From positions 1 to 41,528 of the IMG/VR virus record IMGVR_UViG_3300020074_000042: a stretch of DNA of 41,528 nucleotides, one strand, 5' to 3'. A program made the position numbers and the translations under genes. Shown here piece by piece: positions 1-41,528 of this stretch (position 1 is its first letter; each line of letters starts with the position of its first letter). The notes under the pieces are model-generated. The model did no database searches. It worked only from the letters and a program-made list of their open reading frames with translations, and was not told where the DNA came from. The stretch comes from a virus.

Positions 1-5
1 ATGAC

Positions 6-131
6 GGCATGGATCTCGAGGCGGAGCGGCAACTCGACGAGATCACGCGGATGATGGCGATTCCGGGCTATCGCGCGCCGTTGCGTCCGTCGGACAACGA
101 TGAGGCGCATGCGAAGATCGTGGAGTCGGTC
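6..131. repeat. Terminal direct repeat, left copy
   Basis: These 126 bases are identical to 41403-41528. Just outside, the left copy reads ATGACGG-CATGG and the right copy ATGACGGGCATGG, so one G is missing at the extreme left edge. Removing one copy gives a 41,397-bp unit. The repeat lies inside the portal gene, where a natural packaging end would be unusual. The simplest reading is an assembly overlap of a circular or circularly permuted genome; a real short terminal repeat is less likely. Confidence 0.95.
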
Positions 132-344
132 ATCCAGTCGGCGGGCGAGTCCCTGGCGCGGACGGACGCAGGCACGCGGATCATGGAACATGGCATGGCG
201 CATCAGGCGCGCCTGACGAAGCGCCAGCAGGGCGGCGGGCTCAAGGTTCCGAAGCTCGACGAGTTCGGACGCCCTGCGGCGCCTGGTCCCGATGCGGGCG
301 CCCTGATGGGGGCGATGATGGCCGCCGCAGGAGGCCGAGGATGA
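9..344 (+). CDS. Portal protein, C-terminal part (gene starts at 39579)
   Basis: This frame is the continuation of the portal gene that leaves the right end of the window; joining the two through the 126-bp repeat gives about 720 residues. The ATG at 9 is internal (Met of the 'TGMDLEAERQLDEI' stretch at the right end), not a true start. The C-terminal piece is charged, ends in a Gly/Ala/Met-rich tail and overlaps the next gene by ATGA. The one-base deletion at the left edge breaks the frame upstream of position 6, an edge artefact rather than a mutation. Portal dodecamers form the DNA channel at the head vertex; the extended C-terminus may form the barrel seen in P22-type portals, which is an inference from length. 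Confidence 0.9.
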   Translation: MDLEAERQLDEITRMMAIPGYRAPLRPSDNDEAHAKIVESVIQSAGESLARTDAGTRIMEHGMAHQARLTKRQQGGGLKVPKLDEFGRPAAPGPDAGALMGAMMAAAGGRG

Positions 345-676
345 GCTGGTTCGAACGATCGAAGGACCTCGCGCCCGAGAAGCGCACGTCCGCACGGGTG
401 GCGTTGATCGAGGAGTTCGCCACGACCGAGTACGCCGAAATCCTCGCGGAGCTCCTCGATGGCATCCGGTCTGCCGCGGTCGCGTCGATCGTGCATGGGA
501 CCGACAAGACGGAATTCGAGCGCGGGCGCGCATCGGCGATCAACGAGGTGATCGCCAGCTTGCGGCTCGCGGTCGCGATGGAGCAGAAGCGCCGGGTTCT
601 TCGAAAGCAGGACGAGATGAATCTCCTGACCGGGGACGCCTGGCGGACGTATGGATCGGTACCGGGCCTCGTGTGA
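341..676 (+). CDS. Hypothetical protein between portal and scaffold
   Basis: A 111-residue charged, largely helical protein begins at an ATG overlapping the portal stop (ATGA), with AGGAGG just upstream. It contains a helical core rich in Ala, Glu and Arg (residues 15-85), with no cysteine cluster, signal peptide or membrane segment. I do not recognise a family. Its position between portal and scaffold-like genes is typical of small head-assembly or portal-associated proteins. That role is inferred from context only. Confidence 0.75.
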   Translation: MSWFERSKDLAPEKRTSARVALIEEFATTEYAEILAELLDGIRSAAVASIVHGTDKTEFERGRASAINEVIASLRLAVAMEQKRRVLRKQDEMNLLTGDAWRTYGSVPGLV

Positions 677-721
677 GGGCATCCGAGGTCCGAGAGAGAA
701 CGCCCTGGGAAGTGAGGAGCT

Positions 722-1570
722 ATGCCACCGACACCGGAATCACGCGATTCGTCGATCGAGGGAATCCTGGCCGATGCGGGCGCGGTACAACCGCCGGCGG
801 ATCCGGCGGCTGACGACGCACCTACCACTGTCGAACCGAAGCCCGAAGGCAGGAAACCCGAGGCCGGCGAAGCGCGCGACAAGCCGCCGTGGTGGCTCGC
901 CCACCGGCTCCAACCCATCCGCGCGAAGCAGGATGAATTCCGCAAGGAGCTGGCGTCGGTGAGGGCGGAGATCCAGGAGATGCGCCGGCAAGCGGCCGCG
1001 CCGAAGACGAGCGAGTCCATCGACAGGGAGATGGAAAGCCTCCGCAAGGCTGCGCGGGAGAACCCCGAGCAAGTGGTCGATGTTGCGGAGAGAATCGCGG
1101 AGCTCAAGGCGCGGAAGATCGCGGAGGCGCAGGCGCAGGAGATGGCGGCTGCGGATTCGTTCCGGCAGGAGCAGATGCTCTGGCTGGATCGGGCGGTGGA
1201 ACTCTGGCCCGACGTGCGGGATTCCCAGACGCCGCTCGCACAACTCGCCGCCAGCAAGTGGCAGGAGGCCGAAGAGGCGCGGATCGGCGGCAGATGGTCG
1301 CCGAGCATGCTCCCGAACGGCCGATACCTCATCATCGCGGAGGCGGTCGCGGAACTCGGTGCGGCCGCCCGATACAAGGAACCTGCGGGGGAGCGGGTCG
1401 AACGTCGTCGCGTGGCGCTTGAGGCGGGAAGCCCCGCCGCGGGCGGAGCGGGGCCGAACGTGGCATCCGCCCGCCGTGAGCTCTTCGCGACGCGCGATCG
1501 TGCGAAGGCGCAAGCCGCTCGCTCGGTCGTCATCGATCAGCTCATCCCCGAGAATCTGAGGGAGAAGTGA
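722..1570 (+). CDS. Probable capsid scaffolding protein
   Basis: This 282-residue protein starts at ATG 722 behind GAGGAG and ends one base before the major capsid gene. The first ~55 residues are acidic and Pro/Ala-rich. Residues ~60-160 are a long charged helix typical of a coiled coil, and the C-terminus is basic (ending LIPENLREK). A gene directly upstream of the capsid gene, with a disordered N-terminus, a helical middle and a basic tail, fits a scaffolding protein that shapes the procapsid and is then lost or cleaved. No protease motif is visible. The call rests on position and composition, since scaffolds show little sequence conservation. Confidence 0.65.
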   Translation: MPPTPESRDSSIEGILADAGAVQPPADPAADDAPTTVEPKPEGRKPEAGEARDKPPWWLAHRLQPIRAKQDEFRKELASVRAEIQEMRRQAAAPKTSESIDREMESLRKAARENPEQVVDVAERIAELKARKIAEAQAQEMAAADSFRQEQMLWLDRAVELWPDVRDSQTPLAQLAASKWQEAEEARIGGRWSPSMLPNGRYLIIAEAVAELGAAARYKEPAGERVERRRVALEAGSPAAGGAGPNVASARRELFATRDRAKAQAARSVVIDQLIPENLREK

Positions 1571-1571
1571 A

Positions 1572-2543
1572 ATGGCAAGGGCACTGACCGGCATGACGTG
1601 GTACGACGAAGTCACGTCGTCCACGCTCACGTCGGGATCGCTCAAGGAAGACGTGGTCAACGCGATCACGACCATCTCGCCCGTCGACACCCCCATGACG
1701 AGCCATCGACAACGGTCGCGCGCCATCTCGGTCGTCCACATCGCGCCGTACGATACGCTTGCGGCCCGAACGACCGTAGGCGCGACCGAAGGCGCATCGT
1801 GGACCGACACGGCCGTGACGACGCCCGTGCGGGCCGTGAACTACTGCCAAATCTGGCGGAAGGACTGGGGGATCTCGGGCACGGCCGAGGCGGTCGCGCG
1901 CTACGGCATGACATCGCCGTACCGCTACTACCTGGAGAAGGCGCTGAAGGAGCTGGCGAACAACGTCGAGAGGTCGCTCCTGACGGGCGTCGCCAACATC
2001 GGGACGTCGTCCGCCTCACCCATCCGCTACGCGGGCGGGCTGGCAGCGACGGATTCGACGAATGGCGGCGTCCTGGCCGCGACGCAGTTCTACGCCCCGA
2101 GCTCCGCGACGACGTTCACGCAGGCGCGCTTCGAGACGCTGCTCCAGTACGCCTGGGGCCAGGGGGCGACACCCGACGAGGTGTACGTCGGTCCGTACAT
2201 GAAGCGCGAGACGCTGCTGAAGTGGACCGTCAACACCCGAAACGTCGAGGCCGATGAGAACGCGCTCTACGGCAACGTCGACGTGTTCGACTCGTTCGTC
2301 GGCAAGACGCGCTGGTACCTGACGCGCGACCTCACGGACACGAGCGTCTCGAACCAGTACAACACAATCGCCGCGATCCAGGGTGACCTCTTCCGCTTCG
2401 CGGTTCTCCGGGAGGAGAACATCCCGCTCCAGCGGCAGGGGGATCAGCTCCGCGGCACGATCATCACCGAGGGCACGCTGGAGTGCCGGAACCCGTACGG
2501 TGGTGCGGCCTGCATCACCGCCGTCCACGACACGGTCGCGTAG
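1572..2543 (+). CDS. Major capsid protein, SU10/DUF5309 type (HK97 fold)
   Basis: The 323-residue product matches the pattern of SU10-type (DUF5309) major capsid proteins. An early 'ISPVDTPM' motif (residues ~35-42) is followed by a short beta region with 'ATEGASW' (~75-81). Then comes 'KDWGISGTAEAVARYG' (~97-112) and a long spine helix 'YYLEKALKELANNVERSLLTG' split around residues 117-138. The family adopts the HK97 fold and builds the icosahedral shell. The start ATG 1572 sits behind GGGAGAAG. The protein is short for the HK97 group and shows no N-terminal delta domain, consistent with a separate scaffold gene upstream. A G/C hairpin follows the stop. Confidence 0.92.
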   Translation: MARALTGMTWYDEVTSSTLTSGSLKEDVVNAITTISPVDTPMTSHRQRSRAISVVHIAPYDTLAARTTVGATEGASWTDTAVTTPVRAVNYCQIWRKDWGISGTAEAVARYGMTSPYRYYLEKALKELANNVERSLLTGVANIGTSSASPIRYAGGLAATDSTNGGVLAATQFYAPSSATTFTQARFETLLQYAWGQGATPDEVYVGPYMKRETLLKWTVNTRNVEADENALYGNVDVFDSFVGKTRWYLTRDLTDTSVSNQYNTIAAIQGDLFRFAVLREENIPLQRQGDQLRGTIITEGTLECRNPYGGAACITAVHDTVA

Positions 2544-2558
2544 CCATAGGGATCCGAC

Positions 2559-2589
2559 GGGGGGGGTGAGGCGGATGCCCCATCCCCCC
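2559..2589 (+). terminator. GC hairpin after the capsid gene (attenuator-like)
   Basis: A run of G's followed by TGAGGC pairs with GCCCCA followed by a run of C's, leaving a GGAT loop and small bulges. There is no clear T tract after it, so it may be an RNA-processing or partial-termination element rather than a full terminator. It would sequester an ATG at 2575, favouring the later start at 2611 for the next gene. Confidence 0.4.
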
Positions 2590-2610
2590 TTGCCGGTTCG
2601 AGGGATGAGG

Positions 2611-2955
2611 ATGGAAGAGAAGCGGAATGAGAATCTGGCATTCCGGCCGATGACATCGGCGGACCTCGACCGAGACATCGTTCGGGTCATCGAGCTCTGG
2701 AAGCTCAAGCGGCCGCTGGAGCACCACCAATTTTGCGATGCCGTGCTCAAGTACAAGAAGCTCGTCGAGGAGCGCCAGAGCGCCAAGGCTCCGCTCTGGC
2801 TGATCGGCCAGATCCCGCCGAGCCTCGAATTCCAGATCCACTGGATGTGGCCGGGTTTCTGGCAGGAGCCGAAGAACATCGTCCGCTTCTTCCGGATCTT
2901 CTCGTTGGGTGCGATGCCGAGGCCGAAGACGAATGTCCACCTTGTGCGAGCGTGA
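2611..2955 (+). CDS. Hypothetical protein downstream of capsid
   Basis: About 114 residues, starting MEEKRNENLAFRPM, with GAGGG about six bases before ATG 2611. In-frame ATGs at 2575 and 2605 are alternatives, but 2575 lies inside a hairpin. The product is helical and tryptophan-rich near the C-terminus (IHWMWPGFWQEP, residues ~80-91), without cysteines or membrane segments. Its end overlaps the following enzyme gene by 23 bases. I recognise no family. The position after the capsid gene would suit a decoration or head-completion protein, but nothing in the sequence proves it. Confidence 0.65.
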   Translation: MEEKRNENLAFRPMTSADLDRDIVRVIELWKLKRPLEHHQFCDAVLKYKKLVEERQSAKAPLWLIGQIPPSLEFQIHWMWPGFWQEPKNIVRFFRIFSLGAMPRPKTNVHLVRA

Positions 2956-5869
2956 GAAGACGATCGCGCTGAATGCGGTCGTCCGCGACTGCGAGACGAG
3001 CGTGCGCGCGATGCTCGAAAGCGTCGCTCCGTACGTCGATGAGATCGTCATCGTGGACAACGGCTCCAAAGACAAGACCGCTGCGGTCTGCGCCGAGTTC
3101 GGCGCCCGTGTCATCGATGGATCGGACCTTCTGGATGCCGATGGCGTCATCACGAACTTCGCCGATGCCCGCAACCGCGCACTCGATGCGACGCGGTCGG
3201 CCTATGTCATCTGGCTCGATGGCGACGATGTCCTCATCGGCGGAGAGAAGCTTCGCGGATTGGCGCTATCGGGATTCCGTGACCTGACGATCGGCCAGCT
3301 CATGGTCGCCTACTGGTACCGGACGAACGCGCGTGGGGAGCCAGTCGCGCTCCAGCTACGGGAGCGCATCATTCGCAAGCGCGCGGGTCGCTGGCAGTCG
3401 CCCGTCCATGAAGCATGGATCGCGGACTACGCGGTCGGCACCCAGATCGTCCCGCACGATATCCTTCGAATCGAACACCGGCATACGGGCGAGTATACGC
3501 CGAACCTGAAGCGGAACCTGAAGATCCTCCTCGGCGCATACGAGCGCGAGCCATCGGTCACGTGGATCGAACTCTACCTCGGCAAGACCTACCTGGGTCT
3601 CCACGACTGGCGGAAGGCGATCGAGCACCTCGTCGCCGTCTACGAGAAGGGGCCCGATGCGATCCAGCGCTTCGAGGCCGCGCACATGGCGGCCGATGCG
3701 TTCTTCCATCTGGGACTCGCCCATGCGGCTCGCGAGTTCGCACTCAAGGCATTCGTCATGGCGCCATCCGATCCGAGGATGCTCTTGCAGCTCGCGCGGA
3801 TCGCCTACCATGCCCAGCAGTTCGAGCCCGCGCTCGAATTCGCGCGCCTCTGCCAGCAGGGGAAATTCTCGGCGAGCCACAACACGCATGATCCCACTAT
3901 GCCCATGACCTACGGCCGCGTCATGGAGATTGCGGCGTTGCACAAGCTCGGACGTCACGATGAGGCGCTCACACGCATGGATGGGCTCGATCGCGTGCTC
4001 GAACCTGGCAACGACTATGACGAGGCGCTCGGCGAGGTGTGGCGCGATGCACAGATCATGCGGCAGGCGAAGGAGCTCGAGCGCGCATTCGTCCAGGAAT
4101 CAACGCAGGATCCGTTCTCGGCGGCGAAGGCGGCGGCCCATCTGACCGCGCCTGCCGCGAACCTCACGGGATGGGGGAAGCTCCGCGAGGCAAGCGGCGA
4201 GCAGCATCCCAAGGCGGTGGACCTTTTCTGTGGCGATACGCCGCACCCCTGGACGGGTACGACGATGCGCGCGGGCCATATCGGCGGATCGGAAGTAGCC
4301 GCCGTGCGGCTTGCCGAGGGGCTCTCGCAGTTCGGCTGGCAGGTCACGGTCTATAACGGACGGCCCGATGGCACCATCGTCGAGGACCACGGCGTCCGCT
4401 ACGCACCCGCGGCGCTCTGGAACACGCGCGATCGGCGGGAGCGCGTCATCTACTGGAGATCGCCCTGGGCGCTCGACTACCAGCTCCGTGCGCGCCAGAA
4501 GCTCCTCTGGTTCCACGATGCGGCATCGCCCGATGCCTGGCCGCCACACCGCCGAGCGAACGTGGATCAGGTCGTCACGATCGCCCGGAGTCAGTCGGAT
4601 GCGATGGTGAAGATCCTCGGCCAGGAGCGGATCGTCGAGATCCCCAACTTCGTCCCCCGGCTACCGGTCGCTGGCATCGAGCGCAGGCCGCATTCGGCCA
4701 TCTGGACGAGCGCGCCATACCGAGGGCTCGACATCGCGCTCGATCTCTGGCCGCGCGTCCGCGAGCGGGTGCCCGATGCGGTCCTCCGGGTCGTCGAGCC
4801 CTTCGGCGAGCTCTGGGATATGTTCATCAAAGGGCGGCCTTTCATCCATCTCGGCCATCTCGGACATGCGGTCGATGCCCTCTGGTTCGAGGACATGATC
4901 CGGGTGAAGCTCCAGGGGATCGAGGGCGTCCAGATCCTACCCGTCCTGACGCAGCGAGCCATGGCGCACGAGCTCTCGGCCTCCGAAATCTGGCTCTACA
5001 CCGCGAGCTGGCCCGAGATGTGCTCGTGCGCGTCGATCGAGGCGCAACTCTACGGCGCCGTGCCCGTCTGCCCCCGGTATGCGGGGCTCTCGGAAACCGT
5101 CCATGCGGGTTTCTACCTGCCGCATCCCGTCTGGGAGAATCGGGATGAAGCGGTCGAGATCATCATCGACAGCCTGACGAACGACCCATTGAGAGCCCAG
5201 CGCCGTGCGGCTGCGCTCGATGCGATGTCCGCCTACGATGAGGATCGTATCCTCGCCAAGTGGGATGCGCTCCTGCGGTCGGCGGACAGGCGGGCGGATG
5301 GGATTGAGGCGACCGGGAATCCCGCGTCGGAGGAGATCATCCACGCCGATGAGGATGTGCTCTCGAACCCGCGCTTCGCCTATATCGTGACCGAATGTCG
5401 CAGGCGGCATGCGCCCAAGGTCCTCGACCTCGGAACGGGCGATGGCTGGACGGCACTCGCAGCCGCGATCGGTGGCGCAGGCGAGGTGACGACCGTGGAT
5501 CGCATGCCCACGGACTTCGAGCGGATCCGTCCCCATCTCGATGGACACATGCAGAGAATCAAGCCCATTGCGCTGGACCTCGAAGAGGCGATGCCGGACG
5601 GTGAATACGATGTCGTCATCGCCGAGGAGATCATGGAGCATCTCGCCTCGCCCGCATCGTTCATCGCACGTGCGAAGCAGAAGGTCCAGCCGGGCGGCAT
5701 CCTCATCGTATCGGTGCCGTACTACTCGGGAAGGTACGGAAAGCTACTGGACCTCGATGGACACAAGTGGCTCTTCACGTCGCATGACCTTCGGACGCTC
5801 CTCGGAGATCGGGGGGAAGTGACGACGGATGGGAACCACCTCATCGGCAGATGGAGGAGGAAACGATGA
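2933..5869 (+). CDS. Fused GT2-TPR-GT4 glycosyltransferase/SAM methyltransferase
   Basis: A 978-residue multidomain enzyme. Residues ~8-170 are a GT-A fold family-2 transferase: 'EIVIVDNGSKDKT' at ~37-49, 'NFADARNRAL' at ~75-84 and the metal-binding LDGDD at ~95-99. Residues ~180-350 form TPR-like helical repeats. From ~426 a GT-B family-4 transferase begins, with the 'GHIGGSEVAAVRLAEGL' loop and an E-x7-E motif in 'PEMCSCASIEAQLYG' near 692-706. Residues ~805-978 are a class I methyltransferase with 'VLDLGTGDGWTAL' (~830) and 'IAEEIMEHL' (~895). It probably glycosylates and methyl-caps a sugar on a virion or host target. An upstream GTG (2909) is possible, but ATG 2933 better fits the family start. 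The stop overlaps the fibre start (ATGA), so the two are translationally coupled. Confidence 0.88.
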   Translation: MSTLCEREKTIALNAVVRDCETSVRAMLESVAPYVDEIVIVDNGSKDKTAAVCAEFGARVIDGSDLLDADGVITNFADARNRALDATRSAYVIWLDGDDVLIGGEKLRGLALSGFRDLTIGQLMVAYWYRTNARGEPVALQLRERIIRKRAGRWQSPVHEAWIADYAVGTQIVPHDILRIEHRHTGEYTPNLKRNLKILLGAYEREPSVTWIELYLGKTYLGLHDWRKAIEHLVAVYEKGPDAIQRFEAAHMAADAFFHLGLAHAAREFALKAFVMAPSDPRMLLQLARIAYHAQQFEPALEFARLCQQGKFSASHNTHDPTMPMTYGRVMEIAALHKLGRHDEALTRMDGLDRVLEPGNDYDEALGEVWRDAQIMRQAKELERAFVQESTQDPFSAAKAAAHLTAPAANLTGWGKLREASGEQHPKAVDLFCGDTPHPWTGTTMRAGHIGGSEVAAVRLAEGLSQFGWQVTVYNGRPDGTIVEDHGVRYAPAALWNTRDRRERVIYWRSPWALDYQLRARQKLLWFHDAASPDAWPPHRRANVDQVVTIARSQSDAMVKILGQERIVEIPNFVPRLPVAGIERRPHSAIWTSAPYRGLDIALDLWPRVRERVPDAVLRVVEPFGELWDMFIKGRPFIHLGHLGHAVDALWFEDMIRVKLQGIEGVQILPVLTQRAMAHELSASEIWLYTASWPEMCSCASIEAQLYGAVPVCPRYAGLSETVHAGFYLPHPVWENRDEAVEIIIDSLTNDPLRAQRRAAALDAMSAYDEDRILAKWDALLRSADRRADGIEATGNPASEEIIHADEDVLSNPRFAYIVTECRRRHAPKVLDLGTGDGWTALAAAIGGAGEVTTVDRMPTDFERIRPHLDGHMQRIKPIALDLEEAMPDGEYDVVIAEEIMEHLASPASFIARAKQKVQPGGILIVSVPYYSGRYGKLLDLDGHKWLFTSHDLRTLLGDRGEVTTDGNHLIGRWRRKR

Positions 5870-8052
5870 CCTCGCCAGCAGGCGCACTCGCAGGCGCGTA
5901 CGATGCTTCGGTCGGAGCCCTTCGGATCGCCTTGATGATCGACTCCAACCCCTTGTCGGGCCAGCTCACCTGGAACACGGGGCTCGGTGCGATCAACCAT
6001 CTCTTGGGTCCGAGCGATCAGCAGTTCCGGCTCGCGCCGGGTGCGGGCCAGTCCATCGGGCTCGTGATCGATGACGCGACGACGAATGCGGTCGTGGACG
6101 TCCTGAAGGTCTACCACACGACGACCGGCACGGCCGCAGATGGCATCGGCACGGGCGTCGTCCTCTACGCCGAGGACGCCTCGGGCAACATCGAGGAGGC
6201 AGGCCGCATCCAGGCGCTCTTCACCACGGCGGCGCACGCGACGCAGGCGGGACGGCTGGACATCACGGCCATGGGCGCGGCGGCAGGCACGGGGATTACG
6301 GTCTTTCATACGGGGGTAGTCTCGATTGGTTCCACAACCGCCACTCTTGGTACCGCTCTCCAAGTGGTCGGTGGTAGCATTGGAATCAACGCAACGGGTG
6401 CGCACGGGATTTACCTTTATAGGGGCGGGACGCTCTATAGTCAGATAACAACAGCCTCCAATCATCTTACCGTTCAACTTCAGAACAATGCGAGCATGGA
6501 CATTTATGGTGGAAACGTAGGAATTGGAAATGTCCCCACCCAGCGTCTCGACCTCGCCTACGGCCATCTCGCATTCACGCCTGTGACGGCGCCAGGTGCG
6601 GCGACGATCGACAGCATCGGCGCAGGCGGCCTCTGCACGGACGGCGACCACTACATCAAGGTCACGTTCGTGACCGCCACGGGCGAGACCGAGCTGGGTA
6701 CGGCCTCCGCAGTCGCCACATGCGGCGGCGGCAACAACACGATCAATCTCAGCGCCATTCCGACAGGTCCTGCGGGCACAGGTACGACTCAGCGCAAGCT
6801 CTACATGACGAAGGTAGGATCGGCATCGGTGTACTACGCGCTGGCGACGATCGCGGACAACACGACGACGACGTACGCCATCTCGGTCGCGGATGCTGGC
6901 CTTGGCGCGGACTCGACGTACCGAACAAACAGAACTGCCGGTGGTATATATTTTGGGAACCAGCTAGCGGGTAAACTCGATTCGATCTATGGAAATACAG
7001 CGTGGGGCGTTTCAGCTCTGTCTAGTGTACAGGTGGGTTACTACAACTGTGGATTCGGAGTCTCCGCACTTGAAGCCTTAACAAGTGGTGTGGCAAATAC
7101 GGCCACGGGCAGATATTGCGGTGCTCTATTAACGACTGGCAGTTACAACGTGCTTTATGGGTACGCCTGTGGAGATAATCTAACGACAGGGTCGGGCAAC
7201 CTGCTCTTTGGAACTCAAATCGACGCCCCCTCCGCCACCGGCAGCTACCAGCTCTCGATCGGCAACGCGATCTTCGGGACGAACATCGACGGCGGGGGCA
7301 CATCGATCTCGACGGGGAATATCGGGCTGTTCACGAATGCGCCGGCGGGAAGGCTGCACGTCTACAACGGCCTGACCACGCCGCATGGAGTGTACATCGA
7401 GCAGGTGGGCGTGCTGGCAGCGAATCAGCACGCGCTCTATATCCACTCGAACGCGGCACAGGTCAACGGCAACTTATTGCGGATCGTTCAGGATAACGCA
7501 TCGAGCAGCGAATGGGTAGGCGTCATCGATAATGATGGGGCTGGCGGATGTCTATTTCTCAGACAGGACGGTGTTGGAGCAGGTAGCTTCTATTCATTCG
7601 AGGTGTACTCAAATGCCGCGCAAGTCAATGTAGAACTTTGTGCGCTGGTTCAATCGAACGCTTCCTCCACCAAGGGCTGTATTCTTCTCTGGAACAACGG
7701 CTCCGGCGACACGATCTACGACAACACGGGCGCGAAGCTCACCAATGTGGGCGTCTGGACCGATGCCTCCTCCAAGCGCCTGAAGACGAACTTCCGCTCC
7801 ATCGATGAGGCGGAACTGGAGGCGAAGATCGTTGCGCTACCCGTGAGCCGGTACGAGTACATCCGTGCCCCTGGACGAGACTGCATCGGCCCAACGGCCG
7901 AGGATCTCTACGAGGCGCTCGGCATCGGCGACGACAAGACGATCTCGGCGAAGGATCTCGCAGGTGTTGCGTTGGCAATGGTCAAGAAACTGGTAAGGGA
8001 TCGCGATCGTCTCGAAGCACGGCTGTCCGCGCTTGAGGAGAAGGCGGCATAA
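5866..8052 (+). CDS. Tail fibre/spike 1 with C-terminal S74 chaperone domain
   Basis: A 728-residue fibre starting at ATG 5866 behind GGAGGAGG; an in-frame ATG at 5851 overlaps that site. The N-terminus (MTSPAGALAGAY) is shared with the second fibre. The middle is beta-rich, with YadA-head-like repeats of the type 'N.A.G..AL..LTTG' (residues ~375-455) and 'ALYIHSNAAQVNGNLLRI' repeats (~520-600). The end is an S74 domain: DASSKRLKTN with a Ser635-Lys640 dyad at the standard +5 spacing, a later IGPTAEDLYEAL and a terminal coiled coil. S74 domains fold fibre trimers and cut themselves off before the Ser. Several segments (about 6300-6540, 6930-7240, 7470-7690) are visibly AT-richer than their flanks, suggesting mosaic exchange of receptor-binding parts. 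Confidence 0.87.
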   Translation: MTSPAGALAGAYDASVGALRIALMIDSNPLSGQLTWNTGLGAINHLLGPSDQQFRLAPGAGQSIGLVIDDATTNAVVDVLKVYHTTTGTAADGIGTGVVLYAEDASGNIEEAGRIQALFTTAAHATQAGRLDITAMGAAAGTGITVFHTGVVSIGSTTATLGTALQVVGGSIGINATGAHGIYLYRGGTLYSQITTASNHLTVQLQNNASMDIYGGNVGIGNVPTQRLDLAYGHLAFTPVTAPGAATIDSIGAGGLCTDGDHYIKVTFVTATGETELGTASAVATCGGGNNTINLSAIPTGPAGTGTTQRKLYMTKVGSASVYYALATIADNTTTTYAISVADAGLGADSTYRTNRTAGGIYFGNQLAGKLDSIYGNTAWGVSALSSVQVGYYNCGFGVSALEALTSGVANTATGRYCGALLTTGSYNVLYGYACGDNLTTGSGNLLFGTQIDAPSATGSYQLSIGNAIFGTNIDGGGTSISTGNIGLFTNAPAGRLHVYNGLTTPHGVYIEQVGVLAANQHALYIHSNAAQVNGNLLRIVQDNASSSEWVGVIDNDGAGGCLFLRQDGVGAGSFYSFEVYSNAAQVNVELCALVQSNASSTKGCILLWNNGSGDTIYDNTGAKLTNVGVWTDASSKRLKTNFRSIDEAELEAKIVALPVSRYEYIRAPGRDCIGPTAEDLYEALGIGDDKTISAKDLAGVALAMVKKLVRDRDRLEARLSALEEKAA

Positions 8053-8062
8053 GGAGAGACCA

Positions 8063-8320
8063 ATGGCGGAGACATGGCAGAAGGTGACGGTCGATGGCCA
8101 GGAGGTCATCGAGGTCACGGCGACGAACGTGAGCACGCGCGACTACAAGCGCGTCGAGGACGACATCCGGCATATCGAGATGCGGATCGCGATGCTGGAA
8201 GGCCAACTCGTCGCCGAGAAGGCGGCACTCGTGGTGGCGAAGGCGCAGATCGCGACGTTGCCGAAGCCGAAGCCCGTAGAAGTCGTCGTTGAAGAGCCGA
8301 TCGAGGAGCCAGAACCGTGA
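8063..8320 (+). CDS. Hypothetical coiled-coil protein after fibre 1
   Basis: 85 residues starting at ATG 8063 behind AAGGAGAG. The N-terminal ~25 residues look beta-rich (WQKVTVDGQEVIEVTA). Residues ~28-62 form a heptad-like helix, and the C-terminus is Pro/Glu/Val-rich (EVVVEEPIEEPEP). The stop overlaps the next GTG start (GTGA). Its place between two fibres suggests a fibre-assembly helper or fibre-associated protein, but no family is recognised. Confidence 0.7.
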   Translation: MAETWQKVTVDGQEVIEVTATNVSTRDYKRVEDDIRHIEMRIAMLEGQLVAEKAALVVAKAQIATLPKPKPVEVVVEEPIEEPEP

Positions 8321-8619
8321 GAACGATCGTCATCACGGAGGAGCTTGCGGAGAAGCTTTGGACGCTTCACGCAAGGCTCCATGAGCAGGATCGGCAGGTC
8401 CGATACGCGATTGCGGACCTCAAGGCCGCACGCGATCACGAAGAGGATGAGCGCCAGCGGGCGCTCTTGTTGCGCCGTTCGCTCGATAGGCTTCTCCTGG
8501 AGATCCGAGACATCTACTCGGTCTCAATCATCGATGGCATCGAACTCGGGGATCGATCGGAGAGGACGGTGTACGTCGGCGCGAGTGACGCCGACGTGAC
8601 GACGGAGGAACAACGATGA
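8317..8619 (+). CDS. Hypothetical charged helical protein
   Basis: 100 residues from a GTG start coupled to the preceding stop, ending in an ATGA overlap with fibre 2. Residues 8-70 are strongly charged and helical (EELAEKLWTLHARLHEQDRQ), and the C-terminal third is less regular. No cysteine pair, signal or membrane segment is present. With its upstream neighbour it forms a two-gene insert between the fibres; a fibre chaperone role is possible but unproven. Confidence 0.7.
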   Translation: MRTIVITEELAEKLWTLHARLHEQDRQVRYAIADLKAARDHEEDERQRALLLRRSLDRLLLEIRDIYSVSIIDGIELGDRSERTVYVGASDADVTTEEQR

Positions 8620-9674
8620 CGACGCCGGCTGCCGCACTTGCAGGCGCATATCGGGAGACGACGGGTGCCCTGGCTGTCACGCTCGTGACGACGCCATCTC
8701 TGAGCCTGACGCCCACGACCGATGTCGTTGCGCTGACGATTACATCTCCAGCGACATCCGCATCGGGGATCGACCTCAACTCGGTGAATACGTCGGGCGT
8801 CGTCATCGACGTCGATGTCATCCCGGCGAACAATAGCAACGCGAACGACACGGTCTTGGACCTCACATATTCCCTGACCGTCACCGACGGCGCGACGTAC
8901 ACGAAGCAGGGACGCATCCTGCGGCTCACCAACTCGCAGACCCAGACGTCGGGCACGATCACGGACTCGGCCGACTGTCTCGTCATCGTCCAGGCTGGCG
9001 ATTCCGGTAAGGCAATCAGTATCACACATGGCGGCACGGGCAACGCGATCGATATCGCGTCGACTTCATCTGGATACGGTATCAATATCGATCAGAATGC
9101 CGCGCTCGCGAGCGGGAAAAGCGCATTGAGAGTCGCCTCGAATACCGCGGCACATGCGGGGTGGCTCGTCTCCCTCTCGCAGTCGCACGTGGCATCAGGA
9201 ACCGGCGTCCTCTCGATCGAAAATGCCTCCGTATCGCAGAGTCTATACATCAACACCTACGGGGTCACCGCGACGAGCATCGACATCGATGCCCCGAATA
9301 CGTCGGGGATTGTCATCGACCTGGATATGGTCCCTGGGAGCACGAGCACTGCTCAGATGCTCACGCTATCGAATACCGGCGCCAATGCGTCGACCGGCAC
9401 AGGAGTCGTCATCGATCACGATGGCGCGACCGGGCTCGCCATGGATATCGATCGAGATGGCAATAGCGGAGCGCGTATATGGGCACTGAAGATCGACTGT
9501 GACAATGCAGGTCTCGGAGGAGTTGGAGCCATCGATGTTTCCGCGCTTGCCGCTGGCGATGCGGTCTTCCATCTCCCTGTCGATACGGGAGGTGTCGGTG
9601 CGGCATACGGACGCATGGCCGTCTATGTCGTCGGCGTCGGAATCAAGTACGTGGCGCTTTACGAGGCAGCATAG
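8616..9674 (+). CDS. Tail fibre-like protein 2 (shared N-terminus, beta repeats)
   Basis: 352 residues, start ATG 8616 behind GGAGG. It begins MTTPAAALAGAYRETTGAL, matching fibre 1's MTSPAGALAGAY..SVGAL, so both probably use this tag to attach to the same virion site. The body repeats short beta strands of the type 'SGIDLNSVNTSGVVIDVDVIP' (split at ~45-65) and again 'TSIDIDAPNTSGIVIDLDMVP' (split at ~225-245). It also has Gly/Asp turns such as HDGATGLAMDIDRDGNSG. This looks like a beta-helix or stacked beta-sheet fibre shaft. No S74 domain or catalytic lyase/hydrolase motif is visible. It may be an alternative or accessory fibre, or a head fibre. Confidence 0.8.
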   Translation: MTTPAAALAGAYRETTGALAVTLVTTPSLSLTPTTDVVALTITSPATSASGIDLNSVNTSGVVIDVDVIPANNSNANDTVLDLTYSLTVTDGATYTKQGRILRLTNSQTQTSGTITDSADCLVIVQAGDSGKAISITHGGTGNAIDIASTSSGYGINIDQNAALASGKSALRVASNTAAHAGWLVSLSQSHVASGTGVLSIENASVSQSLYINTYGVTATSIDIDAPNTSGIVIDLDMVPGSTSTAQMLTLSNTGANASTGTGVVIDHDGATGLAMDIDRDGNSGARIWALKIDCDNAGLGGVGAIDVSALAAGDAVFHLPVDTGGVGAAYGRMAVYVVGVGIKYVALYEAA

Positions 9675-9682
9675 GAGGTAGA

Positions 9683-10075
9683 ATGGGACGAGGGAAGAAG
9701 CATGGTCGGCCCGCAGCGCTTCCGATGCCGCAGGCCGTTCTGGCCGATGGCAGGATCCTCCACCCGTCGGGGCCCGGAGGTGCGGCCGACGATGGCATCC
9801 GGCTCGTCTCGATGGGCACAAGCCAGCGGATCGCACTCGGGGCGGTCCTGAAGTCGATCACGGACCTCATCAACAACCGGAACGAGGTCCTCATGGAGAT
9901 TGCGCAGGGGGCGAAGCTCGATGGTCCCTGGGAGCCGATTGACATCTCGATCGATCGTTCGGCCGTGACCTTCCGACGGGTGGAGCGGCAAGGCGCGCCG
10001 AGTGCGCCCGCGGCGCCCGCGCCACCTCCCGCTCCGCCTGCGAAGGAGGAACCATGTTCGCCGCCGGCGGCGTAG
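9683..10075 (+). CDS. Hypothetical protein with Pro/Ala-rich tail
   Basis: 130 residues with an excellent AGGAGG seven bases before ATG 9683. The N-terminus is basic (MGRGKKHGRP), the centre mixed, and residues ~105-130 form an Ala/Pro-rich flexible tail. Its last 22 bases overlap the next gene in another frame; the tail codons AAGGAGGAA supply that gene's ribosome site. No family recognised. It sits between fibre and tail genes. Confidence 0.7.
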   Translation: MGRGKKHGRPAALPMPQAVLADGRILHPSGPGGAADDGIRLVSMGTSQRIALGAVLKSITDLINNRNEVLMEIAQGAKLDGPWEPIDISIDRSAVTFRRVERQGAPSAPAAPAPPPAPPAKEEPCSPPAA

Positions 10076-10455
10076 AGGACGCGGGCGTCATCGCAGCTGC
10101 AGTCACGCTCGCCCTGGTGGCTGTGAAGTTCGCGGAGCGGATCTTCGACGCCTGGCGGAAGAGCCGCCAGACCGCCGAGATCGAATCGGCGAACGATGGT
10201 CCACCTCACTTCCGCGCGACCGATCGGCATGTCCTGGGCAAGATCCAGGAGGTCGTTTGCCGGACCGATGGGCTCGGAAAACCTCTCGTCTATGCGTCCG
10301 CCGAAATGGTGGACGTGCTACGGAAGCAAACCGAACTCCTCAAGGAGATGTCCGACCGACGCGGTGAAGAGCTCGAAGTCCTGCGGGATCGAGTGAACAT
10401 CTGCGATGGGCATACCGAGATCCTCGCTGCCGTGAAGAGGCGGCTGGAGGCATGA
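10054..10455 (+). CDS. Small membrane protein, holin/spanin-like candidate
   Basis: 133 residues from ATG 10054. Residues ~11-28 (GVIAAAVTLALVAVKFAE) are one hydrophobic helix, followed by a charged cytoplasmic-type or coiled-coil tail (QTELLKEMSDRRGEELEVLRDR at ~90-112, split). The 'one membrane helix plus charged helix' plan resembles some single-pass holins and XhlA-like lysis proteins, although XhlA has the opposite order. It could equally be a structural membrane-piercing factor, given its place before the head-tail adaptor. No catalytic residues are visible. Confidence 0.65.
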   Translation: MFAAGGVEDAGVIAAAVTLALVAVKFAERIFDAWRKSRQTAEIESANDGPPHFRATDRHVLGKIQEVVCRTDGLGKPLVYASAEMVDVLRKQTELLKEMSDRRGEELEVLRDRVNICDGHTEILAAVKRRLEA

Positions 10456-10456
10456 G

Positions 10457-11383
10457 ATGAGAGCGCTCGGCGTCATGGTATCCGAAGTTCAGTCGCTCAT
10501 GCAGAATACCGCCACCGCATACAAGGCGAAGATCAAGAACGCCATCAACCGCGCGTATCGTTCCATCGGCGCGATGGGCGACTGGCCGGACCTCCGGGCC
10601 GAGGAGGAATTCACGGCCGCTGGCACATCGTTCCTCGTCCTGCCCATGTACGTCGATACGGTCAAGGAAGTGCTCGACACGACGAACAATATCCGCCTCG
10701 ATCCGGAGCCCGCGATCGGACGGAAATTCACGGGCACCTATGCGACGTCAGGGACGGCGTACCGATGGGGATACGCGGGCTGGGTGCCGGTGCAGTCCCA
10801 GCCGTCGGTTGCCGCCACGATATCGATCAAGGGCGACAGCGGATCGGACACGGGGACGGTGGTCCGCATCCGGGGAAAGAAGCATCCGGCGACGAGTTCC
10901 GGCATCGGATACGTCATCGACGCCGAGAACGTGACGACCGCAGGAGCATCAGCCGCGACGACGACAAAGGCATTCGTCGAGGTGATCTCGGTCACGAAAG
11001 AGACGGATTCAACCGAAGACCTCATCATCCATGTCGGTGCGAGCTACCTCGGCTACCTTGCCATGGAGCGCTACGCAGCCCAGTATCGCCGCTTGCGGCT
11101 CCACTACGTTCCTTCGTCAGGCACGGTGCTGCGGATCCAATTCCAGCGGACGCCCGAGCGGCTTGTACAGGATCAGGATACGCCGCTCTTCGAGTGCTCG
11201 GATGGCATCGTGCAACTGGCGTACGTCGAACTCCTCCAGGAGCAGAAGCAGTTCGCGAAGGCGATGGCGCTGAAGGCGGACATCCGCGACAGTCTACAGG
11301 CCATCCTGACGGCTGGCATCGGGCGGGATCGGGGTGCGGTACAGGCCGTGCCCGCGACGGGGATGAGGCGGAACTATGACTGA
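10457..11383 (+). CDS. Head-tail adaptor protein (SU10/P22 gp4-like)
   Basis: 308 residues. The first 60 residues (VSEVQSLMQNTATAYKAKIKNAINRAYRSIG split, then WPDLRAEEEF) show the helix-turn plus 'IN.AYR.I' and 'WP.LR' pattern of short-tailed-phage adaptors, and 'LPMYVDTVKEVLD' follows at ~62-74. These proteins bind under the portal and link it to the tail hub. The central ~100 residues are beta-rich and probably lineage-specific. The start at 10457 lies two bases after the previous stop; GTG/ATG codons further in (Met at 10475) are alternatives. The gene overlaps the hub gene by eight bases. Confidence 0.72.
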   Translation: MRALGVMVSEVQSLMQNTATAYKAKIKNAINRAYRSIGAMGDWPDLRAEEEFTAAGTSFLVLPMYVDTVKEVLDTTNNIRLDPEPAIGRKFTGTYATSGTAYRWGYAGWVPVQSQPSVAATISIKGDSGSDTGTVVRIRGKKHPATSSGIGYVIDAENVTTAGASAATTTKAFVEVISVTKETDSTEDLIIHVGASYLGYLAMERYAAQYRRLRLHYVPSSGTVLRIQFQRTPERLVQDQDTPLFECSDGIVQLAYVELLQEQKQFAKAMALKADIRDSLQAILTAGIGRDRGAVQAVPATGMRRNYD

Positions 11384-13013
11384 GTTCGGCGCACCTCTGC
11401 CCATCGCAGTCGAGGAGGACGCGGTCGAGACACCGCTCCGGATCTGGCGCTCGGAGTCCGCGCACGGTGGTCAGGTCTCGTACTACGATTCCAGGCGACT
11501 CCAGCTGAATCAGCTCGCATCGGCGGCGAACATCCAGACCCACCGGATCGGCAGGCGGCGTCGGATGCCAGGATTGAAGATTGGCGTCGCGCCGGCTGGA
11601 ACGACGGCCTACCGCACCGCCCATGGCCTCAGCTACTTCGATGACGTTGTCTCGGGCACATCGTACGCGCGCATGGTCGCGCACTGGTCATCGGTCGCGC
11701 GGCTCTGGAACGGGAGCGCCTGGTCCTCGGAGCTGACGGGCCTCTTCGATCAGGCGAGCCAAATGGTGCAGGGCTCGTGGCTCGATGGCGCGACGCAGCG
11801 GGCGGCCTTGTTCCTCGCGGCCTGTACGGGCTCGACGCTCCAGGCGATCCATGCCATCCGGCATACCTCATCGGCGGGGACATGGGATCGTACGAGCATC
11901 GCACAGACCGCGCGCTGCCTCATGTGGTGGCAGGACAGACTATGGCGCGGTTACGAGGAGTACATCGACGCTTCGGATGTCGGCGATGGCCTGACGTTCT
12001 CATCGTCGGCCATCGCGGTCGATCGCGACTGCGGCGACGAGATCATGGCGCTCGTACCTGCGCGCGGGCTCGAACCGTACATGCTCGTCTTCATGCGCCG
12101 GCGGATCTATGTATTCCGGGCGGTGTGGACCGCGTCGGGCCTGGATTTCGCGACGAGCTACCTCAAGGCGATCACCTACGAGACCGGCTGCCTCGCGACG
12201 CGGAGCGCTCAACCCCTCGGCCCCATGATCCTCTTTCTCGCGGAGGATGGAGTCAGGGCGATCATGCGGGCTGAGGATGATGCACTCGCGGGCACGCGCG
12301 AGCCCATCTCGCGGCCCATCCATGATGTCATCGAGACGATCAATTGGGCGTACGCGGACCGCTCCTGTGCGGCGGTGTTCGGCGGCCGATATTATCTGAG
12401 CGTGCCCACGGGCGCGAACCAGATCCCATCGACCGTCCTCGTCTTCGATCTCGCGACAGGCGGATGGAATGTCTGGACCGCCGAGAACATCCACGGATGG
12501 GATGGACTCGCACGCGGCGACCTCGCGGCGGTGCCGAGGCTCTATGGGCTCGCGGCGCAGCATGTCAGCGAATCGACGCTCGACGCCTGCCACCTCTACT
12601 ACTACAACGATGACTGGGCGTACGAGGGGTCGGCGACCGAGATGACGGCGGAGGAGATCGGGCCCGAAGTCGTCTTCGGCGTGCCCGAGATCGATAAAAT
12701 CTGGGTCTCGATCGAGATCGAGGCCGTCAACGACTCGACATCGGACTCGACGCTCGACATCGATGGACGTGTCGATGAGGGCACATGGCTCGATATCGGG
12801 ACGTGGACGCTCTCGGCGGCCACCCTGACGCTGCCCGAAGTTCTGCCGTTCACGCTCGCAGGTGCCACGCGGACGCGCGCCAAGTACAATCTCGATGGTC
12901 TATTGCCGCGTGGCAGGGGGGTGCAATTTCGGATCCGCGAGACGGCTCACGGCGAGGCGCACATTCTAGGTTACACGGTCGCGGCACTTCCCTGCCCGAT
13001 CCAGAGGGGATGA
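11376..13013 (+). CDS. Tail hub/nozzle, beta-propeller-like
   Basis: 545 residues. Repeated short beta blades carry 'SYFDDVV', 'MVFMRRRIYVFRAVWTAS' (split), 'ILFLAEDGVRAIMR' and 'VFGGRYYLSVPTG...VLVFDLATGGWNVW'. These are hallmarks of the propeller-type tail nozzle or hub of short-tailed phages (P22 gp10-like and SU10/phiEco32-like). The C-terminal ~130 residues (from ~415) look like an additional beta-sandwich. It would seal the packaged head below the adaptor and carry fibres. The start ATG 11376 is coupled to the adaptor gene. A short-tail assignment is supported by the absence of tube, sheath and tape measure genes. Confidence 0.72.
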   Translation: MTEFGAPLPIAVEEDAVETPLRIWRSESAHGGQVSYYDSRRLQLNQLASAANIQTHRIGRRRRMPGLKIGVAPAGTTAYRTAHGLSYFDDVVSGTSYARMVAHWSSVARLWNGSAWSSELTGLFDQASQMVQGSWLDGATQRAALFLAACTGSTLQAIHAIRHTSSAGTWDRTSIAQTARCLMWWQDRLWRGYEEYIDASDVGDGLTFSSSAIAVDRDCGDEIMALVPARGLEPYMLVFMRRRIYVFRAVWTASGLDFATSYLKAITYETGCLATRSAQPLGPMILFLAEDGVRAIMRAEDDALAGTREPISRPIHDVIETINWAYADRSCAAVFGGRYYLSVPTGANQIPSTVLVFDLATGGWNVWTAENIHGWDGLARGDLAAVPRLYGLAAQHVSESTLDACHLYYYNDDWAYEGSATEMTAEEIGPEVVFGVPEIDKIWVSIEIEAVNDSTSDSTLDIDGRVDEGTWLDIGTWTLSAATLTLPEVLPFTLAGATRTRAKYNLDGLLPRGRGVQFRIRETAHGEAHILGYTVAALPCPIQRG

Positions 13014-13014
13014 G

Positions 13015-13650
13015 ATGGCGACGCTCGCACCAGGTTGGAACTTCGCATCCGATCCGACGCTGACCGCCGGGACCCTCAACCTTTGGGCGAAGGCGACGGT
13101 ATCGGCCATCGTGCGCTCGGAGCAGGCAACCGCATTCCGCCTCGTGCGGGCGGATGATATCGCGCCGGGCGATACCGGCGAGATGGCCTACTCAACGGCG
13201 GTCGATGTCCTGTTACTCCGTAGTCTCCTCGTCCCGGTAGGCACGCTGGATGATGGATCTAGCACCGCGCCCGCATCCATGCGGACACGTGACGCACACG
13301 GCGACTACAGCGCCAGCATCCCAGAGGGTGCCGCGATCCGTCCACTGGTCTACGATGCGACGAATATGGTCCCTGACATGAGCGGCTACACGTTTGGGAG
13401 CGCGTTCCCGCTCTTCGTCCGTGCTCCGAGAGACGATGTCTTCCACCTCGCGGGATGCGTGAAGATCGCGCGTACGAACTTCGGCAGCAATGTGGTGAAA
13501 GGACGGTACGTCAGGGGCTCTCTCTCATCGAACAACAAGTGGCAGGACACTACGGTCGCAGGCATCCATCCTGCGACCGTCGGCGTCGCCCTCAAGAGCT
13601 TCGGAATGGGGCAGTCGGGCGGCGTATGGCTCTGGCCCGGGGGGATGTGA
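13015..13650 (+). CDS. Tail/decoration paralogue 1 of three
   Basis: 211 residues from ATG 13015, one base after the hub stop. It is the first of three consecutive proteins of similar size that share a plan: an N-terminal 'pGw.f....LTAgtLN' stretch, a Pro/Gly 'PGD.GEMAYST' strand motif near residue 50, a Cys-containing beta segment and a C-terminal G-x-[V/I]-[W/F]-x-W-G strand (here GGVWLWPGG). The beta-rich makeup recalls small capsid-decoration or tail-knob barrels. No enzyme motif is visible. The stop TGA overlaps the next ATG. Confidence 0.7.
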   Translation: MATLAPGWNFASDPTLTAGTLNLWAKATVSAIVRSEQATAFRLVRADDIAPGDTGEMAYSTAVDVLLLRSLLVPVGTLDDGSSTAPASMRTRDAHGDYSASIPEGAAIRPLVYDATNMVPDMSGYTFGSAFPLFVRAPRDDVFHLAGCVKIARTNFGSNVVKGRYVRGSLSSNNKWQDTTVAGIHPATVGVALKSFGMGQSGGVWLWPGGM

Positions 13651-14273
13651 TGGCGAACATCTCGAAGGGCGTATCGTTCTACCAGGGGCAGAACCTGACG
13701 GCTGCCGACATCATGTCCGCCATCACGGCGGCGATCCTATCGAACGTGGGCGCGGACGACATGAATCCGGCATGGACGGGCGTACGGTTGTCGGAACCAT
13801 CCACGCCGGTCGATGGCGATGTTTGGTACGACACCTCAACCCAGCGGCTGAAAGTCTACTTTAGCCGCTGGTATGTCATCGCCCCCTGCTCGTTCGATTG
13901 CACCTGGCGGATGGCATCGGCCGTCTCCGTGACAACGGGCATCGGCGTCGAGGTCGATCCCGCGAACGTCGGACGAGTTCGCCGGCGGACGAACAACAGT
14001 TTCAGTTTCGTGGGCTCCGCGAAGGGCGCGGTCAGCCTCGGGGAGACGGGCGCACTCACGAGGCTCGGTGTCGGCGAGGCGGCCGCGCACTCAGCGGGTG
14101 CAGGCATCCTGGCACAGGATTTCATCAAGGCCGACTCGTCGCAGAACGGCTACTGGCTGTCGGATACGAGCATGTCGGCAGGCACCGTCTACTATGGCCA
14201 GGCGCTCGAAAGCATCGTGGCGGGTGCCACGGGTAAGGTCTGGTTCTGGGGGCCGCCGATCCTGGCGAGCTGA
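13650..14273 (+). CDS. Tail/decoration paralogue 2 of three
   Basis: 207 residues. ATG 13650 overlaps the previous stop (TGATG), which is preferred over the upstream in-frame start at 13455 that would read through paralogue 1. It contains 'GQNLTAADIMSAITAAI' (14-30), 'PVDGDVWYDTSTQRLKVYFSRWYVIAPC' split at ~53-80, and the C-terminal GKVWFWGPP. The 'GD.WYD..TQRLK.Y' phrase is typical of phage fibre or tail proteins that display a parameter-like hairpin. Function unknown. Confidence 0.7.
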   Translation: MANISKGVSFYQGQNLTAADIMSAITAAILSNVGADDMNPAWTGVRLSEPSTPVDGDVWYDTSTQRLKVYFSRWYVIAPCSFDCTWRMASAVSVTTGIGVEVDPANVGRVRRRTNNSFSFVGSAKGAVSLGETGALTRLGVGEAAAHSAGAGILAQDFIKADSSQNGYWLSDTSMSAGTVYYGQALESIVAGATGKVWFWGPPILAS

Positions 14274-14908
14274 TGATGGCGCAACTTCATCCGGGTCACA
14301 CGTTTGTCGATGGTGAGGAGGTCACGCACGTCTCGCTGGCGGAGGCGATCGACAACGCCACGCTCGAAGATGTGACGATGACATCCCTGAGCCAGCTCCG
14401 CGCCATCGCTCGATCGACATCCGCGCCGTCGAGCCCATCGGCTGGCGATCTCTGGTCCGATCTCGCGACGACGAAGTTACGGGCGTACCTCGATGGCAAG
14501 TGGCTCAGCCTGGGACCCGACGTCATCGAGACGACCGCGCCGATCCATGCGGCTGGGACCGCGGTAGCGAACGGCGAGGCCGCGACGTGGGATCCATCGA
14601 ATGATGAGGTCCTCACCCAGAATCCGGCGGCAAGCAATGTGCCGCTCGCCATCGCGACCGAGGATGTCTCGGTCGGCACAACGGGCCGATTCGCGTGCTT
14701 CGGTAAGATCGATGCCAAGGTTCATGCGTCGGGCGCAACGATCCTTCCGAGCCACTACGTCATGTGCTCGGCGACGCACGCGGGTTGCTTTGCGGCGACC
14801 AACGCGCCCGACGCAGCGGAGCGATTCATTGGCGTTGCCCTGGCGACGATCTCACCGGGGACACGAGGGAGTATCTTCTACTGGGGGAGGCCGGTGCCAC
14901 TGGCTTGA
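14273..14908 (+). CDS. Tail/decoration paralogue 3 of three
   Basis: 211 residues; ATG 14273 overlaps the previous stop. It has 'HPGHTFVDGEEVTHVSLAEAI' (split, 5-25), 'SPSAGDLWSDLATTKLRAYLDGKWLSL' (split, ~59-82) and the C-terminal GSIFYWGRP. The central part (AAGTAVANGEAATWDPSNDEVL, split; 'VPLAIATEDVSVGTTGRFACFGK') resembles the trimeric DUF2190-like decoration barrel, a weak similarity judged by eye. It is coupled to the next gene through a shared TGATG. Confidence 0.7.
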   Translation: MMAQLHPGHTFVDGEEVTHVSLAEAIDNATLEDVTMTSLSQLRAIARSTSAPSSPSAGDLWSDLATTKLRAYLDGKWLSLGPDVIETTAPIHAAGTAVANGEAATWDPSNDEVLTQNPAASNVPLAIATEDVSVGTTGRFACFGKIDAKVHASGATILPSHYVMCSATHAGCFAATNAPDAAERFIGVALATISPGTRGSIFYWGRPVPLA

Positions 14909-15855
14909 TGACGATGCCGAATGGAATTCATCCCATCCGAGATCAGTATGCGACACCCAATACGGGAGATTCGCTCCTTGCCCCCGGTCGTGTTCCGCCC
15001 GGGCGGTCGTATTACGGCGGGCCAATCGTGGACTATGGACCGGGGAGCACATTCGGGCTGGACTCATTTCGTTGGATTCCTACGGGCGTGAAAGGTCGCC
15101 AGGGAGAGCCTCCGGGCCTGGCGGGTCCCTTCGTTGGCGAGGTGCCCAGAGGAGAGATGGATCCTTTTCTACGTGCCTACCAATTTGGCATCAATCGGCC
15201 CTCGCCGGAGATCGTCGGAGGACTGACGCCACTCCTGGGTGAGCGAGCGGGTGGGCTCTTGGAGGCGATTGAGGCCCGGAGCCCGCTCCGCACCGCATCA
15301 TGGGCGGAACCGATGCGGCAGTACCTGGATCCAGAGGTTCGGCAGGCGATCTCCGCGATGGAGGGCCTCGTGCCTTCGCGGCTCGGTATCACGGCCTACT
15401 ACGGAGACCTCGCCAGGGCGGTCCAGGAGCTGGTCGGAGCGCCCGAGCTGGGGGTCGCGCGCCAGTACATCGGAAGCCGGCTGTCCGAGGGCATTCCGGA
15501 GGACCTCCTCGGTGGATACCGGCAGGACATCCGAGCGGCGCAGGCTGCGCGCGGGCTCTCGTACGGACCTGCGGCCGCCTCCGATGAGGCTGTGCAGCTC
15601 GCGCGCCTCCGGGAGGCCCAACGACAGGCGCTCCTGGGGCCCGCGATGACACTCGGATTCCAGACGCTCGGCATGTCCGGCTTCCCCGAGATGGCCCAGA
15701 TCGGGACCGTGAACTTCGCGCCCGTGGGTACAGCCGAGGAGCTTCACCAGCAGCGCCAGTATGCGAACAGGGCCTTGAACTGGCAGGTCGGCTTTGCGGG
15801 CGCCGAGAGCGCCCTCGGGCTGGCGGGTCTCCTGGCGGGGCTCCCAGGGGGATAG
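14908..15855 (+). CDS. Probable internal/ejection protein 1
   Basis: 315 residues from ATG 14908, overlapping the previous stop; the longer frame from 14764 would overlap it by 145 bases. The first ~85 residues are Gly/Pro-rich and disordered. Residues ~195-245 hold the phrase 'RAAQAARGLSYGPAAASDEA' followed by a long amphipathic helix, and the C-terminus is Ala/Gly/Leu-rich (ALGLAGLLAGLPGG). The pattern recalls short-tailed-phage ejection (pilot) proteins, which enter the host with DNA. The family is not firmly recognised; its position just before two other probable inner proteins supports the role. Confidence 0.6.
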   Translation: MTMPNGIHPIRDQYATPNTGDSLLAPGRVPPGRSYYGGPIVDYGPGSTFGLDSFRWIPTGVKGRQGEPPGLAGPFVGEVPRGEMDPFLRAYQFGINRPSPEIVGGLTPLLGERAGGLLEAIEARSPLRTASWAEPMRQYLDPEVRQAISAMEGLVPSRLGITAYYGDLARAVQELVGAPELGVARQYIGSRLSEGIPEDLLGGYRQDIRAAQAARGLSYGPAAASDEAVQLARLREAQRQALLGPAMTLGFQTLGMSGFPEMAQIGTVNFAPVGTAEELHQQRQYANRALNWQVGFAGAESALGLAGLLAGLPGG

Positions 15856-15873
15856 AAAAAGTAGGAGGAGGCG

Positions 15874-17052
15874 ATGGCCTATCCGATACCCAACATCCGA
15901 GCGCCGTTCTCGCTGGAGGCCGCGATGTCGATCATCCGGACGCTCCAGCAGCGCCAGCAGGCGCAGGAGATGGCCGCCTACCGGACGCAGGCTTTGAAGC
16001 TCCAACGCGAGAGCCAGGCGGACGCGCTCAAGGCGAGGGCGTTGCAGGCGGGCGCCATCCCCGTCTTTTCCGAACCGACGGACATAGAAATGCAAGGCAT
16101 CGTCGGAACGAAGGCGCCGGGGCCTGCGCGAGAATCAGCCGCAGAGCTCTATAAAGGGGCAGGTTTCTCCGGGCACCCACCGCTTTACCGACTTGGCAAT
16201 ACCTGGTTCGCTCCGCCGCCTGCTGCCGCGATCGAGGCCGGACGCAAGGCCAAACGTGAGGAGGCCCAGATCGCATCGACCGAGGCCCTGACCGGCGTTC
16301 GGCGTGCGACCGAGGAGGCGCTCCGGATCGAGGCCGGACGCAAGGCCAAACGTGAGGAGGCCCAGATCGCATCGACCGAGGCCTTGACCGGCGTTCGGCG
16401 TGCGACCGAGGAGGCGCTCCGGAAGAAGGCCCAGGCTCCGCCGCCGCCTGCGAAGCTCTCGGATGAGGAGAGGATTCTCATCGGCAAGTTCTCGGACTGG
16501 ACGACGAAGCTTCTCGCCGGCGAGGAGATCGACACCACGCCGCCCAAAGGGCTCTCATCCGACGCACAGGCGTACTTCGCGGGCATCCGGATCGGGAAGG
16601 GGCCTGTCTCGAAGCTCTCGGAGGAGAAACAGAAGGCCATCGTCAAGGGGCTCCAAGGGATTGTGAGCCATATCCAGGAACGTGGATCCCCCTTGGCAAA
16701 GTCCACGCTCTCCGGCTTGTCCGGCATCGTGCCAGCGCTCGATTTCAAGTTCCCGGGATGGAGCGCCGAGAATACCCCCGAAGGTACTCCGCTCCAGCAG
16801 TGGTTCGGCGACATGCGCCAGATCCTGATCGATAGCGCCATGGAGGAGTCTGCGACACCTCGGCCACAAGCCCAGGGCGCGCCCGCGGGGCCCGAGCCTG
16901 CCGCCATGCCTGCCGGCGGCACGTCCGCCTTGCCGCAGGCGCCACTGGACATCGAGGGACTGCTCGGGGCATCGTCTGAGGACTGGGGGAGGATCCTGGA
17001 CCTTCTCGGCGAGGAGACGGGCTTGTTCGAGGAGGAGGAGGAGGAGGAGTGA
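15874..17052 (+). CDS. Probable internal/ejection protein 2, with tandem repeat
   Basis: 392 residues, start ATG 15874 behind AGGAGGAGG. Residues ~10-55 form a Gln/Ala-rich helix. Residues 120-183 are two consecutive copies of a 32-residue unit beginning IEAGRKAKREEAQ, a strongly charged helix, encoded by a near-perfect 96-bp duplication. The C-terminal quarter is Pro/Ala-rich, ending in seven Glu codons. Those GAG codons double as the ribosome site of the next gene, whose GTG overlaps this stop. Such helical, repeat-bearing proteins next to a giant inner protein fit DNA-ejection components. No enzyme motif is seen. Confidence 0.62.
   Translation: MAYPIPNIRAPFSLEAAMSIIRTLQQRQQAQEMAAYRTQALKLQRESQADALKARALQAGAIPVFSEPTDIEMQGIVGTKAPGPARESAAELYKGAGFSGHPPLYRLGNTWFAPPPAAAIEAGRKAKREEAQIASTEALTGVRRATEEALRIEAGRKAKREEAQIASTEALTGVRRATEEALRKKAQAPPPPAKLSDEERILIGKFSDWTTKLLAGEEIDTTPPKGLSSDAQAYFAGIRIGKGPVSKLSEEKQKAIVKGLQGIVSHIQERGSPLAKSTLSGLSGIVPALDFKFPGWSAENTPEGTPLQQWFGDMRQILIDSAMEESATPRPQAQGAPAGPEPAAMPAGGTSALPQAPLDIEGLLGASSEDWGRILDLLGEETGLFEEEEEEE
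16231..16422 (+). repeat. 96-bp tandem duplication, two copies
   Basis: Copy 1 is 16231-16326 and copy 2 is 16327-16422. They differ at one synonymous site (CCCTG versus CCTTG inside GAGGCC.TG). In frame, each encodes a 32-residue charged helix, so the duplication lengthens a predicted coiled coil by whole heptad-like turns. Near identity indicates a recent event or gene conversion. Confidence 0.95.
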
Positions 17053-20000
17053 GCGAGGAATGGCAGGAGGCAGAAGAGGAGATCGCACTCCTGCGGGGAC
17101 GGCTCAAGGGCCTGAAGCCGCTCGACAAGCGGGAGTCTGCGTCACTCCTCCTGAAGGCCGCTCGGGACGAGAAGGGCTCCATGCCCGAGTTTGCACGCGA
17201 CCTGGCGGACAATCGCGGCACATCGACGGGCGACCGGGCGGCCGATGCGTATGAGGCGATGACGGCCGGAGCCATCTACGAAGCCCTGAGCGCCGTTCGA
17301 TGGTACTCGACGAAGGCAATGGAGGCGCCGGTGCTCTCCTACTCCAGGAAGTTTGGCGTTCCGCCGCCGCAGTCCGCCATGCCGGGCAGAACTCTCGCGG
17401 AGAGCCTCAGATGGCGGGAGAAGCCGGTCGGGCCCCCTCCGCCTCTGCCCAAGGCCATCCAAGTGGTATCGGACCTGGCCGATGCGCTACCGGCTGCCGT
17501 CGAGGAGCAGCTCAATCGCACGGGCGCCGCAATCACACAGGTCATGCGGCCCATCACAGATCCGCTGAAAGCGATTGGCGACCTCTACGTCCGAGCGAGC
17601 GACCAGATCCAGATGGGCGTCCTGGATTTTCTGTCAGGCCAGGCGACGCTCGACGATCTCTTCGCCTTCCGGCGCACGCCACGCATGCGCGAGATCAAGG
17701 AGGCCGAAGATGGCCTCGCGTACAAGCAGCAGGCATGGGCCGAGTGGACCGCGAATCAGACCATCGACTCCGCAGGCGGGCGCATCCTCCGCTCCATCGT
17801 CGGCGAGGATGCAGGCAAGGCCATAGGCATGACGTTCGGCGTCGGGATCGCGAGCCTCACGGACTGGCTCGGGGATCCGCTCCTCGTGGCGGGCGCAACC
17901 CTTCGGCTTCCCCAGCGCGCGCTCAAGGGAGTGGATACGCTCGCGGGCATGGGCATGCGCTGGATGGCATCGACGCCTGCACGCGGGCTCTTCGGCAAGA
18001 CCGCATTCGGCAGGACGCTCGCATCGCTCGCCCACGATGATACGGCGCTTCGCGTATTCGCCATGTATCCGGCCGAAGATGTACGAATTCTCGCGAAGGT
18101 ACAGGATGCACTCACGGGCGAAGTCCGCGGCAAGATTCTCTCGAATGCACGCTGGCGGAAGCTCATCGTCAGGGACCGCCCGAGCTTCTTTCGGACGGTA
18201 TCGGAGCTGCTCGCGGAAGAGCCCATCTTCGAGAAGCGACGGGATATGGTCCGCGGCGTACTCGATGGCATCCATCGCGCGATCCAGGAGGATGCGGAGA
18301 TCGCGCTTCGGTCTCGCGGCAGGACATTCAGGAAGGTTGCGAAGCGGATCAAGGCCCATGGCGAGGAGGGGCAGGCGATCCGGAACATCCAGGACCAGTA
18401 CGCCGACGAGTACACGCGCGCATGGATCGCGGCGACCCCACGGCGCGTCTTCCTCCCCGACGAACTTGACGCCATGGCGCGCGTCATCCATGAACAGGCG
18501 CTACGGCGTGGACCCGTAGGCGATGACCTCCTCAAGCTCCACGACAGCCGTTCTGCGCTTCTCTCGGCCATGCGCCTGCGGGATCTCGTGCGGCGCGGCG
18601 AGACGAAGCTCTACGGGCCCGAGGAAGCCGATGCCATGGTGGAGAGAGCCCTCGAGCTCTACCGCCAGCAGCGCCAGCGCGTCCGCGCGAAGCCCTGGAG
18701 CGAGCTCATCCGTGGCCGCGAGGAGGCTGCGGCGCCCATGCTATGGGGAGCGGATGCGGACCCCTTCCTCCCCGGCCGCATTCCGGAAGCCATTCAGGCG
18801 CTCGATCGTACGCAGAAGGGGCTTCCCACGCGGATGTTCCGCCGGTATCTCCAGATCGCACGCGCGCAGCTCTACAACGCCATCTCGCTCAAGGCCGATC
18901 TCGCGGCGGATGGCCTACGGCCGCTGATGAAGCTACAAGCCGAGGAGGACATCCAAGCGTTCCTGCGCCCATTCGGCGCCAAGGTGCCACTCCACGAGGC
19001 CAAGCAGGCGGTCGCGAAGCTCCTCATCAACGGCGGCCTGCCGCCGATCCTCGTCGAGGCACGCGGCGCGCGCTCGAAGATCAACTACTTCGTCCGCTAT
19101 CGATCGCCCCAATTGACGGGCCGGAATCAATATCGATACGTCTCCGAGGGATTCGAGACGGTCGCTCAAGCTTCCCGGCGCTCTCGGCAACTCTCGGACG
19201 CCGGTATCGACAGCTCGCTCCACTACGGCCCGGGACTCCTGGCGAACCGCTCGATCCAGGATGTGGCAGGGGGGGCGCTCGCAGCCCGGAGGATCCTGAA
19301 TACGCTCGGCGCGGACCTCGTGGATCTCGGGCTCCTGGACGCACGGACATACATCCGGCGCGGTGGCCGATACGTCCCGCGCCTCTTCGAGACGCTGTCG
19401 GATCCCGATGCCTTCTACGACGAGCTCTTCGCGGACGACCGGCGGCTCTATGAGCGGTTCCGCGAAGTCGCACCCAAGAAGCTCGAAGAGATCGAGGAGG
19501 GGCTCGTGCGGGCGGAGCCGCGCCTCGTGACGAGTTCGGGCGCCGAACGCCGTCTCGACATGCGCCATGACGCATGGACCGTGAAGTATCCGTTCAAGTA
19601 CCGCGATGCGGCGGGCAACATCCGGGAGGAGGAGCTCTGGTGGACCTACCGGCCATCGAGCCCACCCGGCGCCGGCGCGCAGGACCTGGGACAGGACCTC
19701 GCCAAGGTCGAGGGCATGGTCGGCAGGCCAGCGCGCGGGGGAGCCGCGCACGCGGTCATCGACTGGGAGACGCCCGTAGGCCGACGCGCCCGTGAGACAG
19801 CGGAGCGGCTTGCGAACGATGCGGCCAAGAAGAGCGGACGGGCGGCGGAGCTGGTCCTCGGAGATGTGCGGCTCGCGGATGTGCCGCTCACAGCCGATGC
19901 ACTCGCGATCATGCGCCAGGTTGATCGGCCCATTACGCTGTCGGCGAAGGGCATGGCCGACATGACGCGCATGGTCTATCAGGCGCGCTTTTTCAGCCAC

Positions 20001-22088
20001 ATCGCGAGGATCCCGGGGATCGCGGAGGCGGACGCCGCCGCGGCGATCGGTCGCTGGGGACGCGATGGCGCCATCCGGCTGCCGCAGGGGATCAAGGCGC
20101 TTGGTCCCCTACGCGGCCAGATCGTGAGCTCCTGGACATGGGAACTCATCCGGGATCTCTACCGTGTGCCGAGCTTCTTCGAGCGCATGGTCCGAAGCCC
20201 GATGGTCATGGGCAAGACCATTCTCTCGATCCCCATCACGTGGATGCGGAACTTCGTGTCGAACTTCGTTTACGCGGACTACATGGGCGTCGCACCCTGG
20301 AACCCGCTCTCGTGGCGATACTGGGTGGGCGCGATGCGCCATGCCGCCAGCCGGTCTGGGGCGTTCCGCGAGTTCCAGGTGCTTGGCGGCGAGGCGGGCC
20401 TTTGGTCCGAAACGGAGTTCACCTCGCTCGCACGCCAGATGCTCACATCCTGGGAACGGAACAAGCCGAGCGTGCTGAAGACACTCGGGGGCGCTGTCCG
20501 CGGGCTCCGCAAGGGCTACAACTCGCTCGATGTCATCCCCAAGTTCGCGGGCTATCTCCGGCAGCTCGATCGTGGCGCCTCGCCCGAAGAAGCCATGGCC
20601 ATCGTCCGAGCGTTCTCGCCCGATTACGCGCTTCTGCCTCAGATGTTCGATACCTTGCCACCCATCCAGCGCCTCGGCGGACGAAACTGGTGGCGACTCG
20701 CCACGGCCCGGCGCTCGCCGATCGGCCCCTGGTTCGTCCCGTTCTCGGTCGAGAATCTCCGGGTGCAGGTCAATGCGGCCCGCTACCATCCGTTGAAGCT
20801 CATCAAGTGGCTGTCCTTGAATACCGGCATGACGACCGAAAGCCTCCTTCGATCCGGCATGGACCCCGACCGCTTCGCCATGCTATCGGGTGCGCTCGGC
20901 ATGGCCGATCCCTTGTCGTCGAGCCCATCGGATTACCCCTGGTCCCTCGATGGCGCCCTTGTCCAGGTTGGAGACCGGAAGTGGTCGTGGATGCCCTGGA
21001 ACGATGTCTTTCCGGTATGGGGCGGCATGCGATATTGGCGGCAGGGGGGTAGGCTCCGAACGGTTCTGCCGCAGGGAGTGGTGACGAATGTGCTCGACGC
21101 CGCACTCGACCAGTTCGCACTCGGACCCGGCTACGACATGATCCAGCAGTTCTTCACCCTCCTGCAGTCGGGCCGGGATGCGCGCACGGGCACGCAGGTC
21201 GTCCCGCGTGATGCCTCGTACTCGGAGCGGATGCGCGTACTCGTCTCGAAGGCCGCCGAGATGCTTTTGCCCCCGACCATGCCCGAGCTCCCGGGCCTGA
21301 CCGACGGCGGGACAACCTGGAGGAAGGCGCGCGATCTCATCGATGGACCCATCCCGGACCGCGTCGGCCGCATGCAGTCGCTGACCGCTCGCGCGATCCG
21401 GTTGCTCGGCCTCAACGTGCGCGAGCTCGATGACCGCCATATCGCCGCCTGGATCGTGAGCCAGTTCTATGATGACCGGGTCCAGATCACTCCGCCTGCC
21501 GAATACCTGGCGGCGATCTCGGAGTTCCGCAAGGGCCTCCGGGGCATCGATGTGCGGGAGCTTTCCGTCGCGGATGTCCAGGCGCTCGAAGGCTTCCAGG
21601 AGATGAAAAAGTACCGCGAGTCCGAATTCATGCGCGAACACAACCTGGATACGTGGGAAGACGTCGAAGCGGTCGCGAGCGAGAACTCGACGATCGCCCG
21701 CGATCTCGCCCGCAAGCAGCGCGACTGGCTCATCGATGCGTGGCTCACGGCCAAGTTCGGCGACAACGCGAGGACGTTCCGTCACATGGGCCTCGACAAA
21801 CAGATGCCGGCCGCGCTGCTGATGATGCGGGTCGGCATCACACCCGAGGCCTTCGAGCCCTACAGATTACTTCTCCAGCAGAAGCTGCAAGGACGCGGAG
21901 CGATGTCATCGGACGCGCAGATGGAACTCGTCCTCAAGATGTCGGCCGAACTCCGCAAGGCTGGATTCAACCCGGACGTCCTCAAGGCGCCGCCGCCCCG
22001 CTCCGCGTTCCTCAAGGAGCCGTGGGAGGCGACATGGCTCCGACTCGCTCGCTCCATCGCCGGAAGAAGGCAGGAGGGGGCGGAGTAA
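17049..22088 (+). CDS. Giant internal virion/ejection protein (1679 aa)
   Basis: GTG start at 17049 inside the previous stop (GTGA). The first ~250 residues are helical and charged. Hydrophobic or amphipathic stretches occur near residues 265-290 (GMTFGVGIASLTDWLGDPLL), 1055-1075 (MGKTILSIPITWMRNFVSNF) and 1220-1250 (IGPWFVPFSVENLRVQV). The last ~250 residues are helical and charged. This resembles the very large inner or 'polyvalent' proteins of short-tailed phages that are injected with DNA and may form a channel. I see no RNA-polymerase, lysozyme or lytic-transglycosylase signature. It is the last gene of the rightward arm and takes up about 12% of the genome. Confidence 0.7.
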   Translation: MSEEWQEAEEEIALLRGRLKGLKPLDKRESASLLLKAARDEKGSMPEFARDLADNRGTSTGDRAADAYEAMTAGAIYEALSAVRWYSTKAMEAPVLSYSRKFGVPPPQSAMPGRTLAESLRWREKPVGPPPPLPKAIQVVSDLADALPAAVEEQLNRTGAAITQVMRPITDPLKAIGDLYVRASDQIQMGVLDFLSGQATLDDLFAFRRTPRMREIKEAEDGLAYKQQAWAEWTANQTIDSAGGRILRSIVGEDAGKAIGMTFGVGIASLTDWLGDPLLVAGATLRLPQRALKGVDTLAGMGMRWMASTPARGLFGKTAFGRTLASLAHDDTALRVFAMYPAEDVRILAKVQDALTGEVRGKILSNARWRKLIVRDRPSFFRTVSELLAEEPIFEKRRDMVRGVLDGIHRAIQEDAEIALRSRGRTFRKVAKRIKAHGEEGQAIRNIQDQYADEYTRAWIAATPRRVFLPDELDAMARVIHEQALRRGPVGDDLLKLHDSRSALLSAMRLRDLVRRGETKLYGPEEADAMVERALELYRQQRQRVRAKPWSELIRGREEAAAPMLWGADADPFLPGRIPEAIQALDRTQKGLPTRMFRRYLQIARAQLYNAISLKADLAADGLRPLMKLQAEEDIQAFLRPFGAKVPLHEAKQAVAKLLINGGLPPILVEARGARSKINYFVRYRSPQLTGRNQYRYVSEGFETVAQASRRSRQLSDAGIDSSLHYGPGLLANRSIQDVAGGALAARRILNTLGADLVDLGLLDARTYIRRGGRYVPRLFETLSDPDAFYDELFADDRRLYERFREVAPKKLEEIEEGLVRAEPRLVTSSGAERRLDMRHDAWTVKYPFKYRDAAGNIREEELWWTYRPSSPPGAGAQDLGQDLAKVEGMVGRPARGGAAHAVIDWETPVGRRARETAERLANDAAKKSGRAAELVLGDVRLADVPLTADALAIMRQVDRPITLSAKGMADMTRMVYQARFFSHIARIPGIAEADAAAAIGRWGRDGAIRLPQGIKALGPLRGQIVSSWTWELIRDLYRVPSFFERMVRSPMVMGKTILSIPITWMRNFVSNFVYADYMGVAPWNPLSWRYWVGAMRHAASRSGAFREFQVLGGEAGLWSETEFTSLARQMLTSWERNKPSVLKTLGGAVRGLRKGYNSLDVIPKFAGYLRQLDRGASPEEAMAIVRAFSPDYALLPQMFDTLPPIQRLGGRNWWRLATARRSPIGPWFVPFSVENLRVQVNAARYHPLKLIKWLSLNTGMTTESLLRSGMDPDRFAMLSGALGMADPLSSSPSDYPWSLDGALVQVGDRKWSWMPWNDVFPVWGGMRYWRQGGRLRTVLPQGVVTNVLDAALDQFALGPGYDMIQQFFTLLQSGRDARTGTQVVPRDASYSERMRVLVSKAAEMLLPPTMPELPGLTDGGTTWRKARDLIDGPIPDRVGRMQSLTARAIRLLGLNVRELDDRHIAAWIVSQFYDDRVQITPPAEYLAAISEFRKGLRGIDVRELSVADVQALEGFQEMKKYRESEFMREHNLDTWEDVEAVASENSTIARDLARKQRDWLIDAWLTAKFGDNARTFRHMGLDKQMPAALLMMRVGITPEAFEPYRLLLQQKLQGRGAMSSDAQMELVLKMSAELRKAGFNPDVLKAPPPRSAFLKEPWEATWLRLARSIAGRRQEGAE

Positions 22089-22224
22089 CGGACCGGCTCC
22101 GCAGCGCAGCCTTCCCCTCGACCGTCCCCCCCCGCCGGGCGCTGAAGTGAAGAGTTGTGGTCTGAACTCCGCTAGTCCGCATGGACAGAGCCTCGCGTGC
22201 TGCGATGCGGGCAGGTCCGGAACG

Positions 22225-22629
22225 TCACTGACTGATGATGAGGATCCGGATGGCGACGGGCTTTCCAGGACGCCGGCTGTCCCAGATGAATTCGACCGGG
22301 TCGGACCATTCGCCTTTGTTCGTCGCTGTGTCCCAATGCCGAAGGCGAAGCGTCCAGGTCCCTGACGTCAGCTGCGAGATGAGCGGCGTGATCGATGCCG
22401 TACAGGCCGCACCCGCAGCCGTCAGCACTTGGGGACCCAGGAGCGGGGCACTCACGGTGGGTTCGGCGGCACCCGCCGGGAAGAAGCCGATCTCGGTTCC
22501 CGCGAGGTCCGAATCGGCCGAATTCGTCCATGTGACCGAGGCTTGCGTTGACCCACCGATAGGAATGGGGGCGGCGGCTCCGATAAGAAGGGCTGCCAGC
22601 ACTCCGGCGGCGATCCATCGACTTGCCAT
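22225..22629 (-). CDS. Secreted beta-sandwich (Ig/FN3-like) protein
   Basis: 134 residues. ATG 22629 has GGAGGT seven bases upstream; the ATG at 22635 abuts that site. Residues 1-20 (MASRWIAAGVLAALLIGAAA) form a signal peptide: a basic start, a hydrophobic core and an Ala-x-Ala-like end. The mature part has alternating beta strands with 'SVTWTNSADSDLAGTEIGF' (~30-48) and 'LTSGTWTLRLRHWDTATNKG' (~86-105), typical of fibronectin-III or Ig-like folds. It is the last gene of the early operon and overlaps the end of the RusA-like gene by 178 bases in another frame. A role in cell-surface modification or superinfection exclusion is a guess. Confidence 0.68.
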   Translation of the reverse strand: MASRWIAAGVLAALLIGAAAPIPIGGSTQASVTWTNSADSDLAGTEIGFFPAGAAEPTVSAPLLGPQVLTAAGAACTASITPLISQLTSGTWTLRLRHWDTATNKGEWSDPVEFIWDSRRPGKPVAIRILIISQ

Positions 22630-23006
22630 ATCCATACCTCCGTTCCTTCATCGAGCCGCGGGCGAGACGTCCCGCGTAAAACCTGCGTCACATGCACGAC
22701 CAAGTGGTCGGGCGTATCGTTCTCGATGATGCCCTGATGCCGCATGGCGTCAATGAGGCATTTCACGTCGCAGTTGTCGGCATCCAGCTTCCGTGTCCGA
22801 ATGCTCTTGATCTCGATCCACGCGCGCCGCATGGGTGGATTCTTCCGGTAGATGCCGGCCGCAAGCATGGCGAGCTTCACGGCCTCCAGCGCCTGGGTCT
22901 TATAGCGCAGGTACTTCCACCTCGCGGCCTTACCGAATTGATTCGTCCACTCGTTCCGGCTCTGCACGCGCCAGGAGAGCCGGAGGATGATGTCAGGCGG
23001 TCGCAT
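22452..23006 (-). CDS. RusA-like Holliday junction resolvase
   Basis: 184 residues from ATG 23006. 'RKLDADNCDVKCLIDAM' at 72-88 and 'GIIENDTPDHLVVH' at 92-105 are the RusA signature; Asp75, Asp77 and Asp86 are the expected metal ligands. The strand EGTEVWIW (120-127) is where RusA proteins normally end. Residues 128-184 are a Pro/Arg/Ser-rich extension that overlaps the secreted-protein gene in another frame. RusA enzymes resolve branched DNA before packaging. The extension may be real read-through of non-conserved sequence, or a lost stop. The gene overlaps its upstream neighbour by 14 bases. Confidence 0.85.
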   Translation of the reverse strand: MRPPDIILRLSWRVQSRNEWTNQFGKAARWKYLRYKTQALEAVKLAMLAAGIYRKNPPMRRAWIEIKSIRTRKLDADNCDVKCLIDAMRHQGIIENDTPDHLVVHVTQVLRGTSRPRLDEGTEVWIWQVDGSPPECWQPFLSEPPPPFLSVGQRKPRSHGRIRPIRTSREPRSASSRRVPPNPP

Positions 23007-23181
23007 CGTCTAACGCGCCCTTGTGCGCTCGATGTGACGTAGAGCCGCCGAGAAGTCGTACGGCTCGTTCGTACTGGCGGCGTTCGCTGATCGTCCAGAT
23101 GTGGCCGTGCTCGGCGAGCCGCTGGCCGATCGTGTCGAGTGCTTCCAGGACATCCTTGCGCTGTTCTTCGGTGATGGTCAT
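22993..23181 (-). CDS. Small hypothetical protein
   Basis: 62 residues, MTITEEQRKDVLEALDTIGQ..., from ATG 23181 behind GAGGAGG. It is a single charged helix followed by a basic tail; no motif is recognised. The ATG overlaps the stop of the preceding gene (ATGA) and the 3' end overlaps the RusA-like gene, so the three are translationally coupled. Confidence 0.7.
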   Translation of the reverse strand: MTITEEQRKDVLEALDTIGQRLAEHGHIWTISERRQYERAVRLLGGSTSHRAHKGALDDATA

Positions 23182-23429
23182 GGTGCCTCCTCGGGTGGTT
23201 CCTCGATGGCGATGGTGAGCATCTCCGTGAGCCAATCACGGAGTTGCATGGCGTTCGCGATGGAGAGGGTTTCCGGTTGGATCCGGATGACGCAGCGCAG
23301 CCCTTTGTCGAACGCCCATCCCTCGACTCGTGCGACGGCGTAGCCGGTGTGGTCTTTCAGTGTCGCGACGACCATCGTTTTCCCCCGCTCTCCGCAGGCT
23401 GCCGCCACAAGCTCTTCCGCGCGTGTCAT
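23178..23429 (-). CDS. Small hypothetical protein
   Basis: 83 residues, starting MTRAEELVAAACGERGK at ATG 23429 behind AAGGAGG. A short helix is followed by beta strands (KTMVVATLKDHTGYAVARVEGW, split) and a C-terminal helix with an acidic tail. Family unknown. The compact alpha/beta content suggests a folded protein rather than a leader peptide. It overlaps both neighbours by ATGA. Confidence 0.68.
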   Translation of the reverse strand: MTRAEELVAAACGERGKTMVVATLKDHTGYAVARVEGWAFDKGLRCVIRIQPETLSIANAMQLRDWLTEMLTIAIEEPPEEAP

Positions 23430-23653
23430 GTAGCCTCCTTCATTTGCTCTCCGATTGTTTCGATCACAGCCCATGCCCGATTCCGTAGTTGCGTCGCTGT
23501 ACGGCTACGGATACCTTTCAGCGATTCGATCGCCAGCTTCGCCCAGTCCATGGCATGGCCATGTGCTCTTCGTTTGCATAGATCCTCGGCGATTTCCACT
23601 TCTGTGGTTGCACGGACCAATCGGAGGTTGGTCTTCAGTTTGACGAGCGTCAT
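23426..23653 (-). CDS. Small hypothetical protein
   Basis: 75 residues from ATG 23653 (MTLVKLKTNLRLVRATTEVE) with AGGAGG upstream. Basic and mostly helical; 'AHGHAMDWAKLAIESLKGI' at ~33-51 resembles a helical bundle. No catalytic or metal-binding motif. Coupled on both sides by ATGA overlaps. Confidence 0.65.
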   Translation of the reverse strand: MTLVKLKTNLRLVRATTEVEIAEDLCKRRAHGHAMDWAKLAIESLKGIRSRTATQLRNRAWAVIETIGEQMKEAT

Positions 23654-23946
23654 GTCGCCTCCTTCTTCGCTTTCCGCCTCTTTGGAAACCGTCGATGGCA
23701 TACACGACAATATCCATTCGGCGCCAGATCATGTACGGGTTCTGGTTTCGGATCCGGACAGCCATACATCCAGTTGTACCAGCAGTGATAGTGGTGGTAG
23801 TAGAATCGTCCGCCTGCGGTTGAATAACGGAAATCGTGGACTCTACCGCATGTACGGCAGCGTCCATCTCCGCACCCAGGCCAGACGATGGCGCTGGGCT
23901 TCGCCACGGCTTTCTCATAACTATCGACCTCGCGCTTGTGTGTCAT
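23650..23946 (-). CDS. Cys/His-rich zinc-finger-like protein
   Basis: 98 residues from ATG 23946; AGGAGG lies about 11 bases upstream. It contains CGDGRCRTCGRVH (~25-37), an aromatic stretch with HH-Y-H-C-W-Y-N-W, and a C-terminal YCRVCHRRF (~82-90). The paired cysteines suggest one or two zinc-binding knuckles. The basic tail (KRRKAKKEA) suits nucleic-acid binding. It is one of about a dozen cysteine-pair proteins in this operon. Confidence 0.68.
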   Translation of the reverse strand: MTHKREVDSYEKAVAKPSAIVWPGCGDGRCRTCGRVHDFRYSTAGGRFYYHHYHCWYNWMYGCPDPKPEPVHDLAPNGYCRVCHRRFPKRRKAKKEAT

Positions 23947-24182
23947 TCGCGACCTGCCTCCTGGGACGCATCCTCCATCCCCGCCTCTTGTTCCTCGCAC
24001 ATCTTATTGTAGGCCGTACGGCATGACTCGCAGAAGTCGATGCTCCAGATTTCTGCACCGCCGATTGTCTCGTAGCGATCTCGTCTATCGAGCATTCGCT
24101 GATGCGTCGTTGCATGAATAAGTCCACGCCGGATGACACCGCACACCGAACACGCCTCCAGGCGATAAATGCTAATGTGCAT
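23943..24182 (-). CDS. Zinc-ribbon-like small protein
   Basis: 79 residues, MHISIYRLEACSVCGVIRRG, from ATG 24182 behind GGAGGAGGAG. CSVCG (11-15) and FCESC (~51-55) are spaced like a four-cysteine zinc ribbon. The C-terminus, EEQEAGMEDASQEAGRE, shares the recurrent EAGME phrase of neighbouring genes. Function unknown; it probably binds nucleic acid or protein. Confidence 0.68.
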   Translation of the reverse strand: MHISIYRLEACSVCGVIRRGLIHATTHQRMLDRRDRYETIGGAEIWSIDFCESCRTAYNKMCEEQEAGMEDASQEAGRE

Positions 24183-24396
24183 CTGTCTTCTCCTCCTCCA
24201 TCCCCGCCTCGCGGAGCGCGCACTGTGCGGTCTCGGGTCCTCGTTCGCCATCCCAACACCAGAGGCTCTTCTGCCAGCTTTTCTCGTCAGCATAGACTCG
24301 TAGCGCCGTCGCGAGGATGTCGCGCTGGCGGATAGTCTCCACGTGTGCCTTTCGCTCGATCAATAGCTGAGTCGCCGTAGGTAGTTCGTCACTCAT
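24172..24396 (-). CDS. Small protein with one QRDILA-EAGMEE module
   Basis: 74 residues from ATG 24396 behind GGAGGTGACGC. It has the phrase RQRDILATALRVYAD at ~22-36 and ends in CALREAGMEEEKTDAH. The same two phrases, at similar spacing, occur twice in the upstream gene. The first part reads as an amphipathic helix. The terminal GAG codons also form the ribosome site of the next gene, whose ATG lies inside this frame. Confidence 0.68.
   Translation of the reverse strand: MSDELPTATQLLIERKAHVETIRQRDILATALRVYADEKSWQKSLWCWDGERGPETAQCALREAGMEEEKTDAH
24303..24327 (-). repeat. 25-bp module repeat, copy 1
   Basis: This stretch encodes QRDILA.ALR on the minus strand. It differs from copy 2 (24536-24560) at one base and from copy 3 (24851-24875) at three, so the protein module has spread by DNA duplication rather than convergence. 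Confidence 0.85.
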
Positions 24397-24938
24397 GCGT
24401 CACCTCCCTCTTCGATTCCCGCCTCGCGCAGCGCGGCCATCGCGATCGTCGGTGAGACGACGCAGCAATCGGCAGGTTCGCTATCGACATGCTGCCCGTG
24501 AGACGGCGGATAGACCGCACGCACGTAGTACCGCAGCGCCTTCGCGAGGATGTCGCGCTGACGGATGAGCTCCGCCTCGCGGCCACGGTTGCCATTCGAC
24601 CTCAGAAACTCGCAACTCTCGCAGACGTCGCCGATGCATGGATCTTGACTGATGCATCGGTAGCCAGGATGGTTACGGTCTGGAGAATTGACCGAATCTA
24701 CGCATGGTCTTCTGGTATGGCTCTCCTCCATCCCCGCTTGGTGTAGCGCGACTTCCGCAGTCGTATACCCATTTAATGAAGGTTGCCAAGCATCCATAAA
24801 GCGCGATGTTGGCGCACGTCCCCAGTTCGTATGGTCCGCATATTCCCGCAGCGCCGCCGCAAGGATGTCACGCTGCGCCTCCACGTCACACGTCTCGCAT
24901 TGGCGGCGCAGACCTCCATGTCGGCACACGTCACTCAT
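24393..24938 (-). CDS. Two-module QRDILA protein with Cys-rich linker
   Basis: 181 residues from ATG 24938 behind GGAGGTGACGC. An N-terminal CRHGGLRRQCETC is followed by module A (AQRDILAAALREYADHTNWG ... VALHQAGMEES). A Cys-rich linker (CISQDPCIGDVCESC at ~95-109) leads to module B (RQRDILAKALRYYV ... AALREAGIEEGG). This looks like fusion of two formerly separate small genes. Modules of this kind are common in phage early proteins of unknown function. The end GGTGACGCATGA is the shared gene-junction sequence. Confidence 0.7.
   Translation of the reverse strand: MSDVCRHGGLRRQCETCDVEAQRDILAAALREYADHTNWGRAPTSRFMDAWQPSLNGYTTAEVALHQAGMEESHTRRPCVDSVNSPDRNHPGYRCISQDPCIGDVCESCEFLRSNGNRGREAELIRQRDILAKALRYYVRAVYPPSHGQHVDSEPADCCVVSPTIAMAALREAGIEEGGDA
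24536..24560 (-). repeat. 25-bp module repeat, copy 2
   Basis: Second copy of the GCGCC..CGCGAGGATGTC-type element (plus-strand reading), inside module B of the fused protein; one mismatch to copy 1. Confidence 0.85.
24851..24875 (-). repeat. 25-bp module repeat, copy 3
   Basis: Third copy, inside module A. It has three mismatches to copy 1, so it is the most diverged. Confidence 0.8.
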
Positions 24939-24941
24939 GCG

Positions 24942-25169
24942 TCACCTCCACGAACCGGATGGAATGGGAGACGTCCACACGAATGGCGAGCGCGGCCACG
25001 GCCACGGGTTGGTCCACCATGGCGGATACGGGGCCGTCGTTGGCGGATCTGGTATCTGCGGCGGCGGCATAGGTGCCACCACGGGCTCCGGCGGCAGCGG
25101 CTTCCCGCAGTGTGGACACAAGAGTTGCTTCCCGCAGTGCGGACATCGTTCGAGCTTCTCGTCACTCAT
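24942..25169 (-). CDS. Double zinc-knuckle, proline-rich protein
   Basis: 75 residues, MSDEKLERCPHCGKQLLCPHCG, starting at ATG 25169, which overlaps the previous stop by eight bases. Two CPHCGK knuckles at 9-14 and 18-23 form a minimal zinc ribbon. The rest is Pro/Trp-rich (PYPPWWTNPWPWPRSP). Two other frames over the same bases are open, but only this one gives a recognisable motif and an AGG-type ribosome site. The stop codon forms part of the next gene's GGAGGTGA. Confidence 0.66.
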   Translation of the reverse strand: MSDEKLERCPHCGKQLLCPHCGKPLPPEPVVAPMPPPQIPDPPTTAPYPPWWTNPWPWPRSPFVWTSPIPSGSWR

Positions 25170-25419
25170 GCTTTGCCTCCTTCTGCGCCACGTCCCAGAT
25201 CATCATCGCGAAGTTCGCGACATCGACGGCCTTACGCGCAGCAGACGCATCATCGACGTCAATAATCGCCTCCGTCATTTCCATGATCTCGTCGCGCATC
25301 CGCCAATAGAGATCGTAGACCGATTCGTGCTCCCATCCGCCCTTGTGGTCGTTCGCGCGCAGCGCGCGCTCCATCTCGATCGCGAACCAACGGACGACAT
25401 CGCGCGGTTCAGCCTCCAT
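25162..25419 (-). CDS. MazG-like small protein
   Basis: 85 residues from ATG 25419 (MEAEPRDVVRWF) behind GGAGGT; a TTG start at 25491 is less likely. It has DEIMEMTEAI at ~42-51 and KAVDVANFAMMIWDVA at ~62-77. MazG-type NTP pyrophosphohydrolases use E-x2-E and E-x2-D pairs. The first pair is present, but the second reads K-x2-D, so catalysis may be impaired or the family only related. The 'VDVANFAMMI' phrase is frequent in phage proteins of this group. Likely role: nucleotide-pool or alarmone control. Confidence 0.66.
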   Translation of the reverse strand: MEAEPRDVVRWFAIEMERALRANDHKGGWEHESVYDLYWRMRDEIMEMTEAIIDVDDASAARKAVDVANFAMMIWDVAQKEAKHE

Positions 25420-25421
25420 GC

Positions 25422-25472
25422 TCAGACCTCCAACCTCTCCAGAAACCGGCAGTCCCACTCGCGGCGGGTCAT
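25422..25472 (-). CDS. Possible 16-residue coupling peptide
   Basis: A mini-frame MTRREWDCRFLERLEV starts at an ATG overlapping the upstream stop (ATGA) and ends three bases before ATG 25419. It would carry ribosomes from one gene to the next. It may only be a remnant of an older gene end. Confidence 0.3.
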   Translation of the reverse strand: MTRREWDCRFLERLEV

Positions 25473-25660
25473 GCTTCCTCTTGGCCTTCAAGGATCCATT
25501 CGGCGAGTTGGATTGCGTAGTTAACGCCGATGTCCTTTGTCATCGTCAAAACAAGGCGCAATATGCCAACCGGTTTCCGCCACTCAGCAATAGTTTCGTT
25601 ACCGAAGCCGAAAGTGCGGCTGTAATCCGGATCCTGGCACGCCTTCTCAGCTTTCGTCAT
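25469..25660 (-). CDS. Small hypothetical protein
   Basis: 63 residues, MTKAEKACQDPDYSRTFGFG..., from ATG 25660 with GGAGGTGACGC upstream. Central strand or helix segments (VGILRLVLTMTKDIGVNYAI) are moderately hydrophobic but too short and charged for a membrane span. The acidic end EGQEEA precedes another ATGA junction. No family recognised. Confidence 0.65.
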   Translation of the reverse strand: MTKAEKACQDPDYSRTFGFGNETIAEWRKPVGILRLVLTMTKDIGVNYAIQLAEWILEGQEEA

Positions 25661-25887
25661 GCGTCACCTCCCTTTTCTTCCTTCGTCCGCAGCGCGGCGG
25701 CGATCGTTCGGCCCGCCTCACGGATCGCGTCGGCGATGTCCACCAAGCCCTCGAAGATGATCGTCGCATGAATGCGCAACGGTCCTTCCCGTACCGCCGG
25801 GCTCTTGCTCAGATCCTCTTCGCCAGCAGTGAGGAGCACCTGTTCGATCCTATACAGGGCCCCTGCCACATCATGCAAATCGTCCAT
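25657..25887 (-). CDS. Small hypothetical helical protein
   Basis: 76 residues from ATG 25887 (MDDLHDVAGALYRIEQVLL) behind GGAGGAGGAG. Two amphipathic helices flank a short 'REGPLRIHATIIFEG' strand. The C-terminus EAGRTIAAALRTKEEKGGDA ends in the shared GGTGACGCATGA junction. Function unknown. Confidence 0.65.
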   Translation of the reverse strand: MDDLHDVAGALYRIEQVLLTAGEEDLSKSPAVREGPLRIHATIIFEGLVDIADAIREAGRTIAAALRTKEEKGGDA

Positions 25888-25913
25888 CGGTCTCCTCCTC
25901 CATGTTCCGGTTG

Positions 25914-26633
25914 TTACACCTGGCAGATGATACACGGTTCATCGGGAGCCTCGTCTGGAATGAGCCTGAGTTGCGCCTCGTCCGCTGTTCGGAGTTCCCG
26001 AAGTGGCCATGGTGAAAAGGTAAAGCCGCACGTTCTTATCGACTGCGCTTCCCATTCCTCCGATAGCCGATAGAGCGTTGGATGGTGTTGAAGCATCCCG
26101 AGCCAATCCTGTTTTCGCTGGAACGGACAACAGAAACAGGAAACGTTCGTCCGCCACTGGTAGAGCGGATTGAGGAGATCGTGTTTCCTACAGAGCGCGA
26201 TCACGTCTGTCTTTCCAAGTCCGGCTTCGATGAGCGGAAACTGCCAGTATGGATTGCTTTCCGCAAGGCGACTGGCGCGCTCCCTTTCATCCGCTCGAAT
26301 GCCGACGTAGACGACCTCGGCGCCGACCACCTCCCGGTTCTTGTCGAGAGGCGTCCGCTTGAGTAGTCGCGTACACCATCGCCGGTGTGCGGACGGCAGG
26401 AGCCAGCCGAACTGAACGAGCCACGCAAAGAAGCCGCCGTTAGATACAACGGTAAGGTTCTTCTTGAGTAGGTTCGCCGTTCTCGCCACCATCCAGACTG
26501 TCTCCGGAAACTCGGCCCCCGTGTCGGCAAACACCAGCTCATACTCGATGCCTTGCTGCTTGAGAAGGATCGCCATCGCAGTCGAATCCGCTCCACCAGA
26601 GTACGAGAGAAGATTCATCGCCCTTTCAGTCAC
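25914..26633 (-). CDS. PP-loop ATPase, PAPS reductase/sulfotransferase-like
   Basis: 239 residues from GTG 26633, coupled to the previous stop (GTGA). SYSGGADSTA (10-19) is the PP-loop that binds ATP or APS. 'FADTGAEFPETV' (~35-46) follows in the usual place. Cysteines in WCTRLLK (~86-92), CFCCPFQRK (~165-173) and the terminal CIICQV may hold a metal centre or act as a thiol carrier. The family includes PAPS reductases and adenylating enzymes such as DndC. In a phage it could supply sulfur chemistry for DNA or tRNA modification, or rework host metabolism. The N-terminus may omit the first five residues if Met6 is used. Confidence 0.8.
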   Translation of the reverse strand: MTERAMNLLSYSGGADSTAMAILLKQQGIEYELVFADTGAEFPETVWMVARTANLLKKNLTVVSNGGFFAWLVQFGWLLPSAHRRWCTRLLKRTPLDKNREVVGAEVVYVGIRADERERASRLAESNPYWQFPLIEAGLGKTDVIALCRKHDLLNPLYQWRTNVSCFCCPFQRKQDWLGMLQHHPTLYRLSEEWEAQSIRTCGFTFSPWPLRELRTADEAQLRLIPDEAPDEPCIICQV

Positions 26634-27016
26634 GCTTCACCTCCTATGCCCTCCTTCGGATACTCCTTCTCCTCGAACTCACCATGGAACTCGCGGCATA
26701 TAAACCTGGTCCACAGAATCTTGCAGTGACGACACGCAAGGAAGATCACCTCAATCACGTCATCTGGAAAGTACACAGAGAAATGGGTTGACGGCTTTCC
26801 GCATTTCGGACAGGCCCAGTAGGTCCTTGGTTTGATAAGGGAGAGCGATCCTTCCGCAGGCGCGGTAGCTTCCGGCGGGACCTCCGCCGGTTTCTCCGGC
26901 GGTCTCAGCTTCCGTTCGCACGCCTCGCAGTAGAGGATGCCATCTTCCGCGATCCGCTTCGTCGCCATCACGGGCCCGCCGCAGATGTCGCAGGCCCCTT
27001 CATCGGGCGTCTTCAT
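26630..27016 (-). CDS. Double zinc-ribbon protein
   Basis: 128 residues from ATG 27016. The first ribbon is CDICGG (9-14) with YCEACERK (~29-36). A Pro/Ala/Glu linker follows. The second ribbon is ACPKCGKPS (~68-76) with ACRHCKILWTRF (~93-104). The protein is purely binding-type with no catalytic motif. Placed upstream of and coupled to the PP-loop enzyme, it could be a partner, but that is speculative. Confidence 0.72.
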   Translation of the reverse strand: MKTPDEGACDICGGPVMATKRIAEDGILYCEACERKLRPPEKPAEVPPEATAPAEGSLSLIKPRTYWACPKCGKPSTHFSVYFPDDVIEVIFLACRHCKILWTRFICREFHGEFEEKEYPKEGIGGEA

Positions 27017-27258
27017 AGTCCTTCTCCTACGACCTCGATGCGGATGAGCGTTCGAGCGGGGACATGGGGAATACTACATCCTTCGGCGTCCGCCATCGTC
27101 CGAAACTTGCCACCGCACATCAGGTGAAGCCATCCCTTTTCCACACGCCAATGGTGCTCTCCTGGGTTACCCTTCGCACGTTCCGGTCGCTCCTGGCTGA
27201 TCAGTATGCCTCCGCAGTGATCGCATTCGACGATCCACCCCGAGATTCTCAATACCAT
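27013..27258 (-). CDS. Small zinc-ribbon-like protein
   Basis: 81 residues, MVLRISGWIVECDHCGG, from ATG 27258 behind AAGGAGGAAG. CDHCGG at 12-17 and LHLMCGGKF at ~44-52 suggest a C2..HC site. The C-terminal beta part (ARTLIRIEVVGEGL) is short. It overlaps the following gene by ATGA and the preceding one by ten bases. Confidence 0.68.
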   Translation of the reverse strand: MVLRISGWIVECDHCGGILISQERPERAKGNPGEHHWRVEKGWLHLMCGGKFRTMADAEGCSIPHVPARTLIRIEVVGEGL

Positions 27259-27410
27259 GCTTCCTCCTTCCGGCGTTTGATCTCGCGGTCGGCCCTGTCG
27301 CACTCCTCCTCATAGCGCCATTGCGCTTCGTCCTCATCCTCGATCGGCCCGGCCTCATCCCAGTCGGGATCGGCGAGCCGCCAGCGTTCCAGATCGCGCT
27401 CGTTCGCCAT
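27249..27410 (-). CDS. 53-residue acidic hypothetical protein
   Basis: MANERDLERWRLADPDWDEA starts at ATG 27410, eight bases after AGGAGG. The chain is strongly charged and helical and ends EEAWY. Its last GAAGGAGGAAGC codons are the ribosome site for the next gene. The good start signal and snug fit between two genes support it as real despite its size. Confidence 0.68.
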   Translation of the reverse strand: MANERDLERWRLADPDWDEAGPIEDEDEAQWRYEEECDRADREIKRRKEEAWY

Positions 27411-27418
27411 GAGTCCTC

Positions 27419-28738
27419 CTATCCTGCACGCAGCCGATACTTCACGACTCTATTCTCCTGGACGAGTTCGATGGGTGATTCGGCGGTCGAGAGGATGAGC
27501 TTCAGCGCCGATGCCACCTGCCGATCGGATCGTCTCGTTGCCTCGGCGATCTGGAGACGTGTCTTCGCCCCATCGCTCAGGCAATCGACGATCGCCTCCT
27601 GGATGGCTGCGACACGCTTCGTGACCGCCGAGCGGACGACCATCTTCTCGACGCCGTTCGCACGCAGGTCATCGAGCCGCCAGACGAAGGGCCGGACGGG
27701 CTCGTTGCGGTTTTTGAGGACCTCGACCGAGCACGCTTCCTCGACGGAGCCGGTGAAGCCGAGCGCCAAGTCGAGCGCCCCCTCCCAGAACGTGCCGCCA
27801 CGGATGTCGCGCAGGGTCAACGACTCGCGGTCGCCGTTGCCGACCTCTCCTTTGCGCGGATGGTGGAGCGCGATGACCAGGATCCCCATCGAGACGAACG
27901 GCAAGATGCAGTGGTCGTAGAATCCGCGGATGGCGTCGTTCTTGTTCTCATCCACCGAAGCGATGACCGATAGCGGATCCAAGAACATGACCTTGATCCC
28001 GTAGTCGTGGATGATCCGCTTGAGGGCCGCCATCGTGGGCCCGTCGTTCAGGCGCACGTTGCCGTAGAGGACGACCAAGGGATCCCGGAACGACCGGCCC
28101 GCGCCCAGGAGCGCGAGACGGCGGTGGAGGTTCGACTCGCCGCCTTCGGCCTCGACGAAGAGCACGGGGGCCGACTGGATCGGCTGTCCATCGACCGTCT
28201 TTTCGCCGCAGACGATCCGGAGCGCGAGGTCCAGGGCGAACATCGTCTTCCCGACCCCCGGATCACCGAGGAACATGGCGAAACCCTCGGATGGGAGCGA
28301 TCGGTCTGCTCGCCACTGGACGATCTGCGCCGGCGGTATGTCATCCTCAGAGCGGATCACGAGCGGCCGGACGGGCAGCTCGGGCGCGGCCTCCGGAGCC
28401 TTTAGCCGCCGGAGCCAATTCCTGATCTCCTGGCTCGGGCTCGGGAGCGAGCGCTCGATCTCGTCCCAGAGCCGCCGGGATGGCTCCGGCAGCTTCCGGA
28501 GTTCCTCGTCCAGGCATGAGGAGTCGCGCCAGGCCGCATTGCGCTCGACGAGCTCCGCCAAGAGATCGAACCAGCGGCCCGAGAACTTCGCGGGGTCCAC
28601 TTCGATCACGCACCGCAGATGGCCGGAGCGGAGGATCCCCGAGACGATCCGCTCCATCGCCCACCGCTGGAAGTGCGGCGGCCAGGTCTCGTCGTCGGGA
28701 AGCTCGGGATCACAGGAGACGAAGATCGGTTCTGTCAC
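27419..28738 (-). CDS. RepA-like replicative helicase (AAA/RecA fold)
   Basis: 439 residues from GTG 28738, coupled to the initiator stop (GTGA). Walker A GDPGVGKT is at 158-165, and Walker B 'VMFLDPLS' lies near residue 254. A sensor-like ALHHPRKG sits near 290, followed by the 'LRDIRGGTFWEGALDLAL' stretch. The last ~80 residues read as a winged helix. This matches RepA/AAA_25 hexameric helicases rather than DnaB. The first ~145 residues are a variable domain. Placed next to the initiator-like gene, it would open the phage origin. No DNA polymerase accompanies it, so host polymerase is presumably used. Confidence 0.85.
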   Translation of the reverse strand: MTEPIFVSCDPELPDDETWPPHFQRWAMERIVSGILRSGHLRCVIEVDPAKFSGRWFDLLAELVERNAAWRDSSCLDEELRKLPEPSRRLWDEIERSLPSPSQEIRNWLRRLKAPEAAPELPVRPLVIRSEDDIPPAQIVQWRADRSLPSEGFAMFLGDPGVGKTMFALDLALRIVCGEKTVDGQPIQSAPVLFVEAEGGESNLHRRLALLGAGRSFRDPLVVLYGNVRLNDGPTMAALKRIIHDYGIKVMFLDPLSVIASVDENKNDAIRGFYDHCILPFVSMGILVIALHHPRKGEVGNGDRESLTLRDIRGGTFWEGALDLALGFTGSVEEACSVEVLKNRNEPVRPFVWRLDDLRANGVEKMVVRSAVTKRVAAIQEAIVDCLSDGAKTRLQIAEATRRSDRQVASALKLILSTAESPIELVQENRVVKYRLRAG

Positions 28739-29727
28739 GAGGCCCCCTTTCGGAGGTAAGCGTTCAGGCGGGACTCGAAGACGGTCAGGGACCACCCCTG
28801 CCGCTCGACCCAGGGATCGGTGTCCTCGAAGTAGGCCGCCAGGGCCGTCGAGACCTCGGCCGGGTCCCGGAAGCAGGAGGCGAGACGTTTCGCCGTTCCG
28901 GCATCGCGCGCCGTGACGGCGGGCGTCAGGTCCTTCTCTGCCAGGTAGAGGCGGATCCACTCGCGGATGATCATCTGGCCGGTGACGCCGTTGGGCGGAG
29001 GGCTCTTCGGCTTACGGGTACGTCGTCTCTTTCCAGGACGTTCCTCCTCGGGTTCGATCTCCAGGGGTGGCATGTCGTCGAGGACCATGTCCTCGGATGA
29101 CACCGCTCCCCCTTCTTGGGAGGGGGGAGCGGAATGGGGAGGGATGTAATCCTGTTCCTGTTCCTGTTCCTGTTCCTGTTCCTGATGACGATCGGGCTTC
29201 AAAGGGGCCTCGAAGCCGGTCCGAAGGGGTTCCGAAGGGGTATCGGAACTACGCATGTCATCCTGCTCCTGCTCCGCGCGCGTGCGCGAGTCAACTTGAT
29301 CCTGAGCCGGATGCCCTATCGATACCCTATCGATAGGGTATTCCTTGACGCGAGGATATTGTTGGAGGAAGGCATTGACGATTGCCGCAGGGGGTTGAAG
29401 AAGCTCGATCTGCGAAGCTGCGGATTTCCATCCGTTTTCGCTATCTGCCTGATATCGTAACATATTGCGAACCCATACGATATGATGGGCGCTGGAGAGC
29501 ACGATGAGACCTGATTTCTCTAGCTCATGGAAGGCCTGGAGAAGGCCTTCTTTTGTGAGACCTGTGTCATGGAGCAACTCGTCGGTGAAGATCCGGTAGA
29601 GGCCAGAAACATGCCCATTGGGGCAGGTAATGAGATAAAGCAGGACGTAGCGACTAGTTGAATCCAGCCTTCGGATCTTCTCATCCGTCCAGAAGCGCAC
29701 GGAGACTGCTCTATAGCGGTGCTTCAT
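28735..29727 (-). CDS. Replication initiator/replisome organiser
   Basis: 330 residues from ATG 29727 (MKHRYRAVSVRFWTDEKIRR) behind GGAGGG. Residues 1-95 are the winged-helix domain typical of phage replisome-organiser proteins ('FWTDEKIRRL', 'SGLYRIFTDELLHDTGL', 'VRNMLRYQ'). The middle is a disordered, acidic linker with a Gln-Glu repeat. Residues ~245-330 are a helical C-terminal domain that may contact the helicase. Inside the coding region lie tandem 11-bp repeats and a 20-bp palindrome (29314-29341). This fits an origin within the initiator gene, as in lambda O. Confidence 0.75.
   Translation of the reverse strand: MKHRYRAVSVRFWTDEKIRRLDSTSRYVLLYLITCPNGHVSGLYRIFTDELLHDTGLTKEGLLQAFHELEKSGLIVLSSAHHIVWVRNMLRYQADSENGWKSAASQIELLQPPAAIVNAFLQQYPRVKEYPIDRVSIGHPAQDQVDSRTRAEQEQDDMRSSDTPSEPLRTGFEAPLKPDRHQEQEQEQEQEQDYIPPHSAPPSQEGGAVSSEDMVLDDMPPLEIEPEEERPGKRRRTRKPKSPPPNGVTGQMIIREWIRLYLAEKDLTPAVTARDAGTAKRLASCFRDPAEVSTALAAYFEDTDPWVERQGWSLTVFESRLNAYLRKGAS
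29151..29184 (-). repeat. 6-bp microsatellite (Gln-Glu repeat)
   Basis: Five CCTGTT units (plus strand) followed by CCTG encode alternating Glu-Gln in the linker of the initiator. Slippage here changes linker length in steps of two residues without breaking the frame. Confidence 0.9.
29314..29341. promoter_or_regulatory. Candidate replication origin: 11-bp direct repeats plus 20-bp palindrome
   Basis: CCCTATCGATA occurs back to back at 29314-29324 and 29325-29335. Overlapping the second copy, 29322-29341 is a perfect palindrome with half-site ATACCCTATC. The surroundings (about 29280-29520) are AT-richer than the flanks. Repeats of this sort inside an initiator gene are the classic layout of phage origins. 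They could also be an autoregulatory operator. Confidence 0.5.
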
Positions 29728-29858
29728 CCCCAACCCTCCATCGGGATCCCCGCAGATGTTGAGCACCCAGCGAAGAGGGCATCTGCGGGGATCTCGATCG
29801 AAGGTCTTGCGCATGCTGAGTGCTCATGGCGAGTAAGGTAACGATCCATGAGACCCAT
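29724..29858 (-). CDS. Possible 44-residue protein coupled to initiator
   Basis: Frame MGLMDRYLTRHEHSACARP... ends with TGA overlapping the initiator ATG (ATGA), the coupling used throughout this operon. The start is 29858, or Met4 at 29849. The ribosome site is weak (AGAAAG), and a 14-bp hairpin lies inside the frame, so it may just be leader RNA. Confidence 0.33.
   Translation of the reverse strand: MGLMDRYLTRHEHSACARPSIEIPADALFAGCSTSAGIPMEGWG
29745..29793 (-). promoter_or_regulatory. 14-bp inverted repeat in front of the initiator
   Basis: 29745-29758 (GATCCCCGCAGATG) is perfectly complementary to 29780-29793 with a 21-base loop. In the leftward transcript the stem ends just before GGAGGG of the initiator gene. 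It could control translation or be part of the replication region. Confidence 0.6.
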
Positions 29859-29976
29859 GTCAAGCTTCTTTCTGCGTGGTTGAGAAAAGGGGCGGCCGAT
29901 CTCGTGTGGAGTATTCAGGTTGCTAGAGGGTCTTGGATAGGAAAGGGTCGGCCGCCCCAGGTTGGTCTTTACCGGA
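29858..29976. other. Intergenic part with TTGACA and long inverted repeat
   Basis: This gap between the initiator region and the next gene holds a minus-strand TTGACA at 29863-29858. A -10 box is poor (TACCTT at 29840-29835). It also has an 11-bp inverted repeat, GGGGCGGCCGA at 29889-29899 and its complement at 29948-29958, around 48 bases. No coding frame with a start signal is evident. Confidence 0.5.
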
Positions 29977-30384
29977 TCAAGCGGGCACCTCATCCCAGCC
30001 CGCGATGAGCCGCTTGCGCTCGCGCTTCTGTCGGGCCTTGGCCTGTCGGTCCCGGCACCCCTGCAGGTGGGCCGCGAACTGGCTGACGGTCCAGAATCTC
30101 CGCATGCACCACGCGCGCTCGGCCTGGACGACGATCCGCTGGTATACACCACGACGGCCGAGCTCCGGAAATCCCCGCATGTGCCCGATGACGAAGAGGT
30201 AGCGGGGGGCGCGCTCGACCGACGCGAGCCATTGGGTGATGGACGCCGGCAGGAGGATGGGGACGCGGTCGATCTTGCCGTAGGATTCGCCGTTCTCATC
30301 CACCCTCCTGGTCCAAAAGAACGCGCCGGCCATCCACACCAGGTTTACGGAGTTCTCACGCCAGGTCCACGTCCCCGTCTCCAT
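29977..30384 (-). CDS. Hypothetical protein
   Basis: 135 residues from ATG 30384 (METGTWTWRENSVNLVW), preceded by AAGGGCGG; it overlaps the annealing-protein gene by 40 bases. The N-terminal half is beta-rich and aromatic; the C-terminal part is a basic helix (CRDRQAKARQKRERKRLIAGW, split). It may bind nucleic acid. No family recognised; its place between recombination and replication genes suggests an accessory role. Confidence 0.66.
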   Translation of the reverse strand: METGTWTWRENSVNLVWMAGAFFWTRRVDENGESYGKIDRVPILLPASITQWLASVERAPRYLFVIGHMRGFPELGRRGVYQRIVVQAERAWCMRRFWTVSQFAAHLQGCRDRQAKARQKRERKRLIAGWDEVPA

Positions 30385-31055
30385 CCGCCCTTCTCCGGGT
30401 TGAATCGGTTGTTGCACTCACGGTCCAGGCAAGCGCCGAAGGCCTCGTACGGCTTCCCGCGCTTGTCGATGCCGCTCGCGTACCACTTCGCAGGGCCGCC
30501 GCACGCGGGGCAGGTCTTGCCGAAGATCGATAGCGGCTCCTCCCCGCCCGCCCCTGCGGCCTCGGGCTTCTGGGCAGGACGAGCCGGCGCCGGTCCGCGC
30601 CGCGGCGCAGGTGCCCTGGCGCCAGCCCCATCGAGGTCCTCGACCTCCTCGGCCGGCGTCGGCTGGTAGCCTGCCAGGACGACGATGAACGACAGGGCGA
30701 GCCGGCACGCCTTGCTCGTCGCCCGCGTCTGCGCCATGCTCAGCACCGCGTTCTCGCTCGCCTGCGCCCAGCGCGGCTCATCGCGCGAGCAGATCGACAT
30801 GGCGGCCGCCACGCGCTGTCCCTCGCGGTTGTAGAGCCCCGCCCACGCTTTGTACGCCCGGAGCGGCTCTGCGAGATCCGCCGGCACGCGCTCGACTTCG
30901 AGGATCTGCGCCTGGAGGCCCGAGAATAAAGCCGCGGTCGTCCAGGCCTCGACCTTGAGGTAGTCCTTGCCCTGGATGACCGCGACCGCGCCTGACCGGC
31001 CGTGCTTCACGTACTCCATGAGCGCCGCCGCACGATCCGCGGCCTCGGCCAGCAT
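30345..31055 (-). CDS. Probable single-strand annealing protein with zinc ribbon
   Basis: 236 residues from ATG 31055; a CTG at 31085 overlapping the upstream stop is an alternative. The core 'GAVAVIQGKDYLKVEAWTTA' (~22-41), 'WAQASENAVLSMAQTRATSK' (~108-127) and 'LAGYQPTPAEEVED' (~140-153) resemble phage annealing proteins of the ERF/Rad52-like kind, judged by pattern. An Ala/Pro linker leads to a zinc ribbon, CPACGG ... CLDREC. Its neighbour is Gp157-like, a common pairing for annealing proteins. It would pair single strands during recombination-dependent replication. The family assignment is moderate, not firm. Confidence 0.62.
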   Translation of the reverse strand: MLAEAADRAAALMEYVKHGRSGAVAVIQGKDYLKVEAWTTAALFSGLQAQILEVERVPADLAEPLRAYKAWAGLYNREGQRVAAAMSICSRDEPRWAQASENAVLSMAQTRATSKACRLALSFIVVLAGYQPTPAEEVEDLDGAGARAPAPRRGPAPARPAQKPEAAGAGGEEPLSIFGKTCPACGGPAKWYASGIDKRGKPYEAFGACLDRECNNRFNPEKGGWRRGRGPGVRTP

Positions 31056-31081
31056 CTCGCGCGGCCTGAGCGAGCTCGGAG

Positions 31082-31807
31082 TCAGGGCTCGTCCAGCTCC
31101 TGCGCCGGCTCCGAGTCGCTCGAGGGAGCGGCTGCGCTCGTCTTCGGAGGGCGGGGCATCGTGATGATCAGGCTCTTGCGCTCGGTCACTTCGCACCCCG
31201 GGAGGACCTCGCCGCTTCGCCGCAGCTCCTTCAGGAGCTCGGCCTTGAGGGGCTCCGGCGGGAGTTCGTCCATGTTCTCCCGGAGCCATGCCAGGGCCTT
31301 CGGCGGGAACTTGGCTTCGATCCCTCGGAACGTCAGGCGACGGTACTCGCTCGGCAGTTCCTGGAGATTCGTCACGGAGACTCCAGGGGTCGTCCTCGTC
31401 GAGACCCCCAGCCCCCAGCCCCTCGACTCCCGCAGTTTGATCGGGCCTGTCCTCGCGATCAGCTCGGTCACGATCTGCCTCAGCCATGACACCTTCCTTT
31501 CCAGCCACCGTTTGGCGGCTTGATGGCCTGCGATGACGTCATCGATCCGGTCGACCTGAAATTCGAGTTCCTTGACATGCGACGCGAGCGAGAGAGCGCG
31601 GTCCGCGAGTTCCGAGATATCGGGCGCCTGCCGTGTGAGCGACTCCTCGGCCGCGCGCTTGAGGAGGTAGGCCTCGGCCTCGTCCTCCAGCGGCTGGAGC
31701 CGGCCCGCGTCGTCCTCGACGAAGCCCTGCTCCAGGAATTCGCCGATCATTCGCCCGAGCCCCGGTTTGAGCGGAGCCGGAAGATCCGGAACCTTCACGG
31801 GTTGCAT
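31082..31807 (-). CDS. Siphovirus Gp157-like protein
   Basis: 241 residues from ATG 31807 (MQPVKVPDLPAPL) behind AAAGGAGGT. The first half is a long coiled coil. Residues ~120-205 follow the Gp157 pattern: 'IKLRESRGWGLGVSTRTTPGV' split at ~120-140, 'ELPSEYRRL' at ~146-154, 'LKELRRSGEVLPGCEVTERKSLIIT' split at ~190-214. The family is found in many phages beside annealing proteins and has been linked to phage-resistance phenotypes; its biochemistry is unclear. Pro/Ser/Ala-rich end. Confidence 0.78.
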   Translation of the reverse strand: MQPVKVPDLPAPLKPGLGRMIGEFLEQGFVEDDAGRLQPLEDEAEAYLLKRAAEESLTRQAPDISELADRALSLASHVKELEFQVDRIDDVIAGHQAAKRWLERKVSWLRQIVTELIARTGPIKLRESRGWGLGVSTRTTPGVSVTNLQELPSEYRRLTFRGIEAKFPPKALAWLRENMDELPPEPLKAELLKELRRSGEVLPGCEVTERKSLIITMPRPPKTSAAAPSSDSEPAQELDEP

Positions 31808-32043
31808 GTGACCTCCTTTCCGTGTTCCTTCCTGTCGGCGTGCGCTCGCACGAGCGATGCGCGCGACCAGAACGTGAGCTTTCCGCGCCGGGTCCGTGTC
31901 AGCTGTCCCACGAGCTTTCCCTCGGCCGCGAGCTGATGAACCCGCTGGCGGCTGACTCCAAGGATCTGGCAGACCTCGATGGTCTTGAGCCACGGAAGTC
32001 CCTGTAGATCCGGGAGTTCCGCAGGAAGCCGAGGGTATCTCAT
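31795..32043 (-). CDS. Excisionase/MerR-like HTH protein
   Basis: 82 residues from ATG 32043 behind GGAGG. 'LKTIEVCQILGVSRQRVHQLAAEGKL' (split, ~19-44) is a textbook helix-turn-helix of the excisionase/HTH_17 type, followed by the beta wing 'RTRRGKLTFWSRASLV'. It probably binds DNA as a phage regulator. No integrase is present, so a true excisionase role is unlikely. It is a candidate ligand for the CCTTGA operators. Confidence 0.78.
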   Translation of the reverse strand: MRYPRLPAELPDLQGLPWLKTIEVCQILGVSRQRVHQLAAEGKLVGQLTRTRRGKLTFWSRASLVRAHADRKEHGKEVTCNP

Positions 32044-32315
32044 GATTCCTCCGCGTTGTCGAATATCGCCATGCGCTCCATGAGCCCGCATTCGGCGAGA
32101 TATGCCGTATAACTGGCTTCGAGAGCTTCGGTTGTGATCTCGGCGATGCGTATGGAGACGCGGGCGATGAGCGCCTCCCGGTGGTCTTCGATCATGCCGT
32201 TCGACCCCGGAAAATCATCCACAACCCGTCTGGCGAGCCGAATGGCCTTCGATCCCAGTTTTTCGACCGCCTTATCTAAGTCGCGGTCCCGGATCACGAT
32301 ATCGGTTTCGCTCAT
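32040..32315 (-). CDS. Small hypothetical protein
   Basis: 91 residues, MSETDIVIRDRDLDKAVEKLG, from ATG 32315 behind GGAGGGG. All-helical and acidic, with no cysteine motif; the one Cys is isolated (AECGLMER). ATGA overlaps on both sides. Function unknown. Confidence 0.67.
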   Translation of the reverse strand: MSETDIVIRDRDLDKAVEKLGSKAIRLARRVVDDFPGSNGMIEDHREALIARVSIRIAEITTEALEASYTAYLAECGLMERMAIFDNAEES

Positions 32316-32566
32316 GTCCCCTCCATGGAGCAGCTCTCGCAGAGGTAGCCGCCGACCACCTCATCCCAAGAGGCAGTTGAGGCAAATATCTCGCGGCCGC
32401 ATTTCAGGCACGAGAAGCGGCTGGGATCCTCGCCAACCGGCGGGTTCTCCAGCTTCCGGCGGATCTCCAGCAGCAGGTGATCCAGGTCGTAGCAGAGGAG
32501 CTGCGCTGGCGGTCGTGTCGTCGAGAGCAGGAAGTGATCGTCGACCCGCTCGATCAGTAGCATCAT
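32312..32566 (-). CDS. Small zinc-ribbon protein
   Basis: 84 residues from ATG 32566 (MMLLIERVDDHFLLSTT) behind GAGGAGG. The C-terminal FSCLKCGREI (~51-60) and LCESCSMEGT (~75-84) form a four-cysteine ribbon after an alpha/beta N-terminus. Unknown function. Confidence 0.7.
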   Translation of the reverse strand: MMLLIERVDDHFLLSTTRPPAQLLCYDLDHLLLEIRRKLENPPVGEDPSRFSCLKCGREIFASTASWDEVVGGYLCESCSMEGT

Positions 32567-32961
32567 GGTTCCTCCTCGATAATGGTCATTTCCGTGGGGG
32601 AAAAGCCGTTCGGATCGTCGGGATGGTCCTGGGATACCAGGGAGGCCTTCCGCGTTCGAAATCCAGCGCACAGGTTATCCTCCGGCGCGCGCGCGGGGCA
32701 TTCTGGAGGGAATGGTCCACGTGCTGATCGGGGTGGATGGAAGAATTCGGGTTTTTCTCCGTCAAGATTTGGTACAGGTTCCGCACGGGACATCCGCCAT
32801 GGCCATAGCCAGCACTCCTGGATTTCACAGCGCCGGACCTCGGCGGCGTTCCAGCCGCAGCACGAGAGGCAGTGATTCCGTACCGCATGGCGGATGGTCG
32901 GGACCTCACCCATTCGCCGGTAGCGGCGGGCGACCTGACGGAAGTTGACGTCTTTCTTCAT
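32563..32961 (-). CDS. CxxCC-type phage zinc-finger protein
   Basis: 132 residues from ATG 32961 (MKKDVNFRQVARRYRRMGE). 'IRHAVRNHCLSCCGWNAAEV' (~23-42) then 'RRCEIQECWLWPWRMS' (~43-58) is the pattern C-x2-CC-x~10-C-x4-C-x-[LW]-x-P-[WYF]-R found in many phages of high-GC hosts, function unknown. The rest is Pro-rich and disordered. A predicted promoter (TTGACA-16-CATCAT) lies just upstream, so this may be the first gene of a secondary transcript. Confidence 0.75.
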   Translation of the reverse strand: MKKDVNFRQVARRYRRMGEVPTIRHAVRNHCLSCCGWNAAEVRRCEIQECWLWPWRMSRAEPVPNLDGEKPEFFHPPRSARGPFPPECPARAPEDNLCAGFRTRKASLVSQDHPDDPNGFSPTEMTIIEEEP

Positions 32962-32989
32962 CCTGGTCTCCGATCCACACGACCCCGCG

Positions 32990-33017
32990 ATGATGTCAAG
33001 GGGAAGCCGGGTGTCAA
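32990..33017 (-). promoter_or_regulatory. Secondary leftward promoter with CCTTGA motifs
   Basis: TTGACA at 33017-33012, a 16-base spacer and CATCAT at 32995-32990 (4/6 to consensus). This is the same spacing as the main early promoter. A second TTGACA lies at 32999-32994. The words CCTTGA/TCAAGG occur at 32996-33001, 33014-33019 and 33059-33064. Confidence 0.5.
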
Positions 33018-33148
33018 GGAAATTCCCCCGACCCCGCTTCGCACGACCCCGCGTCACTCCTTGACGGTCCCTCGGGGCTGACGCCGGCCGGGTGGGGGAC
33101 CATCCCCCACCCATTCCCCTCGTGGCCGGCAGTCGAATTTTCAGTTTC
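33018..33148. other. Intergenic region with strong hairpin
   Basis: No gene is visible. 33090-33099 and 33103-33112 form a perfect 10-bp stem (GGGTGGGGGA) with a 3-base loop. No T run follows on either strand, so it is probably an RNA barrier or processing site upstream of the secondary promoter rather than a standard terminator. Confidence 0.6.
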
Positions 33149-33337
33149 CTACCGAGCGGCGCCTTTGTCCTCCGTGAATTCTGATTCGGCGTACACTTTC
33201 ACTCCTCGTCCCCGATATTCGCCGACACGGTTCTCCGCCCGTGCGCGCTCCTGCGCCTCACGGCGTGAATCGAAGACGAGACCGGGGAGGATTCGGTGAT
33301 AGGGTGGGATGCCCAGGACGTATTGCCGACGTTCCAT
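33149..33337 (-). CDS. Small basic hypothetical protein
   Basis: 62 residues, MERRQYVLGIPPYHRILPGL, from ATG 33337 behind GGAGG. 'VFDSRREAQERARAENRVGEYRG' (split) and 'VKVYAESEFTED' suggest a small alpha/beta fold similar to short DNA- or RNA-associated phage proteins. No firm family. It is the last gene before the hairpin region. Confidence 0.67.
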   Translation of the reverse strand: MERRQYVLGIPPYHRILPGLVFDSRREAQERARAENRVGEYRGRGVKVYAESEFTEDKGAAR

Positions 33338-33354
33338 TGCCTGTCCTCCGTTTC

Positions 33355-34002
33355 TCAAGCGTGCCCTGTTCTTGGCCACCATCGCCGGCAGTCGAAGCAT
33401 GATGCGACACGATGTCGCACGGCCGGACAATCGCGCGGATCCGCCGGCACCGCATCGATGTCGAACCTTTGTCCATGTGCGGGAAACACGATGTCAGCGC
33501 GTTCGTCTACCGGATCCCCGGGGCGCCGGACATACGCCACCTTCCATGTATAACCACGTGGAGCATGGGAGGATACGTCCATGGAGAAAACAAACCGCCC
33601 CGGGAACGCGGCGACCGCATCGGGATTCCGGGTATAGCCGTACCACGGAATCGTAAGCCTTGCTAGGGTTGGCCAGAGCTCGGGCGCCGCGTCCCCGCAC
33701 CCAAAGCACCTGAGCATGGGCAGGTTCCGCGCTTCCCGATTGATGCGCCCCGCGGCCCGCTCGGGATCCGATACCATCAGATCATACGCCGCGCGTTGTC
33801 GCGCCTCAGCCCACGGGAACGAGATGGGTCCCGCCCCCGCTTTTGCGTAGCAGTAGCGCCGGCACAGGGATGAGCACCATCGGCATGAGCGATGGCGGTC
33901 GACGTTCAGCGACCATCGGGTCTTGGGATTCTCCGCGAGAACCGGTCGATCGCCGGAGAAGCACCGATTGTAGGCGATATGTGCGGTTTCGGATGTTGAC
34001 AT
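33355..34002 (-). CDS. Gp88-type cysteine-rich protein
   Basis: 215 residues from ATG 34002 (MSTSETAHIAYNRCFSG) behind AGGAAAGGA. 'RSCRWCSSLCRRYCYAKAG' at ~38-56 matches the start of phage 'gene 88' proteins. 'NLPMLRCFGCGD', 'WYGYTRNPDAV' and 'FVFSMDVSS' follow in the family order, and the C-terminal 'DCPAVRHRVASCFDCRRWW' completes a second cysteine cluster. The pattern suggests a metal (Zn or Fe-S) centre; the activity is unknown. The preceding intergenic region holds competing hairpins, suggesting regulated expression. Confidence 0.78.
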   Translation of the reverse strand: MSTSETAHIAYNRCFSGDRPVLAENPKTRWSLNVDRHRSCRWCSSLCRRYCYAKAGAGPISFPWAEARQRAAYDLMVSDPERAAGRINREARNLPMLRCFGCGDAAPELWPTLARLTIPWYGYTRNPDAVAAFPGRFVFSMDVSSHAPRGYTWKVAYVRRPGDPVDERADIVFPAHGQRFDIDAVPADPRDCPAVRHRVASCFDCRRWWPRTGHA

Positions 34003-34025
34003 GGACCATCCTTTCCTATTCCGTA

Positions 34026-34094
34026 GGTCTCCGAGACCCCTTGCTTCGCCCTCCCGGATCGGAGAGCGGGGCAAGGGGTCCCCGAAGGGACCCC
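34026..34094 (-). promoter_or_regulatory. Competing hairpins in the leader of the Gp88-like gene
   Basis: Three stems share bases: GGTCT/AGACC at 34026-34030/34034-34038; GACCCCTTGC/GCAAGGGGTC at 34035-34044/34071-34080; and GGGGTCCC/GGGACCCC at 34075-34082/34087-34094, with a four-base loop (TTCG on the transcript). Forming the second disrupts both others. This layout suits attenuation or a translational switch. Confidence 0.55.
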
Positions 34095-34098
34095 CGGA

Positions 34099-34860
34099 TC
34101 ATTCCGCATAGACACCATGATCGATCATCGCTTTGGACAGCCTCGCGATGGGTTCCACGGCATCGCCAGTCGGGGTCTCGCCAGTCCAGTCGAAGAGCTG
34201 CCCGAAGCGAGCGATAGCGATCCGCGCAGCATCCAGCGTGGGTGGGCTGTAGCCGACTCGGAGACCACTTCCGATGTGGGTAATGATCCAACGGCTTTCG
34301 CCGTTGAGATGATGGGCGCACAGACCCGGAACGGAATCCCATATCCAGGCCGGCACATCGATGATCTCATGGGTGCGAGTCTTCGTGTGCCAGACCTTGA
34401 GGCGGAGGGTAATCTTCTTCCGCTTCATCCCGGCGGTCTCGGAATCGAGGCGGGTTTTCCGTTCGTGGTATTCCGCCTCCTCGCGGGCGTGGACCTCCCG
34501 TTCTTCTTTCGCTCGCTCCGCCGCTTCCGCCGCGCGCCGGGATCGGTATTCCGCGACCAAGGCGGGGAGGTCGGATGTGTAGCCGACAGCAGAATGCGGA
34601 AGCTCGCCTTCCTCGGGTAGCATCCGCGATGCTGTGTCGAGGAGACCATCCATACCCTGCTTGTCGAGATGCGTCTCCTCTAGCTTGAGTGTGGTCCAGT
34701 TGAGATGGACACGCACGTAGACATGGGGTCCCTGGAACCATTCACAATGGTAGGCTAGAGCGGGGTACTTCCCTTCCGCTTCGCGCAGCATGTAGTTGAG
34801 GCGCTGTGCGACACGCAGCATGGGACTTGTGGATCGATCGGCTTCGTTGATGAGGTGCAT
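34099..34860 (-). CDS. Hypothetical coiled-coil protein
   Basis: 253 residues from ATG 34860 behind GGGAGGA. N-terminal alpha/beta part (1-95, with 'CEWFQGPHVYVRVHLNW' at ~39-55), central charged coiled coil (~100-145, AEAAERAKEEREVHAREEAEY split) and C-terminal domain (~150-253) with 'DVPAWIWDSVPG' and 'DAARIAIARFGQLFDW'. No catalytic motif is recognised. It lies between two hairpin-rich leaders and seems to be its own regulatory unit. Confidence 0.72.
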   Translation of the reverse strand: MHLINEADRSTSPMLRVAQRLNYMLREAEGKYPALAYHCEWFQGPHVYVRVHLNWTTLKLEETHLDKQGMDGLLDTASRMLPEEGELPHSAVGYTSDLPALVAEYRSRRAAEAAERAKEEREVHAREEAEYHERKTRLDSETAGMKRKKITLRLKVWHTKTRTHEIIDVPAWIWDSVPGLCAHHLNGESRWIITHIGSGLRVGYSPPTLDAARIAIARFGQLFDWTGETPTGDAVEPIARLSKAMIDHGVYAE

Positions 34861-34861
34861 G

Positions 34862-34979
34862 AAATCCTCCCGGGCTTGCGCCCCCTAGCAACCGCCGGGC
34901 TTCAGCCCGGGCTTCCTGAGACGGCGCACAAGGCGCCGTTTCGCCTGGGAGCCGCCCAGGCTCGTTCGGCCAGGAAAGG
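34862..34979 (-). promoter_or_regulatory. Leader with three tandem 7-bp hairpins
   Basis: Perfect 7-bp stems lie at 34895-34901/34904-34910, 34921-34927/34933-34939 and 34943-34949/34955-34961, about 22-26 bases apart, between two leftward genes. No T run follows. The even array could bind a protein or form a structured RNA. Confidence 0.55.
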
Positions 34980-35204
34980 CTATTCGGAACCCAGTATGTT
35001 GCGTTGAGCCCATGCCCGGGCTTGCTCTTCCGTAGGCTCTGAATGAATCCAGTATGGTGTCTCGGCATCGCTCGTCGAAATACACACACACCATCGACGT
35101 GCGCCTTTGCCCTCACCGTCCGGTTGGGTGTCCAGGCAGACCGTACATATCGCCGACCGACGAATCCACAGACGATTGCTGTCCGCAGGAATCCAGGTTT
35201 TCAT
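34980..35204 (-). CDS. Small Cys-containing hypothetical protein
   Basis: 74 residues, MKTWIPADSNRLWIRRSAIC, from ATG 35204 with AGGAAAGGA upstream; a GTG at 35210 would add two residues. It has CTVC (~20-23) and RWCVCIS (~36-42) pairs and 'TEEQARAWAQRNIL' near the end. It resembles short hypothetical proteins of phages; a zinc site is possible. Confidence 0.68.
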   Translation of the reverse strand: MKTWIPADSNRLWIRRSAICTVCLDTQPDGEGKGARRWCVCISTSDAETPYWIHSEPTEEQARAWAQRNILGSE

Positions 35205-35211
35205 CGTCACA

Positions 35212-35404
35212 TCCTTTCCTGTTCCAGGGTCCTTCGGGACCCTTCGTTTCGCACGTCCCCGCTACGCCGATCGTGATTCCGGGCGCCCGGCCGGCCCGCC
35301 CGGGCTCTTTGCCCCCGGCCGGCACCTAACCGGGGCCCGCACCGGGACTTACCGGGCGCCGACCGTCCAGGCCTTTCCGGCCGGGTCCCGTAGGACGCGA
35401 TCGG
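35212..35404. other. GC-rich intergenic region with UUCG hairpin
   Basis: No gene is visible. 35226-35232 (AGGGTCC), TTCG, and 35237-35243 form a perfect 7-bp stem with a stable tetraloop on the plus strand. GGGCGCCC lies near 35280, and ACCGGG repeats at 35329, 35341 and 35351. It may act as a termination or processing point between two leftward genes. Confidence 0.5.
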
Positions 35405-35611
35405 CTACCATCCCTTGGCGAGGATGTCAGCTAGTTCATCCCGTGCGTCGAGCCGCTCGAGGACGATCCGAAGCTCTCCGGAATATCCGATGGGTTCCGA
35501 GTACCGGACGGCCGGAAGCAGTCGAACCCACGCCGCCCACATCGGGATGCTCTCGGGGTCCATATCCGGAGCGTCCGAGACCAACCAGCTCCACGCATCA
35601 GACAGGTCCAT
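35405..35611 (-). CDS. Small acidic hypothetical protein
   Basis: 68 residues, MDLSDAWSWLVSDAPDMDPE, from ATG 35611 behind AAGGAAGGTGACG. Acidic, Trp/Leu-rich, helical; the end 'ERLDARDELADILAKGW' is an amphipathic helix. Early acidic proteins often inhibit or mimic nucleic-acid binders, but this is only a possibility. Confidence 0.66.
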   Translation of the reverse strand: MDLSDAWSWLVSDAPDMDPESIPMWAAWVRLLPAVRYSEPIGYSGELRIVLERLDARDELADILAKGW

Positions 35612-35634
35612 ACGTCACCTTCCTTTCAGTCAGG

Positions 35635-35832
35635 TTAGCGCAGGTCGGCGGCGGTCCAGCAGTCGCCGGGCGCCGCGCGACGATCCAGGAGCGCCGCCAC
35701 GAGATCTCGACATGGGATTTGACCATGTGCAGTCCGGAGGATGGGCGTCCCATCATAGGGATGGGCACCCACGTGCTGCGGGTCGGGGTTCTCACTCAGA
35801 AGCCCCGCGGTCCAGTAGGTATACAGGTCCAT
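35635..35832 (-). CDS. Small hypothetical protein
   Basis: 65 residues, MDLYTYWTAGLLSENPDPQH, from ATG 35832 behind GGGAGGA. No motif except two isolated Cys. 'GAHPYDGTPILRTAHGQIPCRDLVAALLD' (split) has a compact look. The overlapping frame from 35795 lacks a ribosome site and is rejected. Confidence 0.64.
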   Translation of the reverse strand: MDLYTYWTAGLLSENPDPQHVGAHPYDGTPILRTAHGQIPCRDLVAALLDRRAAPGDCWTAADLR

Positions 35833-35843
35833 CCGATCCTCCC

Positions 35844-36023
35844 TCAGGCCTTACGCCCACGCCCGATCGGCCGTAGGTTCTCACGGCCGAGCCACTGCCG
35901 CTTCGACTTGTGCGCCGCATCCCACGACCTTTGGTCGGCCGGACTCCCGCCATGGAGCGGGTAGGGACATTCCACATGGTGAATGTGTCCGGCCGGAACC
36001 CCACATTGACACGTCCGATCCAT
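35844..36023 (-). CDS. First early gene: 59-residue Cys/His protein
   Basis: MDRTCQCGVPAGHIHHVECP starts at ATG 36023 with AGGAACGTGACCT upstream. C5, C7, H13, H15, H16 and C19 could bind zinc. The basic second half (HKSKRQWLGRENLRPIGRGRK, split) suits nucleic-acid binding. It may be a minimal treble-clef or HNH-like fragment, but no catalytic pair is clear. It lies directly behind the main early promoter and would be the first protein made. Confidence 0.66.
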   Translation of the reverse strand: MDRTCQCGVPAGHIHHVECPYPLHGGSPADQRSWDAAHKSKRQWLGRENLRPIGRGRKA

Positions 36024-36057
36024 AGGTCACGTTCCTTTCCTTTCCTTGACTCCCTCC

Positions 36058-36085
36058 ATCCTACACCTTGAAAACAAGGTGTCAA
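36058..36085 (-). promoter_or_regulatory. Main leftward early promoter
   Basis: Minus strand TTGACA (36085-36080), a 16-bp spacer and TAGGAT (36063-36058), with an A/T-rich upstream stretch (GAATTTTTTTC) like an UP element. The first gene starts about 35 bases downstream of the -10 box. Confidence 0.75.
36063..36082. promoter_or_regulatory. Operator-like inverted repeat inside the early promoter
   Basis: ACACCTTG-AAAA-CAAGGTGT, a perfect 8-bp inverted repeat between -35 and -10, would block RNA polymerase if bound. A second repeat, CAAGAA-AAAAA-TTCTTG, lies at 36083-36099 over the -35 edge. CCTTGA words lie at 36044, 36066 and 36105. Confidence 0.65.
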
Positions 36086-36157
36086 GAAAAAAATTCTTGG
36101 GATTCCTTGATGCCGTCCGAAGGGAACCTTAGAGGAGGGGGGTAGCAGGTAGGTAAG

Positions 36158-36189
36158 GCAGGGTAGAGCACGGCATAGCAGGGTAGAGC
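36158..36189. repeat. 12-bp direct repeats in the divergent region
   Basis: GCAGGGTAGAGC occurs at 36158-36169 and 36178-36189 (20-bp period), preceded by a degenerate GCAGGTAGG near 36145. It could be a binding array for a regulator or small terminase. Confidence 0.7.
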
Positions 36190-36218
36190 CTAGTGCTAGA
36201 CGCAACTCGGTCCTCCCA

Positions 36219-36480
36219 GGTCCCAGGCCGGCCCCTTCCACAGCCTCAATCCCCGGGCCCGGTCCCAGGCCGGCCCGCAGACTCGCACCGGGCACCCGCT
36301 CGCGGACGCCCAGGGGGGGGTCGGATCCGCCAAGGGGCTGCCAGCCGGCCCCCAGCCGGCCCCCAGCCGGCCCCCGGCCCCCCCCCGGGCCCGGTCCCAG
36401 GCCGGCCCCTCCCCCCCGCCCCCGCCCCCGGGCCGCCGAGGGTCCTCAGAGGCTCCCCCGGGGGGGCCCCCAGGGCCCTC
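36219..36480. repeat. Extremely C-rich repeat tract, G-quadruplex-prone
   Basis: Non-coding. A 26-bp sequence beginning CCCCGGGCCCGG is repeated at 36251-36276 and 36383-36408; its last 16 bases also occur at 36219-36234. Between them CCAGCCGGCCC is tandem three times (36341-36373). Many runs of three or more C's give G runs on the other strand. Open frames across it are low-complexity and unsupported. Confidence 0.8.
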
Positions 36481-36499
36481 CGGGCCGCTCATCCCATGG

Positions 36500-36621
36500 A
36501 GTCCCATCCTCCTAGCCCGGCCCTTTTGCTAGTCCCAGCTCTTTCCCGGCTTTTCGCCATCGTCCGGAATTTACTTGCGTTTGGTTCACGATCTGGATAC
36601 GGGCATTCGGTAGGAGGTGGC
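36500..36621 (+). promoter_or_regulatory. Probable rightward promoter region (weak)
   Basis: This segment is markedly less GC-rich than the tract before it and precedes the first rightward gene. TTTACT at 36570-36575 with TGGATA near 36594 is a poor sigma70-like match. A phage-modified or other sigma factor could be used. Position is the main support. Confidence 0.3.
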
Positions 36622-36951
36622 ATGAAGCGACTGGCTTTGGTTCTACTGGCTGGCGTGGTGGTGGGATGCACGGCTGCGCGTGAGGACGTGAAGCGGGCCG
36701 AGGGCGTGAAGTTTGAGTTATTTGATGGCATGGCGATGACGTTTCGTGGAGTCGTGGAGAAGATACGGGCGGAGGGGGCAGAGGCGGAGGGAGCGAAGGA
36801 GAGATTGCTGGGTGAGATTGATGAGCGGAGGGCTGAGTACAGGGCCTTGCATGCGCTGGTAGCGAGGTGGCTGGAGTTGGATGATCCGCTGGCGAGGGTG
36901 GATGGGCTGGTGGAGCAGGGGTTGAAGATACTGGAGGCGGCACGTGAGTGA
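36622..36951 (+). CDS. Predicted lipoprotein
   Basis: 109 residues from ATG 36622 behind AGGAGG. MKRLALVLLAGVVVGC is a lipoprotein signal peptide with lipobox VVGC (Cys16). The mature part is a charged helix (ERLLGEIDERRAEYRALHAL) able to form a coiled coil. Being first in the arm and close to a holin-like gene, it may be an outer-membrane spanin-type (Rz1-like) or superinfection-exclusion lipoprotein. Rz1 proteins are usually shorter and Pro-rich, so this stays open. An upstream in-frame extension to 36193 is rejected as low-complexity. Confidence 0.72.
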   Translation: MKRLALVLLAGVVVGCTAAREDVKRAEGVKFELFDGMAMTFRGVVEKIRAEGAEAEGAKERLLGEIDERRAEYRALHALVARWLELDDPLARVDGLVEQGLKILEAARE

Positions 36952-37201
36952 TTTAGAGGAAGCCGCTCACGAGTTCTTGAAGCATGTTGAGGGCGCTGGG
37001 TTTGACTGGTCTGTGGTCGAGACGTTGCCGCTTGAGCGGATGATCAAGGAGCTGCCGGCGGATGACGTTTGGCTGCTGGTGGAAGAGTTGAAGGACGCGG
37101 TGGCGGAGGATGAAGCGACGAGGGCGGCCGCGAGTGCGATCCTGGTGGTGTTGACGAGATTGGCGGCGGCGGGTCTGAAGGTGATGGTGACGCTCGCATG
37201 A
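36944..37201 (+). CDS. Small acidic hypothetical protein
   Basis: 85 residues from GTG 36944, overlapping the lipoprotein end by eight bases. Acidic helices (MSDLEEAAHEFLKHVEGAG) end in a hydrophobic tail 'AAASAILVVLTRLAAAGLKVMVTLA' (split, ~60-85) that could be a membrane anchor. With its neighbours it may form a lysis or membrane cluster. Stop overlaps the next ATG. Confidence 0.68.
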   Translation: MSDLEEAAHEFLKHVEGAGFDWSVVETLPLERMIKELPADDVWLLVEELKDAVAEDEATRAAASAILVVLTRLAAAGLKVMVTLA

Positions 37202-37377
37202 AGCGCAAGCCCTATCAGAAGCCGGTATGGTGGCTGACGGCGATCTCGGCCGTGCTGGGGCTTGTCATCGCATCGGGTGTGCTGCCGGAAGGTTCGACAT
37301 GGGAGAATCTGGTGGGTGCTCTGGTGAGCGCGCTATCGGGTGCACAGTTGAGGGTGGGCGGTGGAAGCGCACGCTGA
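37198..37377 (+). CDS. 59-residue holin-like membrane protein
   Basis: MKRKPYQKPVWWLTAISAVL starts at ATG 37198 in an ATGA overlap. A basic N-terminus is followed by a membrane helix (~10-29) and a second weakly hydrophobic helix (ENLVGALVSALSG, ~37-49). Size, charge and two-helix plan fit small class II holins. Its end overlaps the terminase small subunit gene by 17 bases. The absence of an adjacent endolysin is unusual. Confidence 0.6.
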   Translation: MKRKPYQKPVWWLTAISAVLGLVIASGVLPEGSTWENLVGALVSALSGAQLRVGGGSAR

Positions 37378-37789
37378 GGAACTGCGGTTTCTGACCGCCC
37401 TGATTCCCGAGGCGAGGCCACTGCGGGAGGCGCTCGAACGATCGGGTCTTTCCAAGGAGACGTTTCTCGGGCTCCTCGATGACGAGGAATTCCAGAAGCT
37501 GGCGGCAAGGAAGGTCGAGGGGTATGTCAGGTTCCTCTACCTGACGATCGTCGCACGGATCTGCCAGGAACTGGCGAAGGATCCGATGCGTGCGACGACG
37601 GCGATGCTGAGGCTGATTGCGGAACGGTTCGATCCCAAGTTCAAGCCGACGACCCAGCATGTCCATACCCTGCAGTTGCCCGACTTCCGGGGGATGTCGC
37701 GCGACGAGCTCTTGAGGTTGCGTTCGGAGCTTGCGCTGCCGAAGCCCAAGCCGCTGGAGGTCCGCCATGACGACCGTCGCGTCGGATAA
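37361..37789 (+). CDS. Terminase small subunit
   Basis: 142 residues from GTG 37361. 'REALERSGLSKETFLGLLDD' (~22-41) is a helix-turn-helix-like DNA-binding part, followed by helices (~45-100) and a C-terminal 'GMSRDELLRLRSELALP' that may contact the large subunit. Immediately upstream of, and overlapping, the large terminase gene by 23 bases. Small terminases recognise the packaging site; the repeat-rich region at 36.1-36.5 kb is the nearest candidate. Confidence 0.75.
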   Translation: MEAHAEELRFLTALIPEARPLREALERSGLSKETFLGLLDDEEFQKLAARKVEGYVRFLYLTIVARICQELAKDPMRATTAMLRLIAERFDPKFKPTTQHVHTLQLPDFRGMSRDELLRLRSELALPKPKPLEVRHDDRRVG

Positions 37790-39314
37790 GGGCGGATACC
37801 GCGTCGGCACACACCATGTGCCGCGGCACGAAATATACGCCGCAAAAGTTGATTGGGAGTTGGCACAACGCCGCTCGAAGGATCCACTCCTCTACCACGA
37901 TCCGCATGAGAAACAGGCGAGCTTCCATCGATCAGGAGCACGATTCCGCTCGATCTTCGGTGGAAACCAGTCGGGCAAGACGACCGCGCTCCTGGCCGAG
38001 GTCACATCGGCCGCGCTCGGCTTCTATCCCTGGCGGACCGATGGAAAGACGCCGACCTTGGCCATCCGGCCCGAGAGCCTGCCGGATGAGAGCCGGTTCC
38101 AACTCACGGGCCCGCGAGCGATTCGCGTGCCGAACCTCGGGCTCGTCCTCGGAAACGGCGTCGATGACGGCATCAAGACCGTGCTGCTGCCCAAGCTCCG
38201 CGAGATCGCAGGGCCCTACATCGCACGCGAGACGAAGTCGATCGGCGGCGCGATCGGCGAGATCGAATGGGCGAACGGCTCCAGGACCATGATCCGGAGC
38301 TATGGAAAGGATGCGGCGAAGTTCGCGGGATCGACGATCTCCTACGTCGCGGTCGATGAACCCATGCCCGAAGACGTCTGGACGGAAGTACGACGGGGGT
38401 TGATCGCGCTCGGCGGACGCGCATGGTTCGCCATGACTCCCCTGTCCGAGCCCTGGATGTACGACCAGCTCTTCACGAGGGCCGCGCAGGGGGATCCGGA
38501 CTACTTCGCGATCGAGATCAGCTATTGGGACAACGACCGGCGCGAACGCGACGATGAGAATTGGGTCGCCCATCTGACCGATGAGGAGGCCGAGACGCGC
38601 GTCTTCGGCCGCTTCTTCCATCTCTCGGGTCTGGTCTATAAGGAATGGGATCGCGAGGTGCATCTCGTCGATCCGTTCCCGATCCCGCAGGAGTGGCCGC
38701 GCTGGCAGGTCGTCGATCCACACGATCGTCGGCCGTTCTTCATCATCTGGGCCGCGGTCGCGCCCGACGATTCGGTCTACATCTACCGCGAGTGGCCCGA
38801 TCGCCCCTTCGAGGAGATGACGAGCTCCGATATCGATATCGATGGCTATACGAAGCTCTTCCAGAACCTTGAGGATGGCGAATCGATCGACTTCCGGGTC
38901 ATGGATCCGGCATTCGGCCGGCAACTACGGGGCGGCACGACGGTGCAAGATGAGTTCGACCGGCGAGGATACTATTTCGATTGCACCGTGAAGAACGATA
39001 TCCAGGTCGGCCATCTGAAGGTCAAGGAGTATCTCCGTTTCGACCGCGCGCGACCGGTCGATACGCTGAATCGCCCGCGGCTCTACGTCTTCCGCACGTG
39101 CCGGAATACGGCGTGGTGCTTCGAACACTATATCTGGGCCGAAGCACGCCATGCGGGACCCGCGCGCGAGGTCGTCCGCGAGGTCGGCAAAGATGGCATG
39201 GACTGCGTGAGGTACCTCTGCATGTCCGAACCGAGACATCGGCGGCCTGCGGCGTGGAACCGCTACGCGCTCGCGGCCCTCGGGGCAGGCGCAGGCTATG
39301 CGCGGGCGAGCTGA
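37767..39314 (+). CDS. Terminase large subunit
   Basis: 515 residues from ATG 37767. Walker A GGNQSGKTT at 65-73 and Walker B YVAVDEP with Asp197-Glu198 form the packaging ATPase. The C-terminal RNase H-like nuclease shows Asp317 (VVDPHD), Asp380 (RVMDPAFG) and Asp476/Asp479 (GKDGMDC). It pumps DNA through the portal and cuts the concatemer. The start is chosen at 37767 rather than upstream codons because residues before it are basic low-complexity read from the small-subunit gene. Confidence 0.95.
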   Translation: MTTVASDKGGYRVGTHHVPRHEIYAAKVDWELAQRRSKDPLLYHDPHEKQASFHRSGARFRSIFGGNQSGKTTALLAEVTSAALGFYPWRTDGKTPTLAIRPESLPDESRFQLTGPRAIRVPNLGLVLGNGVDDGIKTVLLPKLREIAGPYIARETKSIGGAIGEIEWANGSRTMIRSYGKDAAKFAGSTISYVAVDEPMPEDVWTEVRRGLIALGGRAWFAMTPLSEPWMYDQLFTRAAQGDPDYFAIEISYWDNDRRERDDENWVAHLTDEEAETRVFGRFFHLSGLVYKEWDREVHLVDPFPIPQEWPRWQVVDPHDRRPFFIIWAAVAPDDSVYIYREWPDRPFEEMTSSDIDIDGYTKLFQNLEDGESIDFRVMDPAFGRQLRGGTTVQDEFDRRGYYFDCTVKNDIQVGHLKVKEYLRFDRARPVDTLNRPRLYVFRTCRNTAWCFEHYIWAEARHAGPAREVVREVGKDGMDCVRYLCMSEPRHRRPAAWNRYALAALGAGAGYARAS

Positions 39315-39398
39315 TGGAGGAAGCATGAGCCAGGGCTGGATGGTGACCGATGCCTGATATCGGGATGCTCTTGCGGGACATCTACGGGGGGGCGAACG

Positions 39399-39578
39399 AT
39401 GCCACTTCGCAAAGGGAAGAGTCGCTCGACGATGGCGGCGAATTACGAGGAGATGATGGAGTCGCGGACGTTCGCAAGGGGAAAACCCGCCGAAAAGCGG
39501 CGGGAGATGGCCATCGCGGCCATGCTCCAGACGGCGGGCGTGCGGCGACGGCGCAGCCGTGGCCGGAGGAGTGACTGA
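39399..39578 (+). CDS. Small basic protein between terminase and portal
   Basis: 59 residues, MPLRKGKSRSTMAANYEEMM, ending directly before the portal GTG. The opening 'MP[LK][RK]KGKS..T...N...' is a well-known pattern of short phage proteins near head genes. Another frame (39350-39574, MPDIGMLLRDIYGG) is open over much of the same DNA and may be the real alternative, but it lacks a recognised pattern. Confidence 0.6.
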   Translation: MPLRKGKSRSTMAANYEEMMESRTFARGKPAEKRREMAIAAMLQTAGVRRRRSRGRRSD

Positions 39579-41528
39579 GTGGCCGTGAAGGAGGATCCGG
39601 TCAGCCTGCGCCGGGCAATGCAGGTCCGGACGACGAAGCTCGATGAGATCGTCGAGCACGCGGTCGAGGCCATCGGCGACATCGAGAAGGCGCGCTCGCC
39701 GTGGGCCGAGAAGCTCGCACGTCTCTACCGGCAGCGCTTCGGCATCCGAAACGAGAAGATTTTCCCCTGGCCGGGCGCGGCGAACCTCCACTTTCCGCTC
39801 ATCGACAAGACCATCCGGCGGCTGAAGGCGATGTTCGTCCGGCTCGTCATCGGCGCGTACCCCATCGTCACGATCGCGGCGCAGGATCAGGGGCTCGCAC
39901 GCAAGGTGGAGCAGTTCCTGGAGTGGCTCCTGCGGATCAAAATGGCCATCCTCCGGCCGCTCGTGATCCTCGCCGATGCGATGCTCTCGTTCGGAAAGGG
40001 GTTCCTCAAGGTCACGTGGAACTACGAGACGCGCTCGGTCACGGAGAAGCGATCGGTCGCGGACATCTTCCGCGGGCTCGATCCGACGAAGCTTCCGACG
40101 CCCGTACAGGCGCAGATGCTCGCGACCTCATTCGGACTTCGGCTCCCCGATGACCTGGAGCTCCTGCGAAAGATCCATGAGCGCCTCGACGCAGGCGATG
40201 AGGACATCGCGGTCGTCCGCGATGTGGTCGTCCACGATGAGCCGCTCTGGACCGTCATCCATCCCATGGATCTCTACGTCGAACCGGGCACGGGCGACAT
40301 CGAACAGGCGGAATTCATCGCGCACCGCATCCGGATGTCGAGCGAGGTCCTGCGCTCCCGCGAGCGCGCGGGCTTCTACAAGAACACGTCCGATGTCATC
40401 GAGTTCGCGGAGGCCGCGCGTCCCACGCGCTTCTCCGAGAGCATCATCGGCGACTCCGAGAAGCGCGAGGATGTGACGAGATCATCGGCGGTCGGAGAGG
40501 CGGACATCCACGAGTGCTACCTCCTGCATGACATCAACGGCGATGGCGTGAAGGAGCGATGCGTCCTGACGATCCATGTCCCGACGAAGACCGCTCTGCG
40601 GTTCATCGAGTTCCCGTACTGGCATGGCGAGTGGCCGATCACGGCGTTCGACTTCGAGCTCACCGATGGCCGCTGGCTGTCCGCGCGTGGGGTGAGCGAT
40701 CTCCTGGAGGATATCGAGAAGGAGATCGACATCCAGCACAACGCGAAGATCGATTCGATGTCGTTGACGAATGCGCCCATCGGCTTCTACGCGCGCTCCT
40801 CGGGGCTCCAGCCCGACGATATCCAGTGGATACCGGGCCAGTTCGTGCCGCTTGCGAATCCCCAGACCGATGTCGTCTTCCCCGTCCTCCCGAGCCATGA
40901 GATCAGCTACGAGCGCGAGGAGAGCATCCTACGGGCATGGGCCGAGGACCTCGCAGGCACGCTCGATGTCGCGCTCACGCGACAGGATGAGAGTCGCAAT
41001 CCGCGCACCGCGACCGAGATCGAGGCGACGCAAGGCGAAGTGTCGAGCATCTTCGGACTCGACTCGGCGCTCTTCCAGGACTCGTTGCGAAGGGTCTACG
41101 GACAGACGCTCGCCCTGTGGAAGCAGTTCGGTCCCGACGACGTCGAGATCGCGGTCGTCGGCGAGGACCTGCCGATCAAGGTTTCGCGCCAGGAGCTCCT
41201 ACGGGGCATGGACATGATCCCGACCGGCACGCCGGCGAACGTCAACGCGAGCCTGCGGCTGGGACGCGCGATTCAGTTCCTCCAGGTGCTCTCCCAGTCG
41301 GGCCCGGTCGAGAACGTCAGCATGGCCGAGTTGATCCGCTACATCGCCCAGTTGCAGGATCCCCTGATGGCGCGGCTCATCATCCATCGGGGCGGCATGA
41401 CGGGCATGGATCTCGAGGCGGAGCGGCAACTCGACGAGATCACGCGGATGATGGCGATTCCGGGCTATCGCGCGCCGTTGCGTCCGTCGGACAACGATGA
41501 GGCGCATGCGAAGATCGTGGAGTCGGTC
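39579..41528 (+). CDS. Portal protein (N-terminal 650 residues; continues at 9-344)
   Basis: GTG start 39579, with GGAGG 11 bases upstream. The window ends after exactly 650 codons and the frame resumes at the left end, total ~720 residues, similar to P22-type portals. 'IFPWPGAANLHFPLIDKTIR' (~60-79) and 'FGKGFLKVTWNYE' (~141-153) are typical of short-tailed-phage portals; 'VDIQHNAKIDSMSL'-like helix text and 'TATEIEATQGEVSS' (~480-493) mark the channel region. It forms the dodecameric vertex used for packaging and exit. Confidence 0.9.
   Translation, partial: MAVKEDPVSLRRAMQVRTTKLDEIVEHAVEAIGDIEKARSPWAEKLARLYRQRFGIRNEKIFPWPGAANLHFPLIDKTIRRLKAMFVRLVIGAYPIVTIAAQDQGLARKVEQFLEWLLRIKMAILRPLVILADAMLSFGKGFLKVTWNYETRSVTEKRSVADIFRGLDPTKLPTPVQAQMLATSFGLRLPDDLELLRKIHERLDAGDEDIAVVRDVVVHDEPLWTVIHPMDLYVEPGTGDIEQAEFIAHRIRMSSEVLRSRERAGFYKNTSDVIEFAEAARPTRFSESIIGDSEKREDVTRSSAVGEADIHECYLLHDINGDGVKERCVLTIHVPTKTALRFIEFPYWHGEWPITAFDFELTDGRWLSARGVSDLLEDIEKEIDIQHNAKIDSMSLTNAPIGFYARSSGLQPDDIQWIPGQFVPLANPQTDVVFPVLPSHEISYEREESILRAWAEDLAGTLDVALTRQDESRNPRTATEIEATQGEVSSIFGLDSALFQDSLRRVYGQTLALWKQFGPDDVEIAVVGEDLPIKVSRQELLRGMDMIPTGTPANVNASLRLGRAIQFLQVLSQSGPVENVSMAELIRYIAQLQDPLMARLIIHRGGMTGMDLEAERQLDEITRMMAIPGYRAPLRPSDNDEAHAKIVESV
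41403..41528. repeat. Terminal direct repeat, right copy
   Basis: Identical to 6-131. This copy keeps the portal frame intact through GGGCATGG, whereas the left copy lacks one G just outside the repeat, so the right copy is the reliable one. Confidence 0.95.

Follow-up and report, generated by a model that had tools for sequence, protein, structure and literature searches.

Described glycosyltransferases acting on proteins and virions

Enzymes that add the first sugar to a protein include GmaR, a flagellin GlcNAc transferase, and the peptide glycosyltransferases SunS and ThuS. In GmaR, a GT2-type glycosyltransferase (GT) domain precedes the TPRs, which were proposed to recognise the flagellin onto which GlcNAc is transferred (PMC9638930). 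The Listeria monocytogenes protein, at once flagellin O-GlcNAc transferase and antirepressor, is a bacterial regulator that goes on into a linker and antirepressor domains. SunS, which comes from the SPbeta prophage, and ThuS are glycocin S-glycosyltransferases, their substrates being small bacteriocin peptides. Neither GmaR nor SunS and ThuS carry a GT4 domain or a methyltransferase (MT).

To our knowledge, glycosylation of the virion itself has been shown so far in few phages. It is reported for the mycobacteriophages Che8, Corndog and Myrna (Freeman et al. 2023, via PMC12363180 and PMC12619734) and, in the case of Che8, the capsid and the tail tube are reported to be glycosylated by phage-encoded enzymes (PMC12363180). 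In Che8, the gene for gp108 encodes a fusion of GT2 and MT and precedes a further two GT genes; the literature searched yielded nothing useful on phage GT-MT fusions. A further point of comparison is the Manatee Spring phage ctKR88 (MW202524), in which the gene for the major capsid protein (MCP) is followed by a small gene and then by one, annotated as beta4glucosyltransferase, that encodes a GT2-TPR-GT4 protein.

A four-domain enzyme downstream of the capsid gene

The window, that is, the whole stretch of 41,528 nucleotides analysed here (IMG/VR record IMGVR_UViG_3300020074_000042), contains a fusion gene that starts 0.4 kb downstream of the gene for an SU10-type MCP (Table 1). An earlier note, made from the sequence alone, had described it as a single chain of 978 residues combining GT2, TPR, GT4 and MT parts, and this description was borne out, given that the reading frame is stop-free throughout and the Pfam domains follow one another in that order. 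The GC content at the three codon positions (68/45/81%) is the pattern of a real gene, and the gene is well preserved. Translation may start at ATG 2933 or at the alternative GTG 2909 (986 residues), a clear ribosome site being present at neither. No membrane segment was found in the enzyme, the top hydropathy over 19 residues being 1.09. In the AlphaFold2 model, built with 22 sequences, the GT2, TPR and GT4 domains come out well, most of the stretches 10-340 and 420-785 having block pLDDT values of ~75-97. The enzyme is ~25% identical to its relatives and, in trees, both the whole protein and its MT sit on long branches without supported placement.

Table 1. Position of the features discussed in the text (coordinates of the window).
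Feature	Residues	Position	Strand	Basis or remark
SU10-type MCP, presumed acceptor		1572..2543	+	PF17236, 6e-50; conserved neighbour
Small ORF between MCP and enzyme	116 aa	2605..2955	+	Position as in five relatives; homology weakly supported
Fusion enzyme GT2-TPR-GT4-MT	978 aa	2933..5869	+	Open reading frame, Pfam, AlphaFold2
GT2 domain, GmaR/SunS type	8-186	2954..3490	+	Pfam, family profile, pLDDT ~90
DxD motif LDGDD	95-99	3215-3229	+	Within GT2 domain
VHE of GT2 (position given for HE)	158-160	3407-3412	+	Motif
TPR-like helical domain	188-405	3494..4147	+	TPR_14 and helices in model
GT4-type GT-B domain	428-789	4214..5299	+	Sub-threshold Pfam, fold match, conserved motifs
E-x7-E motif of GT4	E695; E703	5015-5017; 5039-5041	+	Codons of the two Glu
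Class I SAM-dependent MT	794-978	5312..5866	+	Pfam, model, PDB fold
MT motif I DLGTGDG	832-838	5426-5446	+	Intact
Tail-fibre-like protein		5866..8052	+	Pfam, C-terminal S74 chaperone (7768-7920); ATGA overlap with enzyme
Terminase		37731-39314

The N-terminal part of the chain is recognised by Pfam as Glycos_transf_2 (residues 21-125, 5e-11), and TPR_14 matches residues 248-290 (1e-5). A family profile made from 22 phage relatives, with the window protein as first sequence, aligned with GmaR along the length of its GT domain (E=3e-42) and with the GT2 and adjoining helices of SunS (E=4e-27) and likewise of ThuS (4e-19), while the window protein by itself matches GmaR at 1e-5. A fold search of the PDB placed SunS and ThuS on top, followed by the TPR-bearing SPINDLY and O-GlcNAc transferase. 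By profile, therefore, the N-terminal GT2 groups with GmaR and SunS/ThuS, and it shares with GmaR the TPR or TPR-like helices placed directly after the GT2 domain. The three Asp of LDGDD are invariant in the 22 relatives, as are, among relatives, the His and Glu of VHE.

As for the second GT, Glyco_transf_4 was matched at residues 450-520 (8e-6, slightly below the gathering score), and the fold matches comprise PimA, MshA and glycogen synthase. The GGSE and SSPDRGL motifs of this domain are conserved in relatives. The motifs that had been listed as intact (LDGDD, E-x7-E and DLGTGDG) are all present, with the qualification that in relatives only the first Glu of E-x7-E is nearly invariant, the second being Lys or another residue in several of them. 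Low-TM fold matches to O-GlcNAc transferase extend over both the TPRs and the GT-B part; membership of that family (GT41) was discarded, as the GT-B part scores as Glyco_transf_4, and in relatives as Glyco_trans_1_4 or Glycos_transf_1, but not as GT41. In two relatives the GT4 domain is interrupted by inteins (L147, ORF 5962-9318, about residues 690-1032; L191, ORF 226-3555, about residues 715-1022), both with Intein_splicing, accompanied by LAGLIDADG in one and by HNH in the other. They share one spot, before a Cys between the two E-x7-E positions, which would be expected of a conserved active site.

The C-terminal domain matches Methyltransf_23 (residues 825-961, 2e-14) and has the Rossmann fold with motif I of a class I SAM-dependent MT. 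Its nearest named families are UbiG, TehB and BioC, all matched under the curated cut-offs (6e-13 for the NCBIfam UbiG). It is poor in the full-chain model because no other row of the alignment covers it, but modelled alone, with 15 MT sequences, it reached a pLDDT of 84 and a pTM of 0.84, with UbiG as the best PDB match and TehB structures matching as well.

Distribution and arrangement among relatives

No close relatives were found in IMG/VR by a single-sequence search; a first alignment search of that database retrieved 47 loci with relatives, and a wider one at least 385 relatives. On the evidence of these matches, the GT2-TPR-GT4 core is widespread in uncultured phages. The ctKR88 protein is 24% identical over 76% of the window protein and, unlike the latter, its MT is unfused, GT and MT being found as separate genes downstream. 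Additional GT and MT genes also lie downstream of the enzyme gene in other relatives.

The MT occurs in three arrangements among the matches listed: as a C-terminal fusion (window, L151 and L197/L199), as a fusion between TPR and GT4 in six loci (L019, L020, L027, L028, L032 and L036), and as a separate gene, which in eight clusters abuts the GT gene or overlaps it by 4-45 nt. The MT domains that the window MT matches with the best scores are those fused to GTs in other phages or encoded at phage loci next to such GTs. Since the MT is fused in two orders and is also encoded by separate adjacent or overlapping genes, fusion of neighbouring overlapping genes is the most likely origin of the four-part chain. 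It had been supposed that no characterised phage enzyme displays this exact order. The order is indeed uncharacterised, but its uniqueness was ruled out by the wider search, which found it in L151 and L197/L199 as well. Longer chains, with extra GT domains fused at the C-terminus, were observed too: L143 (ORF 5992-9159) encodes a GT2-TPR-GT4-GT2 protein of 1056 residues, and L018 (ORF 2051-6469) a chain of 1473 residues with repeated GT2 and GT1/GT4-type matches.

The comparison with Che8 is of a different nature. Both phages encode GTs that include a GT-MT fusion, but in Che8 the genes are separate and lie at the far end of its record, the MT is of the Methyltransf_24/TylF type instead of Methyltransf_23/11, and neither TPR nor GT4 was detected in gp108-110. 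Kinship with gp108-110, the nearest virion GTs that have been characterised, was rejected because no significant sequence match was obtained, so that the window enzyme is not a member of that system and would only work alike. Che8 gp108 is best regarded as a useful parallel, not as a homologue.

With regard to genome position, the first search gave 12 records, the window and MW202524 among them, with an SU10-type MCP gene 0.4-1.0 kb upstream. In the wider search such a gene is found at most 1.1 kb away in 51 of the 68 clusters (70% identity, among the matches listed), a share too high for the family at large because the seeds of that search were mostly of the SU10 lineage. In four of the loci with an internal MT (L019, L020, L027 and L036), the fusion gene lies 17-88 nt beyond the end of an unlike capsid module, with genes for portal, head decoration and MCP as called by PHROG in L036. 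Association with the capsid thus recurs with two unlike capsid modules.

The interval between MCP and GT genes holds a conserved small gene in five phages (L002:2636-3130, L005:5446-5919, L008:6972-7418, L016:7538-8002 and L022:3515-3985). In the window, the small ORF in this interval overlaps the enzyme start; its hhalign score against the small-gene family was 27.7, compared with at most 20.3 in 200 shuffles, with a probability of 31%, and hmmsearch did not separate it from shuffles.

Proposed function and alternatives

The kinship with GmaR, SunS and ThuS, the vicinity of the capsid gene and the lack of a membrane segment make glycosylation of a virion protein the best reading, with the capsid as the likeliest acceptor. 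The enzyme is probably a multi-step glycosyltransferase for proteins, soluble in the cytoplasm, which during assembly in the host decorates the virion of the phage itself, with the MCP as its most probable target. From what is seen in sequence or model (the four domains, the GT2 kinship with protein glycosyltransferases, the intact motifs and the capsid adjacency), we infer a putative activity, sugar, target, order of steps and methylation of the glycan. Briefly, docking on the acceptor protein would fall to the TPR domain. The GmaR/SunS-like GT2, with a sugar nucleotide from the host as donor, would attach the first sugar to a side chain, and the GT4 would add a second sugar, which the C-terminal MT would O-methylate, capping or disguising the glycan; extension and capping are suggested by domain order and analogy. 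The system had been called self-contained, a notion that is not supported: the ORFs of the window that were scanned, a subset of the total, include no gene of a sugar-nucleotide pathway, and hence the donor sugar would be host-derived. Nor were further GTs or MTs of the same types found elsewhere in the genome.

Adjacency does not fix the MCP as the target, which could instead be a protein of the tail or the product of the small ORF in between. The earlier note had placed the enzyme between capsid and fibre genes, with translational coupling to the latter. Such coupling is plausible because at ATG 5866, the likelier fibre start, a GGAGGA lies close upstream and the start overlaps the enzyme stop (ATGA). 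If translated from one message right ahead of the fibre, the enzyme might act on the fibre or another tail protein and tune host binding or stability, and the mycobacteriophage tail tube, as well as the capsid, is reported to be glycosylated (PMC12363180, PMC12619734). Of 37 related records, however, only 3 have an S74 domain that passes the threshold, and only in the window phage was one seen beside the enzyme; in the records compared, the fibre neighbour is therefore peculiar to this phage, whereas the capsid neighbour is conserved. The fibre was thus dismissed as a conserved partner, the upstream MCP was retained, and the capsid is favoured over the fibre, which is an unlikely target. As for a target in the host, phage GTs that alter the host serotype are well known (see also PMC12619734). 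Some relatives do lie outside the structural module, L009 by a DnaB-type helicase gene and L003 by the terminase gene, as might suit an enzyme acting on host surface glycans or on a host protein, for instance to prevent superinfection or to change how the host behaves. This is quite unlikely for an enzyme that lacks a membrane anchor, is kin to GTs with protein acceptors and is encoded in the midst of capsid genes, whose expression is usually late.

Virus GTs can also hypermodify DNA (Pyle et al. 2024, via PMC12619734). Glycosylation of the phage DNA, in the manner of the glucosyltransferases of T4-like phages, is highly improbable here, as the TPR and the GmaR/SunS kinship point to a protein, the neighbourhood is that of the capsid and not of replication, and the thymidylate synthase/hydroxymethylase family (PF00303), required for a DNA glucosylation system, has no match in the record. 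A last alternative concerns the MT alone and is compatible with the proposed role of the GTs: it might methylate a protein or a small molecule and be fused for co-expression or stoichiometry, in keeping with the varied substrates of UbiG, TehB and BioC and the match below their cut-offs. The MT recurs together with these GTs in three different arrangements, and Che8 has a GT2-MT fusion too, which makes this rather unlikely.

Glycosylation of the virion, in short of the capsid rather than the fibre, remains the preferred interpretation, and the enzyme would represent a compact single-chain form of a known idea, the single-chain variant being what is new. A wider and more tentative reading, plausible without being probable, is that virion glycans are built by a single-chain assembly line of wide occurrence: a TPR-docked GT2 that initiates on the protein, a GT4 that extends the glycan and an MT fused on in several lineages, all encoded beside the capsid gene in at least two capsid lineages of uncultured phages. 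If so, glycosylated and partly methylated capsids would be common in environmental phages. A fused enzyme recognisable beside a capsid gene would serve as a marker for glycosylated phages in metagenomes. The family would also offer a defined enzyme set for testing, and its adjacent genes, internal fusions and C-terminal fusions a natural series of how a multi-step glycan enzyme is built.

Other features of the genome

The ends of the record (1-131 and 41397-41528) overlap by 131 bases at 99% identity, and a sister contig, L132, spans the joint; the record, classed as linear, is therefore an effectively complete genome of 41.4 kb. L132 ends at window base 2914, just short of the enzyme and, across the junction, carries after the terminase an ORF of 720 residues (3828-5990) at the position expected for the portal. 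A gene of the PAPS-reductase family (25914-26633, minus strand) lies near the replication genes. The ORF at 15874-17052 contains an overlapping direct repeat of ~106 bases (16230-16431), with 96% identity and copies 96 bases apart. A tRNA-Pro (GGG) gene (36307-36390, minus strand) is flanked by an exact direct repeat of 26 bases (36251-36276 and 36383-36408), and bases 36271-36309 correspond at 85% to the reverse complement of 4755-4793, inside the enzyme gene.
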